Source: Petasospora fabianii (lineage: Eukaryota; Ascomycota; Saccharomycetes; Phaffomycetales; Wickerhamomycetaceae). From it: a DNA stretch of 64,000 bases. Positions 1 through 64,000 of this stretch are shown piece by piece; the stretch's first letter is position 1, and each line of letters begins with the position of its first letter. The DNA is taken from contig CP048720.1 in assembly GCA_022641835.1 (NCBI GenBank), forward strand, positions 558,001 through 622,000, in the 5' to 3' direction. A program made the translations under genes and the position numbers. Below the pieces are notes generated by a model. That model saw nothing but the letters and a program-made list of their open reading frames with translations. It did no database searches and was not told the origin of the DNA.

Positions 1-740
1 GGTTCAGGACACTGCCATTCTGGCTTTTTGCCCAGAAGCCAACATTGGACAAAAGACTCGATGAAAGGGTTGATAAGATGCTGGAGATTGGTGGCAAAGA
101 GGAGATCTTGGAGCTGTATGACTACTACACGAGTCTTCCCGAGAAGCCAGATTGTGAACGTGGTGTGTGGCAGGTTATTGGTTTCAAAGAGTTCCTACCA
201 TGGCTCGAGTCTGGGAAGACAGACGATAAAGTATTGGCCAGATCCATTGAAGACATGAAGACGAGGACAAGGCAATATGCTAAGAAGCAGGTTAAGTGGA
301 TTAAGGGACTCCTGGCTACAGATCTGGCCAAGGAGGAACAACATGATTACGTTAATGGTGGAAGACTATACCTTCTCGACGCCACAGATCTTGACCATTG
401 GTCTGAAACGGTCTCTAAGAGGGGCCAGACCATCACATCTGAATTCCTTAGCCACAGTATCCCAAGTATCCCACAATATCCAGACTCTCTTTTAAATCTT
501 CTCCCTTCACCAGAACCAGAAGAAGACAAGTCGTCCCAATGGAAGCACTACACATGTGACGTGTGTCGGAACAAAGATGGTTCCAAACTGGTCTTGGTTG
601 GTAATAAGCAATATGAGATCCACCTCAAGAGCAACCGTCATAGATCCAATCTCAACAGAGGTAAACGCAAGAGAGATTACGAAGAGTGGTTGGCAAAGAA
701 GAATGATGAGTCCACGAGTAACGAACCAACAAGTACATAG
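1..740 (+). CDS. MOD5: tRNA dimethylallyltransferase, C-terminal part (5' end outside window)
   Basis: The reading frame is open from the first full codon at base 3 to the stop at 738-740, so the gene enters from the left; no in-window start should be assigned. The visible 245 or so residues match the C-terminal half of the DMAPP:tRNA isopentenyltransferase family, which makes i6A37 in tRNAs reading UNN codons in cytosol, mitochondria and nucleus. The opening residues FWLFAQKPTLDKRLDERVD fit the helical part after the P-loop catalytic domain. Near the C terminus is a zinc finger of the Mod5 type, YTCDVC followed by a HLKSNRH pair, then a basic tail with KRKR that could be a nuclear signal. 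It converges on RIM20 with a 58 bp gap. Confidence 0.9.
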   Translation, partial: FRTLPFWLFAQKPTLDKRLDERVDKMLEIGGKEEILELYDYYTSLPEKPDCERGVWQVIGFKEFLPWLESGKTDDKVLARSIEDMKTRTRQYAKKQVKWIKGLLATDLAKEEQHDYVNGGRLYLLDATDLDHWSETVSKRGQTITSEFLSHSIPSIPQYPDSLLNLLPSPEPEEDKSSQWKHYTCDVCRNKDGSKLVLVGNKQYEIHLKSNRHRSNLNRGKRKRDYEEWLAKKNDESTSNEPTST

Positions 741-798
741 CTTGATCCATTTCGATCTATTTAATTATCATGCATTGTAATCCTATACACTCAATAAA

Positions 799-3174
799 TC
801 AACCAAACTTGATACCACTGTCAGGGTTCCACAAACCAGCATTTGGATTGGCAGGTTTGGCCCTTGGTGCAATCAAGGCCGGAGATTTCGATCTTTGAAT
901 TTCAGCAGCGTCATTAACAACAGTTGATGTTGGAAGTTTCTTCTTTGGTGATGAAGATCTGTCTCTTCTTGGGGAGTTTAGATCCATCTGCTGGAACTTT
1001 GAGTTCAGCTCAGCCTCCATATCACGGGCTTCAACCCGACGCTTATAGATGAAGGCATCAATATCTTGGAGAAGTTCTTGACACTTGGAGTTAAGATCAT
1101 TGTAGAACTTAAGACCTTGAGACATGTTATCGAGGATGTCGTTAAACACCGCATAAACTGCCTCGAGATTACGGAGCACCTTTTCACGATCGTCATTGGA
1201 GCCCTGTGATTTGTTGAGATGAATGAACTTATCGTTGAGGACATCAATCTCGTCTTCAAGTTTCTTTTGTGTACTCTTTTGCTTTTCGATGAAGTCCAGA
1301 TCGGTTTGGAAGTTCTTGATGTGTTTAGAGAAGACTGGCTCAAATGTCGTCTCGTCAACTTTAAGATCTTTGAAATCACGTTGGATAGATTTGTACTCCG
1401 AGATGATCTTTGGAAGGATGTTGAATTGTTCAGATTTAACCTCAACGACACTGATAAACTCCTCACGCTCAATTTCTAATCTCTGGATCTTGGATAAGAC
1501 ATCCTTCAAGTCCACAATGGCTCTTCTCAGCGATGGATCAAGCTTCCGTGCCTCCGAGTTTGGGATGTGTTTACGAAGGTCTTTTTCTTCAGATCCAAGA
1601 ATCTCTAAAGGTGATTCAACCTGTCTCATACGTTCCTCAATCACCTTATCTCCTTCCTTAGCCTGAGATAGGTACCCTTCAAGCTCCTCGATGCGACGAT
1701 ACAAATCAGAGGCAGCCTCCTTGGAAGGTGGTCTGTTCCAATGCTTAGAGCCTTGTCTGCTTCTCAACGATTCGTCCTCAGATTCCTCCTTGCTAAGTCT
1801 GTCCCTGGCACCAGTGAGGAGCCTCTCACCACTAACACATAGCGTCTGAATATCCGCAAACACACGTCTAAGATTCTGTACACCTCCCTTACCCCTCACC
1901 TCTTGAGAATGCTCCAACAACGTTGTTGGGATGGCCAAAGGTTTATCAACAGAGTCAACACTTGCAGGTAGCCCTCTTTCAAACAAAAACTTGTGAATAA
2001 TCCTTGTTAATGATCTCACTGGTGTCACAATATGCTTCTCAACGTACTCAGCCTGCCTCTCGCGATAAGCATGGCTAACTTGGATCACATAGAATGGTAA
2101 AAGATCTTTGAACAATTGATCACCATAGTTTCCGGTGCCTAGGGCCTCAAATGGCTTAACAATCTCATCAATTTGCATATCTTTGGTCACTGGAGCCTTC
2201 ACAATGGGTGTCACATCAGTTGGTACATCCTGGAGATAGATCAGATCGTTATCCTTCTCTGCACGTTTCAATGTCTCAGACACTGTCTTACTCAAACCTT
2301 CAAAATCGGCCTTAACGGTCTGACTAACAAACTTCAGCTGTGTGGAGGCAGCAGAGATTGATTTTTGAGCTCTTTGCAAACGAGCAACCTCTTCACCGTA
2401 TTTGGATGATGAGACAGATACAAGTGAGGCACGATACTCCGCTGCTGCTTCAAAATGACACTTCTTGACAGTCATATGACTGACCCATTCAGATCTGAAC
2501 CCCTCACTGTGTGTTACTGCCTTTAGTGCCTGGTCGTAGTAGTCAGATACCTGAAGGGCAAGACGAGCAATGAGGGAGTCCTTAACTTTGTCGCCAAATG
2601 CCTTTTGCCAAAACAATTCCTGTGCTTGAGCAAGACACAGTAGTCGAAGCGTGTCAATGGTTCCCTTTTGGAGATCAAGTGGTAGAGTGAGTGTACTGCC
2701 CTCTTCTTCAGCAAGCTTGTTGATATAGGCAAAGTGTGTTGCGGCGTATTGGAAGTAAAGGCATGCCTTCTTCAATGCCTCGCCATTTGATCTGTCTTGA
2801 TCAAGTGCCATTTGCGTGTAGAGGGCACCGATGTTATAAATGATGTTGATGCGTTCAAATAGGAAAGACTTGATCTTGACTGGACCTGTGACCCTGTACC
2901 CTAGGGTACCAAACCAGGGGAACTCCACGACATCTTTCGGAAACTTGGACTCCAGAGTGGAAAGATTGACGTAGTATCTCTTGAGCAGTGCAAGATCGCT
3001 CGGTGTCTTGCCAGGTTGAATGATATCATTACGGAGAGTGTCAACCTCCTGGATATCAGCCTCGAACGCTGATGGAGTCTGATAGTACTCCTTGTCGATA
3101 ATGTCACGCAGAGCTGAGCCGAACTCAATTCTTTCAGTGGCCCTGTAGGGCACAAAGATCAGATTGGACTGCAT
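799..3174 (-). CDS. RIM20: BRO1-domain pH-response scaffold (Rim20/PalA)
   Basis: 791 residues starting with MQSNLIFVPYRATERIEF. Residues 1 to about 390 form a BRO1 domain, with the PalA-like stretch LESKFPKDVVEFPWFGTLGY. A long helical V-shaped region follows (about 400-700), then a proline and serine rich tail. The last residues, GLWNPDSGIKFG, resemble the end of fungal PalA/Rim20 and not that of Bro1, which is why I choose Rim20 over Bro1. In yeasts Rim20 binds ESCRT-III Snf7 and a YPxL motif in Rim101, presenting it to the Rim13 protease on endosomes at alkaline pH. The V domain would be the YPxL-binding part. The alternative is the paralogue Bro1. Divergent from RAM2 across about 280 bp. 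Confidence 0.87.
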   Translation of the reverse strand: MQSNLIFVPYRATERIEFGSALRDIIDKEYYQTPSAFEADIQEVDTLRNDIIQPGKTPSDLALLKRYYVNLSTLESKFPKDVVEFPWFGTLGYRVTGPVKIKSFLFERINIIYNIGALYTQMALDQDRSNGEALKKACLYFQYAATHFAYINKLAEEEGSTLTLPLDLQKGTIDTLRLLCLAQAQELFWQKAFGDKVKDSLIARLALQVSDYYDQALKAVTHSEGFRSEWVSHMTVKKCHFEAAAEYRASLVSVSSSKYGEEVARLQRAQKSISAASTQLKFVSQTVKADFEGLSKTVSETLKRAEKDNDLIYLQDVPTDVTPIVKAPVTKDMQIDEIVKPFEALGTGNYGDQLFKDLLPFYVIQVSHAYRERQAEYVEKHIVTPVRSLTRIIHKFLFERGLPASVDSVDKPLAIPTTLLEHSQEVRGKGGVQNLRRVFADIQTLCVSGERLLTGARDRLSKEESEDESLRSRQGSKHWNRPPSKEAASDLYRRIEELEGYLSQAKEGDKVIEERMRQVESPLEILGSEEKDLRKHIPNSEARKLDPSLRRAIVDLKDVLSKIQRLEIEREEFISVVEVKSEQFNILPKIISEYKSIQRDFKDLKVDETTFEPVFSKHIKNFQTDLDFIEKQKSTQKKLEDEIDVLNDKFIHLNKSQGSNDDREKVLRNLEAVYAVFNDILDNMSQGLKFYNDLNSKCQELLQDIDAFIYKRRVEARDMEAELNSKFQQMDLNSPRRDRSSSPKKKLPTSTVVNDAAEIQRSKSPALIAPRAKPANPNAGLWNPDSGIKFG

Positions 3175-3457
3175 CCTCTTTCAGAATCTTGGTAACAAAA
3201 CTAAGTCGAAGTGGCAATGTTCAACTCATCTTTGCTGCGAAATGTAAACAAAGAAAATCAAATCCGGGGAAAAGTATGCCCTCGGAAATCGCTCTCGATT
3301 GTCTCGACCGGATTCAGGAACTACCCTCATCATTGAAACGTCTTTACTTTTGAGGCTTTATTAATCTATCTACCTTTAAAAAGGCACCTAGTGGGATACC
3401 TTCTCCATCTGTTGCCATCTCTACAACTTCTTATCCTCTTATTAAAGCTCTGCAAAT

Positions 3458-4417
3458 ATGACCGTAAGTGACGATGCTTCTTTATACCACATCGATCTCA
3501 TCAGTTACTAATGAGCATAGGACGCATACAACTACGATGATCTCGAACCGCTCCCATTGAATCTTGAGGGTGTCAACATTGCCACAATTATGTACAGTGA
3601 TGAATATAAACATACACTGGGACTGCTACGTGCTCTTCAAGCCAAGAAAGAATACTCCGATCGTGCTCTTGCCTTGACAGCTGATGCCATCGCACTCAAC
3701 GCTGCTCATTACACCTTGTGGCAGTATAGATACCATAACGTGATTGAATTAAAGAAGGATATTGATGCTGAGCTGAATTGGGTGGAGGACATCGCCATTG
3801 ATAACCCAAAGAACTACCAGATCTGGCATTATAGACAGATGCTTTTAGAGTACTGGGGGAAGAAAGATGCAAAGAGGGAGTTCCCAATCATTGAGACGAT
3901 GCTAGATGACGACACCAAGAACTACCATGTATGGTCGTACCGAAAATGGGTCGTTCAATGGACTGGTCAGTGGGAACAGGAACTGTCATTTGTGGAAAAG
4001 TTTATCGAGAGGGATGTTTACAACAATAGTGCCTGGTCTCATCGTTTCTTTGCGGTGTTTGGTCTTGGTTTGGATCAGGTTACTGATCAGGTTTTCGAAA
4101 GAGAGGTCAAGTATGCTAAGGAGCAAATTGCCCTCGCACCACACAATGTAAGCTCGTGGAATTACCTCATCGGTGTCTTCAATAAGTTGAACAAACCTCT
4201 AGCGCCACTTGAGGACTTTGCATCACAGTACGCCACTATCACAGATTCTGTGACACCAATTCAATCCATTCCAGCTTTAGAACTGTTAACGAAGATTTAC
4301 AAAACTAGTGAACCAGATCTCGCAATTAAGGGCTATGAACTGCTTGGGTCCAAGTATGATACGATAAGGCGCAACTACTGGGACTATCAAAAGTCTCTTA
4401 TTGTGCAAACTAATTAA
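3458..4417 (+). CDS. RAM2: Protein farnesyltransferase / geranylgeranyltransferase-I alpha subunit, one intron
   Basis: Join of 3458-3463 and 3521-4417, giving 300 residues. Exon 1 is only ATG ACC. The 57 nt intron has donor GTAAGT, branch TACTAA (3506-3511) and acceptor TAG at 3520. The protein has prenyltransferase alpha repeats of the type ALNAAHYTLWQYRYHNV, PKNYQIWHYRQML, TKNYHVWSYRKW and NNSAWSHRFF. Length is close to the 316 residues of S. cerevisiae Ram2. The alpha subunit pairs with Ram1 (farnesyl) or Cdc43 (geranylgeranyl) to modify CaaX proteins such as Ras, Rho and a-factor. Two a-factor-like substrates lie 27-33 kb downstream. If the intron is kept, stops appear in frame (TAA, TGA, TAG) after 17 codons. 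Confidence 0.95.
3464..3520 (+). other. RAM2 intron (57 nt)
   Basis: Donor GTAAGT, branch TACTAA at 3506-3511 and acceptor CATAG. Removal joins ATG ACC to GAC GCA TAC in phase 0 and gives a continuous Ram2 frame. The only in-frame ATG further downstream lies in the first conserved region (3593), so the spliced start is preferred. Confidence 0.9.
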
Positions 4418-4555
4418 TGACCCCATGGTAACTCTTGAACCTAATGTTCCATAATTGTAGTCTATAGCCTATGCCATCTCTGACTACACATATATATCAA
4501 GAAACGATAAAACGAATGTATTGGTATGTAAGAGACATGTGACCCTACCAAATGA

Positions 4556-4575
4556 TTTCGCGAACTCGTTTGATG
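4556..4575 (+). promoter_or_regulatory. CGCGAA/CGTTTGAT promoter motif
   Basis: TTTCGCGAACTCGTTTGATG lies about 110-125 bp before the ATG at 4682. The same pairing of CGCGAA and CGTTTGAT recurs before SCJ1 and the 21581 gene. The binding factor is not known from sequence. Confidence 0.5.
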
Positions 4576-4681
4576 ACCCGTTGCCTTACGAAGAAGCTCC
4601 GCTCAATAAATGTGACCCCGCGTGCCACACTCTTCCCTCTTTATCTTTATAACCTGCTCTAGTCCCAGGATTGCACTAGTC

Positions 4682-6031
4682 ATGTCGCTTGCTCTTAGAA
4701 CACGCGGCTCACATCAGCTCAGACGCATCCAATTGGTACACGTGCGCCATCTCCACCGGACGATCTTAACACGGAAGAAGCATGATGATGAGGAGTTTGA
4801 GATCGACCTGATAACGCTCAAGAGACGCCCGAAGCGCAAGACGAGGACCAGATCGTCAAATGGTCCTGCTCAGAATCAGAAGGATGATGTGGAGAATTTG
4901 AAGGAGAACCTGTTCCAAGAAGCAATGAAAATTGTGGAGGACGACACCACGGCAAAGGAGCCACACAGCAAGCCTGTGAAGGTGCGCATGCCACTTGTGG
5001 AAGATACGCCTGTAACGAAGCACGAGGAGAACATCGTGAACGTTCAGAAGCCTGTTGTGAAGGAGAAAGTATCCAATAAAGCCAATGATCACTCACAGAA
5101 GCTCTTGTCCGAATTGACGGAACTTCACCCATCTGAGAGGGCTGATCGAATCGAGGATATCCTGAGGCTTGTATCCCTTGAGGTGCCAAATCTTTCTAAG
5201 GAGGCTACTAAGCTTGCAGATGATATCAATGACAACATTTTGAAGATGAAGGAGATTCGTTCGAAGATCAATGAGGCAAAGCTGAAGGAGGATGAAGCGA
5301 TTCGTCAGTTTCGTCAATCGTCCACACAAAAGGACAAGAAGGCAGAAAGATCTGATGATGTCACTGTCAAGATCAAACGTGAGGACTTGGAGAATTTCTT
5401 GAAAGATGCTAAACTGACTAAAGAGCGTTCGGATGAGGATAACTTCAGAGAACAACGTCGTTTGGATTACGTTCAGAGCTTAAATCATTCACGTACTTTA
5501 GAGAAAGGAAACTTCTTTACACCGATCGATGAGCGTCTTATCAGAAGCGTCAAGAGAGGCACAGTTCCGAGAATTATCACTAACGAGGATGAGTTGCTTT
5601 TCCCAACTTTGCCTAAAGTTTCTGGTAATGCGGTACATGAGTGGTTGACATATGTCAATGATAACGAGATTATCACAGGTGAGAACCCTCTTGGTAAGTA
5701 TGCTGCACCACAGGATTTGGTCAGCATCTTCAATAGACTTGATGGTAAGAAGAAATACCTCAAGAAGATTAAGAATTTGGAGAATTTGAAGTGGAGATTG
5801 ATTGGTGAGAGAGCAGTTGGTACTGATGGTCATATCTTGGTGTTTGAAAGATTCATTGATAAGGAAGAAGAGAAGAAGGAGAAGCGCATTAAACTCATCA
5901 AGGCACTTTTACTTGGTGTTGCAGGTGTATTTGGAGCTTTGAACGCACTTGGATATTATTTGGATCAGAGTCAGGCTTCCAAGGCTAAGTACGTCATGGA
6001 AGATGGGGGAAGAGCTATAAAATCCAACTGA
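4682..6031 (+). CDS. Predicted mitochondrial membrane protein, function unknown
   Basis: 449 residues from the ATG at 4682. An in-frame GTG at 4622 is not a plausible yeast start. The N terminus MSLALRTRGSHQLRRIQLV, rich in Arg and Ser and lacking acids, looks like a mitochondrial presequence. The middle (about 30-290) is highly charged, basic and acidic, with likely coiled coil around residues 150-230. A conserved-looking block follows from about 330 (FPTLPKVSGNAVHEWL). One hydrophobic segment near the C terminus (ALLLGVAGVFGALNALGYYL) is probably a single inner-membrane span with a short tail. I do not recognise the family with confidence; the FP-x-L-x-SGN stretch faintly recalls Gep7, but this is too weak to use. 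RAM2 ends 264 bp upstream. Confidence 0.8.
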   Translation: MSLALRTRGSHQLRRIQLVHVRHLHRTILTRKKHDDEEFEIDLITLKRRPKRKTRTRSSNGPAQNQKDDVENLKENLFQEAMKIVEDDTTAKEPHSKPVKVRMPLVEDTPVTKHEENIVNVQKPVVKEKVSNKANDHSQKLLSELTELHPSERADRIEDILRLVSLEVPNLSKEATKLADDINDNILKMKEIRSKINEAKLKEDEAIRQFRQSSTQKDKKAERSDDVTVKIKREDLENFLKDAKLTKERSDEDNFREQRRLDYVQSLNHSRTLEKGNFFTPIDERLIRSVKRGTVPRIITNEDELLFPTLPKVSGNAVHEWLTYVNDNEIITGENPLGKYAAPQDLVSIFNRLDGKKKYLKKIKNLENLKWRLIGERAVGTDGHILVFERFIDKEEEKKEKRIKLIKALLLGVAGVFGALNALGYYLDQSQASKAKYVMEDGGRAIKSN

Positions 6032-6119
6032 TTGTAATAACGAGAACATATGCATTATGACGACAAATTAATAAAACCATATCATGACAAAACGTAGTAA
6101 AACCTCCCCTGAAACATAC

Positions 6120-6665
6120 TTACTCCTTCATCACCTCATCAGCAGCTTTAGAAGCGGGTAATTCCTTAGTACCCTTAGCGACAAACACGTATTTGAATCT
6201 GTTGAGCATACCCGTTGTACCATTCCATCCTCTAAGGAACTCTACAGTGGCCTTATCACTAAGATCAGGAATCTGATAACCAGATTCATATTCACTTGTC
6301 TCGTGTTTCAACTTGTTCTCCAAGATCATCTGTCTGTTGGAAGCAGGACGGCCCTTACGTCTCTCAGCCTTAAGTTGGTCCAACTCCTCATCGTCTCTCG
6401 TAAGGAAAGCCTCAATAAAGAGCTTCATATCGTCCAATGTGAATGTTTCTTTCTCCGGACGGTTATTAACAGCCTCTTGCAAGAACTTAATTCTCATCAT
6501 CTCAATCTCTCTGCGCTCCATGTGTGCAATCTTCTTTCCTTGGATCTTCTGTTCCCTAAGCGTAGCTCTGTTAAGCTGTTTGAACTTGCGTCCCTTCGGG
6601 TGCATCGCACCTTTCGACTTCTGTATCGTCTTCTGAACCTTGCTGAGAGAATGCTGAATTGGCAT
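6120..6665 (-). CDS. TMA16: 60S ribosome-biogenesis / translation-associated protein Tma16
   Basis: 181 residues from the ATG at 6663-6665; the frame extends upstream but without a credible start there. The N terminus is strongly basic (KSKGAMHPKGRKFKQLNRAT), followed by HMERREIEMMRIKFLQE and an acidic motif, ETFTLDDMKLFIEAFLTRDDEELD. This order and size match Tma16 (178 residues in S. cerevisiae), which binds nuclear pre-60S particles. The C-terminal part (GYQIPDLSDKATVEFLRGW) is also typical. Divergent from CAF20 over 281 bp that include a T13 tract near 6820-6834. Both products act on ribosomes or translation, so the shared promoter may coordinate them; that is inference. Confidence 0.88.
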   Translation of the reverse strand: MPIQHSLSKVQKTIQKSKGAMHPKGRKFKQLNRATLREQKIQGKKIAHMERREIEMMRIKFLQEAVNNRPEKETFTLDDMKLFIEAFLTRDDEELDQLKAERRKGRPASNRQMILENKLKHETSEYESGYQIPDLSDKATVEFLRGWNGTTGMLNRFKYVFVAKGTKELPASKAADEVMKE

Positions 6666-6946
6666 CGTGTTGACTGTATCGATGTGTGGCTGATTAACTG
6701 TGTGTTGCTCCCCACACAAGAGAGACACAGCCTGTGATCTGTGCCAAAAATTTGTTCCCTCCCTCATCGCCTTCCTATTTAGGAAGTTTCCATTTTGGGA
6801 TATTAACACTCTCGAAAGATTTTTTTTTTTTTTCGACAAACTCCCCGCTGGCGGTGGACGCGAAGAGGCTCGAGACCTAAATATCACCAACTTAGCGCTT
6901 TGTGCCGACGTGTCTTGGTTCTTCAACGTATCACAAATCACAAGCA

Positions 6947-7414
6947 ATGGTCAAGTACACAGAGGAACAGCTGGTTGAGCTCCGTAGCACTGCCGTCGTG
7001 CCAACGCTCGTGGACTTTGAGGCGTTCACCAAGGCCATTGAGGAGCAGAGACTCTTTGATGAACAGCACGCCGATGAGCACGCTCAGCGCAGAAGATCAT
7101 CTGCTCATGGCACTAGACCTGTTTTCAGATACTCCAGAATGAAGCCAAGAGAGAAGGTGTTTGCCAAGCCAGATGAGGACGGATGGTTCAACGTTGACAA
7201 CAAGAAGAAGAAGGGTTCCATTTCCGGTGAGGAAGCTACTACTCAGAGAGATGAGTTCAGAGAGACAGTGGCTCCAGCTGTCCAGAAGAAGAAGCTGGCT
7301 GCTACCATGCAAGTCGACTCCAGAGATTTGACTGCTGACAAGCCAAAGAAGGTGTTCAACGCCTTTGCTGCCTTGGACTCTGAGGAGGATGAATCCGACG
7401 AGGACGAGGACTAA
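6947..7414 (+). CDS. CAF20: eIF4E-binding protein p20 (cap-associated factor)
   Basis: 155 residues starting MVKYTEEQLVELRS. Residues 4-10 (YTEEQLV) form the canonical eIF4E-binding motif Y-X4-L-hydrophobic, at the same N-terminal position as in S. cerevisiae Caf20. Other shared blocks are DEDGWFNVDNKKKKGS, DSRDLTADKP and KVFNAFAALDSEEDE, ending in an acidic tail. Caf20 competes with eIF4G for the cap-binding protein and represses translation of a subset of mRNAs. Most of the protein looks disordered. The ATG at 6947 is chosen because it puts the motif at residue 4; the frame extends 15 codons upstream without an ATG. Confidence 0.93.
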   Translation: MVKYTEEQLVELRSTAVVPTLVDFEAFTKAIEEQRLFDEQHADEHAQRRRSSAHGTRPVFRYSRMKPREKVFAKPDEDGWFNVDNKKKKGSISGEEATTQRDEFRETVAPAVQKKKLAATMQVDSRDLTADKPKKVFNAFAALDSEEDESDEDED

Positions 7415-7806
7415 GTCGTGTGACGCTGTTCGAATGAGAAGTGGGCGCCAGTGCAGGGTTTCATGAGTTCGCATTTACTAACCTGCTTCATGACGACTAA
7501 TATTGAGGATATTGGAGCGATTGTGCTAATGCGTGCATTGACAATTAGACACTGGTCCCGCACTTCTCATTATTGTAATTTTAATCATGATTGTTCTTTG
7601 CACTTCCTTTCTTTTTTATACTCATCTTTTTTTTTTCTTTTGTATTCACTATTTCTCCCTCAAAGGTAACTGGTGATCGCTTTACATACACGCTGGTGAT
7701 GATTTAAAGATACTTTTTCTGTTGTAGTGAAAGGGCTTGCGCTTAACAAAGAAAAGACGGTTATAATACTGTTACAAAAAGGTCATCACATGTCATTAAA
7801 TAAGCA
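7415..7806. other. Intergenic, convergent 3' ends of CAF20 and CEF1
   Basis: 392 bp without a credible gene. It contains T-rich tracts around 7605-7640, consistent with 3' UTR and polyadenylation signals. No RNA gene was recognised. Confidence 0.6.
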
Positions 7807-9816
7807 TTACAAACTACGTTTCAACTCCAAATACGTCTCATGTGCTCTCTGCTCAGCCTGCACTAGCACATCAACTTCCTCCCTAAGAGTCTCAGCCCTT
7901 GTGTTCGCTGAGACTAGTTCACCATCGCGTAACATCTCCATGGCAGCCAGAACTCTGTCCACATCCTTCAATTCATGCAAATCTTTGATTGATTGTTCTG
8001 TAAGTGCTTCATTGCGTTTCACATAGCCATTGATTTGCTTAGCAAGTGCCTTTTCCAACTTGTTGGAGCTCTCAACGAGAGACTGCAACTCAGAGACAAG
8101 CACAACTGGGTCCACATTCAAAACGTAAGATGTTTCATGAATCTTTGTGAAAGCTGTCTTGAAGGCTGCAAGATCGTCCATGTTAATCTCCTGCTCAATT
8201 TCAGCGGCAACAAGTTTTCTTGATGCTTCATCGAGGTCAGCAACAATAGGGATATTGGTAGTGTGGTTCAACTTGGAATGGTCAGATCTTATCAACTTCA
8301 CCAACTCCTTGTCTACCAACTTTTGAACATCATCATCAGCATTCAGTACACTAAGCTTCGTCCCAGGCTCGACAGATGGCACAAGAAGGCCCTTCTGAAC
8401 GGCTTGAGATCTTCTCTTGAGTGCATTCTTGCGCTCTTGCTCGGCTTTTACAGCGCGTAGACGTTCTTTCTCTCCTTCATCCTCTGGAATTGAGGTAGAG
8501 ACGACTGTCTTGCTCATACCATCCACATCCTCAGTTTCACCAAATTCGACATCCTCTTCATCCTCATCAATGAGTTCGAAATCGTTCTTGGGCTTCGGAA
8601 GAGCTGCAAGTCTATCACGGATTGAAGTCTTCACATCGGTCTCACCACTGGTTGGAGCAAACTGATCATGGACCTCATCGCTATCGGCTGTTTGTGACGC
8701 TTCATCTTCTTCACCCTCGCCTTCCTCAGTGATCAGCAAAGCGGATTGGATCTTCTTTTCTTCACGAATTCTTTGAGCAGCATCCTTGATTCTGTCATCG
8801 ATGTTTGAACCAACGGCATTCGCCCTCTCCTTGAGAGCAGTCTCGAGTTCAGAATCATCAAGCTTTGATAGTTTGCTGAGATCATCCTCCTTGAATTCAG
8901 GTTCTGGGAGTTCAAGCTTGCGCTTCTTGAACAAGGAGTCTTCATCTTGAGGTTTTGCCTCCTTCTCAATGGTGGTTTGTTTCTTATCGTTCCTTGGTCT
9001 TTTCTCTCTAGCTTTATCGTCCTTGACTCCAGATTTGTCAACTTTCCTCTGGAATTCACGCAGTGCTTGATCATTACTTCCGGTTTCTTCAACTGTATCA
9101 TAGAAGCCACCAGTTGGTCTATGTTCAAATGGAATATCGGCATTGTAGTCGAACTGTGTGGCAAACTTCTTCTTTGGAGCCTTTAACTTGGTGGTGATAC
9201 CCGCCTGTTTCAACTCACGTCTCTTCTGTAGCAGAGCAATTCTCTTACTCTCTTCCAGCATACGCTCACGGGCCTTTCTTGTGGCCTTCTTACCCTTTGT
9301 GTTAGCAAGTCTGGCTCTGGCCTCCGATAGCATCTCCTTCTCATCATCATCGAGATCGACAGCGTCTGGAATTGCCTCCTTGTGCTCCGCGTTCAAGTTG
9401 AAGTCACCAGTCTCTGAGCTCGAAGCACCAACAGCCTTGAGTGTCTCTGATCCAAGACCACTGAGACCAAGGTCGTTTGAAGATTCCACTCCCGATGCTT
9501 CATCCAAAAGCTTCTGATATCTCTCCACACATTGAGTAGCTGTTCTTCCCAATGTAGAGGAGATCGATCTCCATTGATTAGGCATGAGCCTTGCTAGACG
9601 TAAAAGCTTCTCATCTTCTTCACGAGACCAATCACTTTTACGGATTCGAGGGTCAAGATACTCCTGCCATCTGGCTCGACACTGTTTGGAAGTCTTCTTG
9701 GGTAGAAGCGTTGAGACTCGTGCCCATTGATTAAGGCCATATTTAGAGACTGCAGCCTTTAAGACTTCATCTTCGGTGTTGCTCCAGGCACCACCCCTGA
9801 TATATACGGGAACCAT
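7807..9816 (-). CDS. CEF1: Pre-mRNA splicing factor Cef1/Cdc5
   Basis: 669 residues. Two N-terminal Myb repeats: repeat 1 at about 8-55 (GGAWSNTEDEVLKAAVSKYG, then CRARWQEYLDP) and repeat 2 at about 60-105 (DWSREEDEKLLRLARLMPNQW, then CVERYQKLLDEA). A charged middle region contains LANTKGKKATRKARERMLEE and other Cdc5-type helices, followed by the C-terminal Cef1/Cdc5 domain with long coiled coil. Cef1 is a core member of the NineTeen complex and is needed for spliceosome activation. ScCef1 is 590 residues; this one is a little longer in its acidic middle. Divergent from EFR3. Confidence 0.95.
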   Translation of the reverse strand: MVPVYIRGGAWSNTEDEVLKAAVSKYGLNQWARVSTLLPKKTSKQCRARWQEYLDPRIRKSDWSREEDEKLLRLARLMPNQWRSISSTLGRTATQCVERYQKLLDEASGVESSNDLGLSGLGSETLKAVGASSSETGDFNLNAEHKEAIPDAVDLDDDEKEMLSEARARLANTKGKKATRKARERMLEESKRIALLQKRRELKQAGITTKLKAPKKKFATQFDYNADIPFEHRPTGGFYDTVEETGSNDQALREFQRKVDKSGVKDDKAREKRPRNDKKQTTIEKEAKPQDEDSLFKKRKLELPEPEFKEDDLSKLSKLDDSELETALKERANAVGSNIDDRIKDAAQRIREEKKIQSALLITEEGEGEEDEASQTADSDEVHDQFAPTSGETDVKTSIRDRLAALPKPKNDFELIDEDEEDVEFGETEDVDGMSKTVVSTSIPEDEGEKERLRAVKAEQERKNALKRRSQAVQKGLLVPSVEPGTKLSVLNADDDVQKLVDKELVKLIRSDHSKLNHTTNIPIVADLDEASRKLVAAEIEQEINMDDLAAFKTAFTKIHETSYVLNVDPVVLVSELQSLVESSNKLEKALAKQINGYVKRNEALTEQSIKDLHELKDVDRVLAAMEMLRDGELVSANTRAETLREEVDVLVQAEQRAHETYLELKRSL

Positions 9817-10173
9817 GGCTCTTCAACGCTGGTGGCGGCTCTAGCGTACCTAAGGTTGTTGTTCTCCATCTTTCATCCCAGTTCTCTTGTCAATGTGTAC
9901 GTTTTTTTTTTTTTTTTTTAATCGCCAGTGGAGCCGAGCTCGAAAGGCCACTTGTACTGGTTGCCATTTATCAAGTATTAAACAACAGCGGCATCCCCCA
10001 ACGGACGCGTGTTTCCGATCTTGGACTACACATCTCTCCTGTCTGCCTTAGGAGCTTTCACTGTCCTCTTTCTGGAACGAACCGCCCGCTGCAGTGGCTA
10101 AGCGCCCTCCTCCCTTTCCCGCAGTCTTCCTGTACTGATCTGTGTCACTCTCATTTCAATATAGTCAATAGCC
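9817..10173. promoter_or_regulatory. Divergent promoter region CEF1/EFR3
   Basis: 357 bp. It holds an uninterrupted T tract of about 18 (9902-9919), a typical nucleosome-excluding element. It also has an MCB-like ACGCGT (10005-10010) nested in CGG-N10-CCG (10002-10017), a spacing used by some zinc-cluster factors. No gene is seen. Confidence 0.5.
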
Positions 10174-12507
10174 ATGCCGCTCTTCCAGTCCAAACATCAG
10201 ACATTGATCCTCCAGTGTTATCCATCGGGACGAGGCTTTGACAAGAAACCGAACTCGTCCGAGTTAAGCTACTTGCTCTATTACGCCTCGACCAGAAGAC
10301 CAAAACTCGAGAAGGTTGGCCGATTCCTACAAAAGAAGAACAATTCAGACATTGCACGCGGCAGAACTGGTAACGTCCCAGTTACATTGGATATTCTTGA
10401 TGCATTGATGAAAAAGTGTCCTGATGATGTTAACGTCTTTGCTGAAAACATTGTAGCTGTCTTGGATTCAGTTGTCTCCTCCGCAGACTTGGGCCTATGT
10501 CAGCATGCTCAGCCAGTATACCACACACTATGCACAACTCTTAACGGTGAGCTTCTCACAGGTGACCCAACATTCGTTCAAGCATTTGTCACTATGACTA
10601 AGAAATTCCTGAAGCCAACAACGCCGAAGCATAAGGCCAACCCAGTCGAATGGAAGACAATCGCATTACAGTCGGCCGCAAGCTTCGGATCTTCCAAGTT
10701 CATCCAAATGGGCAAAGGTAAGGAAGTGCTCGAGGATATCGTGCCATTGCTTATTTCTGAGATTCACAAACAGTATACTGAGGATAATCTCTTAAAAAAA
10801 ATTGCATCACACACATCAGAACAACATTCCTTGTCGAGATTTAATACGGCCAAGTCAAGCAAAACCGTGGAGGCTGCTGAATCGTCACCGACTCCAATCA
10901 GCACAGATGAACTTGCCTTAAAGGCTTTGAAGGCACTTTTCCATACCACTTCAACATCTCAAATTACTTGGTGTACAAGAGCAGTTGCTGTCTATTTAAC
11001 TGCCCCAAATGAGAAATCTGATGCTGACTGGGCTTCAGCAGTCGTGGAAATGATCACAAATTGGGTTCCGGTTCAATTAAGATTTGTTGTCCTCAGCATC
11101 ATGTTCAAGCTATTGGATAAGAGTGGTGATTACAACAGACAACTGGTGCTTGTGCATATCATTGGCCGTCTTCTTGGATCATCAGTCAGTTTGGTCGGAC
11201 TGAGTGTCCTCGATCACTTGCGCCAACTTATTGAAATACAGATCTACTTGATTGTTCACTCAAGCAGTGCTAATGAGTTAATATTGGCCTATTCTGATGC
11301 AATTGGATCTCTCGCTACACATATTTACTACCAGGACCAGATCGTCGACATGGTTGTGGAACTTCTCATTAAGTTGAAAGAATGGCTCGTCAAGCCTCAC
11401 AAAAAATACGCAATTGTCATGAAGGTGTTACTGGATAACATCAGAAAAGTTCTTATTACTGCTCATGAGCATGCTACTGTCCAAAGAGCACACGTTCCAC
11501 TTGAATTGTTCTCCGATACATTCACACTCCTTGCCTTCCACGATAATGACCTCTCACATGATGACAGCTTCTCCATACAGAGAACATACACCGACTTGTT
11601 GACCAAAGACCTTGAATTGGAGTACCAAGACAGAGATGTAACTAGTGCTGATGCTAACAACTTGATCACTGGTTCTAGTAAGAGTGTTATCAATCAGCTG
11701 TATGAGCAATTGGAAAAGTGTGCTGAGTTGCCTACCGGTACCAACTTCGATCCTCTCTTGAACTTGCTTAGTCTGCTTACAAACAAGTTTGGCATCAACA
11801 CGATGGTAAATGCCGTTCCATTCCTTTTGGAATGGCAATTGACTGAAGACTCTGCTCATGATTCAGCCGCCGTGTTGAGAGATAACTTTGGTTTCACTAT
11901 TGTCTACTTTGCTGCCAAGACTCTTCAGTATGGTGATATCCTTGATCAGATTCTTTCAAGAATCGACTACAGAAAAGAAAATGGCCTTTGGATCATCTCA
12001 TCGTCCTTCCCAACTCAAAAGAGCACAACTCATCCAGAGCTCATCCTCACAAAAACCCAGTTTGAAAGACATCTCCAAGAGAACTACCCATTCCGTGAGA
12101 CCATCCTTAACACACATTATCGCTACAACAACGCAAATACTGTTCAAGTCAGCGAGGCTCATGAAGATGATGTCCACGATGTCTCTATGATGTCTAACTC
12201 CGTCTCTCAGACAGGTTCATTTGCGAATCTTCATCAGCCAACCGCGATGTTTGCCTCCGATAGTAATAGTATCAAGTCTGCGCCATACTCTGCCAGATCG
12301 CTCATGATTGGCCAATTAAACGTGCCAAAGGTACAAGAACTCAGGAAGGCTATCTCTGGTGCCTCGCTGAAAGTCAATGGATATGGACATGTGAACGGAA
12401 ATGGTGCAGTACAGTCGAAACAGCGCACAGATGCTCGCACCTTATTGCAAGAACTATCATTGAGTGACGATCTTGAGGATCAAGGCTCTTTGACCCTCAG
12501 AGGTTAA
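10174..12507 (+). CDS. EFR3: Plasma-membrane PI4-kinase scaffold Efr3
   Basis: 777 residues, close to the 782 of S. cerevisiae. The N terminus has the diagnostic Efr3 block: KHQTLILQCYPSGRGFDKKP and then SELSYLLYYASTRRPKLEKV. The rest is a helical HEAT/ARM-like rod up to about residue 640, with no membrane span, and a serine-rich flexible tail. Efr3 anchors the Ypp1-Stt4 PI4-kinase at plasma-membrane PIK patches. The basic patch of the N-terminal block is the expected membrane contact. No introns. Confidence 0.93.
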   Translation: MPLFQSKHQTLILQCYPSGRGFDKKPNSSELSYLLYYASTRRPKLEKVGRFLQKKNNSDIARGRTGNVPVTLDILDALMKKCPDDVNVFAENIVAVLDSVVSSADLGLCQHAQPVYHTLCTTLNGELLTGDPTFVQAFVTMTKKFLKPTTPKHKANPVEWKTIALQSAASFGSSKFIQMGKGKEVLEDIVPLLISEIHKQYTEDNLLKKIASHTSEQHSLSRFNTAKSSKTVEAAESSPTPISTDELALKALKALFHTTSTSQITWCTRAVAVYLTAPNEKSDADWASAVVEMITNWVPVQLRFVVLSIMFKLLDKSGDYNRQLVLVHIIGRLLGSSVSLVGLSVLDHLRQLIEIQIYLIVHSSSANELILAYSDAIGSLATHIYYQDQIVDMVVELLIKLKEWLVKPHKKYAIVMKVLLDNIRKVLITAHEHATVQRAHVPLELFSDTFTLLAFHDNDLSHDDSFSIQRTYTDLLTKDLELEYQDRDVTSADANNLITGSSKSVINQLYEQLEKCAELPTGTNFDPLLNLLSLLTNKFGINTMVNAVPFLLEWQLTEDSAHDSAAVLRDNFGFTIVYFAAKTLQYGDILDQILSRIDYRKENGLWIISSSFPTQKSTTHPELILTKTQFERHLQENYPFRETILNTHYRYNNANTVQVSEAHEDDVHDVSMMSNSVSQTGSFANLHQPTAMFASDSNSIKSAPYSARSLMIGQLNVPKVQELRKAISGASLKVNGYGHVNGNGAVQSKQRTDARTLLQELSLSDDLEDQGSLTLRG

Positions 12508-12954
12508 GATATATATTCATGTGTGTAATGTAATAGTTAATGACAACTCAAACACTGTTGATCGTAGTAAAATTACTGTGATTATGATCCTATAGCAACC
12601 TTAACACTGTTGGTCGTACTATAAATGATGTAGATTTTGATTAATTAATGCGTTTTGTAAGCAATAAGATAAAAAACGGAATCCCGTTGCATTTTGTAAG
12701 CAACAAAAGAGGAAAAACGGAGTTCCGTCGCTCCGTGCATAATCGACGAAGATAAACGTTACGAACGTTACGAAGGCCTGTAAAGGAGAGCAAAAACAGG
12801 TTCTATGAGCATCAAGAAGGTTACAGTCATTACAAATATGGTTGAGACTTATGGATACAAAAGGATCGCTAGTTGTCGGACTGATAATATGAGCGAAGTT
12901 CTGACTTGATACCCATAAGTGTTCCTATCACCGCACACGAAACAAACAGCCGCG
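12508..12954. promoter_or_regulatory. Upstream region of the MFS gene, two CGG-N4-CCG sites and short repeats
   Basis: 447 bp. An imperfect tandem of about 41 bp (12652-12730, each beginning TTTTGTAAGCAA) carries one inverted CGG pair per copy: CGGAATCCCG at 12677-12686 and CGGAGTTCCG at 12718-12727. Next come two copies of AACGTTACG (about 12755-12772). Paired CGG triplets are the signature of Zn2Cys6 dimers, which often control drug and nutrient transporters. No gene is seen. Confidence 0.6.
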
Positions 12955-14579
12955 ATGAACTCTCTCCATACTCGTCTTCAAGATTTGGTACCAGTGTCGA
13001 GACGAAGCAAGCACATCTCGTTTGCTCTTGTTCTCATTGGAGCTTCACTTGACAACATCAACGTTGGTGGTTCTATTGCCATCGCGTCCAGTGTTGAACG
13101 CCATTTCAACACAGACTCGCCCACAGCGTCATGGACACTCTCGGCTTATGCACTAACACTCGGTTCCTTTATAATCCTTGCGGGAAAGTTGACGGATATT
13201 CTTGGTCCCAAGAGAGTTTTCATGATTGGGTGTCAGTGTTCAGCTATACTCGCTTTGATCTGTGCCGTTATTGAGAGTGAGATTATCGTGTTGATCGTGT
13301 TCAGAGCTTTACAAGGTGTAATGGCAAGTCTGCTGGTTCCTTCAATGTTTGCAGTTGCACATGCATACTACGGTGGGACAGAACATATGATGATCGCCCT
13401 GACCATGGTCATGTTGATGCTTACCTGCTCCAATGATCTTGGTCTGGTCATTGGTGGTGCCCTCTCTTTGACCAACGTTGGATACAAGGGTCTCTACTAC
13501 TTCTCATTTGCCCTTGGTACAGCTGTGTCTGTGATGTTATACTTCATTATGTACCCTGTTGGCACTGATGTTAACAGTAAGAACATGCACTTGAAAAACT
13601 TGGATTTCCCTGGTACCTTCATGATTATCGTTGGTGTGTTGCTTGTCATCTTGGGACTCACTGAAGGTGGTGAGTCCTGGAAGAAGCCAGCTGCTTACGT
13701 TCCTATTCCGGTCGGCTTTGTAATCATTTTATGTGCACTTTACTTTGAGCTTGTCTACATCCATATAAGGACAAGGTGGACTCTCTTAGACAAGAGACGT
13801 TGCCAACCACCCAGAAGGATGAGCGTCTACTGAATAAGCCAGACTGGAGATACGATATTTTGATGATTCTCGCAAGAGAGGCTTTTAAAATTACAAAATT
13901 TATCGTATTTGTATCATCTATGAGCTTACTCTATGCCTCGTTTGTCATTGGTTTTGCTCTTGAAGTCCAGTACGCCCAGGTAATCGTTGGTGACAATAAC
14001 TTGATTGCTGCTCTCAAGAGTCTTCCACTTATCTTGGGAACGACCGTTGGTGCTCTGCTGAGCAAAGAAAATTTGATTTACAAAGTTGGCATGAAGAGAG
14101 TTGTTGTGGGAGCCATGACTGCTAACGTTGCCTGTGCGGTATGGACCTCTTATCGTGACTACACCGTAAAGAACAACTTCTGGAAGTTTACACTTGTTCC
14201 TATGTTCATCTTTGGATTTTTTGTGAGCACATACTTTAATGTCTATATCAACGCTTTGATGAGAAGAACTCCGGGCCATCTTCAAGGTACCGTTTCTGGG
14301 GTTCTCCAAACTTGCGGTCAGGTGGGCATCTGTGTGGGAAACGCTCTTGTTGCGACTGTGTTGGGTGTTCTTGCGCCAGTGACCACTGAAGCAATTAGAG
14401 AACAGTACAACCAAAGATTCAAGCATGCTTATATTATGATGTACAGTGTTCAAGCTGCTGTTGCTGCTATTCTGCTCTTTGTCAAGGACCAGAAGTCAGC
14501 AGATGCTCCAACTGAGGAGGTGAGTTCAGAGAAGGAAGCTGAGGAAGAACAAACTTCTAGTGAAGCTACTATGGCATAG
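12955..14579 (+). pseudogene. MFS transporter of the DHA2/ATR1 type, split by a frameshift (or a sequence error)
   Basis: The first frame starts at the ATG at 12955 (MNSLHTRLQDLVPVSRRSK) and covers about eight membrane spans up to ALYFELVYIHI near 13770. It then runs into unrelated residues and stops at 13833. The second half, in the next frame from about 13770 to 14579, continues with KDKVDSLRQETLPTTQKDER and about six more spans, then an acidic tail. Together they have the 14-span layout of the DHA2 drug:H+ antiporters, with a motif A-like segment GKLTDILGPKR and a motif C-like segment DLGLVIGGAL. Both halves keep clean coding sequence, so any break is recent, or it is a 1-base indel in the assembly. 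Function in aminotriazole, boron or drug export is inferred from family only. Confidence 0.8.
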
Positions 14580-14665
14580 ACTGCTACATTTACACAGAAT
14601 GAAAGAAAGAAAGAAATAAGGGGGGCCCCCGTTATACAAGTCCAGCTTGTAATTACTATCAAAAA

Positions 14666-16372
14666 CTATACAATAGATCTCTTGAGAATGTAGCGGGTCA
14701 TAGCACCAGTACCAGCACCCTTATCTGGCTCACCAACCTCTTCCAAGTGTGGTGGAATTACAGCCTCATCCACTATAGAATCAGTTGGTGGGAAGAAGTA
14801 ACAAGTTGAGTAGTAGACCAAGAAGGCAGAACTGAAGGAATAGAAGTAACCAATGAGATACAAGTTCAACATTCCCACAGGCATTGTAATATTGGTGTTG
14901 ATGTAGGTGGCCAAACCTGGCAACAATGGAACGAAACCAATGATCAGTGGCAGAATAGCTCTCCAATTGGTGCCAAACTTACCAAACTTGTAAATACCAT
15001 TTGGATTATAAAGTTCTGTAACTTTGTACTTCTTCTTGTGTACGAGGAAATAATCACAGATCATCACAGCAGCGATAGGACCCAGGAAGATCGAGTAACC
15101 ACCCATGAATGCAGTCAATGTTGTAGCATTAGCCATAACCTCCCATGGACACAATGCCCAGCCACCGAGAGCCAGGACAATATACTGGCCTCTTCTGATG
15201 TTAACATACTTTGGAAACAGAGCAGTGAGATCATTAGCAGCAGAGATAGAGTTTGCTGAGATGTTGATACCAATCTGGGCGATGAGATAAGAGAATGCAA
15301 CAAAGAAGGCAGCACAGCGACCACCTGGTGTGTCTATCCACTTCTGGGCAATGAGAAGAGGATCCCAAAGGACCTCACCATAGATAATCTCGGAAGCGAT
15401 ACCACCAACGATACCCATTGGGGTGAGAATTCCCTGGTTGACTGGAATGGCATACATCTGAGAAACAACTGAGTATTTGCTCTTAGAGTAACGAGTGAAA
15501 TCATTCACGTTACATGCAAGCGTGGCATATGAGGACAAGTTGGTAGCGATGCATTGAACAATGAGCCAGGAAAGAGAAGATCCCGAAACCTTACTAGGTT
15601 GTGACCAGATCTTCTTGGCTCCACCAGCCCTTTGATTGAGATAGATCATAAGGGCAATACCAACAGTTGGACCTGTGATGAGCTTAAAAACCAAAAATTT
15701 ACGGATCTGTGGGGCCCTGATGTAGTGGAATGGGATACAGATAACGTTGTAGATGAAGTAGCAGAGCATAAGCTGGGATGTGACGGCCGAGCTTGGTATT
15801 TTGTCTTCCATGTTGGCGAAACGTGGGGACATGGCAAGAATCATGGTCTGAATACACTCAGCACCTGTGTAAGCGTTGATACCATAATAGTAACAACCAA
15901 CGATAAATCTGATGATCACGATACAGTAGGAGAAGTAGAAACCGAAAGAAGCTCTTGTCTGCACAGAGAATGGAATATGATAAGTGGATCCGACCAAACC
16001 ATGTACTGATATCAAAATTGCAACCAAGAAGTAACCAATAATGTTACATCCATAGAACAAACCAGGAGAAAGACCCAAATCAATGAACGAACCAGCGATA
16101 CGCCAGGATGAGGCACTGTACATATCCGAGACCCAGTAAGCAAGGAAATGTATTGGTTTCCAAGTCTGATCCTCCAGTGGAGTAGGCTCCATATCACCAT
16201 TTGACCATCTATGGGTATTTACAACATTTTTGACTTTGACGAAGTTATCTACGCGCCTCCAGATAGACTTGTCTCCAGTATAGTTAACTGATGTGTTGGA
16301 AGCCACATCAATGGAGCCAACCTCTTCGAGATCAGCGACGACCTGTGCCTTCGTGTCCTCGGTGTATGACAT
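14666..16372 (-). CDS. NCS1-family nucleobase / allantoin-type permease
   Basis: 568 residues from the ATG at 16370-16372 (MSYTEDTKAQ); a TTG two codons earlier is not used. The soluble N terminus ends in WSNGDMEPTPLEDQTWKP, the hallmark entry to span 1 of the NCS1 family (Fur4, Fui1, Dal4, Thi7 relatives). About 12 hydrophobic spans follow, including AYWVSDMYSASSWRIAG (span 1) and FSVQTRASFGFYFSYCIV. The conserved NDFTRYSKS is the typical NCS1 element before span 7. Substrate cannot be fixed from sequence; uracil, uridine, allantoin, cytosine or a vitamin precursor are possible. It converges on the broken MFS gene (gap 86 bp) and diverges from SCJ1. Confidence 0.85.
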   Translation of the reverse strand: MSYTEDTKAQVVADLEEVGSIDVASNTSVNYTGDKSIWRRVDNFVKVKNVVNTHRWSNGDMEPTPLEDQTWKPIHFLAYWVSDMYSASSWRIAGSFIDLGLSPGLFYGCNIIGYFLVAILISVHGLVGSTYHIPFSVQTRASFGFYFSYCIVIIRFIVGCYYYGINAYTGAECIQTMILAMSPRFANMEDKIPSSAVTSQLMLCYFIYNVICIPFHYIRAPQIRKFLVFKLITGPTVGIALMIYLNQRAGGAKKIWSQPSKVSGSSLSWLIVQCIATNLSSYATLACNVNDFTRYSKSKYSVVSQMYAIPVNQGILTPMGIVGGIASEIIYGEVLWDPLLIAQKWIDTPGGRCAAFFVAFSYLIAQIGINISANSISAANDLTALFPKYVNIRRGQYIVLALGGWALCPWEVMANATTLTAFMGGYSIFLGPIAAVMICDYFLVHKKKYKVTELYNPNGIYKFGKFGTNWRAILPLIIGFVPLLPGLATYINTNITMPVGMLNLYLIGYFYSFSSAFLVYYSTCYFFPPTDSIVDEAVIPPHLEEVGEPDKGAGTGAMTRYILKRSIV

Positions 16373-17208
16373 AATCAAGAGCTTCCTGTTCCCAGAGAGA
16401 GGATAGTGCGAGGTAGATCGACTTGAGGTGAGACCTGGGGTTGTGTCTCAATTATATATTCCCAGGGCCGAAGCATCTCCTGCTTGTCCCGACGGAAAAA
16501 GAAGGAACTCCGCTGCAGCTGATCCTAGTTGACTCGTTTACAAGACAACAGGTAGTTTAGGAGGTGCAGGATCCCGTATAGGCTTATCACAGCGACGAAC
16601 AACCTGGAGTAAATGAGGATTCATTGGAGTGAGGGATTAATGTGATTCCGATCGGCAGCCCCGTGAACACATCAGCTTCATCAAACTCCTTTATGGACGA
16701 TGCACGATATACGAGGGAGTATTCAAAGCTTACGTATTTACCCATATCGTTTAAACCTAGCGCAGCATACACTGACACTCAATATTTCCTCAGATCCTCA
16801 GCTGATAAGGCAGGAGGCACCCGCATGAAGTCGAGAGATAAGCAGCGTATTCTGCCGATCCCAATCTCACATAGCAGCTAGAAACGCTCATTGACGTGAG
16901 ATAAAAGCAGCATCTCTATACCCCAACAGACCACGTGCTTGTTCAAGCCTCAGTATCTGCTCTTTTGTCCCACTGTATAATTAATCAAACTATATGAAGT
17001 AGTTGGAGTAATCATCATATGAATTGGTCACGTGAGTGATCACGTGACCACTAATTCCAAGTCACGTGCCAAAACACACATCCTCAAAAATTACGCGAAA
17101 CGTTTGATTCGCGAAACAATCGATTGATCGGAGAAAAGTCCAGAATTGACACATATCACATTAGTCTTCTTAAGTCATCGATACCGATACAAGGACCATT
17201 TTAGGGCT
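16373..17208. promoter_or_regulatory. Divergent NCS1/SCJ1 promoter with four CACGTG E-boxes
   Basis: 836 bp with no convincing gene. CACGTG occurs at 16932-16937, 17029-17034, 17041-17046 and 17063-17068. Three sit in GTCACGTG or TCACGTGAC context, the form bound by Cbf1. A CGCGAAA-CGTTTGAT-TCGCGAAA element at 17094-17116 is 93-115 bp before the SCJ1 ATG. An 8-bp palindrome CCGATCGG is at 16648-16655. Confidence 0.65.
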
Positions 17209-18315
17209 ATGCAGCTACGACTTTTCGCTCTATTTGTAATCTTTATCGCTTCTGTGTTTGCAGATGTGGATTACTACAAGGTTCTCGGTGTGAGCAGGAG
17301 TGCATCGAACAAGGAGATCAAAAGTGCTTATAGAAATCTCTCTAAGAAGTACCATCCTGATAAGAATCCCGGAGATGATGAAGCTCATCACAAATTCATT
17401 GAGGTAGGTGAAGCATATGATGTACTTGGTGATGAGGAGAAGAAATCCACTTACGATCGTTTCGGCTCAGAGGCTGTGAAGAATGGCGGTAATGGTGGAG
17501 GTGGTCATCACGATCCATTCGGTGGATTTGATCCATTTGGTGGTATGTTTGGTGGTGGGCATGGTCGTCAGAGAGGTGGTAAACCTCGTGGAAGAAACAC
17601 TGAAGTTACACTTGATGTGTCATTGAGGGACTTCTTCAAGGGAAAAGAGGTGGATTTCTCCGTCATGATGCAAAACGTGTGTGGTCATTGTTCTGGTACA
17701 GGTTCTGATGATGGTAAGGATCACCAGTGTTCTGCCTGTAACGGAAGCGGTGTTAAGACTGTGAGAAGACAATTGGCTCCTGGAATGTTCCAGCAGATGC
17801 AGACAACGTGTGATAAGTGTTCTGGAAGAGGTAAAACGTACAAGACACCTTGTAAACAGTGTGGAGGACACGGTGTTGAAAGGGGCCGTAGAGAATACAA
17901 AGTTTGGGTTGATCCCGGTGTTCCAAGAGATCATACACATGTTCTTAAGGGTGAAGGTGATCAGTCTCCTGATTGGATTGCTGGTGACTTGTATTGCCGC
18001 TTTGTTGAGACATCGAAGGAGAACTGGGGGTACAGAAGACGCGAGCAGAACCTTTACCGTACAGAGCCACTCACATTGAAGGAGGCGCTTGCCGGTGGTT
18101 GGACCAGGGAGATACCACACTTTGATGACGAGAATGTGACGATCAGTAAAAAAGCCGGAGAGACGGTGATGAATGGCCATGTTGATATTATCAAGGGCAA
18201 AGGTATGCCTTTAAAAGATAACACAGATGAATTTGGTGACTTGATAATTGAGTACGTGGTGATCAACCCAGGTGGTGTCTCCGACAAGACAAAGTTCATC
18301 AGGGATGAACTATAG
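17209..18315 (+). CDS. SCJ1: ER-lumenal DnaJ (Hsp40) co-chaperone
   Basis: 368 residues from the ATG at 17209; an upstream in-frame extension has no good start and would spoil the signal peptide. A signal peptide covers residues 1 to about 18 (MQLRLFALFVIFIASVFA). The J domain (about 21-85) has the HPD triad in KKYHPDKNPGDD. A Gly/Phe-rich linker follows, then four zinc-binding repeats CGHCSGTG, CSACNGSG, CDKCSGRG and CKQCGGHG, then the substrate-binding C-terminal domain. The last four residues are RDEL, a retention signal of the HDEL/KDEL class. Scj1 stimulates BiP (Kar2) in folding and in ER quality control. The length matches ScScj1 (377). Confidence 0.95.
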   Translation: MQLRLFALFVIFIASVFADVDYYKVLGVSRSASNKEIKSAYRNLSKKYHPDKNPGDDEAHHKFIEVGEAYDVLGDEEKKSTYDRFGSEAVKNGGNGGGGHHDPFGGFDPFGGMFGGGHGRQRGGKPRGRNTEVTLDVSLRDFFKGKEVDFSVMMQNVCGHCSGTGSDDGKDHQCSACNGSGVKTVRRQLAPGMFQQMQTTCDKCSGRGKTYKTPCKQCGGHGVERGRREYKVWVDPGVPRDHTHVLKGEGDQSPDWIAGDLYCRFVETSKENWGYRRREQNLYRTEPLTLKEALAGGWTREIPHFDDENVTISKKAGETVMNGHVDIIKGKGMPLKDNTDEFGDLIIEYVVINPGGVSDKTKFIRDEL

Positions 18316-18545
18316 ACCTGTATAAAGGGCCAGCTGATGAATTTAATGTACCGTATAGATCTTATTGCCCTATGGTAGGTAGTTTTTACGCACACCCTGA
18401 TCGATGATCAGCCATAGTAAAAGAATGCAAACTTTTCATTAGTAAAAAAACATAGACATCAAGCCAAATCTAGATAGAAATCAGAACTAAAAGAAACAAC
18501 CAAAAATTGGACATAAAACCATCATCAAAAACCTCTTAAAATCTT

Positions 18546-19202
18546 TTACAAGGTCATTTCGTAATCATCGTTGGAGCCGTCAAGGTGAGCATCCTCATGA
18601 GACTGATCATACAGGGAGTAATTAACGTTGACGATCTCCTCCTGATGCATAGTGTAGCTCTTGTTAATCTCACGATATCCCTCCAGCATGTAGGATTCGA
18701 CTTCAGCTGATGGGGAGGGGGAGATCTTCATTGGGACGCTGTTGAAGACGTTTGGTGTGAGTGGGCGCTCAGATTGCGATGCCAAGGAGCCAGAGGATTT
18801 CTGTGCGAGTTCCCTGGTGTGTTTGGCAAGTGGATCGTTCTCCGTGTTAACAAAACAGTCAAGTGACGGTTTCTGGACGATAGTGGAGTGCTCAGTGTTC
18901 CCCACACGGACAACTCTAATGTTGCCATAGGGGCTCTGCTGGATGACTCCACCATGAGGATGCTCAAAGACGGGCCAATCGTGCTCAGGCGTCTCTTGAC
19001 GGCGCTCATTCGAGCACGACTTCTTTGTGGACTGTGTATCGTCTGACAAGCGTCGTTTGGCTCTCTTGATTAGGGGGCTCTGGTGGGCACTGTGTGGTGA
19101 GCGTGGAGCCTGTGCGGTTGGACTGAAGAGCGGAGAGTTCTCCATCAGCCATGCCTCAGGCATGTAGCCCGGACGGGGCGAGCTGTGGTCCAGAAACAAC
19201 AT
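18546..19202 (-). CDS. Uncharacterised disordered protein with many SP/TP sites
   Basis: 218 residues from the ATG at 19200-19202 (MLFLDHSSPRPGYM). Other possible starts are the Met 13 and 19 codons later. The open frame extends about 48 codons upstream but only from TTG. The sequence is mostly low in hydrophobic residues and has several proline-directed sites (ENSPLFSPTAQAPRSPHSAH, ERPLTPNVFN, KISPSPSAE) next to basic KRAKRR, suggesting a nuclear CDK or MAPK target. The C-terminal part (EGYREINKSYTMHQEEIVNV) may be a short conserved helix, ending acidic. I do not recognise the family. Two CACGTG sites are about 190-205 bp upstream. Confidence 0.65.
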   Translation of the reverse strand: MLFLDHSSPRPGYMPEAWLMENSPLFSPTAQAPRSPHSAHQSPLIKRAKRRLSDDTQSTKKSCSNERRQETPEHDWPVFEHPHGGVIQQSPYGNIRVVRVGNTEHSTIVQKPSLDCFVNTENDPLAKHTRELAQKSSGSLASQSERPLTPNVFNSVPMKISPSPSAEVESYMLEGYREINKSYTMHQEEIVNVNYSLYDQSHEDAHLDGSNDDYEMTL

Positions 19203-19389
19203 TAAGGCTCTCCCTAGTGAACAAAGTGGCGGAAGACGAGCGTCTGAGATGGAAGGAACCACCAAATTAGCTGATCGTGTAGAAGAGAGAAGCCGTCTCG
19301 AGACCTCCAACTTCTCAACCTCGCGGCTTTGTTTACGACGTCCCAAAACGGAAGTGCCTGTGGCGCGAACCGATGCAATAAATTTAGTT

Positions 19390-19407
19390 CACGTGCCATG
19401 TCACGTG
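19390..19407. promoter_or_regulatory. Paired CACGTG E-boxes, 12 bp apart
   Basis: CACGTG at 19390-19395 and 19402-19407, about one helical turn apart. They lie upstream of the minus-strand 19202 gene and also overlap the putative start of the plus-strand small gene. Confidence 0.55.
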
Positions 19408-19751
19408 CACATCTACTAGTTGGGCCACATCATTGGTATAGTTATGTCTTCACATTGTTTGTTCTTCCTTGTGGACTGCTCTCCTCAGGTGTCTTACCGT
19501 CTCTAAGAGTCTCACTCTCATGTCCACAATGTGTTGATCTCATTGATGAGGAGTTTACCTGCATTACTCAACTTGATATCATGGATTATCTCAAAAGACC
19601 TAAATGGAATGGTGAAGTGGTAATCAATATCCCAAAGAAGTGCGTGATGATTAGCCTCCAGGCACCATTTCTTGACCAAACAGTCATTGTAAATGGATGT
19701 CGCTTGAAAGTTCCACCAGGAATCTACAGTGATGAGTGCTCGTCTTTTTAA
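19398..19751 (+). CDS. Small hypothetical protein
   Basis: 117 residues if the ATG at 19398 is used; that ATG sits between two E-boxes, so the true start may be elsewhere. The N-terminal half holds a hydrophobic segment, YVFTLFVLPCGLLSSGVL, which could be a signal anchor. The C-terminal half looks like a small folded domain rich in beta strand (GEVVINIPKKCVMISLQAPF, then GCRLKVPPGIYSDECSSF). I do not recognise it. It is listed because the frame fills most of the gap before DML1 and its composition resembles real protein. Alternatives are a 5'-incomplete spliced gene or chance. Confidence 0.35.
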   Translation: MSRAHLLVGPHHWYSYVFTLFVLPCGLLSSGVLPSLRVSLSCPQCVDLIDEEFTCITQLDIMDYLKRPKWNGEVVINIPKKCVMISLQAPFLDQTVIVNGCRLKVPPGIYSDECSSF

Positions 19752-19923
19752 AGAGTAAGGTATTCTTCAAAGAAGAGATGGTCCAGTTGAGCACCGAGTC
19801 CTACGAGATACATTGTGTCAGACAAGCCTTCAGTTGGGAAATAGCATTGCATCATTGAACAATTAGACAGGACACTATGTTACCCAGCTAAATTGACCCA
19901 TTTAGTATTGATGTCCATTTGTT

Positions 19924-21330
19924 TCAATAATCATCATCGCTGTCATCATCACTATCAGTCCAACCGTGCTCGTACTCGGCAGCTAAGGTCTCCAAGTCAT
20001 TGATCATATCAGCCCTCTCATCACCTTTGATAAACTTTGAGACATATGTTTTCATCTCCTGCAATGACTTACGTGGCGCTGAAGTAGATTTGAGAGTCAC
20101 TGTCAAGTTATCCTGAGAAGAAATGAGGTCTGGTGGGTATGAATCGGCAATTGGGAATGCCTGTGTTGTGATGTAATTTGTAGTTGTTCTGTCCTTTGAA
20201 GTTGAAGCCTGAACTTCTAAAGGCTCACCGGATAATTGAGAAGGACGGTGGATCGTAGAGGTAGAGAAGGTATGTGGCTCTTTTGCTGTTGGGAAAAAAG
20301 TGTTGTTGAAATTGTACGTTGTAGATCCTACCGTTGCCTCGATGGAACCGACAAGATGTCTGTTGGAACCAAGTTTGAAGTTCGACTCAATTGTATGGAA
20401 ATTGATGTTGTTTTCTCTTTGGGATCCCAGAACTTGAACAGACTCAAAGATCATGTTTTGAAGACCTGTGACTTGCCAAAGACATGTTGGATCGAACCCA
20501 ACTGGGGTGTTCTTCGGAATTCCAAGTGGGAAGAACAAGGATGAATTCTTTTGAAGCTCTAAGAACGTTCTTATCCGGGAAAATTTCTCCTTTATAGAGA
20601 GAGACTGCATATTTCTTCCATCATAAAGGCCCCATGTGAAGATTGAGGTCTTTGGATTGTAGTTATCTCTCAACTCTGACAACAACTCACTACTGAAACC
20701 ACCCCAAGCTGAATCTATTTCCGATACAACATTGAGACCATTAACAAGATCACACTCCTCCAATGCGACACGGTATTTATCCTCCAAAAACTCAACACCT
20801 GTGTAATCATTTTTCCACTCCTCAACACCAAGGTCATAACCCACAAACTCTCTCTCCTGACCCATAGCTAATCTCCCCTTTGGATACTTCACCGGATCAA
20901 ACTCCCACTTCTGGAGCACATTATAACTCTTTGGTTCAAAGATTACACGGGAATAGTCAGACCAATACCTTGTATCCTCTTTATTCAGCATTGGCAACGG
21001 TTGACCTTCATCCAACGCAGTTTGATACTTACTCTTCGGGACTCTTTCCCTCTTGATGACATTACCCACTGCATCATCACCATCAGTGCTCTGTGGAAAG
21101 TACTCAAATTGACCCAAGCTTCCAAATCCACCATTCATGTCCCATAGAAGGGCACGTGGTGTGTATGAGACGGTACCGTTGGATCGAGTTGGTTTAAAGA
21201 AGACATTTGGATCATTTGGTGTCTCTGATGCCGGCTTCGTATAGGACAAATACGACTCCTGTGCGTTATAAAAATGGGTAGACAAGTGATTTGCCCGTTG
21301 TGAAAGAGAGAAATTTATGGTCTCGTGCAT
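19924..21330 (-). CDS. DML1: Misato/Dml1 family, tubulin-like mitochondrial inheritance protein
   Basis: 468 residues; S. cerevisiae Dml1 has 475. It starts MHETINFSLSQRANHLSTHF, the Misato segment typical of the family, then YTPRALLWDMNGGFGSLGQF. The middle includes a tubulin-like segment (DLVNGLNVVSEIDSAWGGFS). The C terminus is acidic (DSDDDSDDDY). In yeast Dml1 is essential and linked to partitioning of mitochondria and mtDNA. Single exon. It diverges from the HAPSTR1-like gene over 250 bp that contains CACGTG (21443-21448) and a CGCGAAAACGTTTGAT element. Confidence 0.92.
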   Translation of the reverse strand: MHETINFSLSQRANHLSTHFYNAQESYLSYTKPASETPNDPNVFFKPTRSNGTVSYTPRALLWDMNGGFGSLGQFEYFPQSTDGDDAVGNVIKRERVPKSKYQTALDEGQPLPMLNKEDTRYWSDYSRVIFEPKSYNVLQKWEFDPVKYPKGRLAMGQEREFVGYDLGVEEWKNDYTGVEFLEDKYRVALEECDLVNGLNVVSEIDSAWGGFSSELLSELRDNYNPKTSIFTWGLYDGRNMQSLSIKEKFSRIRTFLELQKNSSLFFPLGIPKNTPVGFDPTCLWQVTGLQNMIFESVQVLGSQRENNINFHTIESNFKLGSNRHLVGSIEATVGSTTYNFNNTFFPTAKEPHTFSTSTIHRPSQLSGEPLEVQASTSKDRTTTNYITTQAFPIADSYPPDLISSQDNLTVTLKSTSAPRKSLQEMKTYVSKFIKGDERADMINDLETLAAEYEHGWTDSDDDSDDDY

Positions 21331-21442
21331 TTGTTGGCTTAAAATCCTCTGTATAATAGACCTAAAAGCTCATTATCATCATCTGTGGAGGAGAATGACC
21401 GAAATAAAATCAGAGACTATTATGTGGCCCCTACCACCTAGT

Positions 21443-21470
21443 CACGTGCTTCCGCGAAAACGTTTGATTT
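21443..21470 (+). promoter_or_regulatory. CACGTG plus CGCGAA/CGTTTGAT element
   Basis: GTCACGTG is followed within 5 bp by CGCGAAAACGTTTGATTT (21453-21470), 111-128 bp before the ATG at 21581 and a similar distance from the DML1 ATG. The same motif pair occurs before SCJ1. Confidence 0.5.
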
Positions 21471-21580
21471 TTCAAAGCTCATCTTCTCAACTCTTCCTTA
21501 TTAATCTTTGAAAGGGGCCATTTTCTAATTTGCCATATAACGCAACCCATTTCAACTATTGAGGCATAAGTTTACTCTTC

Positions 21581-22159
21581 ATGGATAACATATCGAATCT
21601 ATCTACAAATCTACCTCCAACAAAGCCCATAAATGACAACACCGTCGCAGAGATCCAAAGAGATCTTACCACAGAGTTCAAGAATGCAGCCAAATCCGTC
21701 GCTAGTCTTTACAAGCTCTCCACACAACGAAACACGGTTCTGAGGCACCAGGGATATCTCGATGCTATCCATGATTTGATCAATGTGATTCAAAACAATG
21801 GTGATGTTGAGAACTGGGCCCTGTCAAAGAAGTTTGAACTGGAGGGTGGAATGTCCAAAGAGGTTGCTGCCTCATCTCCACCGTCGACTACAGAATCACT
21901 TTCAAAGATTCCAGATGATTATAAGTTTACCATGTCACTGCCTCTACAACACAAATTCCCACCAACTATGCCCATCTTGTCTGCACAAAGATCCAAGGGA
22001 AGATCGCCCAAGCAGCAGAAACAGCAGGAACAGGTTTATACGCAACCGCATCTAGCGGAAGGCTCGTCCAGTGACGAAGAGGACATGTTCCACCGTGAAG
22101 ATGGAACTCTGAAGAGACGGGTTGAGGAGAACAAGGTTGAAAAAAGACCAAAGGTTTAA
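21581..22159 (+). CDS. HAPSTR1 (C16orf72)-like nuclear stress-response protein
   Basis: 192 residues. The segment FKNAAKSVASLYKLSTQRN followed by HQGYLDAIHDLINVIQNNGD matches the helical core of the metazoan HAPSTR1/TAPR1 family, where a motif like FQNAATAVTNLYKES precedes a GYQRR-type helix. A disordered region comes next, and the end is acidic then basic (SSDEEDMFHREDGTLKRR), as in that family. HAPSTR1 works with the HUWE1 ubiquitin ligase in animal stress responses; whether a Tom1 partnership exists in yeast is inference. The call rests on a short motif recalled from the family, so it is tentative. Tail-to-tail with DUR3. Confidence 0.6.
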   Translation: MDNISNLSTNLPPTKPINDNTVAEIQRDLTTEFKNAAKSVASLYKLSTQRNTVLRHQGYLDAIHDLINVIQNNGDVENWALSKKFELEGGMSKEVAASSPPSTTESLSKIPDDYKFTMSLPLQHKFPPTMPILSAQRSKGRSPKQQKQQEQVYTQPHLAEGSSSDEEDMFHREDGTLKRRVEENKVEKRPKV

Positions 22160-22485
22160 TGAAGGTGTACTCACAAGCATATACATCTCTCTGGGGGACA
22201 TCGCATCTGGATCATCACATCACGCAGGATTGACACAATGGTTGTGTCACTTTATTTTTCTTCTCTTTCTCATAATTAGCATTTTAATGGGTTGTTATTG
22301 GTTTGTTTAGCCTAATCGCATGGATTGTCTTTGTTGTATATTGTTGTGTTGTAGAGATTGACGTAGTTCACGGTTACCTCTTCATTTGGGGTCTTCTTCA
22401 GATTTAGTCAACATACACATCTACTGGTTATGATTCTGTTACAACAGAACTTTCTATCATTCAGAGTTTATAAAAGTCAAACCAG
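22160..22485. other. Intergenic, convergent 3' ends
   Basis: 326 bp between the 21581 gene and DUR3, T-rich, with no gene or RNA recognised. Confidence 0.6.
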
Positions 22486-24474
22486 CTAATCAGAGCCCAC
22501 CAGTAACTTGGCAATTCTCCAGAGAGCAGTTCTTGCCTCAACCAACGGATAAATGATCACAAAGGAGAACGATCCAAAGAGCCAGATATACATAATGACT
22601 ACCCAAAGAGTCAAGAACCCAGTGGAAAAGATATATGGAGGTGAACCAATGGCGATAGGGATGACAAACGTGAAAGTAACAAGTAGAACAAACGTTGCGA
22701 TGATGTATCTCTTGTACTGAGAGTCCAACACATCGAAATCAAGAACTTGTTTCTGAGGAAGTTCATCCAAAGTATCAGCTGTGTCACTTCCAATATCTTG
22801 GTCAATCTCATGGACATCTGTCTTTCCGGCTTGTTCCTTAGAGATATTGATTTCATTAGAAGACTTGTTCTCATGGTCTTCAAGATGCTCAGAGAGCACA
22901 GTTCTGTTTCTTGTCTTGTCAAAGTCGAAATTAGCTGGCCATATCAATCCAGAGACAATAGCAATAACACCACCAAGAATGATAGCAGCAGCATTACCAG
23001 CGAATGCGACATACGTTGTAGCCAAGTTATCAACAGAGATCTCACCTTGAAGAGTCTTACAAGTCACGAGCCATACAATTAAGGCAAGGAACATACCACC
23101 AACTGATCCTCCAACTGCACCAAAAGTGTTGAGGTCCTTCCATAAGAAAGTGAGAGCAATAGGGAAGACACCAGAGGCAGTAGCAACACCGAGGAAGTTG
23201 AACAACCAACCCAGGGAGATACCAATGCGGTGCAAGACACATGTCAAAGCTGCAGAGTAAATAAACCACAGGAACACAGAGATACGAGCAGAGTTAACAA
23301 CCTGATGTGGTTTAGCATCTGGCTTGATGTACTTCTTGTACACGTCGTAGGACATCAATGTTGAAGAAGCAATCAACTCACCAGAGTAAGAAGAAGTGAC
23401 AGAGAGGAACACCATCAATACGATCAAAGTAGAACCAGCCTTACCTAGAACGTATCCAGCAGCAGCAACAGCGGAGAGACCAGCACTAATCTCTGCATCG
23501 GACAAGGATGGGAAGTCATCGTTCAATGACAAAGCTCTGGCACCAAGTCCCAAAGTGAGTCCCATTGTCACTGGGATGATGAACCAACAACAAGCAGCAC
23601 AGAAGTAAGAGGAAGAGATTGTCTTGCTTCTAGAGGCAATAGCACGAGACCAATATGCCTGGTCACAGTTAACGAGACCAAATCCCAAAATAACAGTTTG
23701 GATAGCATAGATGACACCATTCTTAGATCTGAAAGTGAGATAAGATCCATGGTAATTCCCTTCAACGGGTAAGGTCTCAGCCCTCTCAGTGAGTAATTCC
23801 ACCATTCTCTTTGGAGAACCAATTTTGGAATCATCACCTGTGTACACTGTGTAAGCAAAGATCATAATGAAGATCAAGAGGATGAAAGTGTGGATTGCAT
23901 CAGCAATGAAAGTTGCTCTAAGGCCACCAAAGAAGACGTAAATGGCACATACAAATGAAATGAGCCAAATTGAAGCATAAAAATCGACACCAGTAACAGC
24001 ATTGACAACAGCAGATCCACCAATGAGGATACAAGCCGAAACCATTGAGTTACAAACGAGTGCACACCACATGAATGCCAAATGCCCCGCAGTGCCGAAT
24101 CTGAAATACCCCATCTCTGGGAAAGTCGTTACGAGATTAGCATTAGCCTTCACCTTAGCAGCAATGGCGGAAAAGACACTCACTTGTGCAAGACCACCGA
24201 TACCATAGTAGTAAGAACCACAAATACCTAAGGTGTATGATTCGGTGGCACTCTGGAGCAGAGTAAGGGACCATGTCCAAGAGGAGACGATTCCACAACA
24301 GATCAAACCAAATGGAACGTTTCTAGACGATGTTGTAAACTCGTCAACGTTATCACTGTGAGTCTTGGTGTATTTGTTCTGGATCCATGTGATCAAGTTC
24401 ATCAATAGGGCAAAGAAGAGCCCGAGCCCAATTATAATGGCGTATCCTGCACCTTGTGGGAGATCTGGCTCCAT
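22486..24474 (-). CDS. DUR3: Urea/polyamine transporter, sodium:solute symporter family
   Basis: 662 residues from the ATG at 24472-24474 (MEPDLPQGAGYAIIIGLGLF); an in-frame TTG extension upstream is ignored. About 15 hydrophobic spans. Typical Dur3 blocks are FTTSSRNVPFGLICCGIVSSW, AELRAT-like GGLRATFIADAIHTFILL, and GLVNCDQAYWSRAIAS. The C-terminal loop near 560-610 is acidic and probably cytosolic. Dur3 imports urea and polyamines and is repressed by good nitrogen sources in S. cerevisiae through GATA factors and Dal81/Dal82. The long upstream region here contains GATAAG sites, which agrees. Length is normal (735 in ScDur3, with a longer tail). Confidence 0.93.
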   Translation of the reverse strand: MEPDLPQGAGYAIIIGLGLFFALLMNLITWIQNKYTKTHSDNVDEFTTSSRNVPFGLICCGIVSSWTWSLTLLQSATESYTLGICGSYYYGIGGLAQVSVFSAIAAKVKANANLVTTFPEMGYFRFGTAGHLAFMWCALVCNSMVSACILIGGSAVVNAVTGVDFYASIWLISFVCAIYVFFGGLRATFIADAIHTFILLIFIMIFAYTVYTGDDSKIGSPKRMVELLTERAETLPVEGNYHGSYLTFRSKNGVIYAIQTVILGFGLVNCDQAYWSRAIASRSKTISSSYFCAACCWFIIPVTMGLTLGLGARALSLNDDFPSLSDAEISAGLSAVAAAGYVLGKAGSTLIVLMVFLSVTSSYSGELIASSTLMSYDVYKKYIKPDAKPHQVVNSARISVFLWFIYSAALTCVLHRIGISLGWLFNFLGVATASGVFPIALTFLWKDLNTFGAVGGSVGGMFLALIVWLVTCKTLQGEISVDNLATTYVAFAGNAAAIILGGVIAIVSGLIWPANFDFDKTRNRTVLSEHLEDHENKSSNEINISKEQAGKTDVHEIDQDIGSDTADTLDELPQKQVLDFDVLDSQYKRYIIATFVLLVTFTFVIPIAIGSPPYIFSTGFLTLWVVIMYIWLFGSFSFVIIYPLVEARTALWRIAKLLVGSD

Positions 24475-25924
24475 TATTGAGTGACAATGGTAGGAGAAGA
24501 GAATACTGTTACAACTGCAATGTACCAAGCTGATTTAGATGAGTACATGATATGTAGAACCGAGAGCCACTTTATAGATATAAGAAGTAAGTCATATTTG
24601 CTATGCAGGGGTGGCACATGAAAAGTTTTCTTTAGACATCGATGCATGAATCTCATATAATAGTTGTACCATTTGATCGACGATCGGATAAGATTGTAGC
24701 TTTTAGCTCCTCTTTTGTTAATCTAAGCGAAGTGATGAGTACAAACAACCGAGACCAGGTAAAATAACTTCGCCTCGAGAAGCAGGAAAACGTATTTTGT
24801 ATTGTGTACAGTCGAGTCGACCCACAGTTCTTAACTCCAATAAGGTTAGGGGTCCATTAGATTAGATCAAAAGAGCTGTGCCCCCATGTTATTCAGTTGA
24901 ATGAAGTGATGTATATGTCTTGGGGTTACCCTTCTAAGAAGCGCGCCGCATTAATGGATCAATGGATCAAAGCCACACTTTCTTATGTCCCTCATCTCTC
25001 TCTTTTCGGGTGGTAACCGGAGATTGGATCCTGAGATCACCTAAGCAGATGTTGTTACAATGTTTCAATGAAGAGAAGCCTTAAAATGAGCTTTCACCAG
25101 CCATTTTAACCTCATAGAATGGAGTATAGAGAAGCATCCTCCACTATTAAGGAACAACGCGAGACCTAAATAGCTGTCATCCTTAACTTCTTCACTCAAA
25201 TTGTGTTAATTCCTAACCAGGTGGACTTTGGGATACCCAGATGATGTATATACCCAGTATAACACTTCAAATTACTGGACTACTTCGGCAAAGGCAGAGG
25301 GTATATTCTTGGGCCATATGACGTTTATAAAGGTCTATGAAACTATACCTCGTAGTTAGATTACTGGCAACTTTGAATATAAGTGGTAATCGTGTTAGTT
25401 GGAACATTGTCAGTCCATATGAAAGTGCTTCTAGAAACTTGGGTAAGATACATCGTTATCTCTTAAGATAATGCGCTGGATTCAGCTACGCTTAATATAG
25501 ATGCTATTTCTCCTAAAAAAAGCTGATCTTCTTAAAGTCTCAACCCCACAGGGAAACTATACATCTAAACTTATCTAAGAAACTTGTCGTAATTCCGTCA
25601 GTTGCTGACACAACTGCCCTTTGCCTCAACGCTGATAAGCTGGTGCGGTGTGAAATTCCACCGGAATTTCGCATGTCCATTGTTTGATTGACTAAAGGAG
25701 TAAAGAGACACATTCGTTTGCTGCAGAGAGGATTTATTCCTGGGGATGTCAGATATCTAAACTTCCCTAGTATCTGGTATCTGATATCTGGTATCTGTTG
25801 TGTTGTTACCTCTCAGCTTATCATGAGTTGGTATATTTAAGTGATGATGATGACCGTTTGTTTGTGTCCTCTGATGCTATCTTCTCCCTCCCAAGTCTCT
25901 TGATAACTGAGAACCATATATACA
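24475..25924. promoter_or_regulatory. 1.45 kb divergent regulatory region DUR3/Rieske gene, rich in GATA sites
   Basis: No open frame above about 60 codons and no RNA gene recognised. GATA-type sites include GGATAAG near 24688-24694, the facing pair TTATCTCTTAAGATAA at 25455-25470, TGATAAGC near 25632-25640, and four tandem 7-mers TATCTG(G/A/G/T) at 25771-25798. Such sites suit nitrogen-catabolite control of both flanking genes. It is the longest gene-free stretch in the window. Confidence 0.65.
25771..25798. repeat. Four tandem 7-mers TATCTGN
   Basis: TATCTGG-TATCTGA-TATCTGG-TATCTGT, 28 bp with no gap, 127 bp before the Rieske gene ATG. Each unit contains a GATA core on the minus strand (CAGATA). 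Confidence 0.85.
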
Positions 25925-27268
25925 ATGTCTACTGCAGTTCACACAGCTACACCAGCAGAAGCTCCAAAGGAAGGAGAGAAACTTATTGCAGGATCTCACA
26001 CACTTCCAGCCTCCTGGTGGTTCTCTCAGGACATCTTTGAGCTTGAGAAGAGAGCCATCTTTTCAAAGTCATGGCTTTACACTGCTCATGCCTCCACTTT
26101 TAAGAAGGCTGGTGATTATTACGCCTATAACTTCATGGGTATGCAGTTCTTCCTCATCAAGAACAGAAATGGAGATATCAAGGCCTTCCACAACATTTGT
26201 CGTCATAGAGCTTACCCAGTTGTCAGAAAGCAAAAGGGTTCCTCTGTTGTTCTTGGCTGTCTTTACCATGGTTGGTCCTACAACATGGATGGTGAGTTGA
26301 CCAAGGCCCCACAATTTGACAATGTTGCTGACTTTGACAAGGCTCAAAACTCTTTATACCCAATTCACACTTATATCACTGATCAGGGTCTCATCTTTGT
26401 CAACTTTGATAACTCCCCAGAGGGACCAATGCCATTTGGTGAGTTCTTCAAGGGTCTCGAGGAAGAATTCCATGAGTTTGACTTCTCCGACTACGAGTAT
26501 CACATGTCTTATGAGCTTGATGGTGAGTTCAACTGGAAGACCTTGATGGATGGATACATGGAATGTTACCATTGTCCAACTGCCCACCCGGGACTCTCTC
26601 AAGCTTTCATCATGAACACATACAAGGTTGAGCCAAGATCAAGACACGCTCGTCACTTCTGTGACATCAAGAGAAATGACGACTATGTTGCTCCAGCTCC
26701 AAAGAAAGAAGAGAGTAAAGGCTGGTTTGGTTTCGGTAAGCCAAAGGAGGTTGAGGAGAAAGCTGAGAAGAAGAATGTCGGTGGTGAATTTGATGGCTTG
26801 TGGATGTATCTCTTCCCAACTAATGGTATCAACTGCTATTCTCCAGCTTGGTACTCCATCAGAGTGTTACCAATCTCTCCATCTCATACAATCTTGCAGT
26901 ATGACATCTTCACTAAGAAGGGTTTGCCAAAGGAGGAGAAGGATGAATTTGTTGAGTTCCTACAACAAGTTGAGATTGAGGACTTTGACTTGTGTGTCAA
27001 GACCCAAAAGAACTTGAACCAAGGTATTTACTCCACTGGGTTCCTTCACCCAGAGAAAGAGAAAGGTGTTGTCTTTTACCAAACCTTGGCTAAAGATATG
27101 TGCAAAGAACACTATGCCAAGGAGAAGGAGGTTGGTCATGAGATCAATCCAGCTAAGATTGGTAAGGATAAAGGTGCTGAGGATACTGATGAGTTGGAGG
27201 AGATTTGTAAGAACTTGGAGTGTAAAGGTGCTAACCCAAACACTTTTGCTAATGAGCTGAACTGGTGA
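25925..27268 (+). CDS. Rieske non-heme iron mono-oxygenase (choline mono-oxygenase-like)
   Basis: 447 residues. Residues 92-115 hold the Rieske [2Fe-2S] ligands: CRH (C92, H94) and CLYH (C112, H115). The catalytic domain has NWKTLMDGYMECYHCPTAHP, giving iron ligands H216 and H221. A later acidic residue, probably the third ligand, lies in VEIEDFDLCVKTQKNL. The architecture fits the alpha subunit of ring-hydroxylating and choline mono-oxygenase enzymes, which also need a reductase not seen here. A Lys/Glu-rich insert (about 258-285) is unusual. The neighbouring DUR3 and GATA sites suggest use of an organic nitrogen source such as choline or betaine. Substrate is not certain. S. cerevisiae lacks an obvious homologue. 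Confidence 0.88.
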   Translation: MSTAVHTATPAEAPKEGEKLIAGSHTLPASWWFSQDIFELEKRAIFSKSWLYTAHASTFKKAGDYYAYNFMGMQFFLIKNRNGDIKAFHNICRHRAYPVVRKQKGSSVVLGCLYHGWSYNMDGELTKAPQFDNVADFDKAQNSLYPIHTYITDQGLIFVNFDNSPEGPMPFGEFFKGLEEEFHEFDFSDYEYHMSYELDGEFNWKTLMDGYMECYHCPTAHPGLSQAFIMNTYKVEPRSRHARHFCDIKRNDDYVAPAPKKEESKGWFGFGKPKEVEEKAEKKNVGGEFDGLWMYLFPTNGINCYSPAWYSIRVLPISPSHTILQYDIFTKKGLPKEEKDEFVEFLQQVEIEDFDLCVKTQKNLNQGIYSTGFLHPEKEKGVVFYQTLAKDMCKEHYAKEKEVGHEINPAKIGKDKGAEDTDELEEICKNLECKGANPNTFANELNW

Positions 27269-27535
27269 TTCTGATGCTTTGCCATTCAGGTTTATTTATA
27301 CTATTTGGTTCTCTTTGTTTATTTTTGGTGTTTTAGTATTGTCATAAGGACACTGGTTGTCTTTGCTCTACAATTTTCGTCGATGATTCTTTTTGGTACA
27401 GAAATCAAAAGACATTATTATACTCTATGGCTGTAGTACATTAAACCACTTAGATGATCATCTGAATCTGTATCAGTTACCATTAAAACACATAGCTGCA
27501 GCATACACAACATCAAGTTGCGGAAACCAAGCCCC

Positions 27536-29365
27536 TCATGCTTTATCTCTCTTTTCAACCAGCTTCATATTTTCAATTTTGTAAGGCTGATTCTTATACT
27601 GATCCTTGAAAATCAAATGTGGTTTCCTCTCAGCAAGGTCCAAGATTGTTTTACCAAATTCAGAGTTGGCCCAAGAGAACCAAGGTCTGGTATACTTCTT
27701 ACCACCTGGGTAATTGACGTGAATACTCTCATGGATCAATCCGAGATGAGCAGTTGTGGTCATTATCAAATCCAACATCTCGATAATCTCATCGTCATCC
27801 TCAGTGGTTCTGATTTGAAGCATGAGAGACATTGGCCAAGCGTTATGAATACCGATATGTGGACCTCCAATACCCTTGAAATGAGGACCAACTAAATAGT
27901 ATGGGTTGCCCTTTTTCGATAAGATCATCTTTCTAGTATTTTGGTAGATCGGATCGTCTTCATCGAGGAATCCAAGGTCTGGAAGAGCCAATAATGATGG
28001 AATGTTGGCATCATCCATAAAGACAGCACCACCGTAACCGTCAATCTCATAAGCGAACACTTTACCCCATGTTGGATGGTCTATTACAGCATGTTCATAG
28101 ATAGCATCTGTAATTGTTTGGGCAAACTGACCAGATTTTTCAATGATCTTGGACACTTTCTCAAGGAATTCACTTGGTATTTTGTCCTTAGCATCCAACA
28201 AGGTGGTTACAATTTTTTTCAATTCAGTCGCCATGTGAGCATTACCAGGGATGAAGAACTGGTAGATACAAGCATCATCTGATGGTCTGAATGCAGAACG
28301 AATCAAGCCAATATCAAAGTTTACAGGGTTACCAGAACCCGCTAATGGTAATGTCTCGGTACCGATGTTGGTATTCCTTTGGAATGTGTAGTAGATCGGC
28401 TGGACGTTTCCATTTTCGTCAAATGATGGGATAGATTCTCTTCTCAAAACGGTCAAAAGATTGGTCATGGCATTGATCCAAAGCTTGTTAAAGATACTGG
28501 CATCCTTGGTGACCTCGTAGTATTCGTTAGTCAAAGTCAAGAAGGAAGCTAGAGAGTCAACCTCCCATTTGCACTCAAACACGTATTTCCACTGTGGCAT
28601 TGGAACAACTTTATCCATTGCCGTTTCACCTTTCTTGATACCAGATCCTGGAGGTGGGTGGAAAGCGTTACAGTACGGGCTTACGAGGATATAAGATGAC
28701 TGTGTGTTGAGAGCACCACGTATCAAGTCCTTCAAATCCTCGTCATGGGCAGTGAGCTTCTGATACACGGACAACTGGCGGGCAGCATCGCGCAACCATT
28801 CAGCATGAATATCTCCCGTGACAACAAAGGATTGTGGGTAGGCATTGAGTTCCGGATCACTCTTGGTATGGTAGAGAATGGTGGTATCCAATGTATTGGG
28901 CAATGCGTTCTCGAACAAGCGGGCCAAGTCGGGATTCTTAATGCGCTCCTTCATGTCATCGATCAACACTTCAACAGCCTGTGATCTAAAAGTTCGGCAC
29001 TTCTCCGGTGGCCTTTGGAATGGTAAGTCGAGTGGACCTCCCGAGGCTGGCTCATGGAACTCCTGTGAATACTCCTTATAGGGCTCGCATTGACCTGTGC
29101 TTGAAGAGTAAAAGTGATGGCGAGTCTTCCCCTTCTTCGGGCGCTCATCCACGGCGGCAGCGTGAATTCCCTCATCATAAACGACTTTCTGTGAGCTCAA
29201 GTCATAAAGCTTTTGTAGCCGCTCGTTGAGCATGTCTTCCTCCTCGTCCCTGCCCAGGCGGCGTAACCAGAGAACAAACAGTATCGCCAAAACGAACGCA
29301 GCGGCTGTTTTGATAAGCCTAGCTCGGCGGTACTGTGGCTTCACGTACTGACGATATGGCTTCAT
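27536..29365 (-). CDS. GH125 exo-alpha-1,6-mannosidase, Mug157-like type II membrane protein
   Basis: 609 residues. A short basic cytosolic tail is followed by a signal anchor, TAAAFVLAILFVLWL (about 21-36), then a lumenal catalytic domain. Family blocks of glycoside hydrolase 125 are visible: FVVTGDIHAEWLRDAARQL, PVNFDIGLIRSAFRPSDD, YEIDGYGGAVFMDDANIPSL, GPHIGIHNAWPMSLMLQI and GLIHESIHVNYPG. The acid and base carboxylates are expected in the GDI-AEWLRD and HESI regions. The S. pombe relative is Mug157. It probably trims mannans in the Golgi or ER. Tail-to-tail with the Rieske gene and divergent from EMC3. Confidence 0.88.
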   Translation of the reverse strand: MKPYRQYVKPQYRRARLIKTAAAFVLAILFVLWLRRLGRDEEEDMLNERLQKLYDLSSQKVVYDEGIHAAAVDERPKKGKTRHHFYSSSTGQCEPYKEYSQEFHEPASGGPLDLPFQRPPEKCRTFRSQAVEVLIDDMKERIKNPDLARLFENALPNTLDTTILYHTKSDPELNAYPQSFVVTGDIHAEWLRDAARQLSVYQKLTAHDEDLKDLIRGALNTQSSYILVSPYCNAFHPPPGSGIKKGETAMDKVVPMPQWKYVFECKWEVDSLASFLTLTNEYYEVTKDASIFNKLWINAMTNLLTVLRRESIPSFDENGNVQPIYYTFQRNTNIGTETLPLAGSGNPVNFDIGLIRSAFRPSDDACIYQFFIPGNAHMATELKKIVTTLLDAKDKIPSEFLEKVSKIIEKSGQFAQTITDAIYEHAVIDHPTWGKVFAYEIDGYGGAVFMDDANIPSLLALPDLGFLDEDDPIYQNTRKMILSKKGNPYYLVGPHFKGIGGPHIGIHNAWPMSLMLQIRTTEDDDEIIEMLDLIMTTTAHLGLIHESIHVNYPGGKKYTRPWFSWANSEFGKTILDLAERKPHLIFKDQYKNQPYKIENMKLVEKRDKA

Positions 29366-29520
29366 CTGAAGAGTCTATCCCGCTGGGCGCAATGGCAAAG
29401 CTAACTAAAGCGGTAATGACAGAGTTGATCCAGGGAGAGATAAAATGTGGAGACGGTTTCTCAATCTTCCCGTCGTAGATATGTTCGGGTGGATGTCCGG
29501 ATGTTGATGTTTTACTATTA

Positions 29521-29540
29521 TTTCGCGAATATTTCGCGAA
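29521..29540 (+). promoter_or_regulatory. Double TTTCGCGAA motif upstream of EMC3
   Basis: TTTCGCGAATATTTCGCGAA: two copies 10 bp apart (one helical turn), 100-119 bp before the EMC3 ATG. Confidence 0.5.
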
Positions 29541-29639
29541 TTTAATTGATTTACTAGATCTCTCTAAAGGTCTATGCTATGGGATACATATAGATTGGCT
29601 CCTGTCCTCTTCAATTGGTTCTTTTAGGTACAAGTCAAG

Positions 29640-30413
29640 ATGTCGGTTCCGGATCTTGTGATTGATCCTAGTCTGAAGTATTGGGTCCTTGTGCCCATCT
29701 CACTTGCTCTGGTGCTGTTCGGAGTGCTCAGACAATCCATCAACGTGCTACTCTCCCCGGCTCCACGTCTCACACAGCTGAACAAACTGAGAGAGCAACA
29801 ATATCTCAAGAAGGCACAATTGTTCAAGACCAACTTCTGGAACTTACCAAAATCCGAATTCCTTATCAGACAATCACACATGTGCGACAAACTTAACAGT
29901 GGCGACTACCTCGCTGACAAGCCTACGAAGGAAGTTGACATCACACAGAACCCATTCACAGACCCTAACGCTTCAGATGCCATGATGGAGATGGCCAAGA
30001 ACTCTTTTGGTAACATGATTGCACAAACTGCCATGATGGGTTGGGTTAATTTCTTCTTTGCCGGGTTTGTTCTAATGAAACTTCCCTTCCCACTCACACT
30101 CAGATTCAAACAGATGCTCCAATCAGGTGTTAACACGAGTGATCTCGACGTGAGATGGGTCTCATCCATCTCATGGTATGTCATTGCCATGCTCGGTCTG
30201 AACTCTGTATCCAATGTCTTGTTTGGAGATGGAAACATGGCAAGTCAGATGATGCAGCAACAGCAGCCAATGGGTGGAGTTCCTATGATGCCAGGTGCTG
30301 GTGGTCCAAAACCTGACAAACTGATGAAGGCAGAGGCTACTGACATCCAGATCCTTCCATACAAACACGTTCTTGAGAATGTCGGTGACAGAGTGTTGAA
30401 AATCTATGGTTAA
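29640..30413 (+). CDS. EMC3: ER membrane protein complex subunit 3
   Basis: 257 residues (253 in S. cerevisiae). Three spans: about 15-32 (YWVLVPISLALVLFGVL), 128-150 (AMMGWVNFFFAGFVLMKLPF) and 175-195 (SSISWYVIAMLGLNSVSNVL). Between spans 1 and 2 is a cytosolic coiled segment with LREQQYLKKAQLFKTNFW. This is the Oxa1-superfamily insertase core of EMC, which inserts tail-anchored and moderately hydrophobic spans. The Met- and Gln-rich patch (SQMMQQQQPMGGVPMMPG) near residue 205 lies in the flexible methionine-rich loop expected of such insertases. Tail-to-tail with the a-factor-like gene, 408 bp apart. Confidence 0.93.
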   Translation: MSVPDLVIDPSLKYWVLVPISLALVLFGVLRQSINVLLSPAPRLTQLNKLREQQYLKKAQLFKTNFWNLPKSEFLIRQSHMCDKLNSGDYLADKPTKEVDITQNPFTDPNASDAMMEMAKNSFGNMIAQTAMMGWVNFFFAGFVLMKLPFPLTLRFKQMLQSGVNTSDLDVRWVSSISWYVIAMLGLNSVSNVLFGDGNMASQMMQQQQPMGGVPMMPGAGGPKPDKLMKAEATDIQILPYKHVLENVGDRVLKIYG

Positions 30414-30821
30414 TGTACCAGGGGCCTGGTGTCTAATGATTATGACCAATGAACAACTTGCATGGTAGCATCTACGGTAGTACTACGTATCATGGAAGTT
30501 TAAAAAAAAAAGCCGTATATGAAGACCATAAGAACAATCATTTGCAACAGATACTAACAGAAATCAATGAAGACCAATCACCGAAAGTAAACAAAATCTC
30601 AAACTCAAGATAACACAACGACATGGTAAAGAAACAAAAGCAAATATCTCACCAGCAAAGGCACCGCAAGATCTTCACATCTGTGTGGAAAGGAAAAGTG
30701 AACGGAGCTGAAAAGATAAGGAAAAGTCAAAAGTCAAAACCAAACAAATGAAGGGGGAACCGAAGTAGTATCGGTACCTTACATATCATGGTTGAAGGTT
30801 GTGCGGTAGTAGCACCAACGC
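30414..30821. other. Intergenic, 3' ends of EMC3 and a-factor gene 1
   Basis: 408 bp, A-rich, without open frames of note. Presumably the 3' UTRs of the two convergent genes. Confidence 0.55.
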
Positions 30822-30932
30822 TTAAGCGATGGTGCAGACGACCCACTGGTTACCCCAAAGCAAGAGGTTGTCAACGTTGTCGGAGGACTCCTTTGGAGCG
30901 GCAGAGGAAGTAGCGATAGTAGTTGGCTGCAT
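30822..30932 (-). CDS. a-factor-like mating pheromone precursor 1
   Basis: A 36-codon gene, too short for usual gene calling. It starts MQPTTIATSSAAPKESSDN, strikingly like the S. cerevisiae a-factor leader (MQPSTATAAPKE), and ends in the CaaX box C33-T-I-A36. The core after Asn22 is LLLWGNQWVVC. By analogy with ScMfa1, cleaved between Asn and the next residue by Axl1/Ste23, the mature peptide would be these 11 residues, farnesylated and carboxymethylated on Cys33 and exported by Ste6. The processing site is inferred. A TATAAAAG box (31009-31016 on the minus strand) and an a2-Mcm1-like operator (31145-31167) lie upstream. A paralogue is at 37182. Confidence 0.93.
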   Translation of the reverse strand: MQPTTIATSSAAPKESSDNVDNLLLWGNQWVVCTIA

Positions 30933-31704
30933 TGTAAAAGTGATTGTGATTGTTTGATGAGGATTAAAGATGAGATGAATCTGAGATCAAACAACGTCAA
31001 AACAGCTCCTTTTATAGACTTTTGGCGATTTGAGGCTCGACTTTCTGATGCTTTAGATCATGTATACATGAATCAATTATTATTCATTCAATTGAGCTAA
31101 TCATGCAAGTCAACATCCTGGTTGTGTCAAGCGAGTCCGCTGCATTTCCCCTTTGGGACTGAACAATGCGGACTGCCGAGAACAATCCTACAGATTCTTT
31201 AAGATCGCCACAAATGAGGCCAAATATCTGACAATTGGCTGCATAGATTAGGTGCATGAATAGCATTACTGAGATTCTGTAAGATTTTAGAATGAGGCAA
31301 ACAAGTCTCGAGGAGTTAGAATCGTCAGATAATCATGATCCGGTGTATCAAGGACAACTTGAACTCCTCCCGGACCTAAACAACAGCTCAGCTAGTCTAA
31401 TGGCCATCATATTCTGTAAGATATATTTCAGTTTCAGCAATAGTAACTATTTCCATGAATCGAGTTGACCATCAGGGTTGTTTTTTCATCAATCCGACAT
31501 CATATAATACTGCATTGTCACTTCCTGAATGAGCGAACATGGTTCAAAGTACATTACAACCATGCATCCAATACCAAAACCACCAGTAGCCCCAAATCGT
31601 ATGTAAGAGCCTCACAACACATTATCCCAAAACTACATTCACAATGGAGTGTCAAACCAGGTCTGAACCACGTGTATCTTTGTATTACAATGCTACTCAG
31701 ATGA
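30933..31704. promoter_or_regulatory. Promoter region of a-factor gene 1 and 3' flank of CCT5
   Basis: 772 bp. The first 240 bp hold the TATA box and operator for the pheromone gene. The rest has no gene or RNA that I can recognise. Confidence 0.55.
31145..31167 (-). promoter_or_regulatory. a2-Mcm1-type operator of a-factor gene 1
   Basis: On the minus strand the element reads ATTGTT-CAGT-CC-CAAAGG-GG-AAA, starting 213 bp upstream of the ATG. ATTGTT is an HMG-box site; CC-N6-GG with flanking AAA is an Mcm1 (MADS) site. Exactly the same spacing and orientation recurs at 36945-36967 before a-factor gene 2. In lineages outside the S. cerevisiae clade, a-specific genes are activated by the HMG protein a2 with Mcm1 through such joint sites. 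Confidence 0.75.
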
Positions 31705-33354
31705 TCAGTACTCGTCCTTACCACTGATGATGACGTTGTTAATCTTCAAGATCATTCTAGTCAACTGAGTGGCAAGCAACAATTGCTGCTTCTTACCGAT
31801 AAGTGGGTCAACAACAAACAACTCCTTCATATCGTTAGAACCCTTACCCAAACAATCCACACCCAAGTGAGAGTTCTTCTCTCTAACCTGCTTGGATTTC
31901 ACATTGGCCAAAGTCTCAATTGGGTCCAAACCAGAGTTCTCGGCAAGAGTCATTGGGATCTGATCCAGGGCATTAGCAAAAGCTCTGAAAGCGTATTGGT
32001 CAATACCCTTCTGTTTGTCAGCAGCCTCAGAGACAGCCAACGAACATGTGATCTCTGCAGCACCACCACCGTAGACAACTCTGGAATCACGGATCAAGTT
32101 ACGTACCACGCAGAGAGAATCGTGAAGAGCACGCTTAGCCTCGTCAACGATCATTCTGTTGGAACCTCTAAGGAAACATGTCACGGCTCTAGAGTTAGAA
32201 CATTCCTCAATCACAAGCATACGGTCTCTTGTTGTACCAAACTCCAACTCGTAAACCTTACCGGCAGAACCGAGTTTCTCTGAGCTGAGGTCTTCGAAAC
32301 GTGGCACGATACGACCATTTGTAGCAATAGCAATGAGCTCAAGCTCCTGACCACCGACCCAGCGAACGGCTGGAAGTTTGTTCTGTAGAAGCAAGTGGTT
32401 GGCTTCATCATCGAATCCCCACTGACAGATAACCAAATTGGCACCAGAATCCTTCACTTGCTGCACCATCTCCTTAAACTTGTTTTGTTCGTACTCTTGC
32501 AAGTTCTTAAATTCTTCCACGGATGAAATATCGAGTTTATGCTTGGTCTTTGGCTTCGGTGGTTCAAATGGACATGTTAATATAGCGAGCTTGACATCTT
32601 CAATTCTCTTTGGCATCTGTGGATGAGAGAAGTCTTTATCCAAGATAACACCCTTGATAAGTCTAGAATCCTCCAATGATCCACCAACCTTACCTTCTAC
32701 CTTAATCAATTCAAAGTCAACATCTTTTCTCTCCTTATCGGCAACGGACAAGACGGCATCCACAGCCATCTGTGCGAAATGCTCGTGGTCCTTAGACACA
32801 ATCTTGGATCCTAAAGAGGTCTTAGCAGCTTTCAAAAGCACATCAATGTTATTTTCTATGTTGTCAGCAACACTGTCAAGCTGATCAATGGCAACCTTGC
32901 ATGCCTCATCGAAACCGTTAGCAATCTTGATTGGGTGGATACCCTTGTCGATGAGCTCGAGGGCCTGATCGAGCAAGGCACCAGCGAGGACAACAACACC
33001 AGTGGTACCATCACCAATTTCATCATCTTGAGACTTGGACAACTCGACGAGCAATTTGGCAATCTCATTATCGAGCTCCATTTGGGAAAGAATGGTAGCG
33101 CCGTCATTTGTAATTGTGATCTCTCCATCAGGGGAGATGAGAATCTTGTCGAGGCCTCTTGGACCGAGAGATGTCTTGATAATAGATGCAACGGCACGTG
33201 CAGCAAGGATATGTGTCTTCTTAGCTTCGAGACCGTGTGCTCTCTGTTTCTTTCCCTGGTCTTTAACAATGATCAATGGTCTTCCCATCTCGTCCTGGGC
33301 CACGATGGCGTTGGACATGTCCGGCATCTCCATCATTTGTGGGTGCTGAGCCAT
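31705..33354 (-). CDS. CCT5: CCT/TRiC chaperonin subunit epsilon
   Basis: 549 residues, intronless (562 in S. cerevisiae). The apical and equatorial blocks of group II chaperonins are clear: [57 protein letters not shown] (ATP site) and [17 protein letters not shown]. The epsilon class is indicated by the N terminus ([19 protein letters not shown]) and [15 protein letters not shown]. It folds actin and tubulin as part of the double eight-membered ring; Arp3, another actin-fold protein, is encoded nearby by chance. Divergent from RPA12 over 377 bp. Confidence 0.96.
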
Positions 33355-33731
33355 CTTGAAAACGTGACTTTTTTGTTGTGATCTGTTCCTGAGGGGTATC
33401 TAATGAGATGAAACTCTAGTCAAACAGACAATTCACAAAATTATAACGTGGAAACTGCACCAAATCACACTTCGATGGCGTCTTCTTTGGTGGTCGACGC
33501 GTCGAAAAAAACGCGGTACTTGGCCCTCCCTAGGAGGCCGGGTAATCCTTAGGCTTAACACGCTTATGTCATCAGATTAGGGGCGCTGATGTAATCCACG
33601 GTACGGGCCGCATTTCTGAAATTTTTTGGTTCCGAAGAGATGATGGAGTTGCATTTCTATCTCGGACTTGATCTTTGAGACGTCTTTATCCTTCCTACCA
33701 GATCATTACATACACATCCACAACCTTCACA
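33355..33731. promoter_or_regulatory. Divergent promoter CCT5/RPA12
   Basis: 377 bp. It contains a 12-bp perfect palindrome TCGACGCGTCGA (33494-33505) with an MCB core ACGCGT, followed by an A tract. No gene is seen. Confidence 0.5.
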
Positions 33732-34103
33732 ATGAGTGTCATCGGCTCCCTCATCTTCTGTCTCGATTGCGGTAACCTACTCGACTCCGCTGCCAACAAG
33801 AAGACCATCACATGTGGTGATTGCAGCAGATCATATAACTCCAAGGACTTTTCTGGTCTTAAAGTGGTGACAAAATCCTCTGATGATGCCTTCCCATCTG
33901 CTCTTAAACTCAAGAAGTCTGTGGTCAAGACAACGCTCAAGTCCAACGATCTCGAAGAAGGTGCTACGATTAAGGAGAAGTGTCCACAGTGTGGTAACGA
34001 AGAGATGCAATATCACACCCTCCAACTTCGTTCCGCTGATGAAGGTGCCACAGTCTTTTACACATGTACAGGATGTGGTTACCGTTTCAGAACCAATAAC
34101 TGA
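33732..34103 (+). CDS. RPA12: RNA polymerase I subunit A12.2
   Basis: 123 residues from the ATG at 33732 (125 in S. cerevisiae); the in-frame extension upstream lacks a good start. The N-terminal zinc ribbon is CLDCGNLL with a CGDC pair (about residues 10-33). The C-terminal TFIIS-like ribbon is CPQCGNEE, then QLRSADEGATVFYTCTGCGY, with the acidic DE of the RNA-cleavage hairpin. It gives Pol I its intrinsic 3' cleavage activity during rRNA synthesis. Confidence 0.96.
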   Translation: MSVIGSLIFCLDCGNLLDSAANKKTITCGDCSRSYNSKDFSGLKVVTKSSDDAFPSALKLKKSVVKTTLKSNDLEEGATIKEKCPQCGNEEMQYHTLQLRSADEGATVFYTCTGCGYRFRTNN

Positions 34104-34403
34104 AATTATCTTTACTGGTTGTTTTGGTTCTCGGTTCGCCTTGGTTACGGTTTCATGTCATGCATTTCATCTTTTTTCCCCCTTCTACTTCTTCTTACTG
34201 CTCTTTTTTCGGTATTAATCATTGAGCTGGCTCTAGAACATGGACCCAGTTCTCCTCAAGTTGTATCATACTCAGTCATCTACGTCATCATATGTACTAA
34301 AATCAAAATTAACGTATACTCATGACAAACAAACACCTGAAATAAAAAAAAGAAGCGAAAATAATAACTTAGAAGTAAACCTCTCGACCCGAAATGTCAT
34401 CGC
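34104..34403. other. Intergenic, convergent 3' ends of RPA12 and LIA1
   Basis: 300 bp of T-rich then A-rich sequence, consistent with two 3' UTRs. Nothing else is recognised. Confidence 0.55.
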
Positions 34404-35360
34404 TCAAGCAGCGGTGGCATACTCAAGCTCGTTAGAGTTCTCATACTCATACATATCGAGAGCCACGATAGCGGAGTCTCTGACAACTTCATCGCTGTCC
34501 TTGGCAAAGTCCTGAAGAATTGGAAGAACATCATCTGTAGCAATTGAACCAAGGGCCTCGGCAGCCTCGTGTCTAACCATTGGAGCCTCAGTCTCGTTCT
34601 TCAAAACCTTAACAAGGGATGGAACAGTAACTGGATTACTGAGTTGACCAAACACGTAGGCAATCTCGTGCTTGAACAATGCAGATGGGTCATCGAAACC
34701 TGTAGCAAGAGCGAGACAAGCCTCATCGGAACCAATATCTCTGAGTCTAAACATGGCTCTGTAACGCTCAAACAACGGCGTAGACTGGTCATTCAAAATC
34801 TTTGTGAGCTTCTCAATCTTGTAATCTTGGTCGAGGGCCAATGGTGGAGCTGGATCGATGGAGGAGTAGGCACTCTCCTGGAGCTTCTCGGTGTTAGCCT
34901 TCTCAGAAGTCTCCCACTTGATTCTCTCAATTGCGAGCTCACACGTTTGTCTGATCTCGAGAAGAGGGTCGTTCTTGAAATACTTTTCGAGCAATGGAAG
35001 CGATTCAACGTCGTTCAAAGCACCAAGAGCCTCAGCAGCCTCGTGTCTAACCATGCACTGCTGACCCTGCTCATCGATGAGCACATCTCTAAGAATCTGG
35101 GCACCGGCCAAGTTCTTTGTCTGGCCAAGAACGTAGGCAACTTCGTGCTTGAGAAGTTCAGAATCATCTCTGAAACACTCACCAATGTACTTGACAGCGG
35201 TGTTAGCCCTCTCTGGGTCCTCTTTAAACTCAGAACCGATAGACTTCAAGTTAAAGAGGGCTCTGAATCTGACAGCGAGCTTGACATCACCTGACTTGTT
35301 GATCAAAATGTCACGGAGTTGCTCCAAAGTAGCGTTATCGACGTCCTGCTCAACACTCAT
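34404..35360 (-). CDS. LIA1: Deoxyhypusine hydroxylase
   Basis: 318 residues (325 in S. cerevisiae). Eight HEAT repeats in two halves with four His-Glu iron ligands: [36 protein letters not shown] and [12 protein letters not shown]. The enzyme is a di-iron mono-oxygenase that converts deoxyhypusine to hypusine on eIF5A (Hyp2). All metal motifs are intact. Divergent from ADD66 over 513 bp with A and T tracts. Confidence 0.96.
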
Positions 35361-35873
35361 TCTGTCTGTAAGTTATAATAAAAAGGAAATCAACCCAAGT
35401 CTTTAAAACTGTGGGGTGCAAAAGAGGTGCAATTGGTGAACTTTTTTTCCTCTTGACATAAAAAAGAAAAAAGAAAAAAAAAAATCAAAAAGCTCATCGC
35501 ACCACCCCACACTGCGTAATTCTGAGAACGTCTGTTACTGTATTGGGGCTATGCGCAGCGTAATTGTCAGCACAGTATTCCAATATCTACTCCATTTTGA
35601 TACTTAATTCCACTGATAAGGTTTTAAAAATGGATAGACAAACACCTAATAGGTTACCTACTTAGATAACATCGTATTATGGACTGCAAAATGCCCAAAT
35701 CTCCCCCAAAACACTCCCTTGCTAGCGTTATCTAAACCATATGGTAAGCGCACGCTCAGAATGAGAATTAACCTCGAGGATCAGAAAGACAACGCCACTG
35801 GTGAAGAATTAACAATCACAGACGCTTTTGGATTGCCCATTATTGCACAATTGTCTTGATCTCAAGGCCCAAA
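35361..35873. promoter_or_regulatory. Divergent promoter LIA1/ADD66
   Basis: 513 bp. A poly(A)-rich block at about 35456-35495 is likely nucleosome-excluding. No gene is seen. Confidence 0.5.
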
Positions 35874-36644
35874 ATGGCAGAATTCTTCCCTGTCTCAGCT
35901 ACAGCTTCAAAAAGCGAGATCTTCTCGCAATTGGAGGGATCTAAACTGATAGTTCCTTCCATCGCTATCGGTAACGTCCCCCAGCTTTCAGCTGATTTAC
36001 TCCTTCACAATCTCGGCACCAAGCTGATTGCAAGACTCGACTCAACGCTTCTCTATCCATTTGCGTCTCCAGTTGACTATGTTCTAGATGGATCATTAAA
36101 GCAGACAAATGAGATCAGCACGGGGCTCGAACTGTACTTCAACGATTCGACCAAGATCGCAGTGATCCAACAAAGATCCCCAATTCTTCCAGGATATGCT
36201 AAAAACTTCCTTGACTACCTTGTCTCATTTATCAAGGCTTCCAAATTTACATCTGTGATCGTGCTAGACTCGAATGAAGCTGCCCTCAGAGAGGACATCA
36301 ACATCGACAGACCTCTCGAACTTTACTCCAACAACTTAACTGAAAACTTCAAATCCCTCAAGGTAACAACATCTGACTCAAGCGATAAGCTCGAAACTTC
36401 ATTTACTCCATTCGTGTCTGCTCTCGTTTCTGAACTCAAGAGAGCCACAGATCTCACTGTGTATGCGTTGGTCATCTACGTGTACGAGGGAGACAACACA
36501 TATGATGCACAAGTCTTAGCTGCTGAAACAGTTGGTGTCTTGGAAGTTGAAACACCAAAGGAATGGAAGATACCTGTGTCATGGAGTGGTGCCTATGGTG
36601 ATAGACCGCTTCCGTCCGGTTTAAATGAGGGTATCTATGGTTGA
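35874..36644 (+). CDS. ADD66: Proteasome assembly chaperone 2
   Basis: 256 residues from the ATG at 35874 (267 in S. cerevisiae Add66/Pba2); an upstream TTG is disregarded. The PAC2 fold is suggested by KLIVPSIAIGNVPQLSADLL, TGLELYFNDSTKIAVIQQRS and FLDYLVSFIKASKFTSVIVL. It pairs with Pba1 to build alpha rings of the 20S proteasome and stop premature dimerisation. The C terminus here is NEGIYG, lacking an HbYX-like end, as expected for the Pba2 side. Convergent with a doubtful small frame at 36658. Confidence 0.85.
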   Translation: MAEFFPVSATASKSEIFSQLEGSKLIVPSIAIGNVPQLSADLLLHNLGTKLIARLDSTLLYPFASPVDYVLDGSLKQTNEISTGLELYFNDSTKIAVIQQRSPILPGYAKNFLDYLVSFIKASKFTSVIVLDSNEAALREDINIDRPLELYSNNLTENFKSLKVTTSDSSDKLETSFTPFVSALVSELKRATDLTVYALVIYVYEGDNTYDAQVLAAETVGVLEVETPKEWKIPVSWSGAYGDRPLPSGLNEGIYG

Positions 36645-36657
36645 AACTAGGGTGCAA

Positions 36658-36876
36658 TTATCTTGTGGTGTCAGCATATGCATGAGATAAAATATTATCT
36701 GGAAACCTTGTAGTTTGAGCTTCAACAACCATATTGTCATTGCTCATCACGGTAAGATAGACTCTAGATGCGACATGGTCGACCTTGACATTACCCTGTG
36801 CATAATCGCCACCTGTCATTCGCCAGGATAGGCGACCTAACTGGCATTTAGGGTGCGACTTAATGCAGATGCTCAC
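36658..36876 (-). CDS. Doubtful small open frame (72 codons)
   Basis: Starts at an ATG (MSICIKSHPKCQLGRLSW) and ends SHAYADTTR. It faces a-factor gene 2 across the operator. I recognise no family. The sequence is not low-complexity and could be a real small protein or the 3' exon of a spliced one, but chance is equally likely. Confidence 0.25.
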   Translation of the reverse strand: MSICIKSHPKCQLGRLSWRMTGGDYAQGNVKVDHVASRVYLTVMSNDNMVVEAQTTRFPDNILSHAYADTTR

Positions 36877-36944
36877 TATGCTGATATAACGTTTTGTAAA
36901 AGTTTAGTGCGGTGGTAAATTGATGAGACTTGGTATCTGTACCT

Positions 36945-36967
36945 ATTGTTACTTCCCGATTTGGAAA
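36945..36967 (+). promoter_or_regulatory. a2-Mcm1-type operator of a-factor gene 2
   Basis: ATTGTT-ACTT-CC-CGATTT-GG-AAA, ending 215 bp before the ATG at 37182. The core TTCC-N6-GGAAA is a good Mcm1 P-box. Spacing, orientation and distance match the element of gene 1. Confidence 0.78.
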
Positions 36968-37093
36968 ACGCGGGGTCGCTTGACACAGCTAGTAGCATCG
37001 ATCGGCAGCTCACTTCACCCAAAGAGATTAATTGGATGCAGCTATATTTGTTACATTTGTTTCAGCTTTGTTTCATATAGTGGGGCGTAAAAC

Positions 37094-37101
37094 TATTTAA
37101 G
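37094..37101 (+). promoter_or_regulatory. TATA-like box of a-factor gene 2
   Basis: TATTTAAG, 81-88 bp before the ATG. This is comparable to the TATAAAAG 77-84 bp before gene 1. Confidence 0.5.
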
Positions 37102-37181
37102 CCGTTCCCCTCTCCCATGTTTAGACTGGGTTTGAATCCAATCGTCCTTCCTCATCATACCACGCTCGCTCTCATTCAACA

Positions 37182-37292
37182 ATGTCTCCATCTACTCTCG
37201 CTACTACCTCTGCTGCTCCAAAAGAGTCTTCCGACAACTCTGACAACCTTTTGCTTTGGGGTAACCAGTGGGTTACTTGTACCATTGCCTAA
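37182..37292 (+). CDS. a-factor-like mating pheromone precursor 2
   Basis: 36 codons, same length as the gene at 30822 and 30 of 36 residues identical. The leader reads MSPSTLATTSAAPKESSDN, then after Asn22 the core LLLWGNQWVTC and CaaX box CTIA. The predicted mature peptide differs from that of gene 1 only at its tenth residue (Thr for Val). Differences elsewhere are conservative leader changes at positions 2, 4, 6, 9 and 20. As in S. cerevisiae, two genes encode nearly the same lipopeptide. They lie about 6.3 kb apart in opposite orientation with CCT5, RPA12, LIA1 and ADD66 between them. Preferential expression in MATa cells is inferred from the operator. Confidence 0.93.
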   Translation: MSPSTLATTSAAPKESSDNSDNLLLWGNQWVTCTIA

Positions 37293-37618
37293 GCTTTTAC
37301 CTGCTTGAGGTACTTATCATAGCTGGTCAATCGCTCTCCGCTTGAGATGCTCATCACAGCTGGTCATTCTCTTCCTGCTTGAACGGCCTTTGCCATTATG
37401 ATCTCCTCCTACTATTTGGCACTTGAAATACAAATACAAGAAACTTTTTATTTTTTTAAGTCATTACACTAGCCATTCGTAGGCCATGAGAGCTTGGATC
37501 GATCGATCATCAGTTAGCTGGTCTCTCATACATGCACGTCTTCCTTTACATCTACAAAACAAGGATTACCTGATAATAGCACATGTTTGTTGGGTATACA
37601 GAAACCCATGCAAGTTCA
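37293..37618. other. 3' flanks of a-factor gene 2 and YAE1, with a tandem repeat
   Basis: 326 bp between convergent genes. 37303-37376 holds two imperfect 37-bp tandem units (see the repeat entry). No other gene is seen. Confidence 0.6.
37303..37386 (+). repeat. 37-bp imperfect tandem repeat after a-factor gene 2
   Basis: Unit 1 at 37303-37339 and unit 2 at 37340-37376 both begin GCTTGAG and contain ATCA-AGCTGGTCA. A third partial unit (GCTTGAACGG) starts at 37377. It begins 10 bp after the stop codon, so it lies in the 3' UTR. Confidence 0.8.
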
Positions 37619-38161
37619 TTAATTCATAACAACATCCTCATTAGAACTTGATAGCTCTAATCTCTGCTGCTTCACAAGTTGTTCAACTTCTATCTTCCAC
37701 TTATTTACCACTGTGTGTCCTTCTTCGGGCAGCTGCACGTTATCATCAAAGTAGCGTCTATGAAGGACCTTTTTGATGTGAAGTTCTGTCTTTGCTGTCG
37801 ATAAGAGCTCTTTAGCCTTGGTTCCAGCAACACCATTGAATGATGACAAAAGCTGGAGAGTACCTAAAATCTTACCCACCTCGAGCCCGATAATAGCACC
37901 ACTAGGGTATCCTTCGTCAAAACCTTGTTGTAGACTCTCCTCCTTAGCACTGCTAAGACCTGCTAGGTATCCCTGCTTAGCATGAACCCTCCTCACAGCA
38001 GCGATCTCTGCATTCTCAGGACGATCTGTTCTCTCCCCATAAAAGTCACCATCATCAACGTTAGGATGGAACTCTCCCCCATCACTCGCCCAAATATCGT
38101 CATCACTAATATCCGGTGACTCCACCTTTGTTCTTTTCAGTGACCTGTCAATTTCCGCCAT
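37619..38161 (-). CDS. YAE1: Yae1, deca-GX3 adaptor for cytosolic Fe-S protein maturation
   Basis: 180 residues. The N terminus is acidic (DISDDDIWASDGGEF). The deca-GX3 domain is visible as spaced glycines in HAKQGYLAGLSSAKEESLQQ, GFDEGYPSGAIIGLEVGKIL. S. cerevisiae Yae1 is 141 residues; this one is longer at the C terminus. With Lto1 it recruits the ABC protein Rli1 to the CIA targeting complex. Two CGCGAA motifs are 73-90 bp upstream of its ATG. Confidence 0.9.
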   Translation of the reverse strand: MAEIDRSLKRTKVESPDISDDDIWASDGGEFHPNVDDGDFYGERTDRPENAEIAAVRRVHAKQGYLAGLSSAKEESLQQGFDEGYPSGAIIGLEVGKILGTLQLLSSFNGVAGTKAKELLSTAKTELHIKKVLHRRYFDDNVQLPEEGHTVVNKWKIEVEQLVKQQRLELSSSNEDVVMN

Positions 38162-38233
38162 GATACCCTGTTGTATCTGCTAGATCAACCTCTATTAAAG
38201 AAAGACAAAGATGTGTCTAATGTTAAGTGAAAA

Positions 38234-38261
38234 TTCGCGAAATTCCGCGAACTCGCTCGAT
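38234..38261. promoter_or_regulatory. Double CGCGAA motif in the YAE1/ARP3 promoter
   Basis: TTCGCGAA at 38234-38241 and CGCGAACTCGCTCGAT at 38246-38261, close in form to the elements before the 4682 gene, SCJ1 and the 21581 gene. Confidence 0.45.
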
Positions 38262-38445
38262 ATCCGTCTCCTCAACCCGAGATACCCGGTAAGGCCACGC
38301 TTTCGGGTAAAGTAAGTAGTTTTGTTACCCGGCGCGCTCCCCTTGTATTAATCGACGTGTGCGATTTTGGTGTACAGCCCCAAGGCCATAGATCAAACAG
38401 CCATTGAACAACCACTCAATTCGTTTATCGTTGAAACAGCCAACG

Positions 38446-39859
38446 ATGTCGTTTACTTCCACGCCTGCTGTTGTTATGGGTAAGTTTTCCTGTCTCAATC
38501 GGCTGCCTAAGAGCTGAGTACTAACAACTAATTTACAGACAAGTACGTACCCCGATACGACCCCAATCTCACAATTTCAGTACTAACATCAATTTCAGTG
38601 GTACCGGTCTCACAAAACTTGGTTTTGCCGGTAACGATTCTCCATCATTTGTCTTTCCAACGGCAATTGCCACACGCTCAGGAGCAGGTGGTAAGCCTGC
38701 ACCAGCTGCCAAACCCTCCTTCCTAGGTGGTTCAGCCTCCTCACAATCACAGGCCTCTTTCCTCTCATCCAAGCGTGGTACCGAAGATCTCGACTTTTAC
38801 ATCGGAGATGAAGCAATGGAAGCATCAAGCACACAGGCATACTCTCTCTCGTATCCGATCAAACACGGTCAGATTGAAAACTGGGATCACATGGAGCGTT
38901 TCTGGGAGAACTCGATCTTTAAATACCTCCGCTGTGAACCGGAAGACCACTACTTCCTCTTGACTGAGCCACCTCTCAACCCACCTGAAAACAGAGAAAA
39001 CACTGCAGAAATCATGTTTGAGTCCTTCAACTGTGCAGGTCTTTACATCGCCGTCCAGGCTGTCCTCGCTCTCGCTGCCTCTTGGACTTCCTCCAAGGTG
39101 GTTGACCGTTCCCTTACAGGTACCGTTATCGATTCCGGTGATGGTGTCACTCACGTCATCCCAGTCGCTGAAGGTTACGTTATCGGCTCTGCAATCAAGA
39201 ACATCCCAATCGCTGGTCGTGATATCACCTTGTTCATTCAGTCCCTCCTCAGAGACCGTGGTGAAGCTGACACATCTCTTAGAACAGCAGAGAAAATTAA
39301 GCAACAGTTCTGTTACGTCTGTCCAGATATCGTGAAAGAGTTCAACAAGTTCGACCGTGAACCAGAAAAGTTTGCTCAATACATCGTTGAGACCGCTAGA
39401 TCAAAGAAGGTAGTCGATGTTGGTTACGAGCGTTTCCTTGCCCCAGAGATCTTCTTCAACCCAGAGATCGCATCATCAGACTTCCTCACACCACTGCCTG
39501 TTGTCCTTGACCAGGTCATCCAGGCCTCCCCAATCGATGTGAGAAAGGGTCTTTACAAGAACATTGTTCTTTCCGGTGGTTCCACCATGTTCAAGGACTT
39601 TGGTCGTCGTCTACAGAGAGACTTGAAGGCCATCGTCAACGAGAGAATCACCGCCTCAGAGCAGCTGAGTCGTGGAACAAAGTCCAGTGGTGTTGAAGTC
39701 GAAGTCATTTCTCATAGAAGACAGAGGAACGCTGTTTGGTTCGGTGGTTCCTTGCTTGCTCAGACAAGTGAGTTCCAGTCTTACTGCCACACCAAACAGG
39801 ATTACGACGAGTACGGTCCAAACATTGTCCGTAACTTCTCTTTGTTCAGTATGCCATGA
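38446..39859 (+). CDS. ARP3: Actin-related protein 3 (Arp2/3 complex), two introns and a 4-nt exon
   Basis: Join of 38446-38479, 38539-38542 and 38599-39859, giving 432 residues (449 in S. cerevisiae). Exon 1 ends in ATG G, exon 2 is only ACAA and exon 3 starts T GGT ACC. Together they read [20 protein letters not shown], the invariant N-terminal block of Arp3. Skipping exon 2 would lose the frame. Other Arp3 signatures: [40 protein letters not shown], and the end [11 protein letters not shown]. The insert around residues 45-75 ([20 protein letters not shown]) is Ser-rich. Arp3 nucleates branched actin at endocytic patches. CTG at 39494-39496 encodes the invariant Leu of TPLP. Confidence 0.95.
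38480..38538 (+). other. ARP3 intron 1 (59 nt)
   Basis: Donor GTAAGT, branch TACTAAC at 38519-38525, acceptor TTTACAG. Phase 1. Confidence 0.92.
38539..38542 (+). other. ARP3 4-nt micro-exon ACAA
   Basis: It completes the Asp codon (G+AC) and begins the Asn codon (AA+T) of the invariant MDNGTG. It is flanked by full consensus acceptor TTTACAG and donor GTACGT. Confidence 0.9.
38543..38598 (+). other. ARP3 intron 2 (56 nt)
   Basis: Donor GTACGT, branch TACTAAC at 38581-38587, acceptor AATTTCAG. An earlier AATTTCAG at 38573-38580 precedes the branch and is therefore unlikely to be used. Confidence 0.92.
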
Positions 39860-40119
39860 TTAAGCTGTAATAGAGACCTCGAGCAGAGTAGAGTTGGAGG
39901 ACATGTTGGTGAACCGGTGGCGGTCCTCATCTTGTTTTTGTACAACTAAAACCAAGATTTATATAATATCACGATCAATCAATTAACTATGACTATGATC
40001 TCCGCATTGGCTTGCGGTTTGTAGTTCCTCTTCCAATAACTTCTACATGAGTGTGACGTCGTTGCATAAATAGTCTTGTCATGACATGAATATAAATACT
40101 GAACAGCAAAATGTTCTTA

Positions 40120-43100
40120 TCACCAGAATGAACACCATCCAATGTAATGCTGACACAAATTCTCGACAGATGTAGCCTGCTGAATCAACTTATCCACCTG
40201 ACTCTGGATATTCAAATCCTTGTAGCGACGGAAGTCATTACCTGTCAACTTGTCCGTGATTCTCTTCAACACCAACTTTGCTCTTGCGTTTCTGATCTCA
40301 ATCTTCTGTTGAACTTCCAATCTGGCAGCCTCTTGTTCATCAATCTGACCGCGACGCAACAACTCAACAGTGTTTACCTGCTGCAAATTGATACCTGTAG
40401 CATCAGCGATCGTCTGAGTTGGAAGATCGAAACCCCAGTTGATCAATGGGTCGTAAGCAAATGCCTCCAATATCGCCATCAAGGACTCCTTGTTATCACG
40501 CAACACTCTCATAACATGCTCACATGTGATTCTGAAAGAGCCCTCGATACCACTCACCTCCATTGCGTAAGTCAGCATTCTGGTCAATCTGAAAGGAACC
40601 TTCTCTGGGTACTTCTCACGAAGAATAGCAGCCTCGAAACAGTCACCGAAATCAATGTGAATGACCTTACCTGTGATTCTATCCAACATCAAGTTTGAAG
40701 GATGGCGGTCACCAAGACCCAGGATGTAACCAACCATAGACATGACAGCAAGAGATCTAGTGTAAGTAGTTCTTCTGTCTAGCCAGGACTCTGACGATCT
40801 GGACTTGAGCCATAACACCTTGTACAAGTCCTGTCCTCTCGTATTGTCCAAAGCATAAGTGAACACTTCGACCTTTTGCAAAAGCGTCAAGTTGTCATAG
40901 TCTGGAGCCATCTGCAACATGATTCTGTGCTCAATGTTCAGAATGATGTTCCTAGACTCACGGTACTCTCTGATGAGGACATGGAAGGTGTCAGAGTTTG
41001 GAACCCAACCCAAAAGACCAGACTTTGGAGAGAGTGGAATGGCTGGGAACTGCTGGATATCCAAGTGTCTCTTAAAGCATTCAGGGTCGTTCAACAAGAG
41101 AGTATTGACCAAACCGAACAACTGCATGACGAGATTATCTTGACGGATATCTTCATGACCCTTCAACAGATAGTAGTATTCCTTACCATCACTTCCTTTG
41201 ATACCACAACGACGAGGTCTCTGTTTGGATGAGATGACGGTGAAGATTGGCTCAAAATTCATGATTCTCACAATCGGTTTGCCTGGCATGTATGTACCTG
41301 GAACAGCCAACTCCAAATCATGGACAGCCAACAGCTTAGGAGAAACGTACTGCAACTCCAACTGCTGCAGCTGAGGCAGCTGTCTGTTGATACGACGGAA
41401 GACGTTGTAGTAGATATCCCAGGCCTGGTTGAGCTTCGATATATCCTTGGTTCTCTTGAAAGCAAGGCCCCACTCATAAGCACTAGCCAAATCTCTGCCA
41501 AAGGTATTCTGGAATGCGACTTCTCTCGAGGTCTCAGGGCCCCTCTCAAGCATTCTGTGCAGCGGATCCAGCACCGTGAACATCTTATCAGTATTGTGTT
41601 CACCAAAGAACAGTCTCGAAGCGTCCTCCAACCCTTCATGCCAAAGCTCATGCCATAAGACTGCAACTCTGATGAGCTCATTACTCACGAGCTCGGATTG
41701 GGCGATCAAAGTTGGGCTGTGAACTCTCATTTTGTCAATAATGGTCAAAGCAGCTCTCTGTCTGGAAACAGAATCGGACTTCACTGCAACCGCCAATGGG
41801 TAGACCAATGCTTGTGGATGAACCTTACCCAAACCTGACAACAACCCGTGAAGAGATCTGCTGACTGTCTGGTTAGGCTGATGAATACGAGAAATCAATT
41901 GTGGAATAACTTCCAGCCAAGTATCAATCTTCACCATGTTAAAGCCCTCTGACATGGCTTGAGCAGCTTCTGGAACACCACCAAATGTGAACCAAAGAGT
42001 CAACAATCTCAAAGTATCTTGAAGTGGGTTGGCAGCAGACAGCGAGATGGAGTGGAAGAAGCCCCTGATGGCTGGAATAACATGCTGCTGAATCAGCTCT
42101 GGAGAGTACTGTGAGTCACTCTCAGTGTTCGTTTCACTAATAGAGGACTTGGATGTCAGTAAGGAGATCACCTCGAAGTTGGCCAAAGCCCAGTTGTGCC
42201 ATGCCTTGTACCACTTGGAGTCGAAGTGTGTGGCCAACAAGAAAGAACCCAAGATGGTTTCGGAGTTCTCCGTTCTCCAGTTGGTCTGCAAAGCAACCTG
42301 CCACTCACCTTGCTTGAGGAAGCATCTGGCCAAGAGTTTGGTGTACTCCTCAACATTTTTGATACTGCTGTGAGATGGAAGTGGCTGGGTGATCAAGTCA
42401 TCTGGGTTTAAACCCAGATCGTGAGACATCCTGGAAGTGAAGTCAATCAAGTGACTCAAAGCCTCTCTTCGCGAGCCAGTAGCCCACATGTACTTCAATT
42501 GAGCGTAAACAACTTGTGGAGGGGCTTTGGAGGTGTTTGGATCATCACCTTCCTCAAGCAAAGAGTTCAAAGCCTTTTCAGCCAAGCCCAATCTTCCCGA
42601 CTTTCTGCACAAGTTAGCAAACTTGATCCACATTTCCATATCCTGCTTTGGTTTGATGACAAGTGTACGGACCTTCAACATTCTCTGCCAAATATCAACG
42701 TTTCTCTGACATCCCAGCAGTCTGGCGTTCCATGTCTTTCTCATCACTCCACGAGCCTCAGAGGTCTGTGGCAAATTCTTGTACTTGATGATCTCTTCGA
42801 GTTCAGCGAGCATCTGGACTCTGACAACAACACTGTAGGCACGGCTGTAACTCTCACTGACCAAAGCAGTGATCTCAGTAACCAACAAGTCCCTTGCACT
42901 AACAATGTACTTGGAAGCCTCTTCGAAATTATTGCGGTGTAATGAGAGAATGGCGTTGAAGAATGCTCTATCAGGTGACTCGGTTTTCATGACAGTAATG
43001 TAGGTATCCATTCTCTCCCACTGACCCAAACCCCATGCAGCAGCAGCAGCAAGTGGAGCAACAGCTCTCTTGATGTCTGTAGACGAATTGGTCCATTTCT

Positions 43101-46100
43101 CTTGAGCCAATTGAGATAGCTGATCCCATTCACCCAAAGCGTGCAAACAACGCATCTTACCCATAGTGGTTTCAATTGTGTCTTCACGTCTTTCGTTGTA
43201 AGCCTTCAAAGCATCCTCCCATCTCTGGAGCTTCTCATACCAAGTCTCCTTAAGCTGAAGGTCATGATGCTGCTGGGCATGCTTCAAGATACCAATGGCG
43301 GCATCAGATTGCTGGAGTTGGTTGTTGATGCTAATGAGGGCCTCAATGGTTGGTGTCGATGGCTCCTGGCTGAACTCCAGTTCCTTGTAGTGCAGGGCCT
43401 TCGCGTAGGCATGGCATCTCTGAGCATACTGACCCAAGGTGGAGATATGGATTGGCAAAGGCTTGTCATCATGCTCCATGAACTCTGCTAGGTTGAGCAA
43501 TGTTTGGTATATCTCAGGTGGATTATTTGGAGAAGAAAGCGCTGTGCAAAGAGATTGGACAAGTTCTTCCTGGTGTTGAGTGTAAAGCTCACCCCAACAA
43601 CTGGCAAAACTGGCATTGAACAAGTCCTTAGCAAGTGGGTAATAGCTGCTTGCCAATCCAGAGCAAGCTCGCAAAGCATGCGATGGAGACTCCTTCAACA
43701 ACTGAATACTCAGTCTTCTGTTCCACTCTTGCCAGTCCTCCTTTGTACGACACTGAGAGCACTGCCAAGCGTTCTTCAGGACCTGTTGGTTCACTGGCAG
43801 CTTCTTGGATGGCTGTTCGATTGGCTCTGCAGCATCATGAGAGTCACTCTCCTTGTCAAGGATCAAATTGTGAGGCAGTGGTTCATCATTCAACAACTTG
43901 TGCACCAATTGATCATACACGCTTGACTGGATCTTGTTCTTGATAAGAACCTTGTTGATAACTGGAATGAAGACAGTAAACTCAGTTCCCATCTGAAGCA
44001 GCAAAAAGCACAATGTGTTCATAGCAGATCTCGTGAGCTCCTCGTTGTGCGAAGCAAGGACTCTGAGCAAGGTGTGGACAACTCTTGACGACATGTCGTT
44101 AATGTTCACAGTTCTGGATAACTTACCGATTGTCACAATTGCAGACTTCCTCACGTTCTGGGGTCCATATTCAAACAATCTGACAATGTTTGGAATGATG
44201 AGATGAATGTACTCCTCAATGTTGGAACCAAAAGAAACAAAAGCCTTCAAGACACGAAGCGACACGTTTGGAAGCTTCTCGTTACCCAAAGCATCAAGCA
44301 ACAAAGGCAAGACTGACGTCAAGTGCATCTGGAACTCACCACCAAGAGCCTTAGCAATGGATTCAACCAGCGAGACGATAGTCACTTGCAGGTTCTGCAG
44401 ATGGAAGAACTCTTTGATGACATCGAACACTTCCTCTAAGTGAGGCCTGATGTGCTGCTTGACAATAGAGATCAATGCACTGAGCTGCTGGAAGTAAAAC
44501 TCCAACATGGATGGAGGGCAAGTGTGCATGACGTTAATGATAGCAGAAATAGTTGTACCAGTGAACTTCAAGCATGTAATGGTAATAGTCTTGAAGATGA
44601 GAACAATAGTCTGGATACAAGAAGAGTGGTATGCAGCCAAAGAAGTGTCCTTCAAAATCTTCATGAGCGTACTGATGACAACAGTTGGATAGTACTCCTC
44701 GTTTGATGGACTCATACCCTGCATCAAGAGAGCAACATCAGTGGGTGGTCCTTCAACAGCAATATTTTTGGAGTTTCTTTCCACCTCTTTGTGCTTATAT
44801 GGATCCAAGGCACCCAAGATACCAATCAATCTGACGGTCTCCCTGCGAATGGCTGGGGAGTTCTCTGACTTGAGGATGTTGATGAGGATACCGAGAAGCT
44901 GTGGGAAATCCAACAAAGGCTGAATAACATAACCAGATGAACCAGCCAACTGGCCCAATGTCTTCAGGGCGGCATCTCTCTTAAAGGAAGAGCTTTGGTC
45001 CTGGAAGGTCTCCAGAATGAGGGGCATCAAGTCTGGAATGAACGGCTTAATGTCTTCACCAGCAACAACGGAAAGTTCACCAAGTGCAGAGATGGAACTC
45101 GACGCCACGGAAGCAGATTTGTCCCTGGATTTTGGAAGAAGAATGTCGATAATTGGTTTCACGTATGGCTTAGCCACATTTCTGGAAGAGTTGATGAGTA
45201 GTGAAAGCAATATGGCACTCTCCTCCTTCTTACGACTGGCGGTAGAGTACTCCAACTTGGTCAAGAGCTGGATGAGAGTCTTCCTCAGGAAGGGCACAAT
45301 GTACGCTGGATTGATTGTTGATAATCTGCCAATGATCTGGATGGCAACCTTCTGAATGGCAAAGACTTCATCATTCAGAGCCATGAAGAGCAATCTGACG
45401 TTATCAGCCTGAGAAAGTTGCGGGTCAAAGTTCTTACCTAACGAGTTCAATACCTCCAATCTGATATCTGAGACTGGGTCCGTGATGGCAATGGTCAAAA
45501 GCTTGTCAAGCACTTCTGAAACAGCATTCAAGGAGTAGCTCGATGTCTGGAAGCAGACAGAATCCTTCTGGAACAACTCACAAGATGTTAAGGCTGATAT
45601 CTTCCGTACCTCTGGGTTCTCGTGTTCAATGTATGTAATGGTGCAGTACCTCACAAACTCAAACAACGACTCGTTCTTGAAGTTGAAGAAGCTGAGCATC
45701 TTCATTGCTTGTATTATAATGAGGTCATCGTTCGCAATGCCGTTACGAGCAACCATCGAGTCTCTGTAGTGGCGGGCCTGTTGTGGATTCATCTTATTCG
45801 TGGAGTTTGGAGCACCTGGCTGAGTGAATGGGAAACCCGAGAGACAATGACTCAGAAGGTTCAAGATCTTCTGATTGATGAGTGGCTCTAGCGGTGGAAT
45901 TCTTTGCGACAGTGTCAAGAGGCACTCTCTCATATAGTCACTCAATGAACACGAGAGTAGCATATCAAGGATGTCCTTCTGTAGATGTTTTGTCAGGGCT
46001 GGTCCAACAGCGAAGGCAAGCTTTCCGATACAGTAAAATATGGCCGGCTCAATCTCCCTACGGGACTTTGATTTGGAAGCAAGCCCTTCACGAATGTTGT

Positions 46101-47145
46101 CAAGGATGGCATCGAGATACGTAGTAACATGGCCTTCAACTTCAAATGCGATGTCACCGATTGAAACCAAGATGGCAGCCCTTTCGGATTCTTCTTTGAG
46201 CTGTGAAAGATAGAAAAGCAATGTGCGGTGGAGGTATCTGTCGACAAACTTCTGTGAGTTATAAGCAGCAAGAAGTGGGATGATATGCGTGACTTCTTGT
46301 CTGATGATATTGTACTTGTGTTCTCTGTATTTGAACGAGGTCTCGAATATGGCATCATATTTGTCTTGAATGAACATGCCGCCCTTTTTCACAAGCTCCT
46401 TGAAGACAAGCAACGACCCGTGGATGGATTCACTGGTATTCATCTTGAATCCCTGAGAGGCACCCTCGATCAACTTGTTGAACCAACTCTTCTTGAGATT
46501 GAGGTCACGCTCATATATAACATCGAGACACTTTTCCAAAGCGTACGCAGCATCAATTCTGATGATCAGTTTACTGTCTCTGAGTGCAGACCAGATGTTT
46601 TCCAAGATGGTGTTAACATAACTGTAGAAGAGAGTTGGAGAGTTTTCAGCGATAGATGCAATGATGAGAACTGCGGCATGTCTTTTGGCTTCGTTCTTCT
46701 CCGTCTGAAGCAACTCAATTGCATTACGAGTCTCGTGATCAACAAAGTCTGATGTCCGGGACCCACCTGGAATCGCCAGCTTACCAAGTGTTTTGGCCGT
46801 CATCTTCATAATTTCGACATCAGAAGATGGAATGAGAAAACGAAGGTAGTTGGCGAGACGTGAGGTCTGATTGGGGAGGTCCTCTCCACCAAAGAAGTCA
46901 ATGAGCGTGTCAACAGCGAGGATACCACCAATGTTTTCAGATGGATCGCTTCCATGGATCAACTCAAAAATCTTGTTATTGATCTCGTTGTTGTAACGTG
47001 TGAACTGCTCTGAGGAGACCTCTCTAGCGGTAGTGACAAGATGCGCTCTGAACTCAACCACGGCGGCTGCGCGTTCCGCGGGCTGCGGGCTCCGAAGGCC
47101 CTGGAAAATGTGTTGTAGGGCGAAGCTCTCTGCCGGTTGTGACAT
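40120..47145 (-). CDS. TOR: TOR serine/threonine kinase (PIKK)
   Basis: 2341 residues in one exon, the only obvious TOR in the window. HEAT repeats fill residues 1 to about 1200, followed by the FAT domain (about 1280-1750). The FRB domain starts near 1820 ([20 protein letters not shown]) and keeps the Ser of DASR whose change gives rapamycin resistance in S. cerevisiae. The kinase domain begins near 1970, with the ATP lysine in [13 protein letters not shown], the catalytic loop [12 protein letters not shown] (about 2143) and the DFG in [11 protein letters not shown]. The FATC tail ends [10 protein letters not shown]. It is the nutrient-sensing kinase of TORC1 and/or TORC2. S. cerevisiae has two genes; whether this species has one cannot be told here. 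Confidence 0.98.
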
Positions 47146-47277
47146 GCTTCGGTCCCTTCTATTTTAAGTGTAGGCAACTGTGTCACAATTGGCGCTGGCC
47201 CCGGTCAACGCTGTTATCTCTCAACAGGTCATGAAGTTTCCCGCGGGCTCACCAGCCGCCCAGGTTTCGCGGGTAGT

Positions 47278-47283
47278 CACGTG
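47278..47283. promoter_or_regulatory. CACGTG in the TOR promoter
   Basis: GTCACGTGA 133 bp before the TOR ATG, close to TTTCGCGGG at 47265-47273. Confidence 0.45.
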
Positions 47284-47396
47284 ATCTGAAGTTACCCGGG
47301 AAACGTCAAATAGCCATGTCAAAGATTGTTCTGTCCTCCTCAATCATCTACAGTGGTCAGAGTTGATCTTTGCAGTCATTAAATCATCTATATTGA

Positions 47397-48620
47397 TCAT
47401 CCCTGTGTGTTGCTGATATACTTAGCGATGTTCTCAGCTGTTTTACTCGAGGCCTCCTTAGCGGTCTTTTCGTAAGCCTCCTGATAACGAGCCTGCAGAG
47501 CAGCATCGGAGTTGTCTGTCACCTCACCATTTCTGTCATCTGGGAATGTGTACTCTCTCTCAGCCTCAATTCCCTCCTCCTCATCAGGGAGTACCAAGCC
47601 ATCATTTTCACCCTCCTCAATACTCTCGGTATCGGAAAGCACGTCAACCTCGTCTTTGTTCTCCTTCTTGTCATCGGCAATTCCAAGATCGTTCATGAGG
47701 TGTGACAAGTTCTTTTCCTTTCTCTTCTTCTCCTTCTCCTCCTTCTCCTTCAGAATTCTTTCCCTCTCAGCCTTGTAGAACTTGTCGTACTCCTCCACCT
47801 TGTTATCCACAGCATCGAGGAACTCATCGAAACCCTCACCAGTGAAACTTGACACACCAACCACGTCCAATTGTGAGTAAAACTCCTCAAGCATCAGTGA
47901 CATCGAGTTCACAAGCGAGTTCATGTATCCACTTCCCGAACTGGTCTCGGCGTTGAGATCCTCATCTCTTCTCAAGGCCTCTTGGAATGCCTCAAAGTCC
48001 GACATCCACTCCTTGGCGAAATCAGCCTTCTTGACATCAGTCTTGTTAAAGACAATGATCATTGGAAGCTTGGTCTTGTAAAGAATAGAACAGGCGTACA
48101 GCATGTTGGAGATAAATGTCGTAGGTGATGTGTTACGTGGGGTATCAACGATGTAGGCGATAACTGTGGGGAAAGTGGATGCAAAGGCCTCGGTGATGAT
48201 GGCACCAGAAGCAGACCAGATGAAACATTCAATCTGTCCTGGTGTATCGATGATCACGTTTTTGAACTTATCAGACTTTTTCTCGACGAGTTGAATGACT
48301 TGATCGATCTTGGTAGAGAAGAGGTTCAGCGAGGTGACAATGGCACCGTTTGGTCCAAGGTTGTAGTTCTCCATCACCTTTTTGTACTTCACAGAATCAC
48401 GGATATCGATATTTGCACCAAATGGGACCTTGAGAACGGCAGGATCGAGATTGATGACGTATGGAGCCGACTTTTTTGAATGGAGATGAGAGTTGAGCCT
48501 CTGCATGAAGGTGGTTTTACCGGAACCTTTGGATACGTTAGTGGATGAACCTTGAAAGATTTAAAGAAGCGGCTATGACTTACCGGCCATACCAATGCAA
48601 ATAACAGTTTGTGGAGCCAT
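47397..48620 (-). CDS. NPA3: GPN-loop GTPase 1, RNA polymerase II assembly and import factor, one intron
   Basis: Join on the minus strand of 48620-48584 and 48526-47397, 388 residues (385 in S. cerevisiae). Exon 1 encodes [13 protein letters not shown], and exon 2 continues [15 protein letters not shown], so the intron splits the P-loop glycine codon. The GPN loop is [16 protein letters not shown]; other G motifs are [12 protein letters not shown] and IIVFNKTD. The C-terminal third is Lys/Glu-rich and acidic. Without the intron the P-loop would be missing, which supports the splice. The GTPase helps assemble Pol II and bring it into the nucleus. Confidence 0.95.
48527..48583 (-). other. NPA3 intron (57 nt)
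   Basis: On the minus strand: donor GTAAGT, branch CACTAAC (48537-48543), acceptor CCAAAG. It interrupts the Walker A glycine codon in phase 1. The branch deviates by one base from TACTAAC. Confidence 0.9.
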
Positions 48621-48900
48621 TGTTATTGTGATTGTCTGGGTATGATGCTGCTGTTGTAATAAGATATAGTGTTTGTAAGCTTGCCACAATTTTTTCTCGC
48701 CCAAAACAGGCTGGGAAGTTTTTCGGTAAGGGCCACACTGGAGTAATCCTCAACTCCGAATGTCTCACAGTTCTGATACATTTAGGACCGTTTCCCTGGT
48801 GCTTTCAAGAATATGTATGTACATTGAGGCACCTTCAGGCATTAAAATTTGTATATATATCCCTCAAAATTCACGAACGTACCAGAACCTGATGTCTAAC

Positions 48901-49521
48901 TCACTTAATTTGTGTGCCGAAGTGCAACACTAATCTTCCAAAGTCCTTGTGAAGCGCCTGCATGAACCCTGGAATGACTTTACCATCTCTAAGGTTATTA
49001 TACTCGTGCGCTGTAACGAAATATACATCATAGGTATTTTCACCAACTTGTTGCACCAGAATTTCATGGTATCCTCCATTCATCAGTCTCCATGGGTATC
49101 CGTACCCAGCGAGCCATTCAAAAGTGGACACAATGTGTGAGGAAGGCGCCCAGTTCCACTTTAGAATCACACTCTCATACTTTGGCTTAGATGTCCGAGA
49201 CACTTTCTCTCCTGTGATTGCTCCTGTTGCAGTTGAGGATGCGCCTTCTGTCTGAAGGTTCTGAAGAGTTGGCCACTTGAGAACACTGTCAGCTATCTGA
49301 GCTTTCGAGGCCGTTGTAGTGATTGTTGTCTTGAATGTGTCACAATATGCTATGTAGGTCTTGGAATTTGAAGGTGGGAAAGTGGACTTGATATGTGTGG
49401 AGTCTGGGAGATTGTAAAGAGGAACATCCGGGTACTTCTTCTTGAGCTGCTGATGGAGGACAAAGTAGCCACCAAAGCCGATGAGAGCCGAATACATAGA
49501 AATCTTGCGCAAAACAGACAT
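48901..49521 (-). CDS. Conserved-looking membrane-anchored protein, function unknown
   Basis: 206 residues. An N-terminal hydrophobic segment (YSALIGFGGYFVLHQQLKKKYP, about residues 9-24) with basic flanks suggests a signal anchor or mitochondrial inner-membrane anchor. The remaining soluble domain has well-formed hydrophobic patterning (SVILKWNWAPSSHIVSTFEW, GYHEILVQQVGENTYDVYFV, FGRLVLHFGTQIK), like a single compact beta-rich domain. I do not recognise the family. Two CACGTG sites (49654-49659, 49665-49670) are 133-150 bp before its ATG. Confidence 0.75.
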   Translation of the reverse strand: MSVLRKISMYSALIGFGGYFVLHQQLKKKYPDVPLYNLPDSTHIKSTFPPSNSKTYIAYCDTFKTTITTTASKAQIADSVLKWPTLQNLQTEGASSTATGAITGEKVSRTSKPKYESVILKWNWAPSSHIVSTFEWLAGYGYPWRLMNGGYHEILVQQVGENTYDVYFVTAHEYNNLRDGKVIPGFMQALHKDFGRLVLHFGTQIK

Positions 49522-49653
49522 CCTGGAGAACCAATTGAGTGAGTTTCAGAGGGTATGAACCATACAGGAGGTGTTTCCTGGGTTATTTCCATCAAAAACT
49601 GTTAAAAACTGGGGTGGATACAGTTGTTTCTCCATTCGCGGAGAATGTATAGA

Positions 49654-49670
49654 CACGTGATATACACGTG
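49654..49670. promoter_or_regulatory. Paired CACGTG E-boxes, 11 bp apart
   Basis: CACGTG at 49654-49659 and 49665-49670, in repeated context ACACGTGAT. This lies upstream of the 49521 gene and downstream of DDR48. Confidence 0.55.
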
Positions 49671-49782
49671 ATGGTTCATACACCCAAGGTTTCCTACAAA
49701 TACGGTGCAATAAGAACATTTTGTTATTCATTTCTGCATGATAGGACAAATAAAACTAAGTAGCTCACCAGTAGCCCTAGAC

Positions 49783-51030
49783 TTAGTAGTCATTGTCTCT
49801 TCTGGAACCATAGGAATCGCTGTTGTCACGACCACCGTAGGAAGATCTCTCATTGTCGTTACCGAAAGAAGATCCACCGTATGAGTTGTCGTTGTCTCTG
49901 TTGGACGAGCCATAAGAGGAAGAGCCATATGAGGATCTCTCATTGTCGTCGTCTCTGTTGGACGAGCCGTACGAGGATCTCTCGTTGTCGTTACCGTAAG
50001 AAGATGAGCCATAAGATGACTTCTTGTTGTCTTCATCATATCTGTTAGAGGAACCGTACGATGATCTCTCATTGTCGTTATCTCTGTTGGAGGATCCGAA
50101 AGTGGAAGATCCGTAAGATGACTGGTTGTTGTCTCTGTTGGAGGAGCCATACGAAGATCTCTCGTTGTCGTTACCATAAGAGGAAGAACCGTAAGAGGAC
50201 TTCTTGTTGTCATCATCATCTCTGTTGGAGGAACCGTAAGAAGAGGAGCCATAAGAGGACTTCTTGTTGTCATCGTCATCGTCTCTGTTGGAAGAACCAT
50301 AGGAGGAAGAACCATAAGATGACTTCTTGTTATCATCGTCTCTGTTGGAAGATCCGTAAGATGAAGATCCGTAAGAGGACTTCTCATCATCTCTGTTAGA
50401 GGAGCCATACGAAGATCTCTCGTTGTCGTTGCTGTAAGAGGAAGATCCGTAAGAAGACTTCTTGTTGTCATCATCATCTCTGTTAGAGGAACCATAAGAG
50501 GAAGAGCCGTAAGAGCTCTTCTTCTTGTCATCGTCGTCATCATCATTTCTGGATGATCCGAAGAGACCGCCAGAGGACTTGTTCTTCTTGTCGTCGTCGT
50601 CGTCGTCGCCATCTCTGTTAGAGGAGCCATAAGATGATCTCTCATTGTTATCATTTCTGTTAGAAGATCCGTAGGAGGAAGATCCGTAAGATGACTGGTT
50701 GTCATCTCTGTTAGAGGAGCCATACGAAGATCTTTCGTTGTCGTTACCGTAAGATGAGCCGTAAGAGGACTTCTTGTTGTCATCATCATCTCTGTTGGAG
50801 GAACCGTAAGAGGAAGAACCGTAAGAGGACTTGTTGTTGTCATCGTCTCTGTTGGAGGAGCCATAGGAATCATCTCTGTTGGAAGAGCCATAAGAAGATC
50901 TCTCATTGTCATTGTCGTTATCGTTCAACGAGGTCTTAGAAAGCTTGTCTCTGATGAGATCTTCGGCCTTGTCGAAGTTGTCTCTGTTGTTCTCATCCTT
51001 CTCGCCTCTAAGTTTGTCGAGTAATCCCAT
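49783..51030 (-). CDS. DDR48: DDR48-type stress protein made of SYGSSNRDD repeats
   Basis: 415 residues. A unique N terminus MGLLDKLRGEKDENNRDNFD and a helix with KAEDLIRDKLSKTSLNDND match the start of S. cerevisiae Ddr48. More than 30 repeats follow, with units such as SSYGSSNRDDDNKK and SSYGNDNERSS. The end, SYGSRRDNDY, also matches. The protein is hydrophilic, intrinsically disordered and very poor in hydrophobic residues other than Tyr. Ddr48 is induced by heat, DNA damage and osmotic stress; its molecular role is unsettled. The repeats make a long spurious frame on the same strand and a shorter one on the opposite strand. Copy number is probably unstable between strains. Confidence 0.93.
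   Translation of the reverse strand: MGLLDKLRGEKDENNRDNFDKAEDLIRDKLSKTSLNDNDNDNERSSYGSSNRDDSYGSSNRDDDNNKSSYGSSSYGSSNRDDDDNKKSSYGSSYGNDNERSSYGSSNRDDNQSSYGSSSYGSSNRNDNNERSSYGSSNRDGDDDDDDKKNKSSGGLFGSSRNDDDDDDKKKSSYGSSSYGSSNRDDDDNKKSSYGSSSYSNDNERSSYGSSNRDDEKSSYGSSSYGSSNRDDDNKKSSYGSSSYGSSNRDDDDDNKKSSYGSSSYGSSNRDDDDNKKSSYGSSSYGNDNERSSYGSSNRDNNQSSYGSSTFGSSNRDNDNERSSYGSSNRYDEDNKKSSYGSSSYGNDNERSSYGSSNRDDDNERSSYGSSSYGSSNRDNDNSYGGSSFGNDNERSSYGGRDNSDSYGSRRDNDY
49786..50911 (-). repeat. DDR48 internal tandem repeats
   Basis: Degenerate repeats, mostly multiples of 24-48 nt, encoding SYGSS-type units over about 1.1 kb. Near-identical blocks suggest recent expansion by unequal exchange or slippage. Confidence 0.85.
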
Positions 51031-52426
51031 TGTGTATGTGTAAGTTTGTCTTGATTTGTCTGATCAATTGATCTTGGTAGAGGGAAGAAGTAAACATGTG
51101 GGCTGTGGCACGTTTTACGAAGAGGAGGTAACGGGGAATTTATATAGATTTCTGGGGAAAATCGGATGAAGCAACCGAAACGCGCAGGTATCATAGGAGA
51201 TCGTGGGGATAGAATGAAATTTCAAGCCACCATGCACGTTGAGCCTTCGATCCACAATTCCTCCTGCATCGCCTCTGAAGCGGAATGAAGGTGTTCAACC
51301 TGTTCCTGGGCATATCAGAGGCAATGGCCGTGTGGTTAAATCGCATGTGAGGTGTTTGAAGCGCAATTGACCCCCCACTGCTCGTACCAGATCTATATCT
51401 GATGTCGTACCTGGCCACCTTCTCGCCACGCTGTTGAATTTAGACTATGGCTCGACGCTTGCACCCCGAGAAGTTGGAACTGCTCGCGGCAAATAAATAC
51501 GTCATAGGCAGGTGGGGAGCCTCGTTTGTTCTTGCAGTCTATACCAGTGTATTTTGGTTTCGGGTCTGCACCCGATGGAATTTCATGTGCGTTGGTTCCC
51601 CTTGCACCGCCTTCTTTGACGGTTAGGACACTGATTTCATTGTACGCTTCGCCAAAAAGTGTAGAGACAGTGGCTGTAGAAACTTCGCCCTGTCAAACGC
51701 CGTCTGCCCATGACCAATGACAAAAACTGACATTTCAGTCATAGAACGTCCCTCCTCGCGCAGCAACCCACTCAGCCTCGACAATGCCTTCCCCGACAAT
51801 TGTTCTTGCGAAAATGTTGGCTTTGGCTTTGTCCCATGCACTAACGTTCTCCTGGTAACAATGCGTCAATGTGCATAACATTGTCCTGGTTTTTTGATCT
51901 GACACACCTGGACACCCACAGAAGCCACACCCAGACACCTAATGTTTTGGGTTACGTTAGGTTGTGCCATCTTTAATGAGAGTAGGTATATACCTTCTTG
52001 TTGAGCACTATGATGGATTTTTAAGGGTATTAATTATTGGAGTAGTCACTGGATGATATAAGTGGTCTCTTCAGCGGTGTAGCTTGTTTTTCGATCCATA
52101 AATATTCTGGATAATTTATCTTTTACAAGATGTAGAAATATGAATTCACAAATACTAGTCACAATCTTAGTTAACATTAATTATAAAGAAGCCCCAAACG
52201 TCCTTAACATTAGTCTGCTTAGTGTAATTGAGGAGACTCAGTTATTCTGGAGCTATACTTATGCCCATAGTGTGTCATCACAAATCTTTGTGTGGCCGTG
52301 TTTAGCTAACGTACATCGAAACGAGCCCGAAACCTAGGACAAGACGTCCAAATTATCACTCTTGAAAGACCTACAATAGCATAAAAGGGGATCTTAGGTA
52401 TGACTTTGATGTTTATAAACGTGTTA
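51031..52426. other. 1.4 kb gene-poor region between DDR48 and the isomerase gene
   Basis: Only short, unrelated open frames are present on both strands, none with a recognised motif. The first 150 bp are the DDR48 promoter. A 58-codon frame starts at 51448 (MARRLHPEKLELLAANKYVI) with one hydrophobic stretch, but I cannot support it as a gene. The part after about 51950 is AT-rich. No tRNA or repeat was seen. Confidence 0.5.
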
Positions 52427-53248
52427 TCACAATTTTGCCTTCATCTTCTTCATGAACCCACCAAAGAACTTCTTATACTTATCATCGCAGATCAGGGCAG
52501 TATTATCAATCGAAACAGACTTTAATCCACTTTTCACCAATTCAGAATTGGTATTCATGAGCTCCAAATGCTTCTTTGTTCCCTCTACCGCAGGAACATA
52601 CTTGACGGCAATCTTTCCAGCCAACTTGTAAGCTCTCTGGATAGCATCATTCTTCGTTTCATAAACACCACTGACGAGTCCCAACTCCTTAGCTTCATCA
52701 CCAGAGATTGCATCACCAGTGAGGGCCATCTCATTCACTTTGGAAGAGTTCCCCACAAGGACACTTACTCTTTGTAAACTTCCAATATCCGCAATGATTC
52801 CAATGTCAATCTCCTTGATGCTAAACTTGGCATCTTTGGTACATAGCCTGATGGTTGTAGCAGAGATGATATCTAGACCAAGTCCAATAGTGTATCCATG
52901 AGACACACTAATTACTGGCTTAGAGATGATCACGGGAGCATTGATGTCCTCTTGGAACTTATCAACAAAAGTTGTGTTGTTCGGATCTTTCATCCCCATC
53001 AGCGCTGGGAAGGTCTCCTTCAAGTTCAGACCAGAGCAGAAGTGTGGACCCCTTCCGGATAGAACAATGCAACGGACAGAGTAATCCTTATCCAAGACAT
53101 GGAAGAGAGCTCCGTATTGATCCCATGTTGTTGGTCCGAACGAGTTGATGACCTTGGGACGGTTGAACTCCACATGCACAACCCCAGGGGTGACAGGTGT
53201 CACTCTGAAATGGGTGAACTTGGCATAATTTGAAGATTCGAAAGTCAT
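52427..53248 (-). CDS. Peroxisomal delta3,5-delta2,4-dienoyl-CoA isomerase (ECH1-like)
   Basis: 273 residues of the crotonase fold. The oxyanion-hole block is GRGPHFCSGLNLKE and the second is SHGYTIGLGLDIISATTIRL. The stretch KEIDIGIIADIGSLQRVSVL keeps both the Glu and the Asp that act in mammalian ECH1, which separates it from plain enoyl-CoA hydratases and from the S. cerevisiae Eci1/Dci1 pair. The last three residues AKL are a peroxisomal PTS1. It would remove conjugated double bonds during beta-oxidation of unsaturated fatty acids. A CCCACAATTTGTGGG palindrome is about 90 bp upstream. Confidence 0.88.
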   Translation of the reverse strand: MTFESSNYAKFTHFRVTPVTPGVVHVEFNRPKVINSFGPTTWDQYGALFHVLDKDYSVRCIVLSGRGPHFCSGLNLKETFPALMGMKDPNNTTFVDKFQEDINAPVIISKPVISVSHGYTIGLGLDIISATTIRLCTKDAKFSIKEIDIGIIADIGSLQRVSVLVGNSSKVNEMALTGDAISGDEAKELGLVSGVYETKNDAIQRAYKLAGKIAVKYVPAVEGTKKHLELMNTNSELVKSGLKSVSIDNTALICDDKYKKFFGGFMKKMKAKL

Positions 53249-53828
53249 TGTATCTTATCTGGGAGCTGAAAAACAGAAGCTAGGGGAATAGAACAACGGA
53301 ACAAAGTGGGCGAGATGAAAAGACTTTTATATCGCTAACCCACAATTTGTGGGGAAGACAAAAGTTATATGCCGAGGCTTGTGGGGGAAGGTAAAGATAT
53401 TCGCGCGTGCAGATAGACCACGAGACTGATTTGGGGCTCATACGGTCGATTGATACTGTAGTTAAGATACATTGATGTCTACGAACAAGAATCTTGATCA
53501 TCATAAAATAAAGTCGACATGGGTCATGGTTCTGTGGTATAAGAGGTCTGTACAATTGTCGTTTAGAGGAATCAGTACTTGAACAGGACGAGAATGAACA
53601 GATCAATGCGACGCATGGTGTATGAAGAGATGCTGAGAGGGCACAGAGTGTGCAATTAAGGAATCAAGACTTTCATTCTTTTGTCTGTTTGTTGTGTTCG
53701 TAGGAGGGGAGAATTCGTCACTTCGTAAGCTTATGCATATGCTTTGGGATGGCTGCCATTGACGATAATACATCAAAACAAATCAGTGAAGACTCCATCG
53801 TGACAAGACAGCCAATATATGATACCAC
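53249..53828. promoter_or_regulatory. Promoter of the isomerase gene and 3' flank of BET1
   Basis: 580 bp. A 15-bp inverted repeat CCCACAATTTGTGGG (53339-53353) and another TTGTGGGG nearby (about 53379) could be zinc-finger (Adr1-like) sites for a fatty-acid gene. No gene is seen. Confidence 0.5.
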
Positions 53829-54212
53829 TCATGTGATCCAAATGATGAAAAACACAAAGAAAATCGCCCCAAAGAACAAAAACCACGTTTTGAGCGGGAT
53901 CGTAGATTGCTGTGCCATCACCATCATCTTGGTCCACGTACGCTTAAGCGTCTGCTGTACCTTACCGAACGTGTCTTCGAGATTCTCAATCGTCTGGTTT
54001 CCCGCCCTAATCTCGACACCCATCTTCTCACTCAGTGACCTCAAACTAGCAATCTTACCAAACATGATGTTCTGTTGCTCCTCGCTTTGCGACTCCATCT
54101 GCTCAAGCTCTGAGGCTGAGAGATCGCGTTGTGAGGGACGCTCGTACGGCGATTGCACGCGTTGTGGTTGATCAAAGAGCGAGGTGCGCTGACGATTGGA
54201 ACTTCTGGACAT
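53829..54212 (-). CDS. BET1: Bet1, ER-to-Golgi SNARE
   Basis: 127 residues (142 in S. cerevisiae). A disordered N terminus is followed by one SNARE motif (about 38-100) with SLSEKMGVEIRAGNQTIENL, closely matching Bet1 and keeping the central Gln in GNQT. A C-terminal tail anchor follows (TWFLFFGAIFFVFFIIWIT), ending WIT as in ScBet1. Bet1 is the Qc-SNARE of COPII vesicle fusion. TTTCGCGAAA at 54324-54333 is 112 bp before the ATG. Confidence 0.95.
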   Translation of the reverse strand: MSRSSNRQRTSLFDQPQRVQSPYERPSQRDLSASELEQMESQSEEQQNIMFGKIASLRSLSEKMGVEIRAGNQTIENLEDTFGKVQQTLKRTWTKMMVMAQQSTIPLKTWFLFFGAIFFVFFIIWIT

Positions 54213-54323
54213 TATGGAGTGCTTTAATACGCGTCGTTTGAGTCAAAATGACACCTCTCTACGACTTTAGATGGTCCTATCTTGGCTCGTTGTTTACGTG
54301 TCAAAGCAAATCAACTGCTGCAG

Positions 54324-54333
54324 TTTCGCGAAA
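54324..54333. promoter_or_regulatory. TTTCGCGAAA palindrome before BET1
   Basis: A 10-bp perfect palindrome of the CGCGAA type at a position similar to those of other housekeeping genes in the window. Confidence 0.45.
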
Positions 54334-54418
54334 GAACGAGGTGTCTGGGTGTTTTTCTTGGGGGATGTGTACGGTAGGGGCCACAAACATATACACTGTG
54401 TAGCTATATTGTTGTAAA

Positions 54419-55993
54419 TTAGACAGTTGATTCACTCGCTTGAGCTTGTATCAGTAATTTTTGTGCATCTGCCATGCTCTTTTCAGTGTCACAGAGTATG
54501 TATAGTACCAGCGAGACTAGGACGAGGACTGTGTTGGGCACAAAGGGCATACGGTCAATACCTGTTCTGTCCTGGATAGTGGCATTGACCAAGTCTCCAA
54601 TCCATCCAATAGCTACACCAAGCAGAACCTCAAGACCAAAGAACTGTGCTTCGTCACCTTCTGGAAGAAGTGTACTGTAGAGGACTCTGTTTAATGAGCG
54701 AAGAGCCGATGAGCTTTCCGAGTACAAAACATCAAACACCCAAAACTCCCATCGGTGCTTGAATCCAATCTTCGTATTGTTTGAGATTCCTAGAGTTCCC
54801 CAGAAGTTCGTAAAGAAGGAGATTGCAAGAAAAATATATGACCATGTCTTCATATTCAATCCGGCGTGCGGGTATGAAAACATCCATGCGAGTGAACCCA
54901 ATGAAGAGATGACATAGGAAAGCCAAGTGTAGACTGTATACTCAGAGTCTGTAGTACCGATACCCAAAGTTGATCTGAACAGGAGAATAAATACCCTCAG
55001 GAAGTTTGTATATGTGACATTCCAAATAACCCAAGAGATACACAACAGAAATGCATTGGGATATTGACGAATCTGTTTCAATAAGCTCCACATACGCTTG
55101 AACGTTAACAATAGGATAAATCCACCATCGACCGGTTTTGATTTACCTTCAACAGATGGGATAAAGAGAACTGCAACCAAGGTGCTTGACACAGTAACAC
55201 ATCCGGCAATGGTGATAGCCAATAAGAAGTTATGAAACCCATCACTGGCAGGTCCACCTCTCGTGTACGATATGATTATCCCTGTAACCAACGCGACGAC
55301 ACCACCAAGATTACCAGCGAGAAGTCCCAAAACACTCACTTTAGATCCACGTTTTAGCACAATGTCCCTTCTTAGTACTTCTGCATCTTTCCCTTTCTCT
55401 TCTTCTTTGATCTCCATCCCCTTAGCTCTCATGAACAAAGGGATATAGCTCGCTTCAATGATCTGATACACCCCATCTGTGATGTTCAACAATCCATACA
55501 ACGCACTCATAGTATGAAGCTGAGCATATGTAGCATCAGTGATTCCAGCAAATGGTAAAGCACACAAACCATAGAACATAATACTAACTATGAGGAACCA
55601 TTTGCGATAGTTTGAGTAATCAGCAATACCACTTACAAGCAGTGCGATTAATCCTTCCAAGGCTGTATAGATGGATTTCAAGAAGAGAACGTAGGATGTG
55701 TGATGCACTTTGCCAATGCCAAATTTGACAAAGCAGTTATTACCAGTACTAGAACATGGTTGACCCGTGGATGTTCTTCCTAGTTTGAGTGCAAGAGATT
55801 GGATAGCAGCAGGGACATAAGTTCGAGTCATGGAGGCCACTGGACCCGTCGTAAAACAGAGAAGAAGCCATGAGCAGAACTCGCACTTGCCAGAGAAGAC
55901 TGGCTTTGGTGGGGTTTCAGTGGTGTAGTTTGTCTCTTTGACAGTGAGGGATTCGAGAGAACCTGAGGAGGGAGGCTCGTTACTGAGGTGCAC
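54419..55993 (-). CDS. ATG22: Vacuolar amino-acid effluxer Atg22 (start codon unclear)
   Basis: A 524-codon frame of the Atg22 family of MFS-like proteins: SWLLLCFTTGPVASMTRTYV (span 1), LALKLGRTS, VKFGIGKVHHTSYVLFLKSI, and VSGIADYSNYRKWFLIVS. About 11-12 spans in total. It exports leucine and other amino acids from the vacuole after autophagic breakdown. The frame is open from the codon after a TGA about 30 bp before 55993, but there is no ATG before residue 54, which lies inside span 1. GTG at 55993 is only the formal first codon. Either the start is non-AUG, a 5' exon is unseen, or there is a small indel. Upstream ATGs at about 56019-56025 lie in other frames. Confidence 0.85.
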   Translation of the reverse strand: MHLSNEPPSSGSLESLTVKETNYTTETPPKPVFSGKCEFCSWLLLCFTTGPVASMTRTYVPAAIQSLALKLGRTSTGQPCSSTGNNCFVKFGIGKVHHTSYVLFLKSIYTALEGLIALLVSGIADYSNYRKWFLIVSIMFYGLCALPFAGITDATYAQLHTMSALYGLLNITDGVYQIIEASYIPLFMRAKGMEIKEEEKGKDAEVLRRDIVLKRGSKVSVLGLLAGNLGGVVALVTGIIISYTRGGPASDGFHNFLLAITIAGCVTVSSTLVAVLFIPSVEGKSKPVDGGFILLLTFKRMWSLLKQIRQYPNAFLLCISWVIWNVTYTNFLRVFILLFRSTLGIGTTDSEYTVYTWLSYVISSLGSLAWMFSYPHAGLNMKTWSYIFLAISFFTNFWGTLGISNNTKIGFKHRWEFWVFDVLYSESSSALRSLNRVLYSTLLPEGDEAQFFGLEVLLGVAIGWIGDLVNATIQDRTGIDRMPFVPNTVLVLVSLVLYILCDTEKSMADAQKLLIQAQASESTV

Positions 55994-56468
55994 AATTGTT
56001 ACTGAGACATGTCATAATGATAATGGTTATGATATACTACAGTAAGGGGATCACAAATGCATTTTATGAGTTATAGAAAGGGTAAATAAGCTCTGAAAAG
56101 ATCAATCCCCATGGACGATCAAAGTGAGCTGTAGATTGTTTGTCTTTTGGGAAGGTTCCCTCAGCGGAGAAACCCCGATGCATGAACCTAGGCCATTGTT
56201 GCAGAAAGGCTCGCTTGGGTATATGGCCCGGAATTGAACAGTAGCTGTCCCTTGCTTCATATTATACACTTCTCTTAAACCAGATAGACCTGAAATTATC
56301 TAACTGAGCTTTGTTGTTCTGGCCAATGGCTGCGTTTGCGAAGTCAATGTGATAATTTGCTCATCCTTCGAACAATGGCCACTCTCTCAACGATCGACAG
56401 CTCTAAACTCGACACCTTCTCACCTGAACTAATTTCAGTTGAGCAATTCATCTTCGATAATAGCATTG
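55994..56468. promoter_or_regulatory. Divergent promoter ATG22 / MFS gene
   Basis: 475 bp. It contains a 33-codon upstream frame (56375-56476) that overlaps the MFS start. No other gene is seen. Confidence 0.5.
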
Positions 56469-56476
56469 ATGACTGA
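56375..56476 (+). other. Overlapping upstream ORF of the MFS gene
   Basis: ATG at 56375, 33 codons, stop TGA at 56474-56476. It overlaps the main ATG (56469) in another frame, an arrangement that usually limits main-frame translation. Confidence 0.5.
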
Positions 56477-58112
56477 AGACTCTTTCGAGATGAAAGCCGT
56501 TCAGCTTCCAGAGAACGAAGGTACCATGCCCACAATATGCCATCATGGCTCCACTGCAGAGAACAGCACAGAGCTTCATGAACTAGAGAAGAAGTGGCGT
56601 CAAGAGACACAATTGAGGTTTGAAGGCATGCCATGGTACAAAAGACCATCCAAAACTGTGCTCTACATGGTTCTGTCGCTTTATACACTTTCCTTCACTA
56701 TTCTTCTTGGACCCTTGATAGTTCTCATGCTTGAATCCATATGCAGTGTATCAGACACCTCGGATATCCACAAGAGAATGCCCATGGGTAACATTTCAGA
56801 GTGTAAAGACTCACATTCGCAAGAGACGCTGTCGAATATCCAAACTGTGCTCAGTTCAATCTCTGGTATACTCGGATTTGTCCTATCTGGAAAGTATGGC
56901 CAATGGAGTGATGTGTATGGTCGTGTCTTTGTCTTCAAGATATTCAGTGTAATCAATGTGATATACATCATTGCTTTGTTGTGCTATTTTGAGATTTATG
57001 GAGGTTACAACAAGTCCCTTATGGTGCTGGTGGTGTCTGTTGGATTCTTGAATGGGGGAGTGATGACCTTGATCGCTAATGGTGCTAGTTATCTCAATGA
57101 CCTCGTTACTGCAGAGGAGAGAACGGTGTCAATCTCACTATTGATGTCTTTTGTCTACAATATGCTTGGTTTTGGTCCATTGCTTGGTTCATTGGCCATC
57201 AAGTTTAGTGGTGGTGACAGTATCGTTGTGCTTTATCTTGCTCTATTATTTGGGACGTTGAGTCTGATCTTGATCTTGACAGTTCTCACCGAGACAAGAC
57301 ATCCAGAAGCACAGAGACTTGCTAGAGAGAAGTATTATCTGAAAACCATTGGGGAAGATGGTGGTTCATTAAAGGAGCAGATCGTTAGGTCTTTGAAATC
57401 TTTCTTCCATCCACTCAAGAGATTTTGGCTCCCTCGTACACCAAGCGGATCCACTTCCCCACGTCGTAATTTGCTTATGCTTGTCTTCATAGACACACTT
57501 GTGATGTGTTCCACAGTGGGGACAATGCACACAGTTACACTCTACGCAATGCTTCGATATCATTGGTCCTCCGTTGAGCTTGGATACTATATGTCACTCA
57601 TTGGATTCGGCAAGGCGTTTGTTCTTCTCATTGTGGCTCCCGTCTTTGTTAAACTCATGACTAACAAGCTTAGAGTTCAAGTGAATCCAGTCTCTGTTGA
57701 CTCTATGGATAAGACATCCATAGTCATGTCGACACTGTTTGTCTTTAGCGCATGTTTGGTGATTTTGTTATCCAAATCAGAGAAGGGGGCATACATCTCA
57801 GCAATTCTTCAGTCATTAGCTGGTCTAATCTCACCAACAATTCAGTCCTCAGTTGTGAAGTACTCGTCGAACACCACCGCTGGTGAGATGTTTGGTGCCA
57901 TGGCACTCTTAAGACATTTAGCTATGCTAGTGGCACCGGTTTTCTTCTTACAGGTCTATAGAGTTACGGTTGAGACATGGCCTCAGTGTTTCTTGTTTGT
58001 CGCTACCTGTCTCTCGATATTGGCAATGGTTCTTGCTATATTTGGATTAAAGATAGATGATGGTGAGAGTGATGTTCATGCACCATTGTTGGCTGTTGGA
58101 GAGGATGCTTAG
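56469..58112 (+). CDS. MFS transporter of the SLC46/MFSD14-like type
   Basis: 547 residues from the ATG at 56469 (MTEDSFEMKAVQLPE); an in-frame TTG ten codons earlier is ignored. About 12 spans. Motif A is GKYGQWSDVYGRVFVFKIF after the block TVLSSISGILGFVL. The order resembles the eukaryotic group with SLC46 and MFSD14, and the uncharacterised yeast YCR023C type. Substrate is unknown. A cytosolic loop between spans 6 and 7 is basic (RFWLPRTPSGSTSPRRN). Divergent from ATG22. Confidence 0.83.
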   Translation: MTEDSFEMKAVQLPENEGTMPTICHHGSTAENSTELHELEKKWRQETQLRFEGMPWYKRPSKTVLYMVLSLYTLSFTILLGPLIVLMLESICSVSDTSDIHKRMPMGNISECKDSHSQETLSNIQTVLSSISGILGFVLSGKYGQWSDVYGRVFVFKIFSVINVIYIIALLCYFEIYGGYNKSLMVLVVSVGFLNGGVMTLIANGASYLNDLVTAEERTVSISLLMSFVYNMLGFGPLLGSLAIKFSGGDSIVVLYLALLFGTLSLILILTVLTETRHPEAQRLAREKYYLKTIGEDGGSLKEQIVRSLKSFFHPLKRFWLPRTPSGSTSPRRNLLMLVFIDTLVMCSTVGTMHTVTLYAMLRYHWSSVELGYYMSLIGFGKAFVLLIVAPVFVKLMTNKLRVQVNPVSVDSMDKTSIVMSTLFVFSACLVILLSKSEKGAYISAILQSLAGLISPTIQSSVVKYSSNTTAGEMFGAMALLRHLAMLVAPVFFLQVYRVTVETWPQCFLFVATCLSILAMVLAIFGLKIDDGESDVHAPLLAVGEDA

Positions 58113-58852
58113 GGGTTGTGTATAGTTCAAGCACTCCAGACACTTTTTCTTATATACCAACGGATACATAACACTTCCTCATTATGAAAATAAACAAAAC
58201 ACTGTTAAAGGTTCCAGTTGTCACATGTAGTGCTATATTGTTTCACCTACCATGTAGTGTGCCGTTTTACCTAAGCGAGGAAGCGTTATGTGCAGCCGAC
58301 TACATGGTAACAACTAGGAGTTGATCCAGAGTATACTAGTTACTGTAGTGAAACAGATAAGTACTAACCCAAACACTCCACTAATACACCACTAGACCCC
58401 TTACCATATATAATAGACAAAGGGTCCAACTGATCTAAGGGCTATTTTTGGGAGAGTGGGGAGTGAAAGAGGGTTTTGCTTAGTCATCCAAAGAGTTGCG
58501 CGAAACGCGGTTGAGACACGACGCGTCGCTTTTTTTCTTTGGAGCAGCGCACAGGCACAACACATTGGATTTTGATCTGGGAGCTTTGTTTTCTTAAATC
58601 AGCAACGTTTGTTCCAAGAGGGGTCTGTTTCGTTCGCTTCTGATTTATACTACCTTTTGAGCTTAGTCATACACAACAAGCCTTCTTGTCTGCTCCGCTT
58701 TTGCCCGTTGTTATTTGAGCCGTCCCCGCTATTGCTCCCTGCACCTTGGCACCCAGATCACCACTGCCACGTTGCCCTCGCTCATCCACACAAATAACCA
58801 CAACAGCCACCACCGACAAACAAGCAGAAGTTTTTCAGAATAGAAAACAAGC
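58113..58852. promoter_or_regulatory. Upstream region of the FLC gene, with inverted repeat and MCB
   Basis: 740 bp. A perfect 11-bp inverted repeat TACCATGTAGT / ACTACATGGTA lies at 58248-58258 and 58299-58309. GACGCGTC, an MCB palindrome, is near 58520-58527. CT-rich sequence lies nearer the gene (58680-58790), suggesting a long 5' UTR. No gene is seen. Confidence 0.5.
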
Positions 58853-61135
58853 ATGCTGTTCTTGCCTCTTCTTGCGGTTCTGAGCTGGCCCACTATAGTG
58901 GTTGCCCGTTCGCTCTCCGCGTCCTCCCTTGTGACATGTATGGAGAACTCGCTTCTCTCGGCTTCGTACTTTGATGTTGTATTTGACCCAGATGATGGTT
59001 CTCTTCACTACACACTCGATTTTACATCCGAGGTGAGTGATTACATCATTGCAGATGTTGATATTTACGCCTACGGTTTCAAGATCATCTCTAGGCAAAT
59101 CGACCTTTGTGACTTGGATTGGAAACAGTTCTGTCCTCTTTACCCAGGACAAGTTGAAATTGATTCCATCGAGTACATCGATGACAGTTATACAAGTCAA
59201 ATCCCAGGTATTGCATACACCGTCCCAGATATTGATGCATTTGCCCGTATTAAGATCAGAAACACCAACGGTACTAGTCTTGGTTGTATCCAGGCTTTCT
59301 TCACTAATGGTAAAACCGTCTCTCAAACAGGTGTCAAATGGGCCACTGCTGTCATCGCTGGTCTTGGTCTTCTAGTTGCCGGTGTCACTTCTGCCTTTGG
59401 TAACTCTAACGCTGCATCCCATGTGAGTGCAAACGCCGTTTCTCTCTTCTTATACTTCCAGTCCGTCGTTGTCATTACCATGCAACACGTTGATCAGGTG
59501 CCACCAATCGCCTCTGCTTGGGCTGAAAACCTCGCTTGGTCTATGGGCCTCATTAAAGTCTCATTCATGCAAAAAATCTTCAGATGGTACGTTCAGGCCA
59601 CCGGTGGTACCCCATCCTTGTACTTGACGTCTTCCACAATCAACATCTTGACCCAAAGATCCTGGGAATATGCTTCTGACTTGGCTGCTAGAGGCTATGA
59701 GATTGTCAAGAGAAGTAAACCACTTGTTCTCTATGGTAACAGTAACGTTCTTATCTTTAGAGGTATCAAGAGAATTGCCTACCAGGCTAACATCGAGAAC
59801 ACTTCGGTCGTGTGTACAGGTTTCACATTCTTCATTCTCTGTGCCTATGTTCTTGTTGCTGTTCTGTTCGTCCTCAAGTATGGTTCCGAGGTTTGTATTA
59901 GAGCAGGCTGGATGAAGTCTGCAAGATTCTACGACCTCAGACAGAACTGGAAGGCTATCATTAAAGGTGCCCTGTCCAGATACATCCTCATTGGTTTCAC
60001 TCAGTTGGTGCTTCTTGCCCTATGGGAGTTTGTTCAGAAAGATTCTCCAGCTGTCATTGTTCTTGCTGTACTCTTCCTCATTCTCGCTATTGGTGTCCTG
60101 GGTTGGACCTCATTCAGAGTTCACCACTTTGCCAAGCAGTCCTTGCAACAGCACAAGAACCCAGCTGCCGTTCTTTACGGTAACCAGCAGATATTGGACA
60201 AGTATGGTTTCTTCTACACTATGTTCAACGCTAACAAATACTGGTGGGGTAATGTGCTTCTTTTGCACACTTTTGTCAAGTGTATTTTCATTGCCCTTTG
60301 CCAGGCTTCTGGTAAGACTCAGGCCATGGTGTTCTGGATCATTGACATGGTGTATCTTGGCCTCCTGATCCACTTCAAGCCATACCTTAACACTCCAACG
60401 AACATTGTTAACATCTTGATCCAACTCGTCACCACTCTTAACTCTTTCATGTTTACTTTCTTCTCCAACATCTTTGGCCAGCCAGCTGCTGTCTCATCCA
60501 TCATGGGTTGGGTCTTCTTTATCCTCAACGCTGCCTTCTCCTTGATTCTGTTGATCTTGATTCTTGTCCTGTGCGCTTACGTTGCCTTCTCTAAGAACCC
60601 AGATGCCCGTTTCAAACCAGCAACTGATGACAGAACCTCCTTCCAGAGATTCTCCCACAATGGTGGTCAAAAGGGACCAACAGCAGAGCTTCTCGCTCTT
60701 GGTCTTGCCGCTAAGGACCACAACGAGAACTGGGAGACGGAAATCCACAAGATGCAGGACATGTCCAAGTCTACTGAGAACTCGTCTAACGATGTTGTTG
60801 ATGAGGATAAGACTGTTCCTATCGAGGATGATGAAAAGGAAACGTTTGCTGGTAAGATTGTAAGAAAGCTTACAAAGGGACGTTCTACCAAAAGAAGCAA
60901 ATCTCAGAACCAAGGAAAGAGATTGCTAAGCGATGTCAGCTACAGAGGCGATAACGATGATACAATTGATGGAGCCGAGTATACATTCGAACAGAGTCAC
61001 AAGAAGGATGCCAGTGTCGCATCGTTCCACCATGCTGCTGGAAGACCGGAACAGGAGACAAATGACTTCATTGGATCTTCTAACGGTCGTCAATCCACCA
61101 ACCTCGATGATCAGGTAAATTACTCGAAGTTCTGA
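58853..61135 (+). CDS. FLC family TRP-like membrane protein (FAD/haem transport, calcium)
   Basis: 760 residues (ScFlc1-3 are 770-853). A signal peptide spans residues 1 to about 19 (LPLLAVLSWPTIVVARS). It is followed by the ML-like lumenal domain (TRP_N, about 20-155) with CMENSLLSASYFDVVFD and paired cysteines. A TRP-like membrane domain of about nine to ten spans comes next (about 165-580). The cytosolic tail is highly charged, with KLTKGRSTKRSKSQNQGK. Flc proteins sit in the ER and other membranes and are tied to FAD import, haem and calcium release; which of the three this represents is unknown. Confidence 0.9.
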   Translation: MLFLPLLAVLSWPTIVVARSLSASSLVTCMENSLLSASYFDVVFDPDDGSLHYTLDFTSEVSDYIIADVDIYAYGFKIISRQIDLCDLDWKQFCPLYPGQVEIDSIEYIDDSYTSQIPGIAYTVPDIDAFARIKIRNTNGTSLGCIQAFFTNGKTVSQTGVKWATAVIAGLGLLVAGVTSAFGNSNAASHVSANAVSLFLYFQSVVVITMQHVDQVPPIASAWAENLAWSMGLIKVSFMQKIFRWYVQATGGTPSLYLTSSTINILTQRSWEYASDLAARGYEIVKRSKPLVLYGNSNVLIFRGIKRIAYQANIENTSVVCTGFTFFILCAYVLVAVLFVLKYGSEVCIRAGWMKSARFYDLRQNWKAIIKGALSRYILIGFTQLVLLALWEFVQKDSPAVIVLAVLFLILAIGVLGWTSFRVHHFAKQSLQQHKNPAAVLYGNQQILDKYGFFYTMFNANKYWWGNVLLLHTFVKCIFIALCQASGKTQAMVFWIIDMVYLGLLIHFKPYLNTPTNIVNILIQLVTTLNSFMFTFFSNIFGQPAAVSSIMGWVFFILNAAFSLILLILILVLCAYVAFSKNPDARFKPATDDRTSFQRFSHNGGQKGPTAELLALGLAAKDHNENWETEIHKMQDMSKSTENSSNDVVDEDKTVPIEDDEKETFAGKIVRKLTKGRSTKRSKSQNQGKRLLSDVSYRGDNDDTIDGAEYTFEQSHKKDASVASFHHAAGRPEQETNDFIGSSNGRQSTNLDDQVNYSKF

Positions 61136-61387
61136 TTGACTTCTGATGACTTTCTGTGAGAATGATTGGGTTGCCACCTTTTTTTTCGTTTACGTCTTTT
61201 CTCTTCACTAAGCTGCCATCCTGTCTCTCATGAACCAGCAGGATGGCCACTTTTATTTGTAACATTTGTAACATAGTACCAGGGTTGATATATTTATGCC
61301 ACGTTTTGTTGAAAACTGTCTTAGGAAGATGCATGTAGCTACACATATTTGAGGAAGTCAACCGTACATAATGATATATTTCAACAA

Positions 61388-62812
61388 TCAATCTGACCGT
61401 ACGATTGTCAAATTGCTGAGGGGGATCCTATACTTAAACGACTCCTTGGAAAGCCTCATGTCATCCCATACTTGTTGAAGATCCTTAACAAAAGATAATC
61501 TCTTTGCTTGCTCCTTGATCTTTGTCAAGGAAAACAACGTCTTCAGCTCCAAATAGTGAGGTCTCTCCTTCTCCGTTTCTCCAAACACACCGGCATCATC
61601 CCAGTCCCATCTTGGGGGACCTGAGCCGATCTGGGCCTTGAGTAAATGCGTGGCATTAGTTACTGCATTAGTGATGCTCTTGAGATCCTCAGATGTGTAG
61701 GTGTAGTTCTCATTGATATCAATCTCCTCAAACCAGTTATCGTATGGCAACTTGTCAGTGGAGTCCTTGTTGATTACATTCCTTAAGAAGGCATTGGCCA
61801 GGCCTAATACTTCAGAGGGCTTACCAAATCTTGGGTCCAAATTAGTTGGTGTATACAAATACGGTGTTCTGATGATGGCCAATGAACCTTTATCATATTC
61901 GTACTGGAGCTTAGTGATGTCATCCGCAATCAAAGGATACAACGGAGTGGCATTTTCGGCATTGCATTGGATTTCATATGGTTTGGCAAACAGCCTGGAA
62001 CTTTTCATTCCTGTCAAGTACTTCTTCTTATCTTCATCCGAGTTGTTGCATTCGAATAATCCTCCAACCCACGTTCTTGGAGCGTATATCATCAAATCTC
62101 TCAAGGCGTATTTCTTACGTCTTGCCATCTTGTAGCAGTGCATATCAGTAATGTCCTCGGAATCGATCTCAGTATATGAGATGGGTTTCAAATCTTCATA
62201 AGCAACCCTATTGGAATCCTGGTTGAAGTAGTCAAGGAATCTGGTCTTTGAAATGCTGTTCAAAAAGGACAGGAACTTGTCCCTGATTGATCTCTTCTCC
62301 AACACCTGTGGTGGTCGCTGATTTGTTATATCAACAGCATGAGGTCTCGTTGGAGCATCTTCAATTGTAAGATTTCTGAATAGAAACAGACTAGTGTTCA
62401 TCTTTTTAGTCTTTTTGTTTCTCTCTGGTCTGGAGACGACAATACCTCTATCATCGGTGATTCTCTTGTTACCCAAGAAGCACATCGGCTTGGACCATTC
62501 AATATCAGTGTCACGGCCAGTTCTTTCGAGTCTTTCAGATTTCAACTCACCAAGTTCACAATTAGATAAGGACACAAAATGCAATAGTGGTGGCTTCATA
62601 CCTTTCAAAACCATATGTCTCTGGATCTTAAAGCCCGAGTGCTCAATGAACTTATTCAAATCACCATCTTTGCAAACAGAGTTTTCGTAATTAGACAGGC
62701 TAGACAGAGAAGGAAAGAGGTTGATTGGAATAGGAGTTGCATGGACGGCATGGTATGGCTGGGTAATGATGATGTAGAGGATCAGTGTAATGTCGCTTAA
62801 GAGAAGACGCAT
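61388..62812 (-). CDS. Secreted protein of unknown function, six cysteines
   Basis: 474 residues from the ATG at 62810-62812. A signal peptide is likely (residues 1 to about 25, LLLSDITLILYIIITQPYHA). Only six Cys follow, in SVCKDG, LSNCELG, KPMCFLG, MHCYKM, FECNNS and IQCNAE, which would fit three disulfides. Several N-x-S/T sequons are present (NATP, NYTY, NATH). A dibasic VLEKRS near residue 170 could be a Kex2 site. I recognise no family. The rest is a mixture of helix and strand with no low-complexity regions, so it is likely a folded wall or secreted protein. Confidence 0.7.
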   Translation of the reverse strand: MRLLLSDITLILYIIITQPYHAVHATPIPINLFPSLSSLSNYENSVCKDGDLNKFIEHSGFKIQRHMVLKGMKPPLLHFVSLSNCELGELKSERLERTGRDTDIEWSKPMCFLGNKRITDDRGIVVSRPERNKKTKKMNTSLFLFRNLTIEDAPTRPHAVDITNQRPPQVLEKRSIRDKFLSFLNSISKTRFLDYFNQDSNRVAYEDLKPISYTEIDSEDITDMHCYKMARRKKYALRDLMIYAPRTWVGGLFECNNSDEDKKKYLTGMKSSRLFAKPYEIQCNAENATPLYPLIADDITKLQYEYDKGSLAIIRTPYLYTPTNLDPRFGKPSEVLGLANAFLRNVINKDSTDKLPYDNWFEEIDINENYTYTSEDLKSITNAVTNATHLLKAQIGSGPPRWDWDDAGVFGETEKERPHYLELKTLFSLTKIKEQAKRLSFVKDLQQVWDDMRLSKESFKYRIPLSNLTIVRSD

Positions 62813-63294
62813 CTTGAACTTACCAGGGGGAAAAGCCTTCAGATCAACAACAAGTAGGCAAGGGCACTGAGAACAAAGAGTCTGTAGGAGAGTTTCAAAA
62901 GGTTTCTGATCATGTGCGAGAGAAAGTGGTTTTTGATAGCGATGTATACTGTAGTGGTGAGGTGGAAAGAAGAGTTAGATGGAGAGTGGGGACGGTGCCA
63001 CAAAACCACTCCAAAAGACTATACAAGATAGCCATGAATCTGTGTTAAACTTAATTTAAGGGAGAGAGGTTGATACGACTGAGTTCGAGAATTGTTAATG
63101 CCTTGTATCTGCATTTGAATGTAGATCAGTTTGATCTTCCACTAGTAGTCATTACTGGTAGAAGCAGCAACTTATTACTCAAGGAGGACCCCCTTACAAT
63201 ATCTCAAGGAATTAACAGATAAAATGGTATTAGAAGAATAGAATCATTAGAGAAATACAAATGGATAGATGCAATAGGGTCTGATTGATCGTCA
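62813..63294. other. Intergenic between the secreted-protein gene and the cyclin gene
   Basis: 482 bp, largely the promoter of the secreted-protein gene (minus strand) and the 3' flank of the cyclin gene. No features stand out apart from a GTAAGT just 5' of the ATG on the minus strand, of unknown meaning. Confidence 0.45.
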
Positions 63295-64000
63295 TTAATT
63301 CGTAGCTGCATTTTTGCTGCTGTCGTACAAGACCTTGATGTTCTTCACTGTCTCTTCAAGGGTTTGGATATCCACCTGACAGTTGAATTTTATTAGGAAG
63401 AGAAAGGAGATTTCTAATGATTGTAGATCCTTTGGTCTGATTCCACCCATTTGGGCAAAGAACTGTTGGCGATGAGTGATATCTTCCAAAGTCTTGCAAG
63501 CGAGACGGAGTGCAGCAATGATGAGTCTGTGAGCATTTAGGTTTGTTAGCTGAAATATCTCCCATTTGACAACGAGCATGTGGATGTAGTATGCTGAACC
63601 AAGATAGACCGAAGTGGACAGCTGGCAGTACTTGTTGATTCTGTTCAAGTAATCACTGACCGAAAGGTCCGGGTCGTTGTTAAGACGGAATCGTTTGATC
63701 AAGTGCTTATTTTGCAAATCACGGGATGGAGATGTCGATTTTCCGGAACTTTGGTTACTGTCTTGTTCAGTGTTCGAATCAGTAGTGTTGTTAGTCTTGC
63801 CCATCTCGAGGCATTGGTTTACGTTAGACCAACGTCTCTTCTTGGGCGACAGGGGAGAATCTTCATCACAATCCCCATCATCTTCATCAACACCGTTGTT
63901 CGATCCACCAGTCTCTGACGCTTCAGAAGAGTTGAGGGACATGGGCTCACCGGGGATTTCAGTTTGCATAAGCCGGGTGATGAGGTAGTTGAGTAGTGAG
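63295..64000 (-). CDS. Pho80/Pcl-type cyclin, 5' end outside window
   Basis: The frame stays open to the right edge; upstream of the Met at 63967-63969 it still reads NYLITRLMQTEIPG, resembling the first cyclin helix of Pho80 relatives, so the start is probably beyond the window. After a disordered acidic/basic insert (SPLSPKKRRW) comes the cyclin core SVSDYLNRINKYCQLSTSVY, then NLNAHRLIIAALRLACKTLE and FAQMGGIRPKDLQSLEISFL. Such cyclins bind Pho85 CDK in phosphate or glycogen control. Whether it is Pho80, Pcl6/7 or another is not clear. Confidence 0.85.
   Translation of the reverse strand, partial: SLLNYLITRLMQTEIPGEPMSLNSSEASETGGSNNGVDEDDGDCDEDSPLSPKKRRWSNVNQCLEMGKTNNTTDSNTEQDSNQSSGKSTSPSRDLQNKHLIKRFRLNNDPDLSVSDYLNRINKYCQLSTSVYLGSAYYIHMLVVKWEIFQLTNLNAHRLIIAALRLACKTLEDITHRQQFFAQMGGIRPKDLQSLEISFLFLIKFNCQVDIQTLEETVKNIKVLYDSSKNAATN

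Follow-up and report, generated by a model that had tools for sequence, protein, structure and literature searches.

Two outward-facing genes in Petasospora fabianii very probably encoding a-factor mating pheromones

Results

The DNA analysed here, a window of 64,000 nucleotides from Petasospora fabianii, contains two 36-codon frames, copies A and B, each enclosed in one arm of an inverted repeat whose arms are spaced by 6243 nt (Table 1). Copy A reads leftward and copy B rightward, and they have 30 of 36 residues and 92 of 111 nucleotides in common (19 differences); both would give a short precursor of 36 residues with a CTIA C-terminus. Between them lie genes for a CCT5-type chaperonin subunit, an RPA12-type zinc-ribbon protein, a HEAT/PBS-repeat protein that fits LIA1 and a PAC2-family protein that fits ADD66. 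The preliminary description of this locus had given the same two frames with their resemblance and CTIA ends, and their outward orientation around CCT5, RPA12, LIA1-like and ADD66-like genes, and coordinates and family matches bear it out on all these points.

Table 1. Features of the two putative pheromone loci, numbered from the first letter of the window (upstream distances are counted from the respective frame)
Feature	Position	Strand	Remarks
Copy A, putative MFA-type a-factor precursor gene, 36 codons, C-terminus VVCTIA	30822..30932	-	MQPTTIATSSAAPKESSDNVDNLLLWGNQWVVCTIA
Copy B, putative MFA-type a-factor precursor gene, 36 codons, C-terminus VTCTIA	37182..37292	+	MSPSTLATTSAAPKESSDNSDNLLLWGNQWVTCTIA
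Copy A leader, codons 1-22, contains AAPKE, DN at end	30867..30932	-	processing sites predicted
Copy B leader, codons 1-22	37182..37247	+	processing sites predicted
Copy A predicted mature core LLLWGNQWVVC, codons 23-33	30834..30866	-	cleavage predicted
Copy B predicted mature core LLLWGNQWVTC, codons 23-33	37248..37280	+	cleavage predicted
Copy A CaaX box CTIA, codons 33-36	30825..30836	-	
Copy B CaaX box CTIA, codons 33-36	37278..37289	+	
Left arm, 119-nt inverted repeat	30817..30935		83% complementary to right arm
Right arm, 119-nt inverted repeat	37179..37297		
Copy A promoter module: CATTGTT (HMG/a2-type), CCCAAAGGGG (Mcm1-type), TCGCTTGACACA	31118..31175	-	ATTGTT starts at -235
Copy B promoter module: TATTGTT (HMG/a2-type), CCCGATTTGG (Mcm1-type), TCGCTTGACACA	36937..36992	+	ATTGTT starts at -237
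Copy A TATA-like element TATAAAAG	31009..31016	-	starts at -84
Copy B TATA-like element TATTTAAG	37094..37101	+	starts at -88
Two TGTTTCA words (Ste12 pheromone-response-element type), copy B promoter only	37058..37075	+	start at -124 and -113

The pair is more than a chance occurrence: among the 667 frames of 15-80 aa that open with ATG on either strand, six have a CaaX-like terminus and three a strict one, copies A and B being two of these three. A six-frame scan gave no third copy of the core, the next best match having 7 of 16 residues. By codon make-up the pair takes the first and fourth places among 327 frames of 25-60 aa, and the nucleotide differences between the copies number 6, 3 and 10 at the first, second and third sense codon positions. 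Conservation is highest in the core of the precursors, and over codons 23-36 there are six synonymous and two nonsynonymous steps; dN/dS of the leader is not low (0.17/0.25), and this we count against an a-factor reading.

Similarity to a-factor precursors reaches beyond the CaaX box. When E values up to 10 were allowed, MFA1_2 (PF17317) was the sole Pfam family matched by the precursors, with E of 0.011 (profile positions 1-34 of 34) and 0.051 (4-34 of 34); none of 50 other small frames, drawn from 139 in the window, hit this profile with E of 1 or less. The scores, 15.9 and 13.7 bits, lie below the curated cut-off of 25, so that formal membership in the family fails; the S. cerevisiae precursors, in the form in which we take their sequences to be, reach 66.4 and 76.8 bits. 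Alignment of the copies to these presumed Mfa1 and Mfa2 sequences gave Z of 6.3-6.9, and in each of the four comparisons none of 5000 shuffles, made with M and the CaaX box held fixed, was as good. A search of PDB sequences with copy A returned three matches at chance level (E about 0.5). The pair's alignment also produced 107 pattern matches in viral and 50 in prokaryote contigs, none confirmed as relatives, and since such collections should be without yeast DNA this failure weighs little.

The likeness to what we take to be S. cerevisiae MFA1 and MFA2 comprises a length of 36-38 residues, an M(Q/S)P beginning, AAPKE, DN ahead of the core, the hydrophobic triplet, G, W, C and the CaaX box, and the presence of two genes per genome. 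AAPKE and DN of the leader align with Mfa1, and the predicted cleavage follows the processing of S. cerevisiae a-factor. The core is one residue shorter than in S. cerevisiae, with letters mostly different, and the CaaX box is CTIA here and CVIA there. The core had been described earlier as unlike that of S. cerevisiae; it is diverged indeed, but it aligns over its full length and keeps the triplet, G, W and C, and a fast-changing core is normal among a-factors.

Homology between the copies continues upstream to about -245, and its best block is a module of 56-58 bp (Table 1). Limited to 245 bp, the local score of the two promoters is 224 against a maximum of 167 among 276 other upstream pairs, and none of 500 shuffles scored as high for the block from -245 to -186. 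These gapped and block-wise tests are decisive, unlike an ungapped 24-mer comparison in which 2 of the 276 other pairs were equally good. A strict ATTGTT/CC-N6-GG-type pattern, composed post hoc once both sites were known, occurs in these two promoters only and in none of 200 shuffles. Its loose form ATTGTT N3-6 CC-N6-GG has four sites, where shuffles average 0.4 (maximum 3), and ATTGT N3-7 CC-N6-GG has seven, where they average 1.9 (maximum 6).

A literature search for published letters of the a2/Mcm1 motif gave none usable, and we take an HMG-type ATTGTT beside an Mcm1-type CC-N6-GG to be its form, as we take TGTTTCA to be the Ste12 pheromone-response element. Read in this way, the module has the layout expected for a-cell genes activated by MATa2 and Mcm1, with the HMG-type box next to the Mcm1-type one, where S. 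cerevisiae uses alpha2 repression instead. In K. phaffii STE2 requires MATa2. The accessible part of an O. polymorpha study (PMC5720833) presents the MAT genes alone as constitutively a-specific; as there are thus no constitutive a-specific genes there besides MAT, a-specific expression of the present pair is not assured.

Thirteen of the 37 CTG codons in TOR and CCT5 (the 12 of 36 in TOR that precede residue 1000, plus the only one of CCT5) were compared by eye with PDB chains 5fvm and 4v81. They stand opposite Leu in eight cases, Ile or Val in five and Ser or Ala in none, which makes CUG-Ser and CUG-Ala yeasts unlikely and suggests that CTG is read as Leu. A tRNA scan run with bacterial settings found none.

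Discussion

From the analysis above we consider, with high confidence, that the two frames are a-factor genes, paralogues of one another, in a budding yeast with leucine at CTG codons. What the sequence itself shows is that each copy has a conserved small coding frame and a related promoter to about -245. Both copies thus have the appearance of complete pheromone genes under a-cell regulation, the pair very probably producing the lipid-tagged mating pheromone. The earlier a-factor reading is supported by the MFA1_2 match (below its cut-off), the S. cerevisiae alignment, the codon statistics, the substitution pattern and the promoter module.

It would be logical to suggest, from family knowledge, that in a cells Mata2 (through its HMG box) and Mcm1 bind the module near -235 and turn both genes on. 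The cytosolic precursor would then be farnesylated at the CTIA cysteine, lose TIA and become carboxyl-methylated, after which the leader would be removed by two cuts, probably before AAPKE and then after DN. The predicted product, LLLWGNQWV(V/T)C-farnesyl-OMe, would leave the cell through a Ste6-type transporter, and alpha cells would sense it with Ste3. An old duplication covering promoter and coding frame probably gave rise to the pair, and two gene copies probably raise the output.

That a single gene works, the other being silent or starting to decay, appears improbable. The promoters are unlike in that copy B alone has the TGTTTCA words, and in P. kudriavzevii, in the part of the report available (PMC6053246), an MFa pseudogene adjoins MFa; however, neither copy here has lost its open frame, CaaX box, core, promoter module or TATA-like element, and by codon make-up both stand near the top. 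That the frames encode small farnesylated proteins serving some purpose other than mating is a still poorer explanation: many non-pheromone proteins do have CaaX ends, but the a-factor similarity goes beyond that box, MFA1_2 is the only Pfam match, and both promoters carry the HMG and Mcm1-type module. We give practically no credence to the view that the frames are no genes but by-products, either of a repeat or of an antisense frame overlapping them. Such an antisense frame is open across both copies with 30 of 36 positions matching, stop included, but in codon make-up it does not reach the top 12 of the 327 frames, among which the sense frames are first and fourth; the differences are distributed 6/3/10 over the sense codon positions, and the a-factor similarity spans the whole length. 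On this evidence we set aside an antisense gene, chance frames and a CaaX protein unrelated to pheromones.

It is well known that yeasts may carry a-factor genes in duplicate, their peptides being nearly identical. Srikant, Gaudet and Murray are said to have found in 2023 short CaaX a-factor candidates in 241 of 332 Saccharomycotina genomes, many species reportedly having two or more genes whose cores are nearly the same. According to the accessible text of PMC6053246, MFa of P. kudriavzevii is likewise a small precursor (41 residues) with a CTIA end and a defective second copy nearby, described there as an upstream pseudogene, whereas here the second copy is intact, inverted and 6 kb off. The MFa interval of O. 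polymorpha, as described in the part of PMC5720833 at hand, is 111 bp, the same as each frame here including the stop; it lies directly upstream of RAD17, while none of seven scanned neighbours here belongs to the RAD17 family.

With paired a-factor genes so common, the present pair looks like a sound but ordinary addition that leaves the general understanding of a-factor unchanged; what is new here is the promoter homology with an a2/Mcm1-type module in both copies. Such short genes easily escape annotation, and the cores of a-factors change too quickly to be picked up by ordinary homology searches. The pair and its promoter module may be used as a marker of mating-type regulation in this lineage.

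We see little probability in the joint proposal that roles are parted between the two genes and that they might, in addition, sit at the two ends of a block of about 6 kb that became inverted. A parting of roles is suggested by the V or T next to the farnesylated cysteine and by the pair of Ste12-type words in copy B only; one gene could then be basal and the other pheromone-induced or a differently tuned signal. EMC3 and ADD66 are, as we take it from their systematic names, adjacent and convergent in S. cerevisiae, and they would become so here upon flipping the block, so that an inversion may have duplicated the pheromone gene or made use of it as a repeat. The literature gave no gene-order support for an inversion, and the idea draws on that presumed arrangement.

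The peptides of copies A and B differ beside the farnesylated cysteine, where they carry V or T, and with these two variants nature offers a means to test how Ste3 responds to the position adjoining the lipid.

Two a-factor-like genes and their neighbours

The two 36-codon frames that the preliminary description proposed as unannotated a-factor-like pheromone genes, here called copies A and B, were found where it had placed them, with 30 of 36 residues and 92 of 111 nucleotides identical, inside an inverted repeat of 119 nt (83% complementary). Both are directed outward, as had been claimed, and the genes between them agree with those named: CCT5 by sequence and, by family, an RPA12-type zinc-ribbon protein, a HEAT/PBS-repeat protein (LIA1) and a PAC2 protein (ADD66). 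An EMC3-type gene lies on the outer left flank and a YAE1-type gene on the outer right.

Coordinates of the precursor genes and other features in the window
Feature	Position	Strand
Copy A	30822-30932	minus
Copy B	37182-37292	plus
Tandem 37-nt pair	37303-37376	
Region with both copies and the possible inversion	29640-38161	
Rieske-type gene	25925-27268	
Repeat frame	49783-51030	
Second long frame	49728-50912	
474-residue frame	61388-62812	

The tandem 37-nt copies, 76% alike, stand immediately downstream of copy B, and the block comparison revealed no counterpart downstream of copy A.

The pair is real and its a-factor reading well supported, which makes it a further member of a known group, possibly one already included in a published yeast-wide survey; Srikant and colleagues reportedly made a systematic search of yeast a-factors. 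Compared with Pfam at E up to 10, the two precursors matched MFA1_2 (mating hormone a-factor) and no other family, one with E 0.011 across positions 1-34 of the 34-position profile and the other with E 0.051 across positions 4-34. Both scores are under the curated cut-off, which is 25 bits; the two precursors of S. cerevisiae reach 66.4 and 76.8 bits. A random sample of 50 other small frames, taken from the 139 with 30-42 residues, gave no match to MFA1_2 at E up to 1. When each copy was aligned globally with each S. cerevisiae precursor, Z was 6.3 to 6.9, and in each of these four comparisons 0 of 5000 shuffles that kept M and the CaaX end in place attained the alignment score.

The leader resembles that of S. 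cerevisiae Mfa1, where AAPKE aligns with AAPKE and the DN before the core with DN. The predicted core, LLL-W-G-NQ-W-V(V/T)-C, aligns with YII-K-G-VF-W-DPA-C; it is indeed diverged and shorter by one residue, but since the layout is the same, the earlier word "unlike" overstates the difference.

Coding evidence

A CaaX-like end occurs in 6 of 667 ATG frames (15-80 residues, both strands) and a strict CaaX in three, two of them copies A and B. By a codon make-up score for which 23 presumed genes from the window served as the training set, the copies rank 1st and 4th among 327 frames of 25-60 residues, and they exceed 73% and 52% of 320 36-codon blocks from the training genes. An antisense frame is also open across both copies, with 30 of 36 positions matching if its stop is counted; neither antisense frame is in the top 12 of the 327. 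The 19 differences between the copies fall 6, 3 and 10 at codon positions 1, 2 and 3, with dS 0.50 and dN 0.13 over the whole frame and dS 0.25 and dN 0.17 in the leader (codons 1-22). Codons 23-36 hold six synonymous steps and two nonsynonymous ones, both of which fall in codon 32. The numbers are small, and the pattern is consistent with a conserved peptide after a looser leader.

The shared promoter

Conservation extends from the coding frames to the promoters. When the 300 bp upstream of each copy were aligned locally, the score was 224 against a maximum of 167 in 276 other upstream pairs of the window. Compared with 1674 tiles of the window, excluding those around copy A, the copy A promoter found its best match in the copy B promoter. 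An ungapped 24-mer test did not settle the matter, since 2 of the 276 other pairs were equally good. When homology was tested in blocks of about 60 bp with 500 shuffles each, the score was reached by 6 shuffles at -60 to -1, 39 at -120 to -61, 10 at -180 to -121 and none at -245 to -186, against 173 to 495 for the three blocks above -245 and 27 to 320 for five downstream blocks. The unit common to the copies is therefore promoter plus coding frame.

In the best block (39 identical of 58 columns) CATTGTT or TATTGTT is followed by CCCAAAGGGG or CCCGATTTGG and then by TCGCTTGACACA in both, with ATTGTT starting 235 and 237 bp upstream of the ATG. These boxes are of the HMG type and the Mcm1 type, and the layout is as expected of an HMG protein (Mata2) next to Mcm1. 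The strict pattern of ATTGTT with a CC-N6-GG-type box, written post hoc, is found in these two promoters only and in 0 of 200 shuffles; a looser one (ATTGTT N3-6 CC-N6-GG) has four sites where shuffles average 0.4, and the two sites outside these promoters lie within long frames. TATA-like elements begin at -84 and -88, and two TGTTTCA words, starting at -124 and -113, are present upstream of copy B only.

Discussion

From what holds in the family we infer regulation, processing, export and reception of the products. Most likely, Mata2 together with Mcm1 would turn on both genes in a cells, and the products would acquire a farnesyl group, be cut back at both ends and methylated, and leave the cell as lipopeptides of 11 residues, whose cores differ solely in the V or T adjoining the cysteine; the gene pair probably serves higher output.

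Published work offers parallels. MATa2 is described as required for STE2 transcription and a-cell mating in Komagataella phaffii (PMC5748462), and alpha2 repression as having taken over from MATa2 activation in the S. cerevisiae line (PMC2253631). In O. polymorpha no genes besides MAT are reported as constitutively a-specific, and MFa is placed in a 111-bp interval upstream of RAD17, annotated after induction by STE12 overexpression (PMC5720833); a-specific control here may therefore operate under mating conditions only, or be absent. In P. kudriavzevii the MFa precursor is given as 41 residues with a CTIA end and an MFa pseudogene upstream (PMC6053246). A Huntiella paper describes duplicated a-factor genes as a familiar feature of Saccharomycetes and Taphrinomycetes: there are up to three genes, mostly slightly different, and the mature peptide is highly conserved (PMC10182648). 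A Ste6 paper notes that farnesylated pheromone sequences differ across phylogeny (PMC7243462). CTIA together with a promoter of the Mata2 type would be in keeping with the Pichia/Ogataea/Komagataella group.

If flipped, the block between the copies puts EMC3 and ADD66 adjacent and convergent. The systematic names of their S. cerevisiae counterparts, YKL207W and YKL206C, imply the same arrangement there, and this agreement is a hint of an inversion of the intervening block, or of a duplication made at inversion breakpoints, with the pheromone genes at its ends; a literature search for the inversion brought no support, and we regard it as a lead.

CTG most likely reads as Leu in this yeast, because, among the 37 CTG codons in TOR and CCT5, the 13 compared by eye align with Leu (8) and Ile or Val (5), never with Ser or Ala.

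Elsewhere in the window, a Rieske/ring-hydroxylating oxygenase alpha-subunit-type gene stands among ordinary yeast housekeeping genes, and the 474-residue frame begins with a hydrophobic, signal-like stretch and matches no Pfam family at E up to 0.001. Another frame, of 415 residues, consists largely of SYGSSNRDDD-like repeats and is overlapped on its own strand by a second long open frame.
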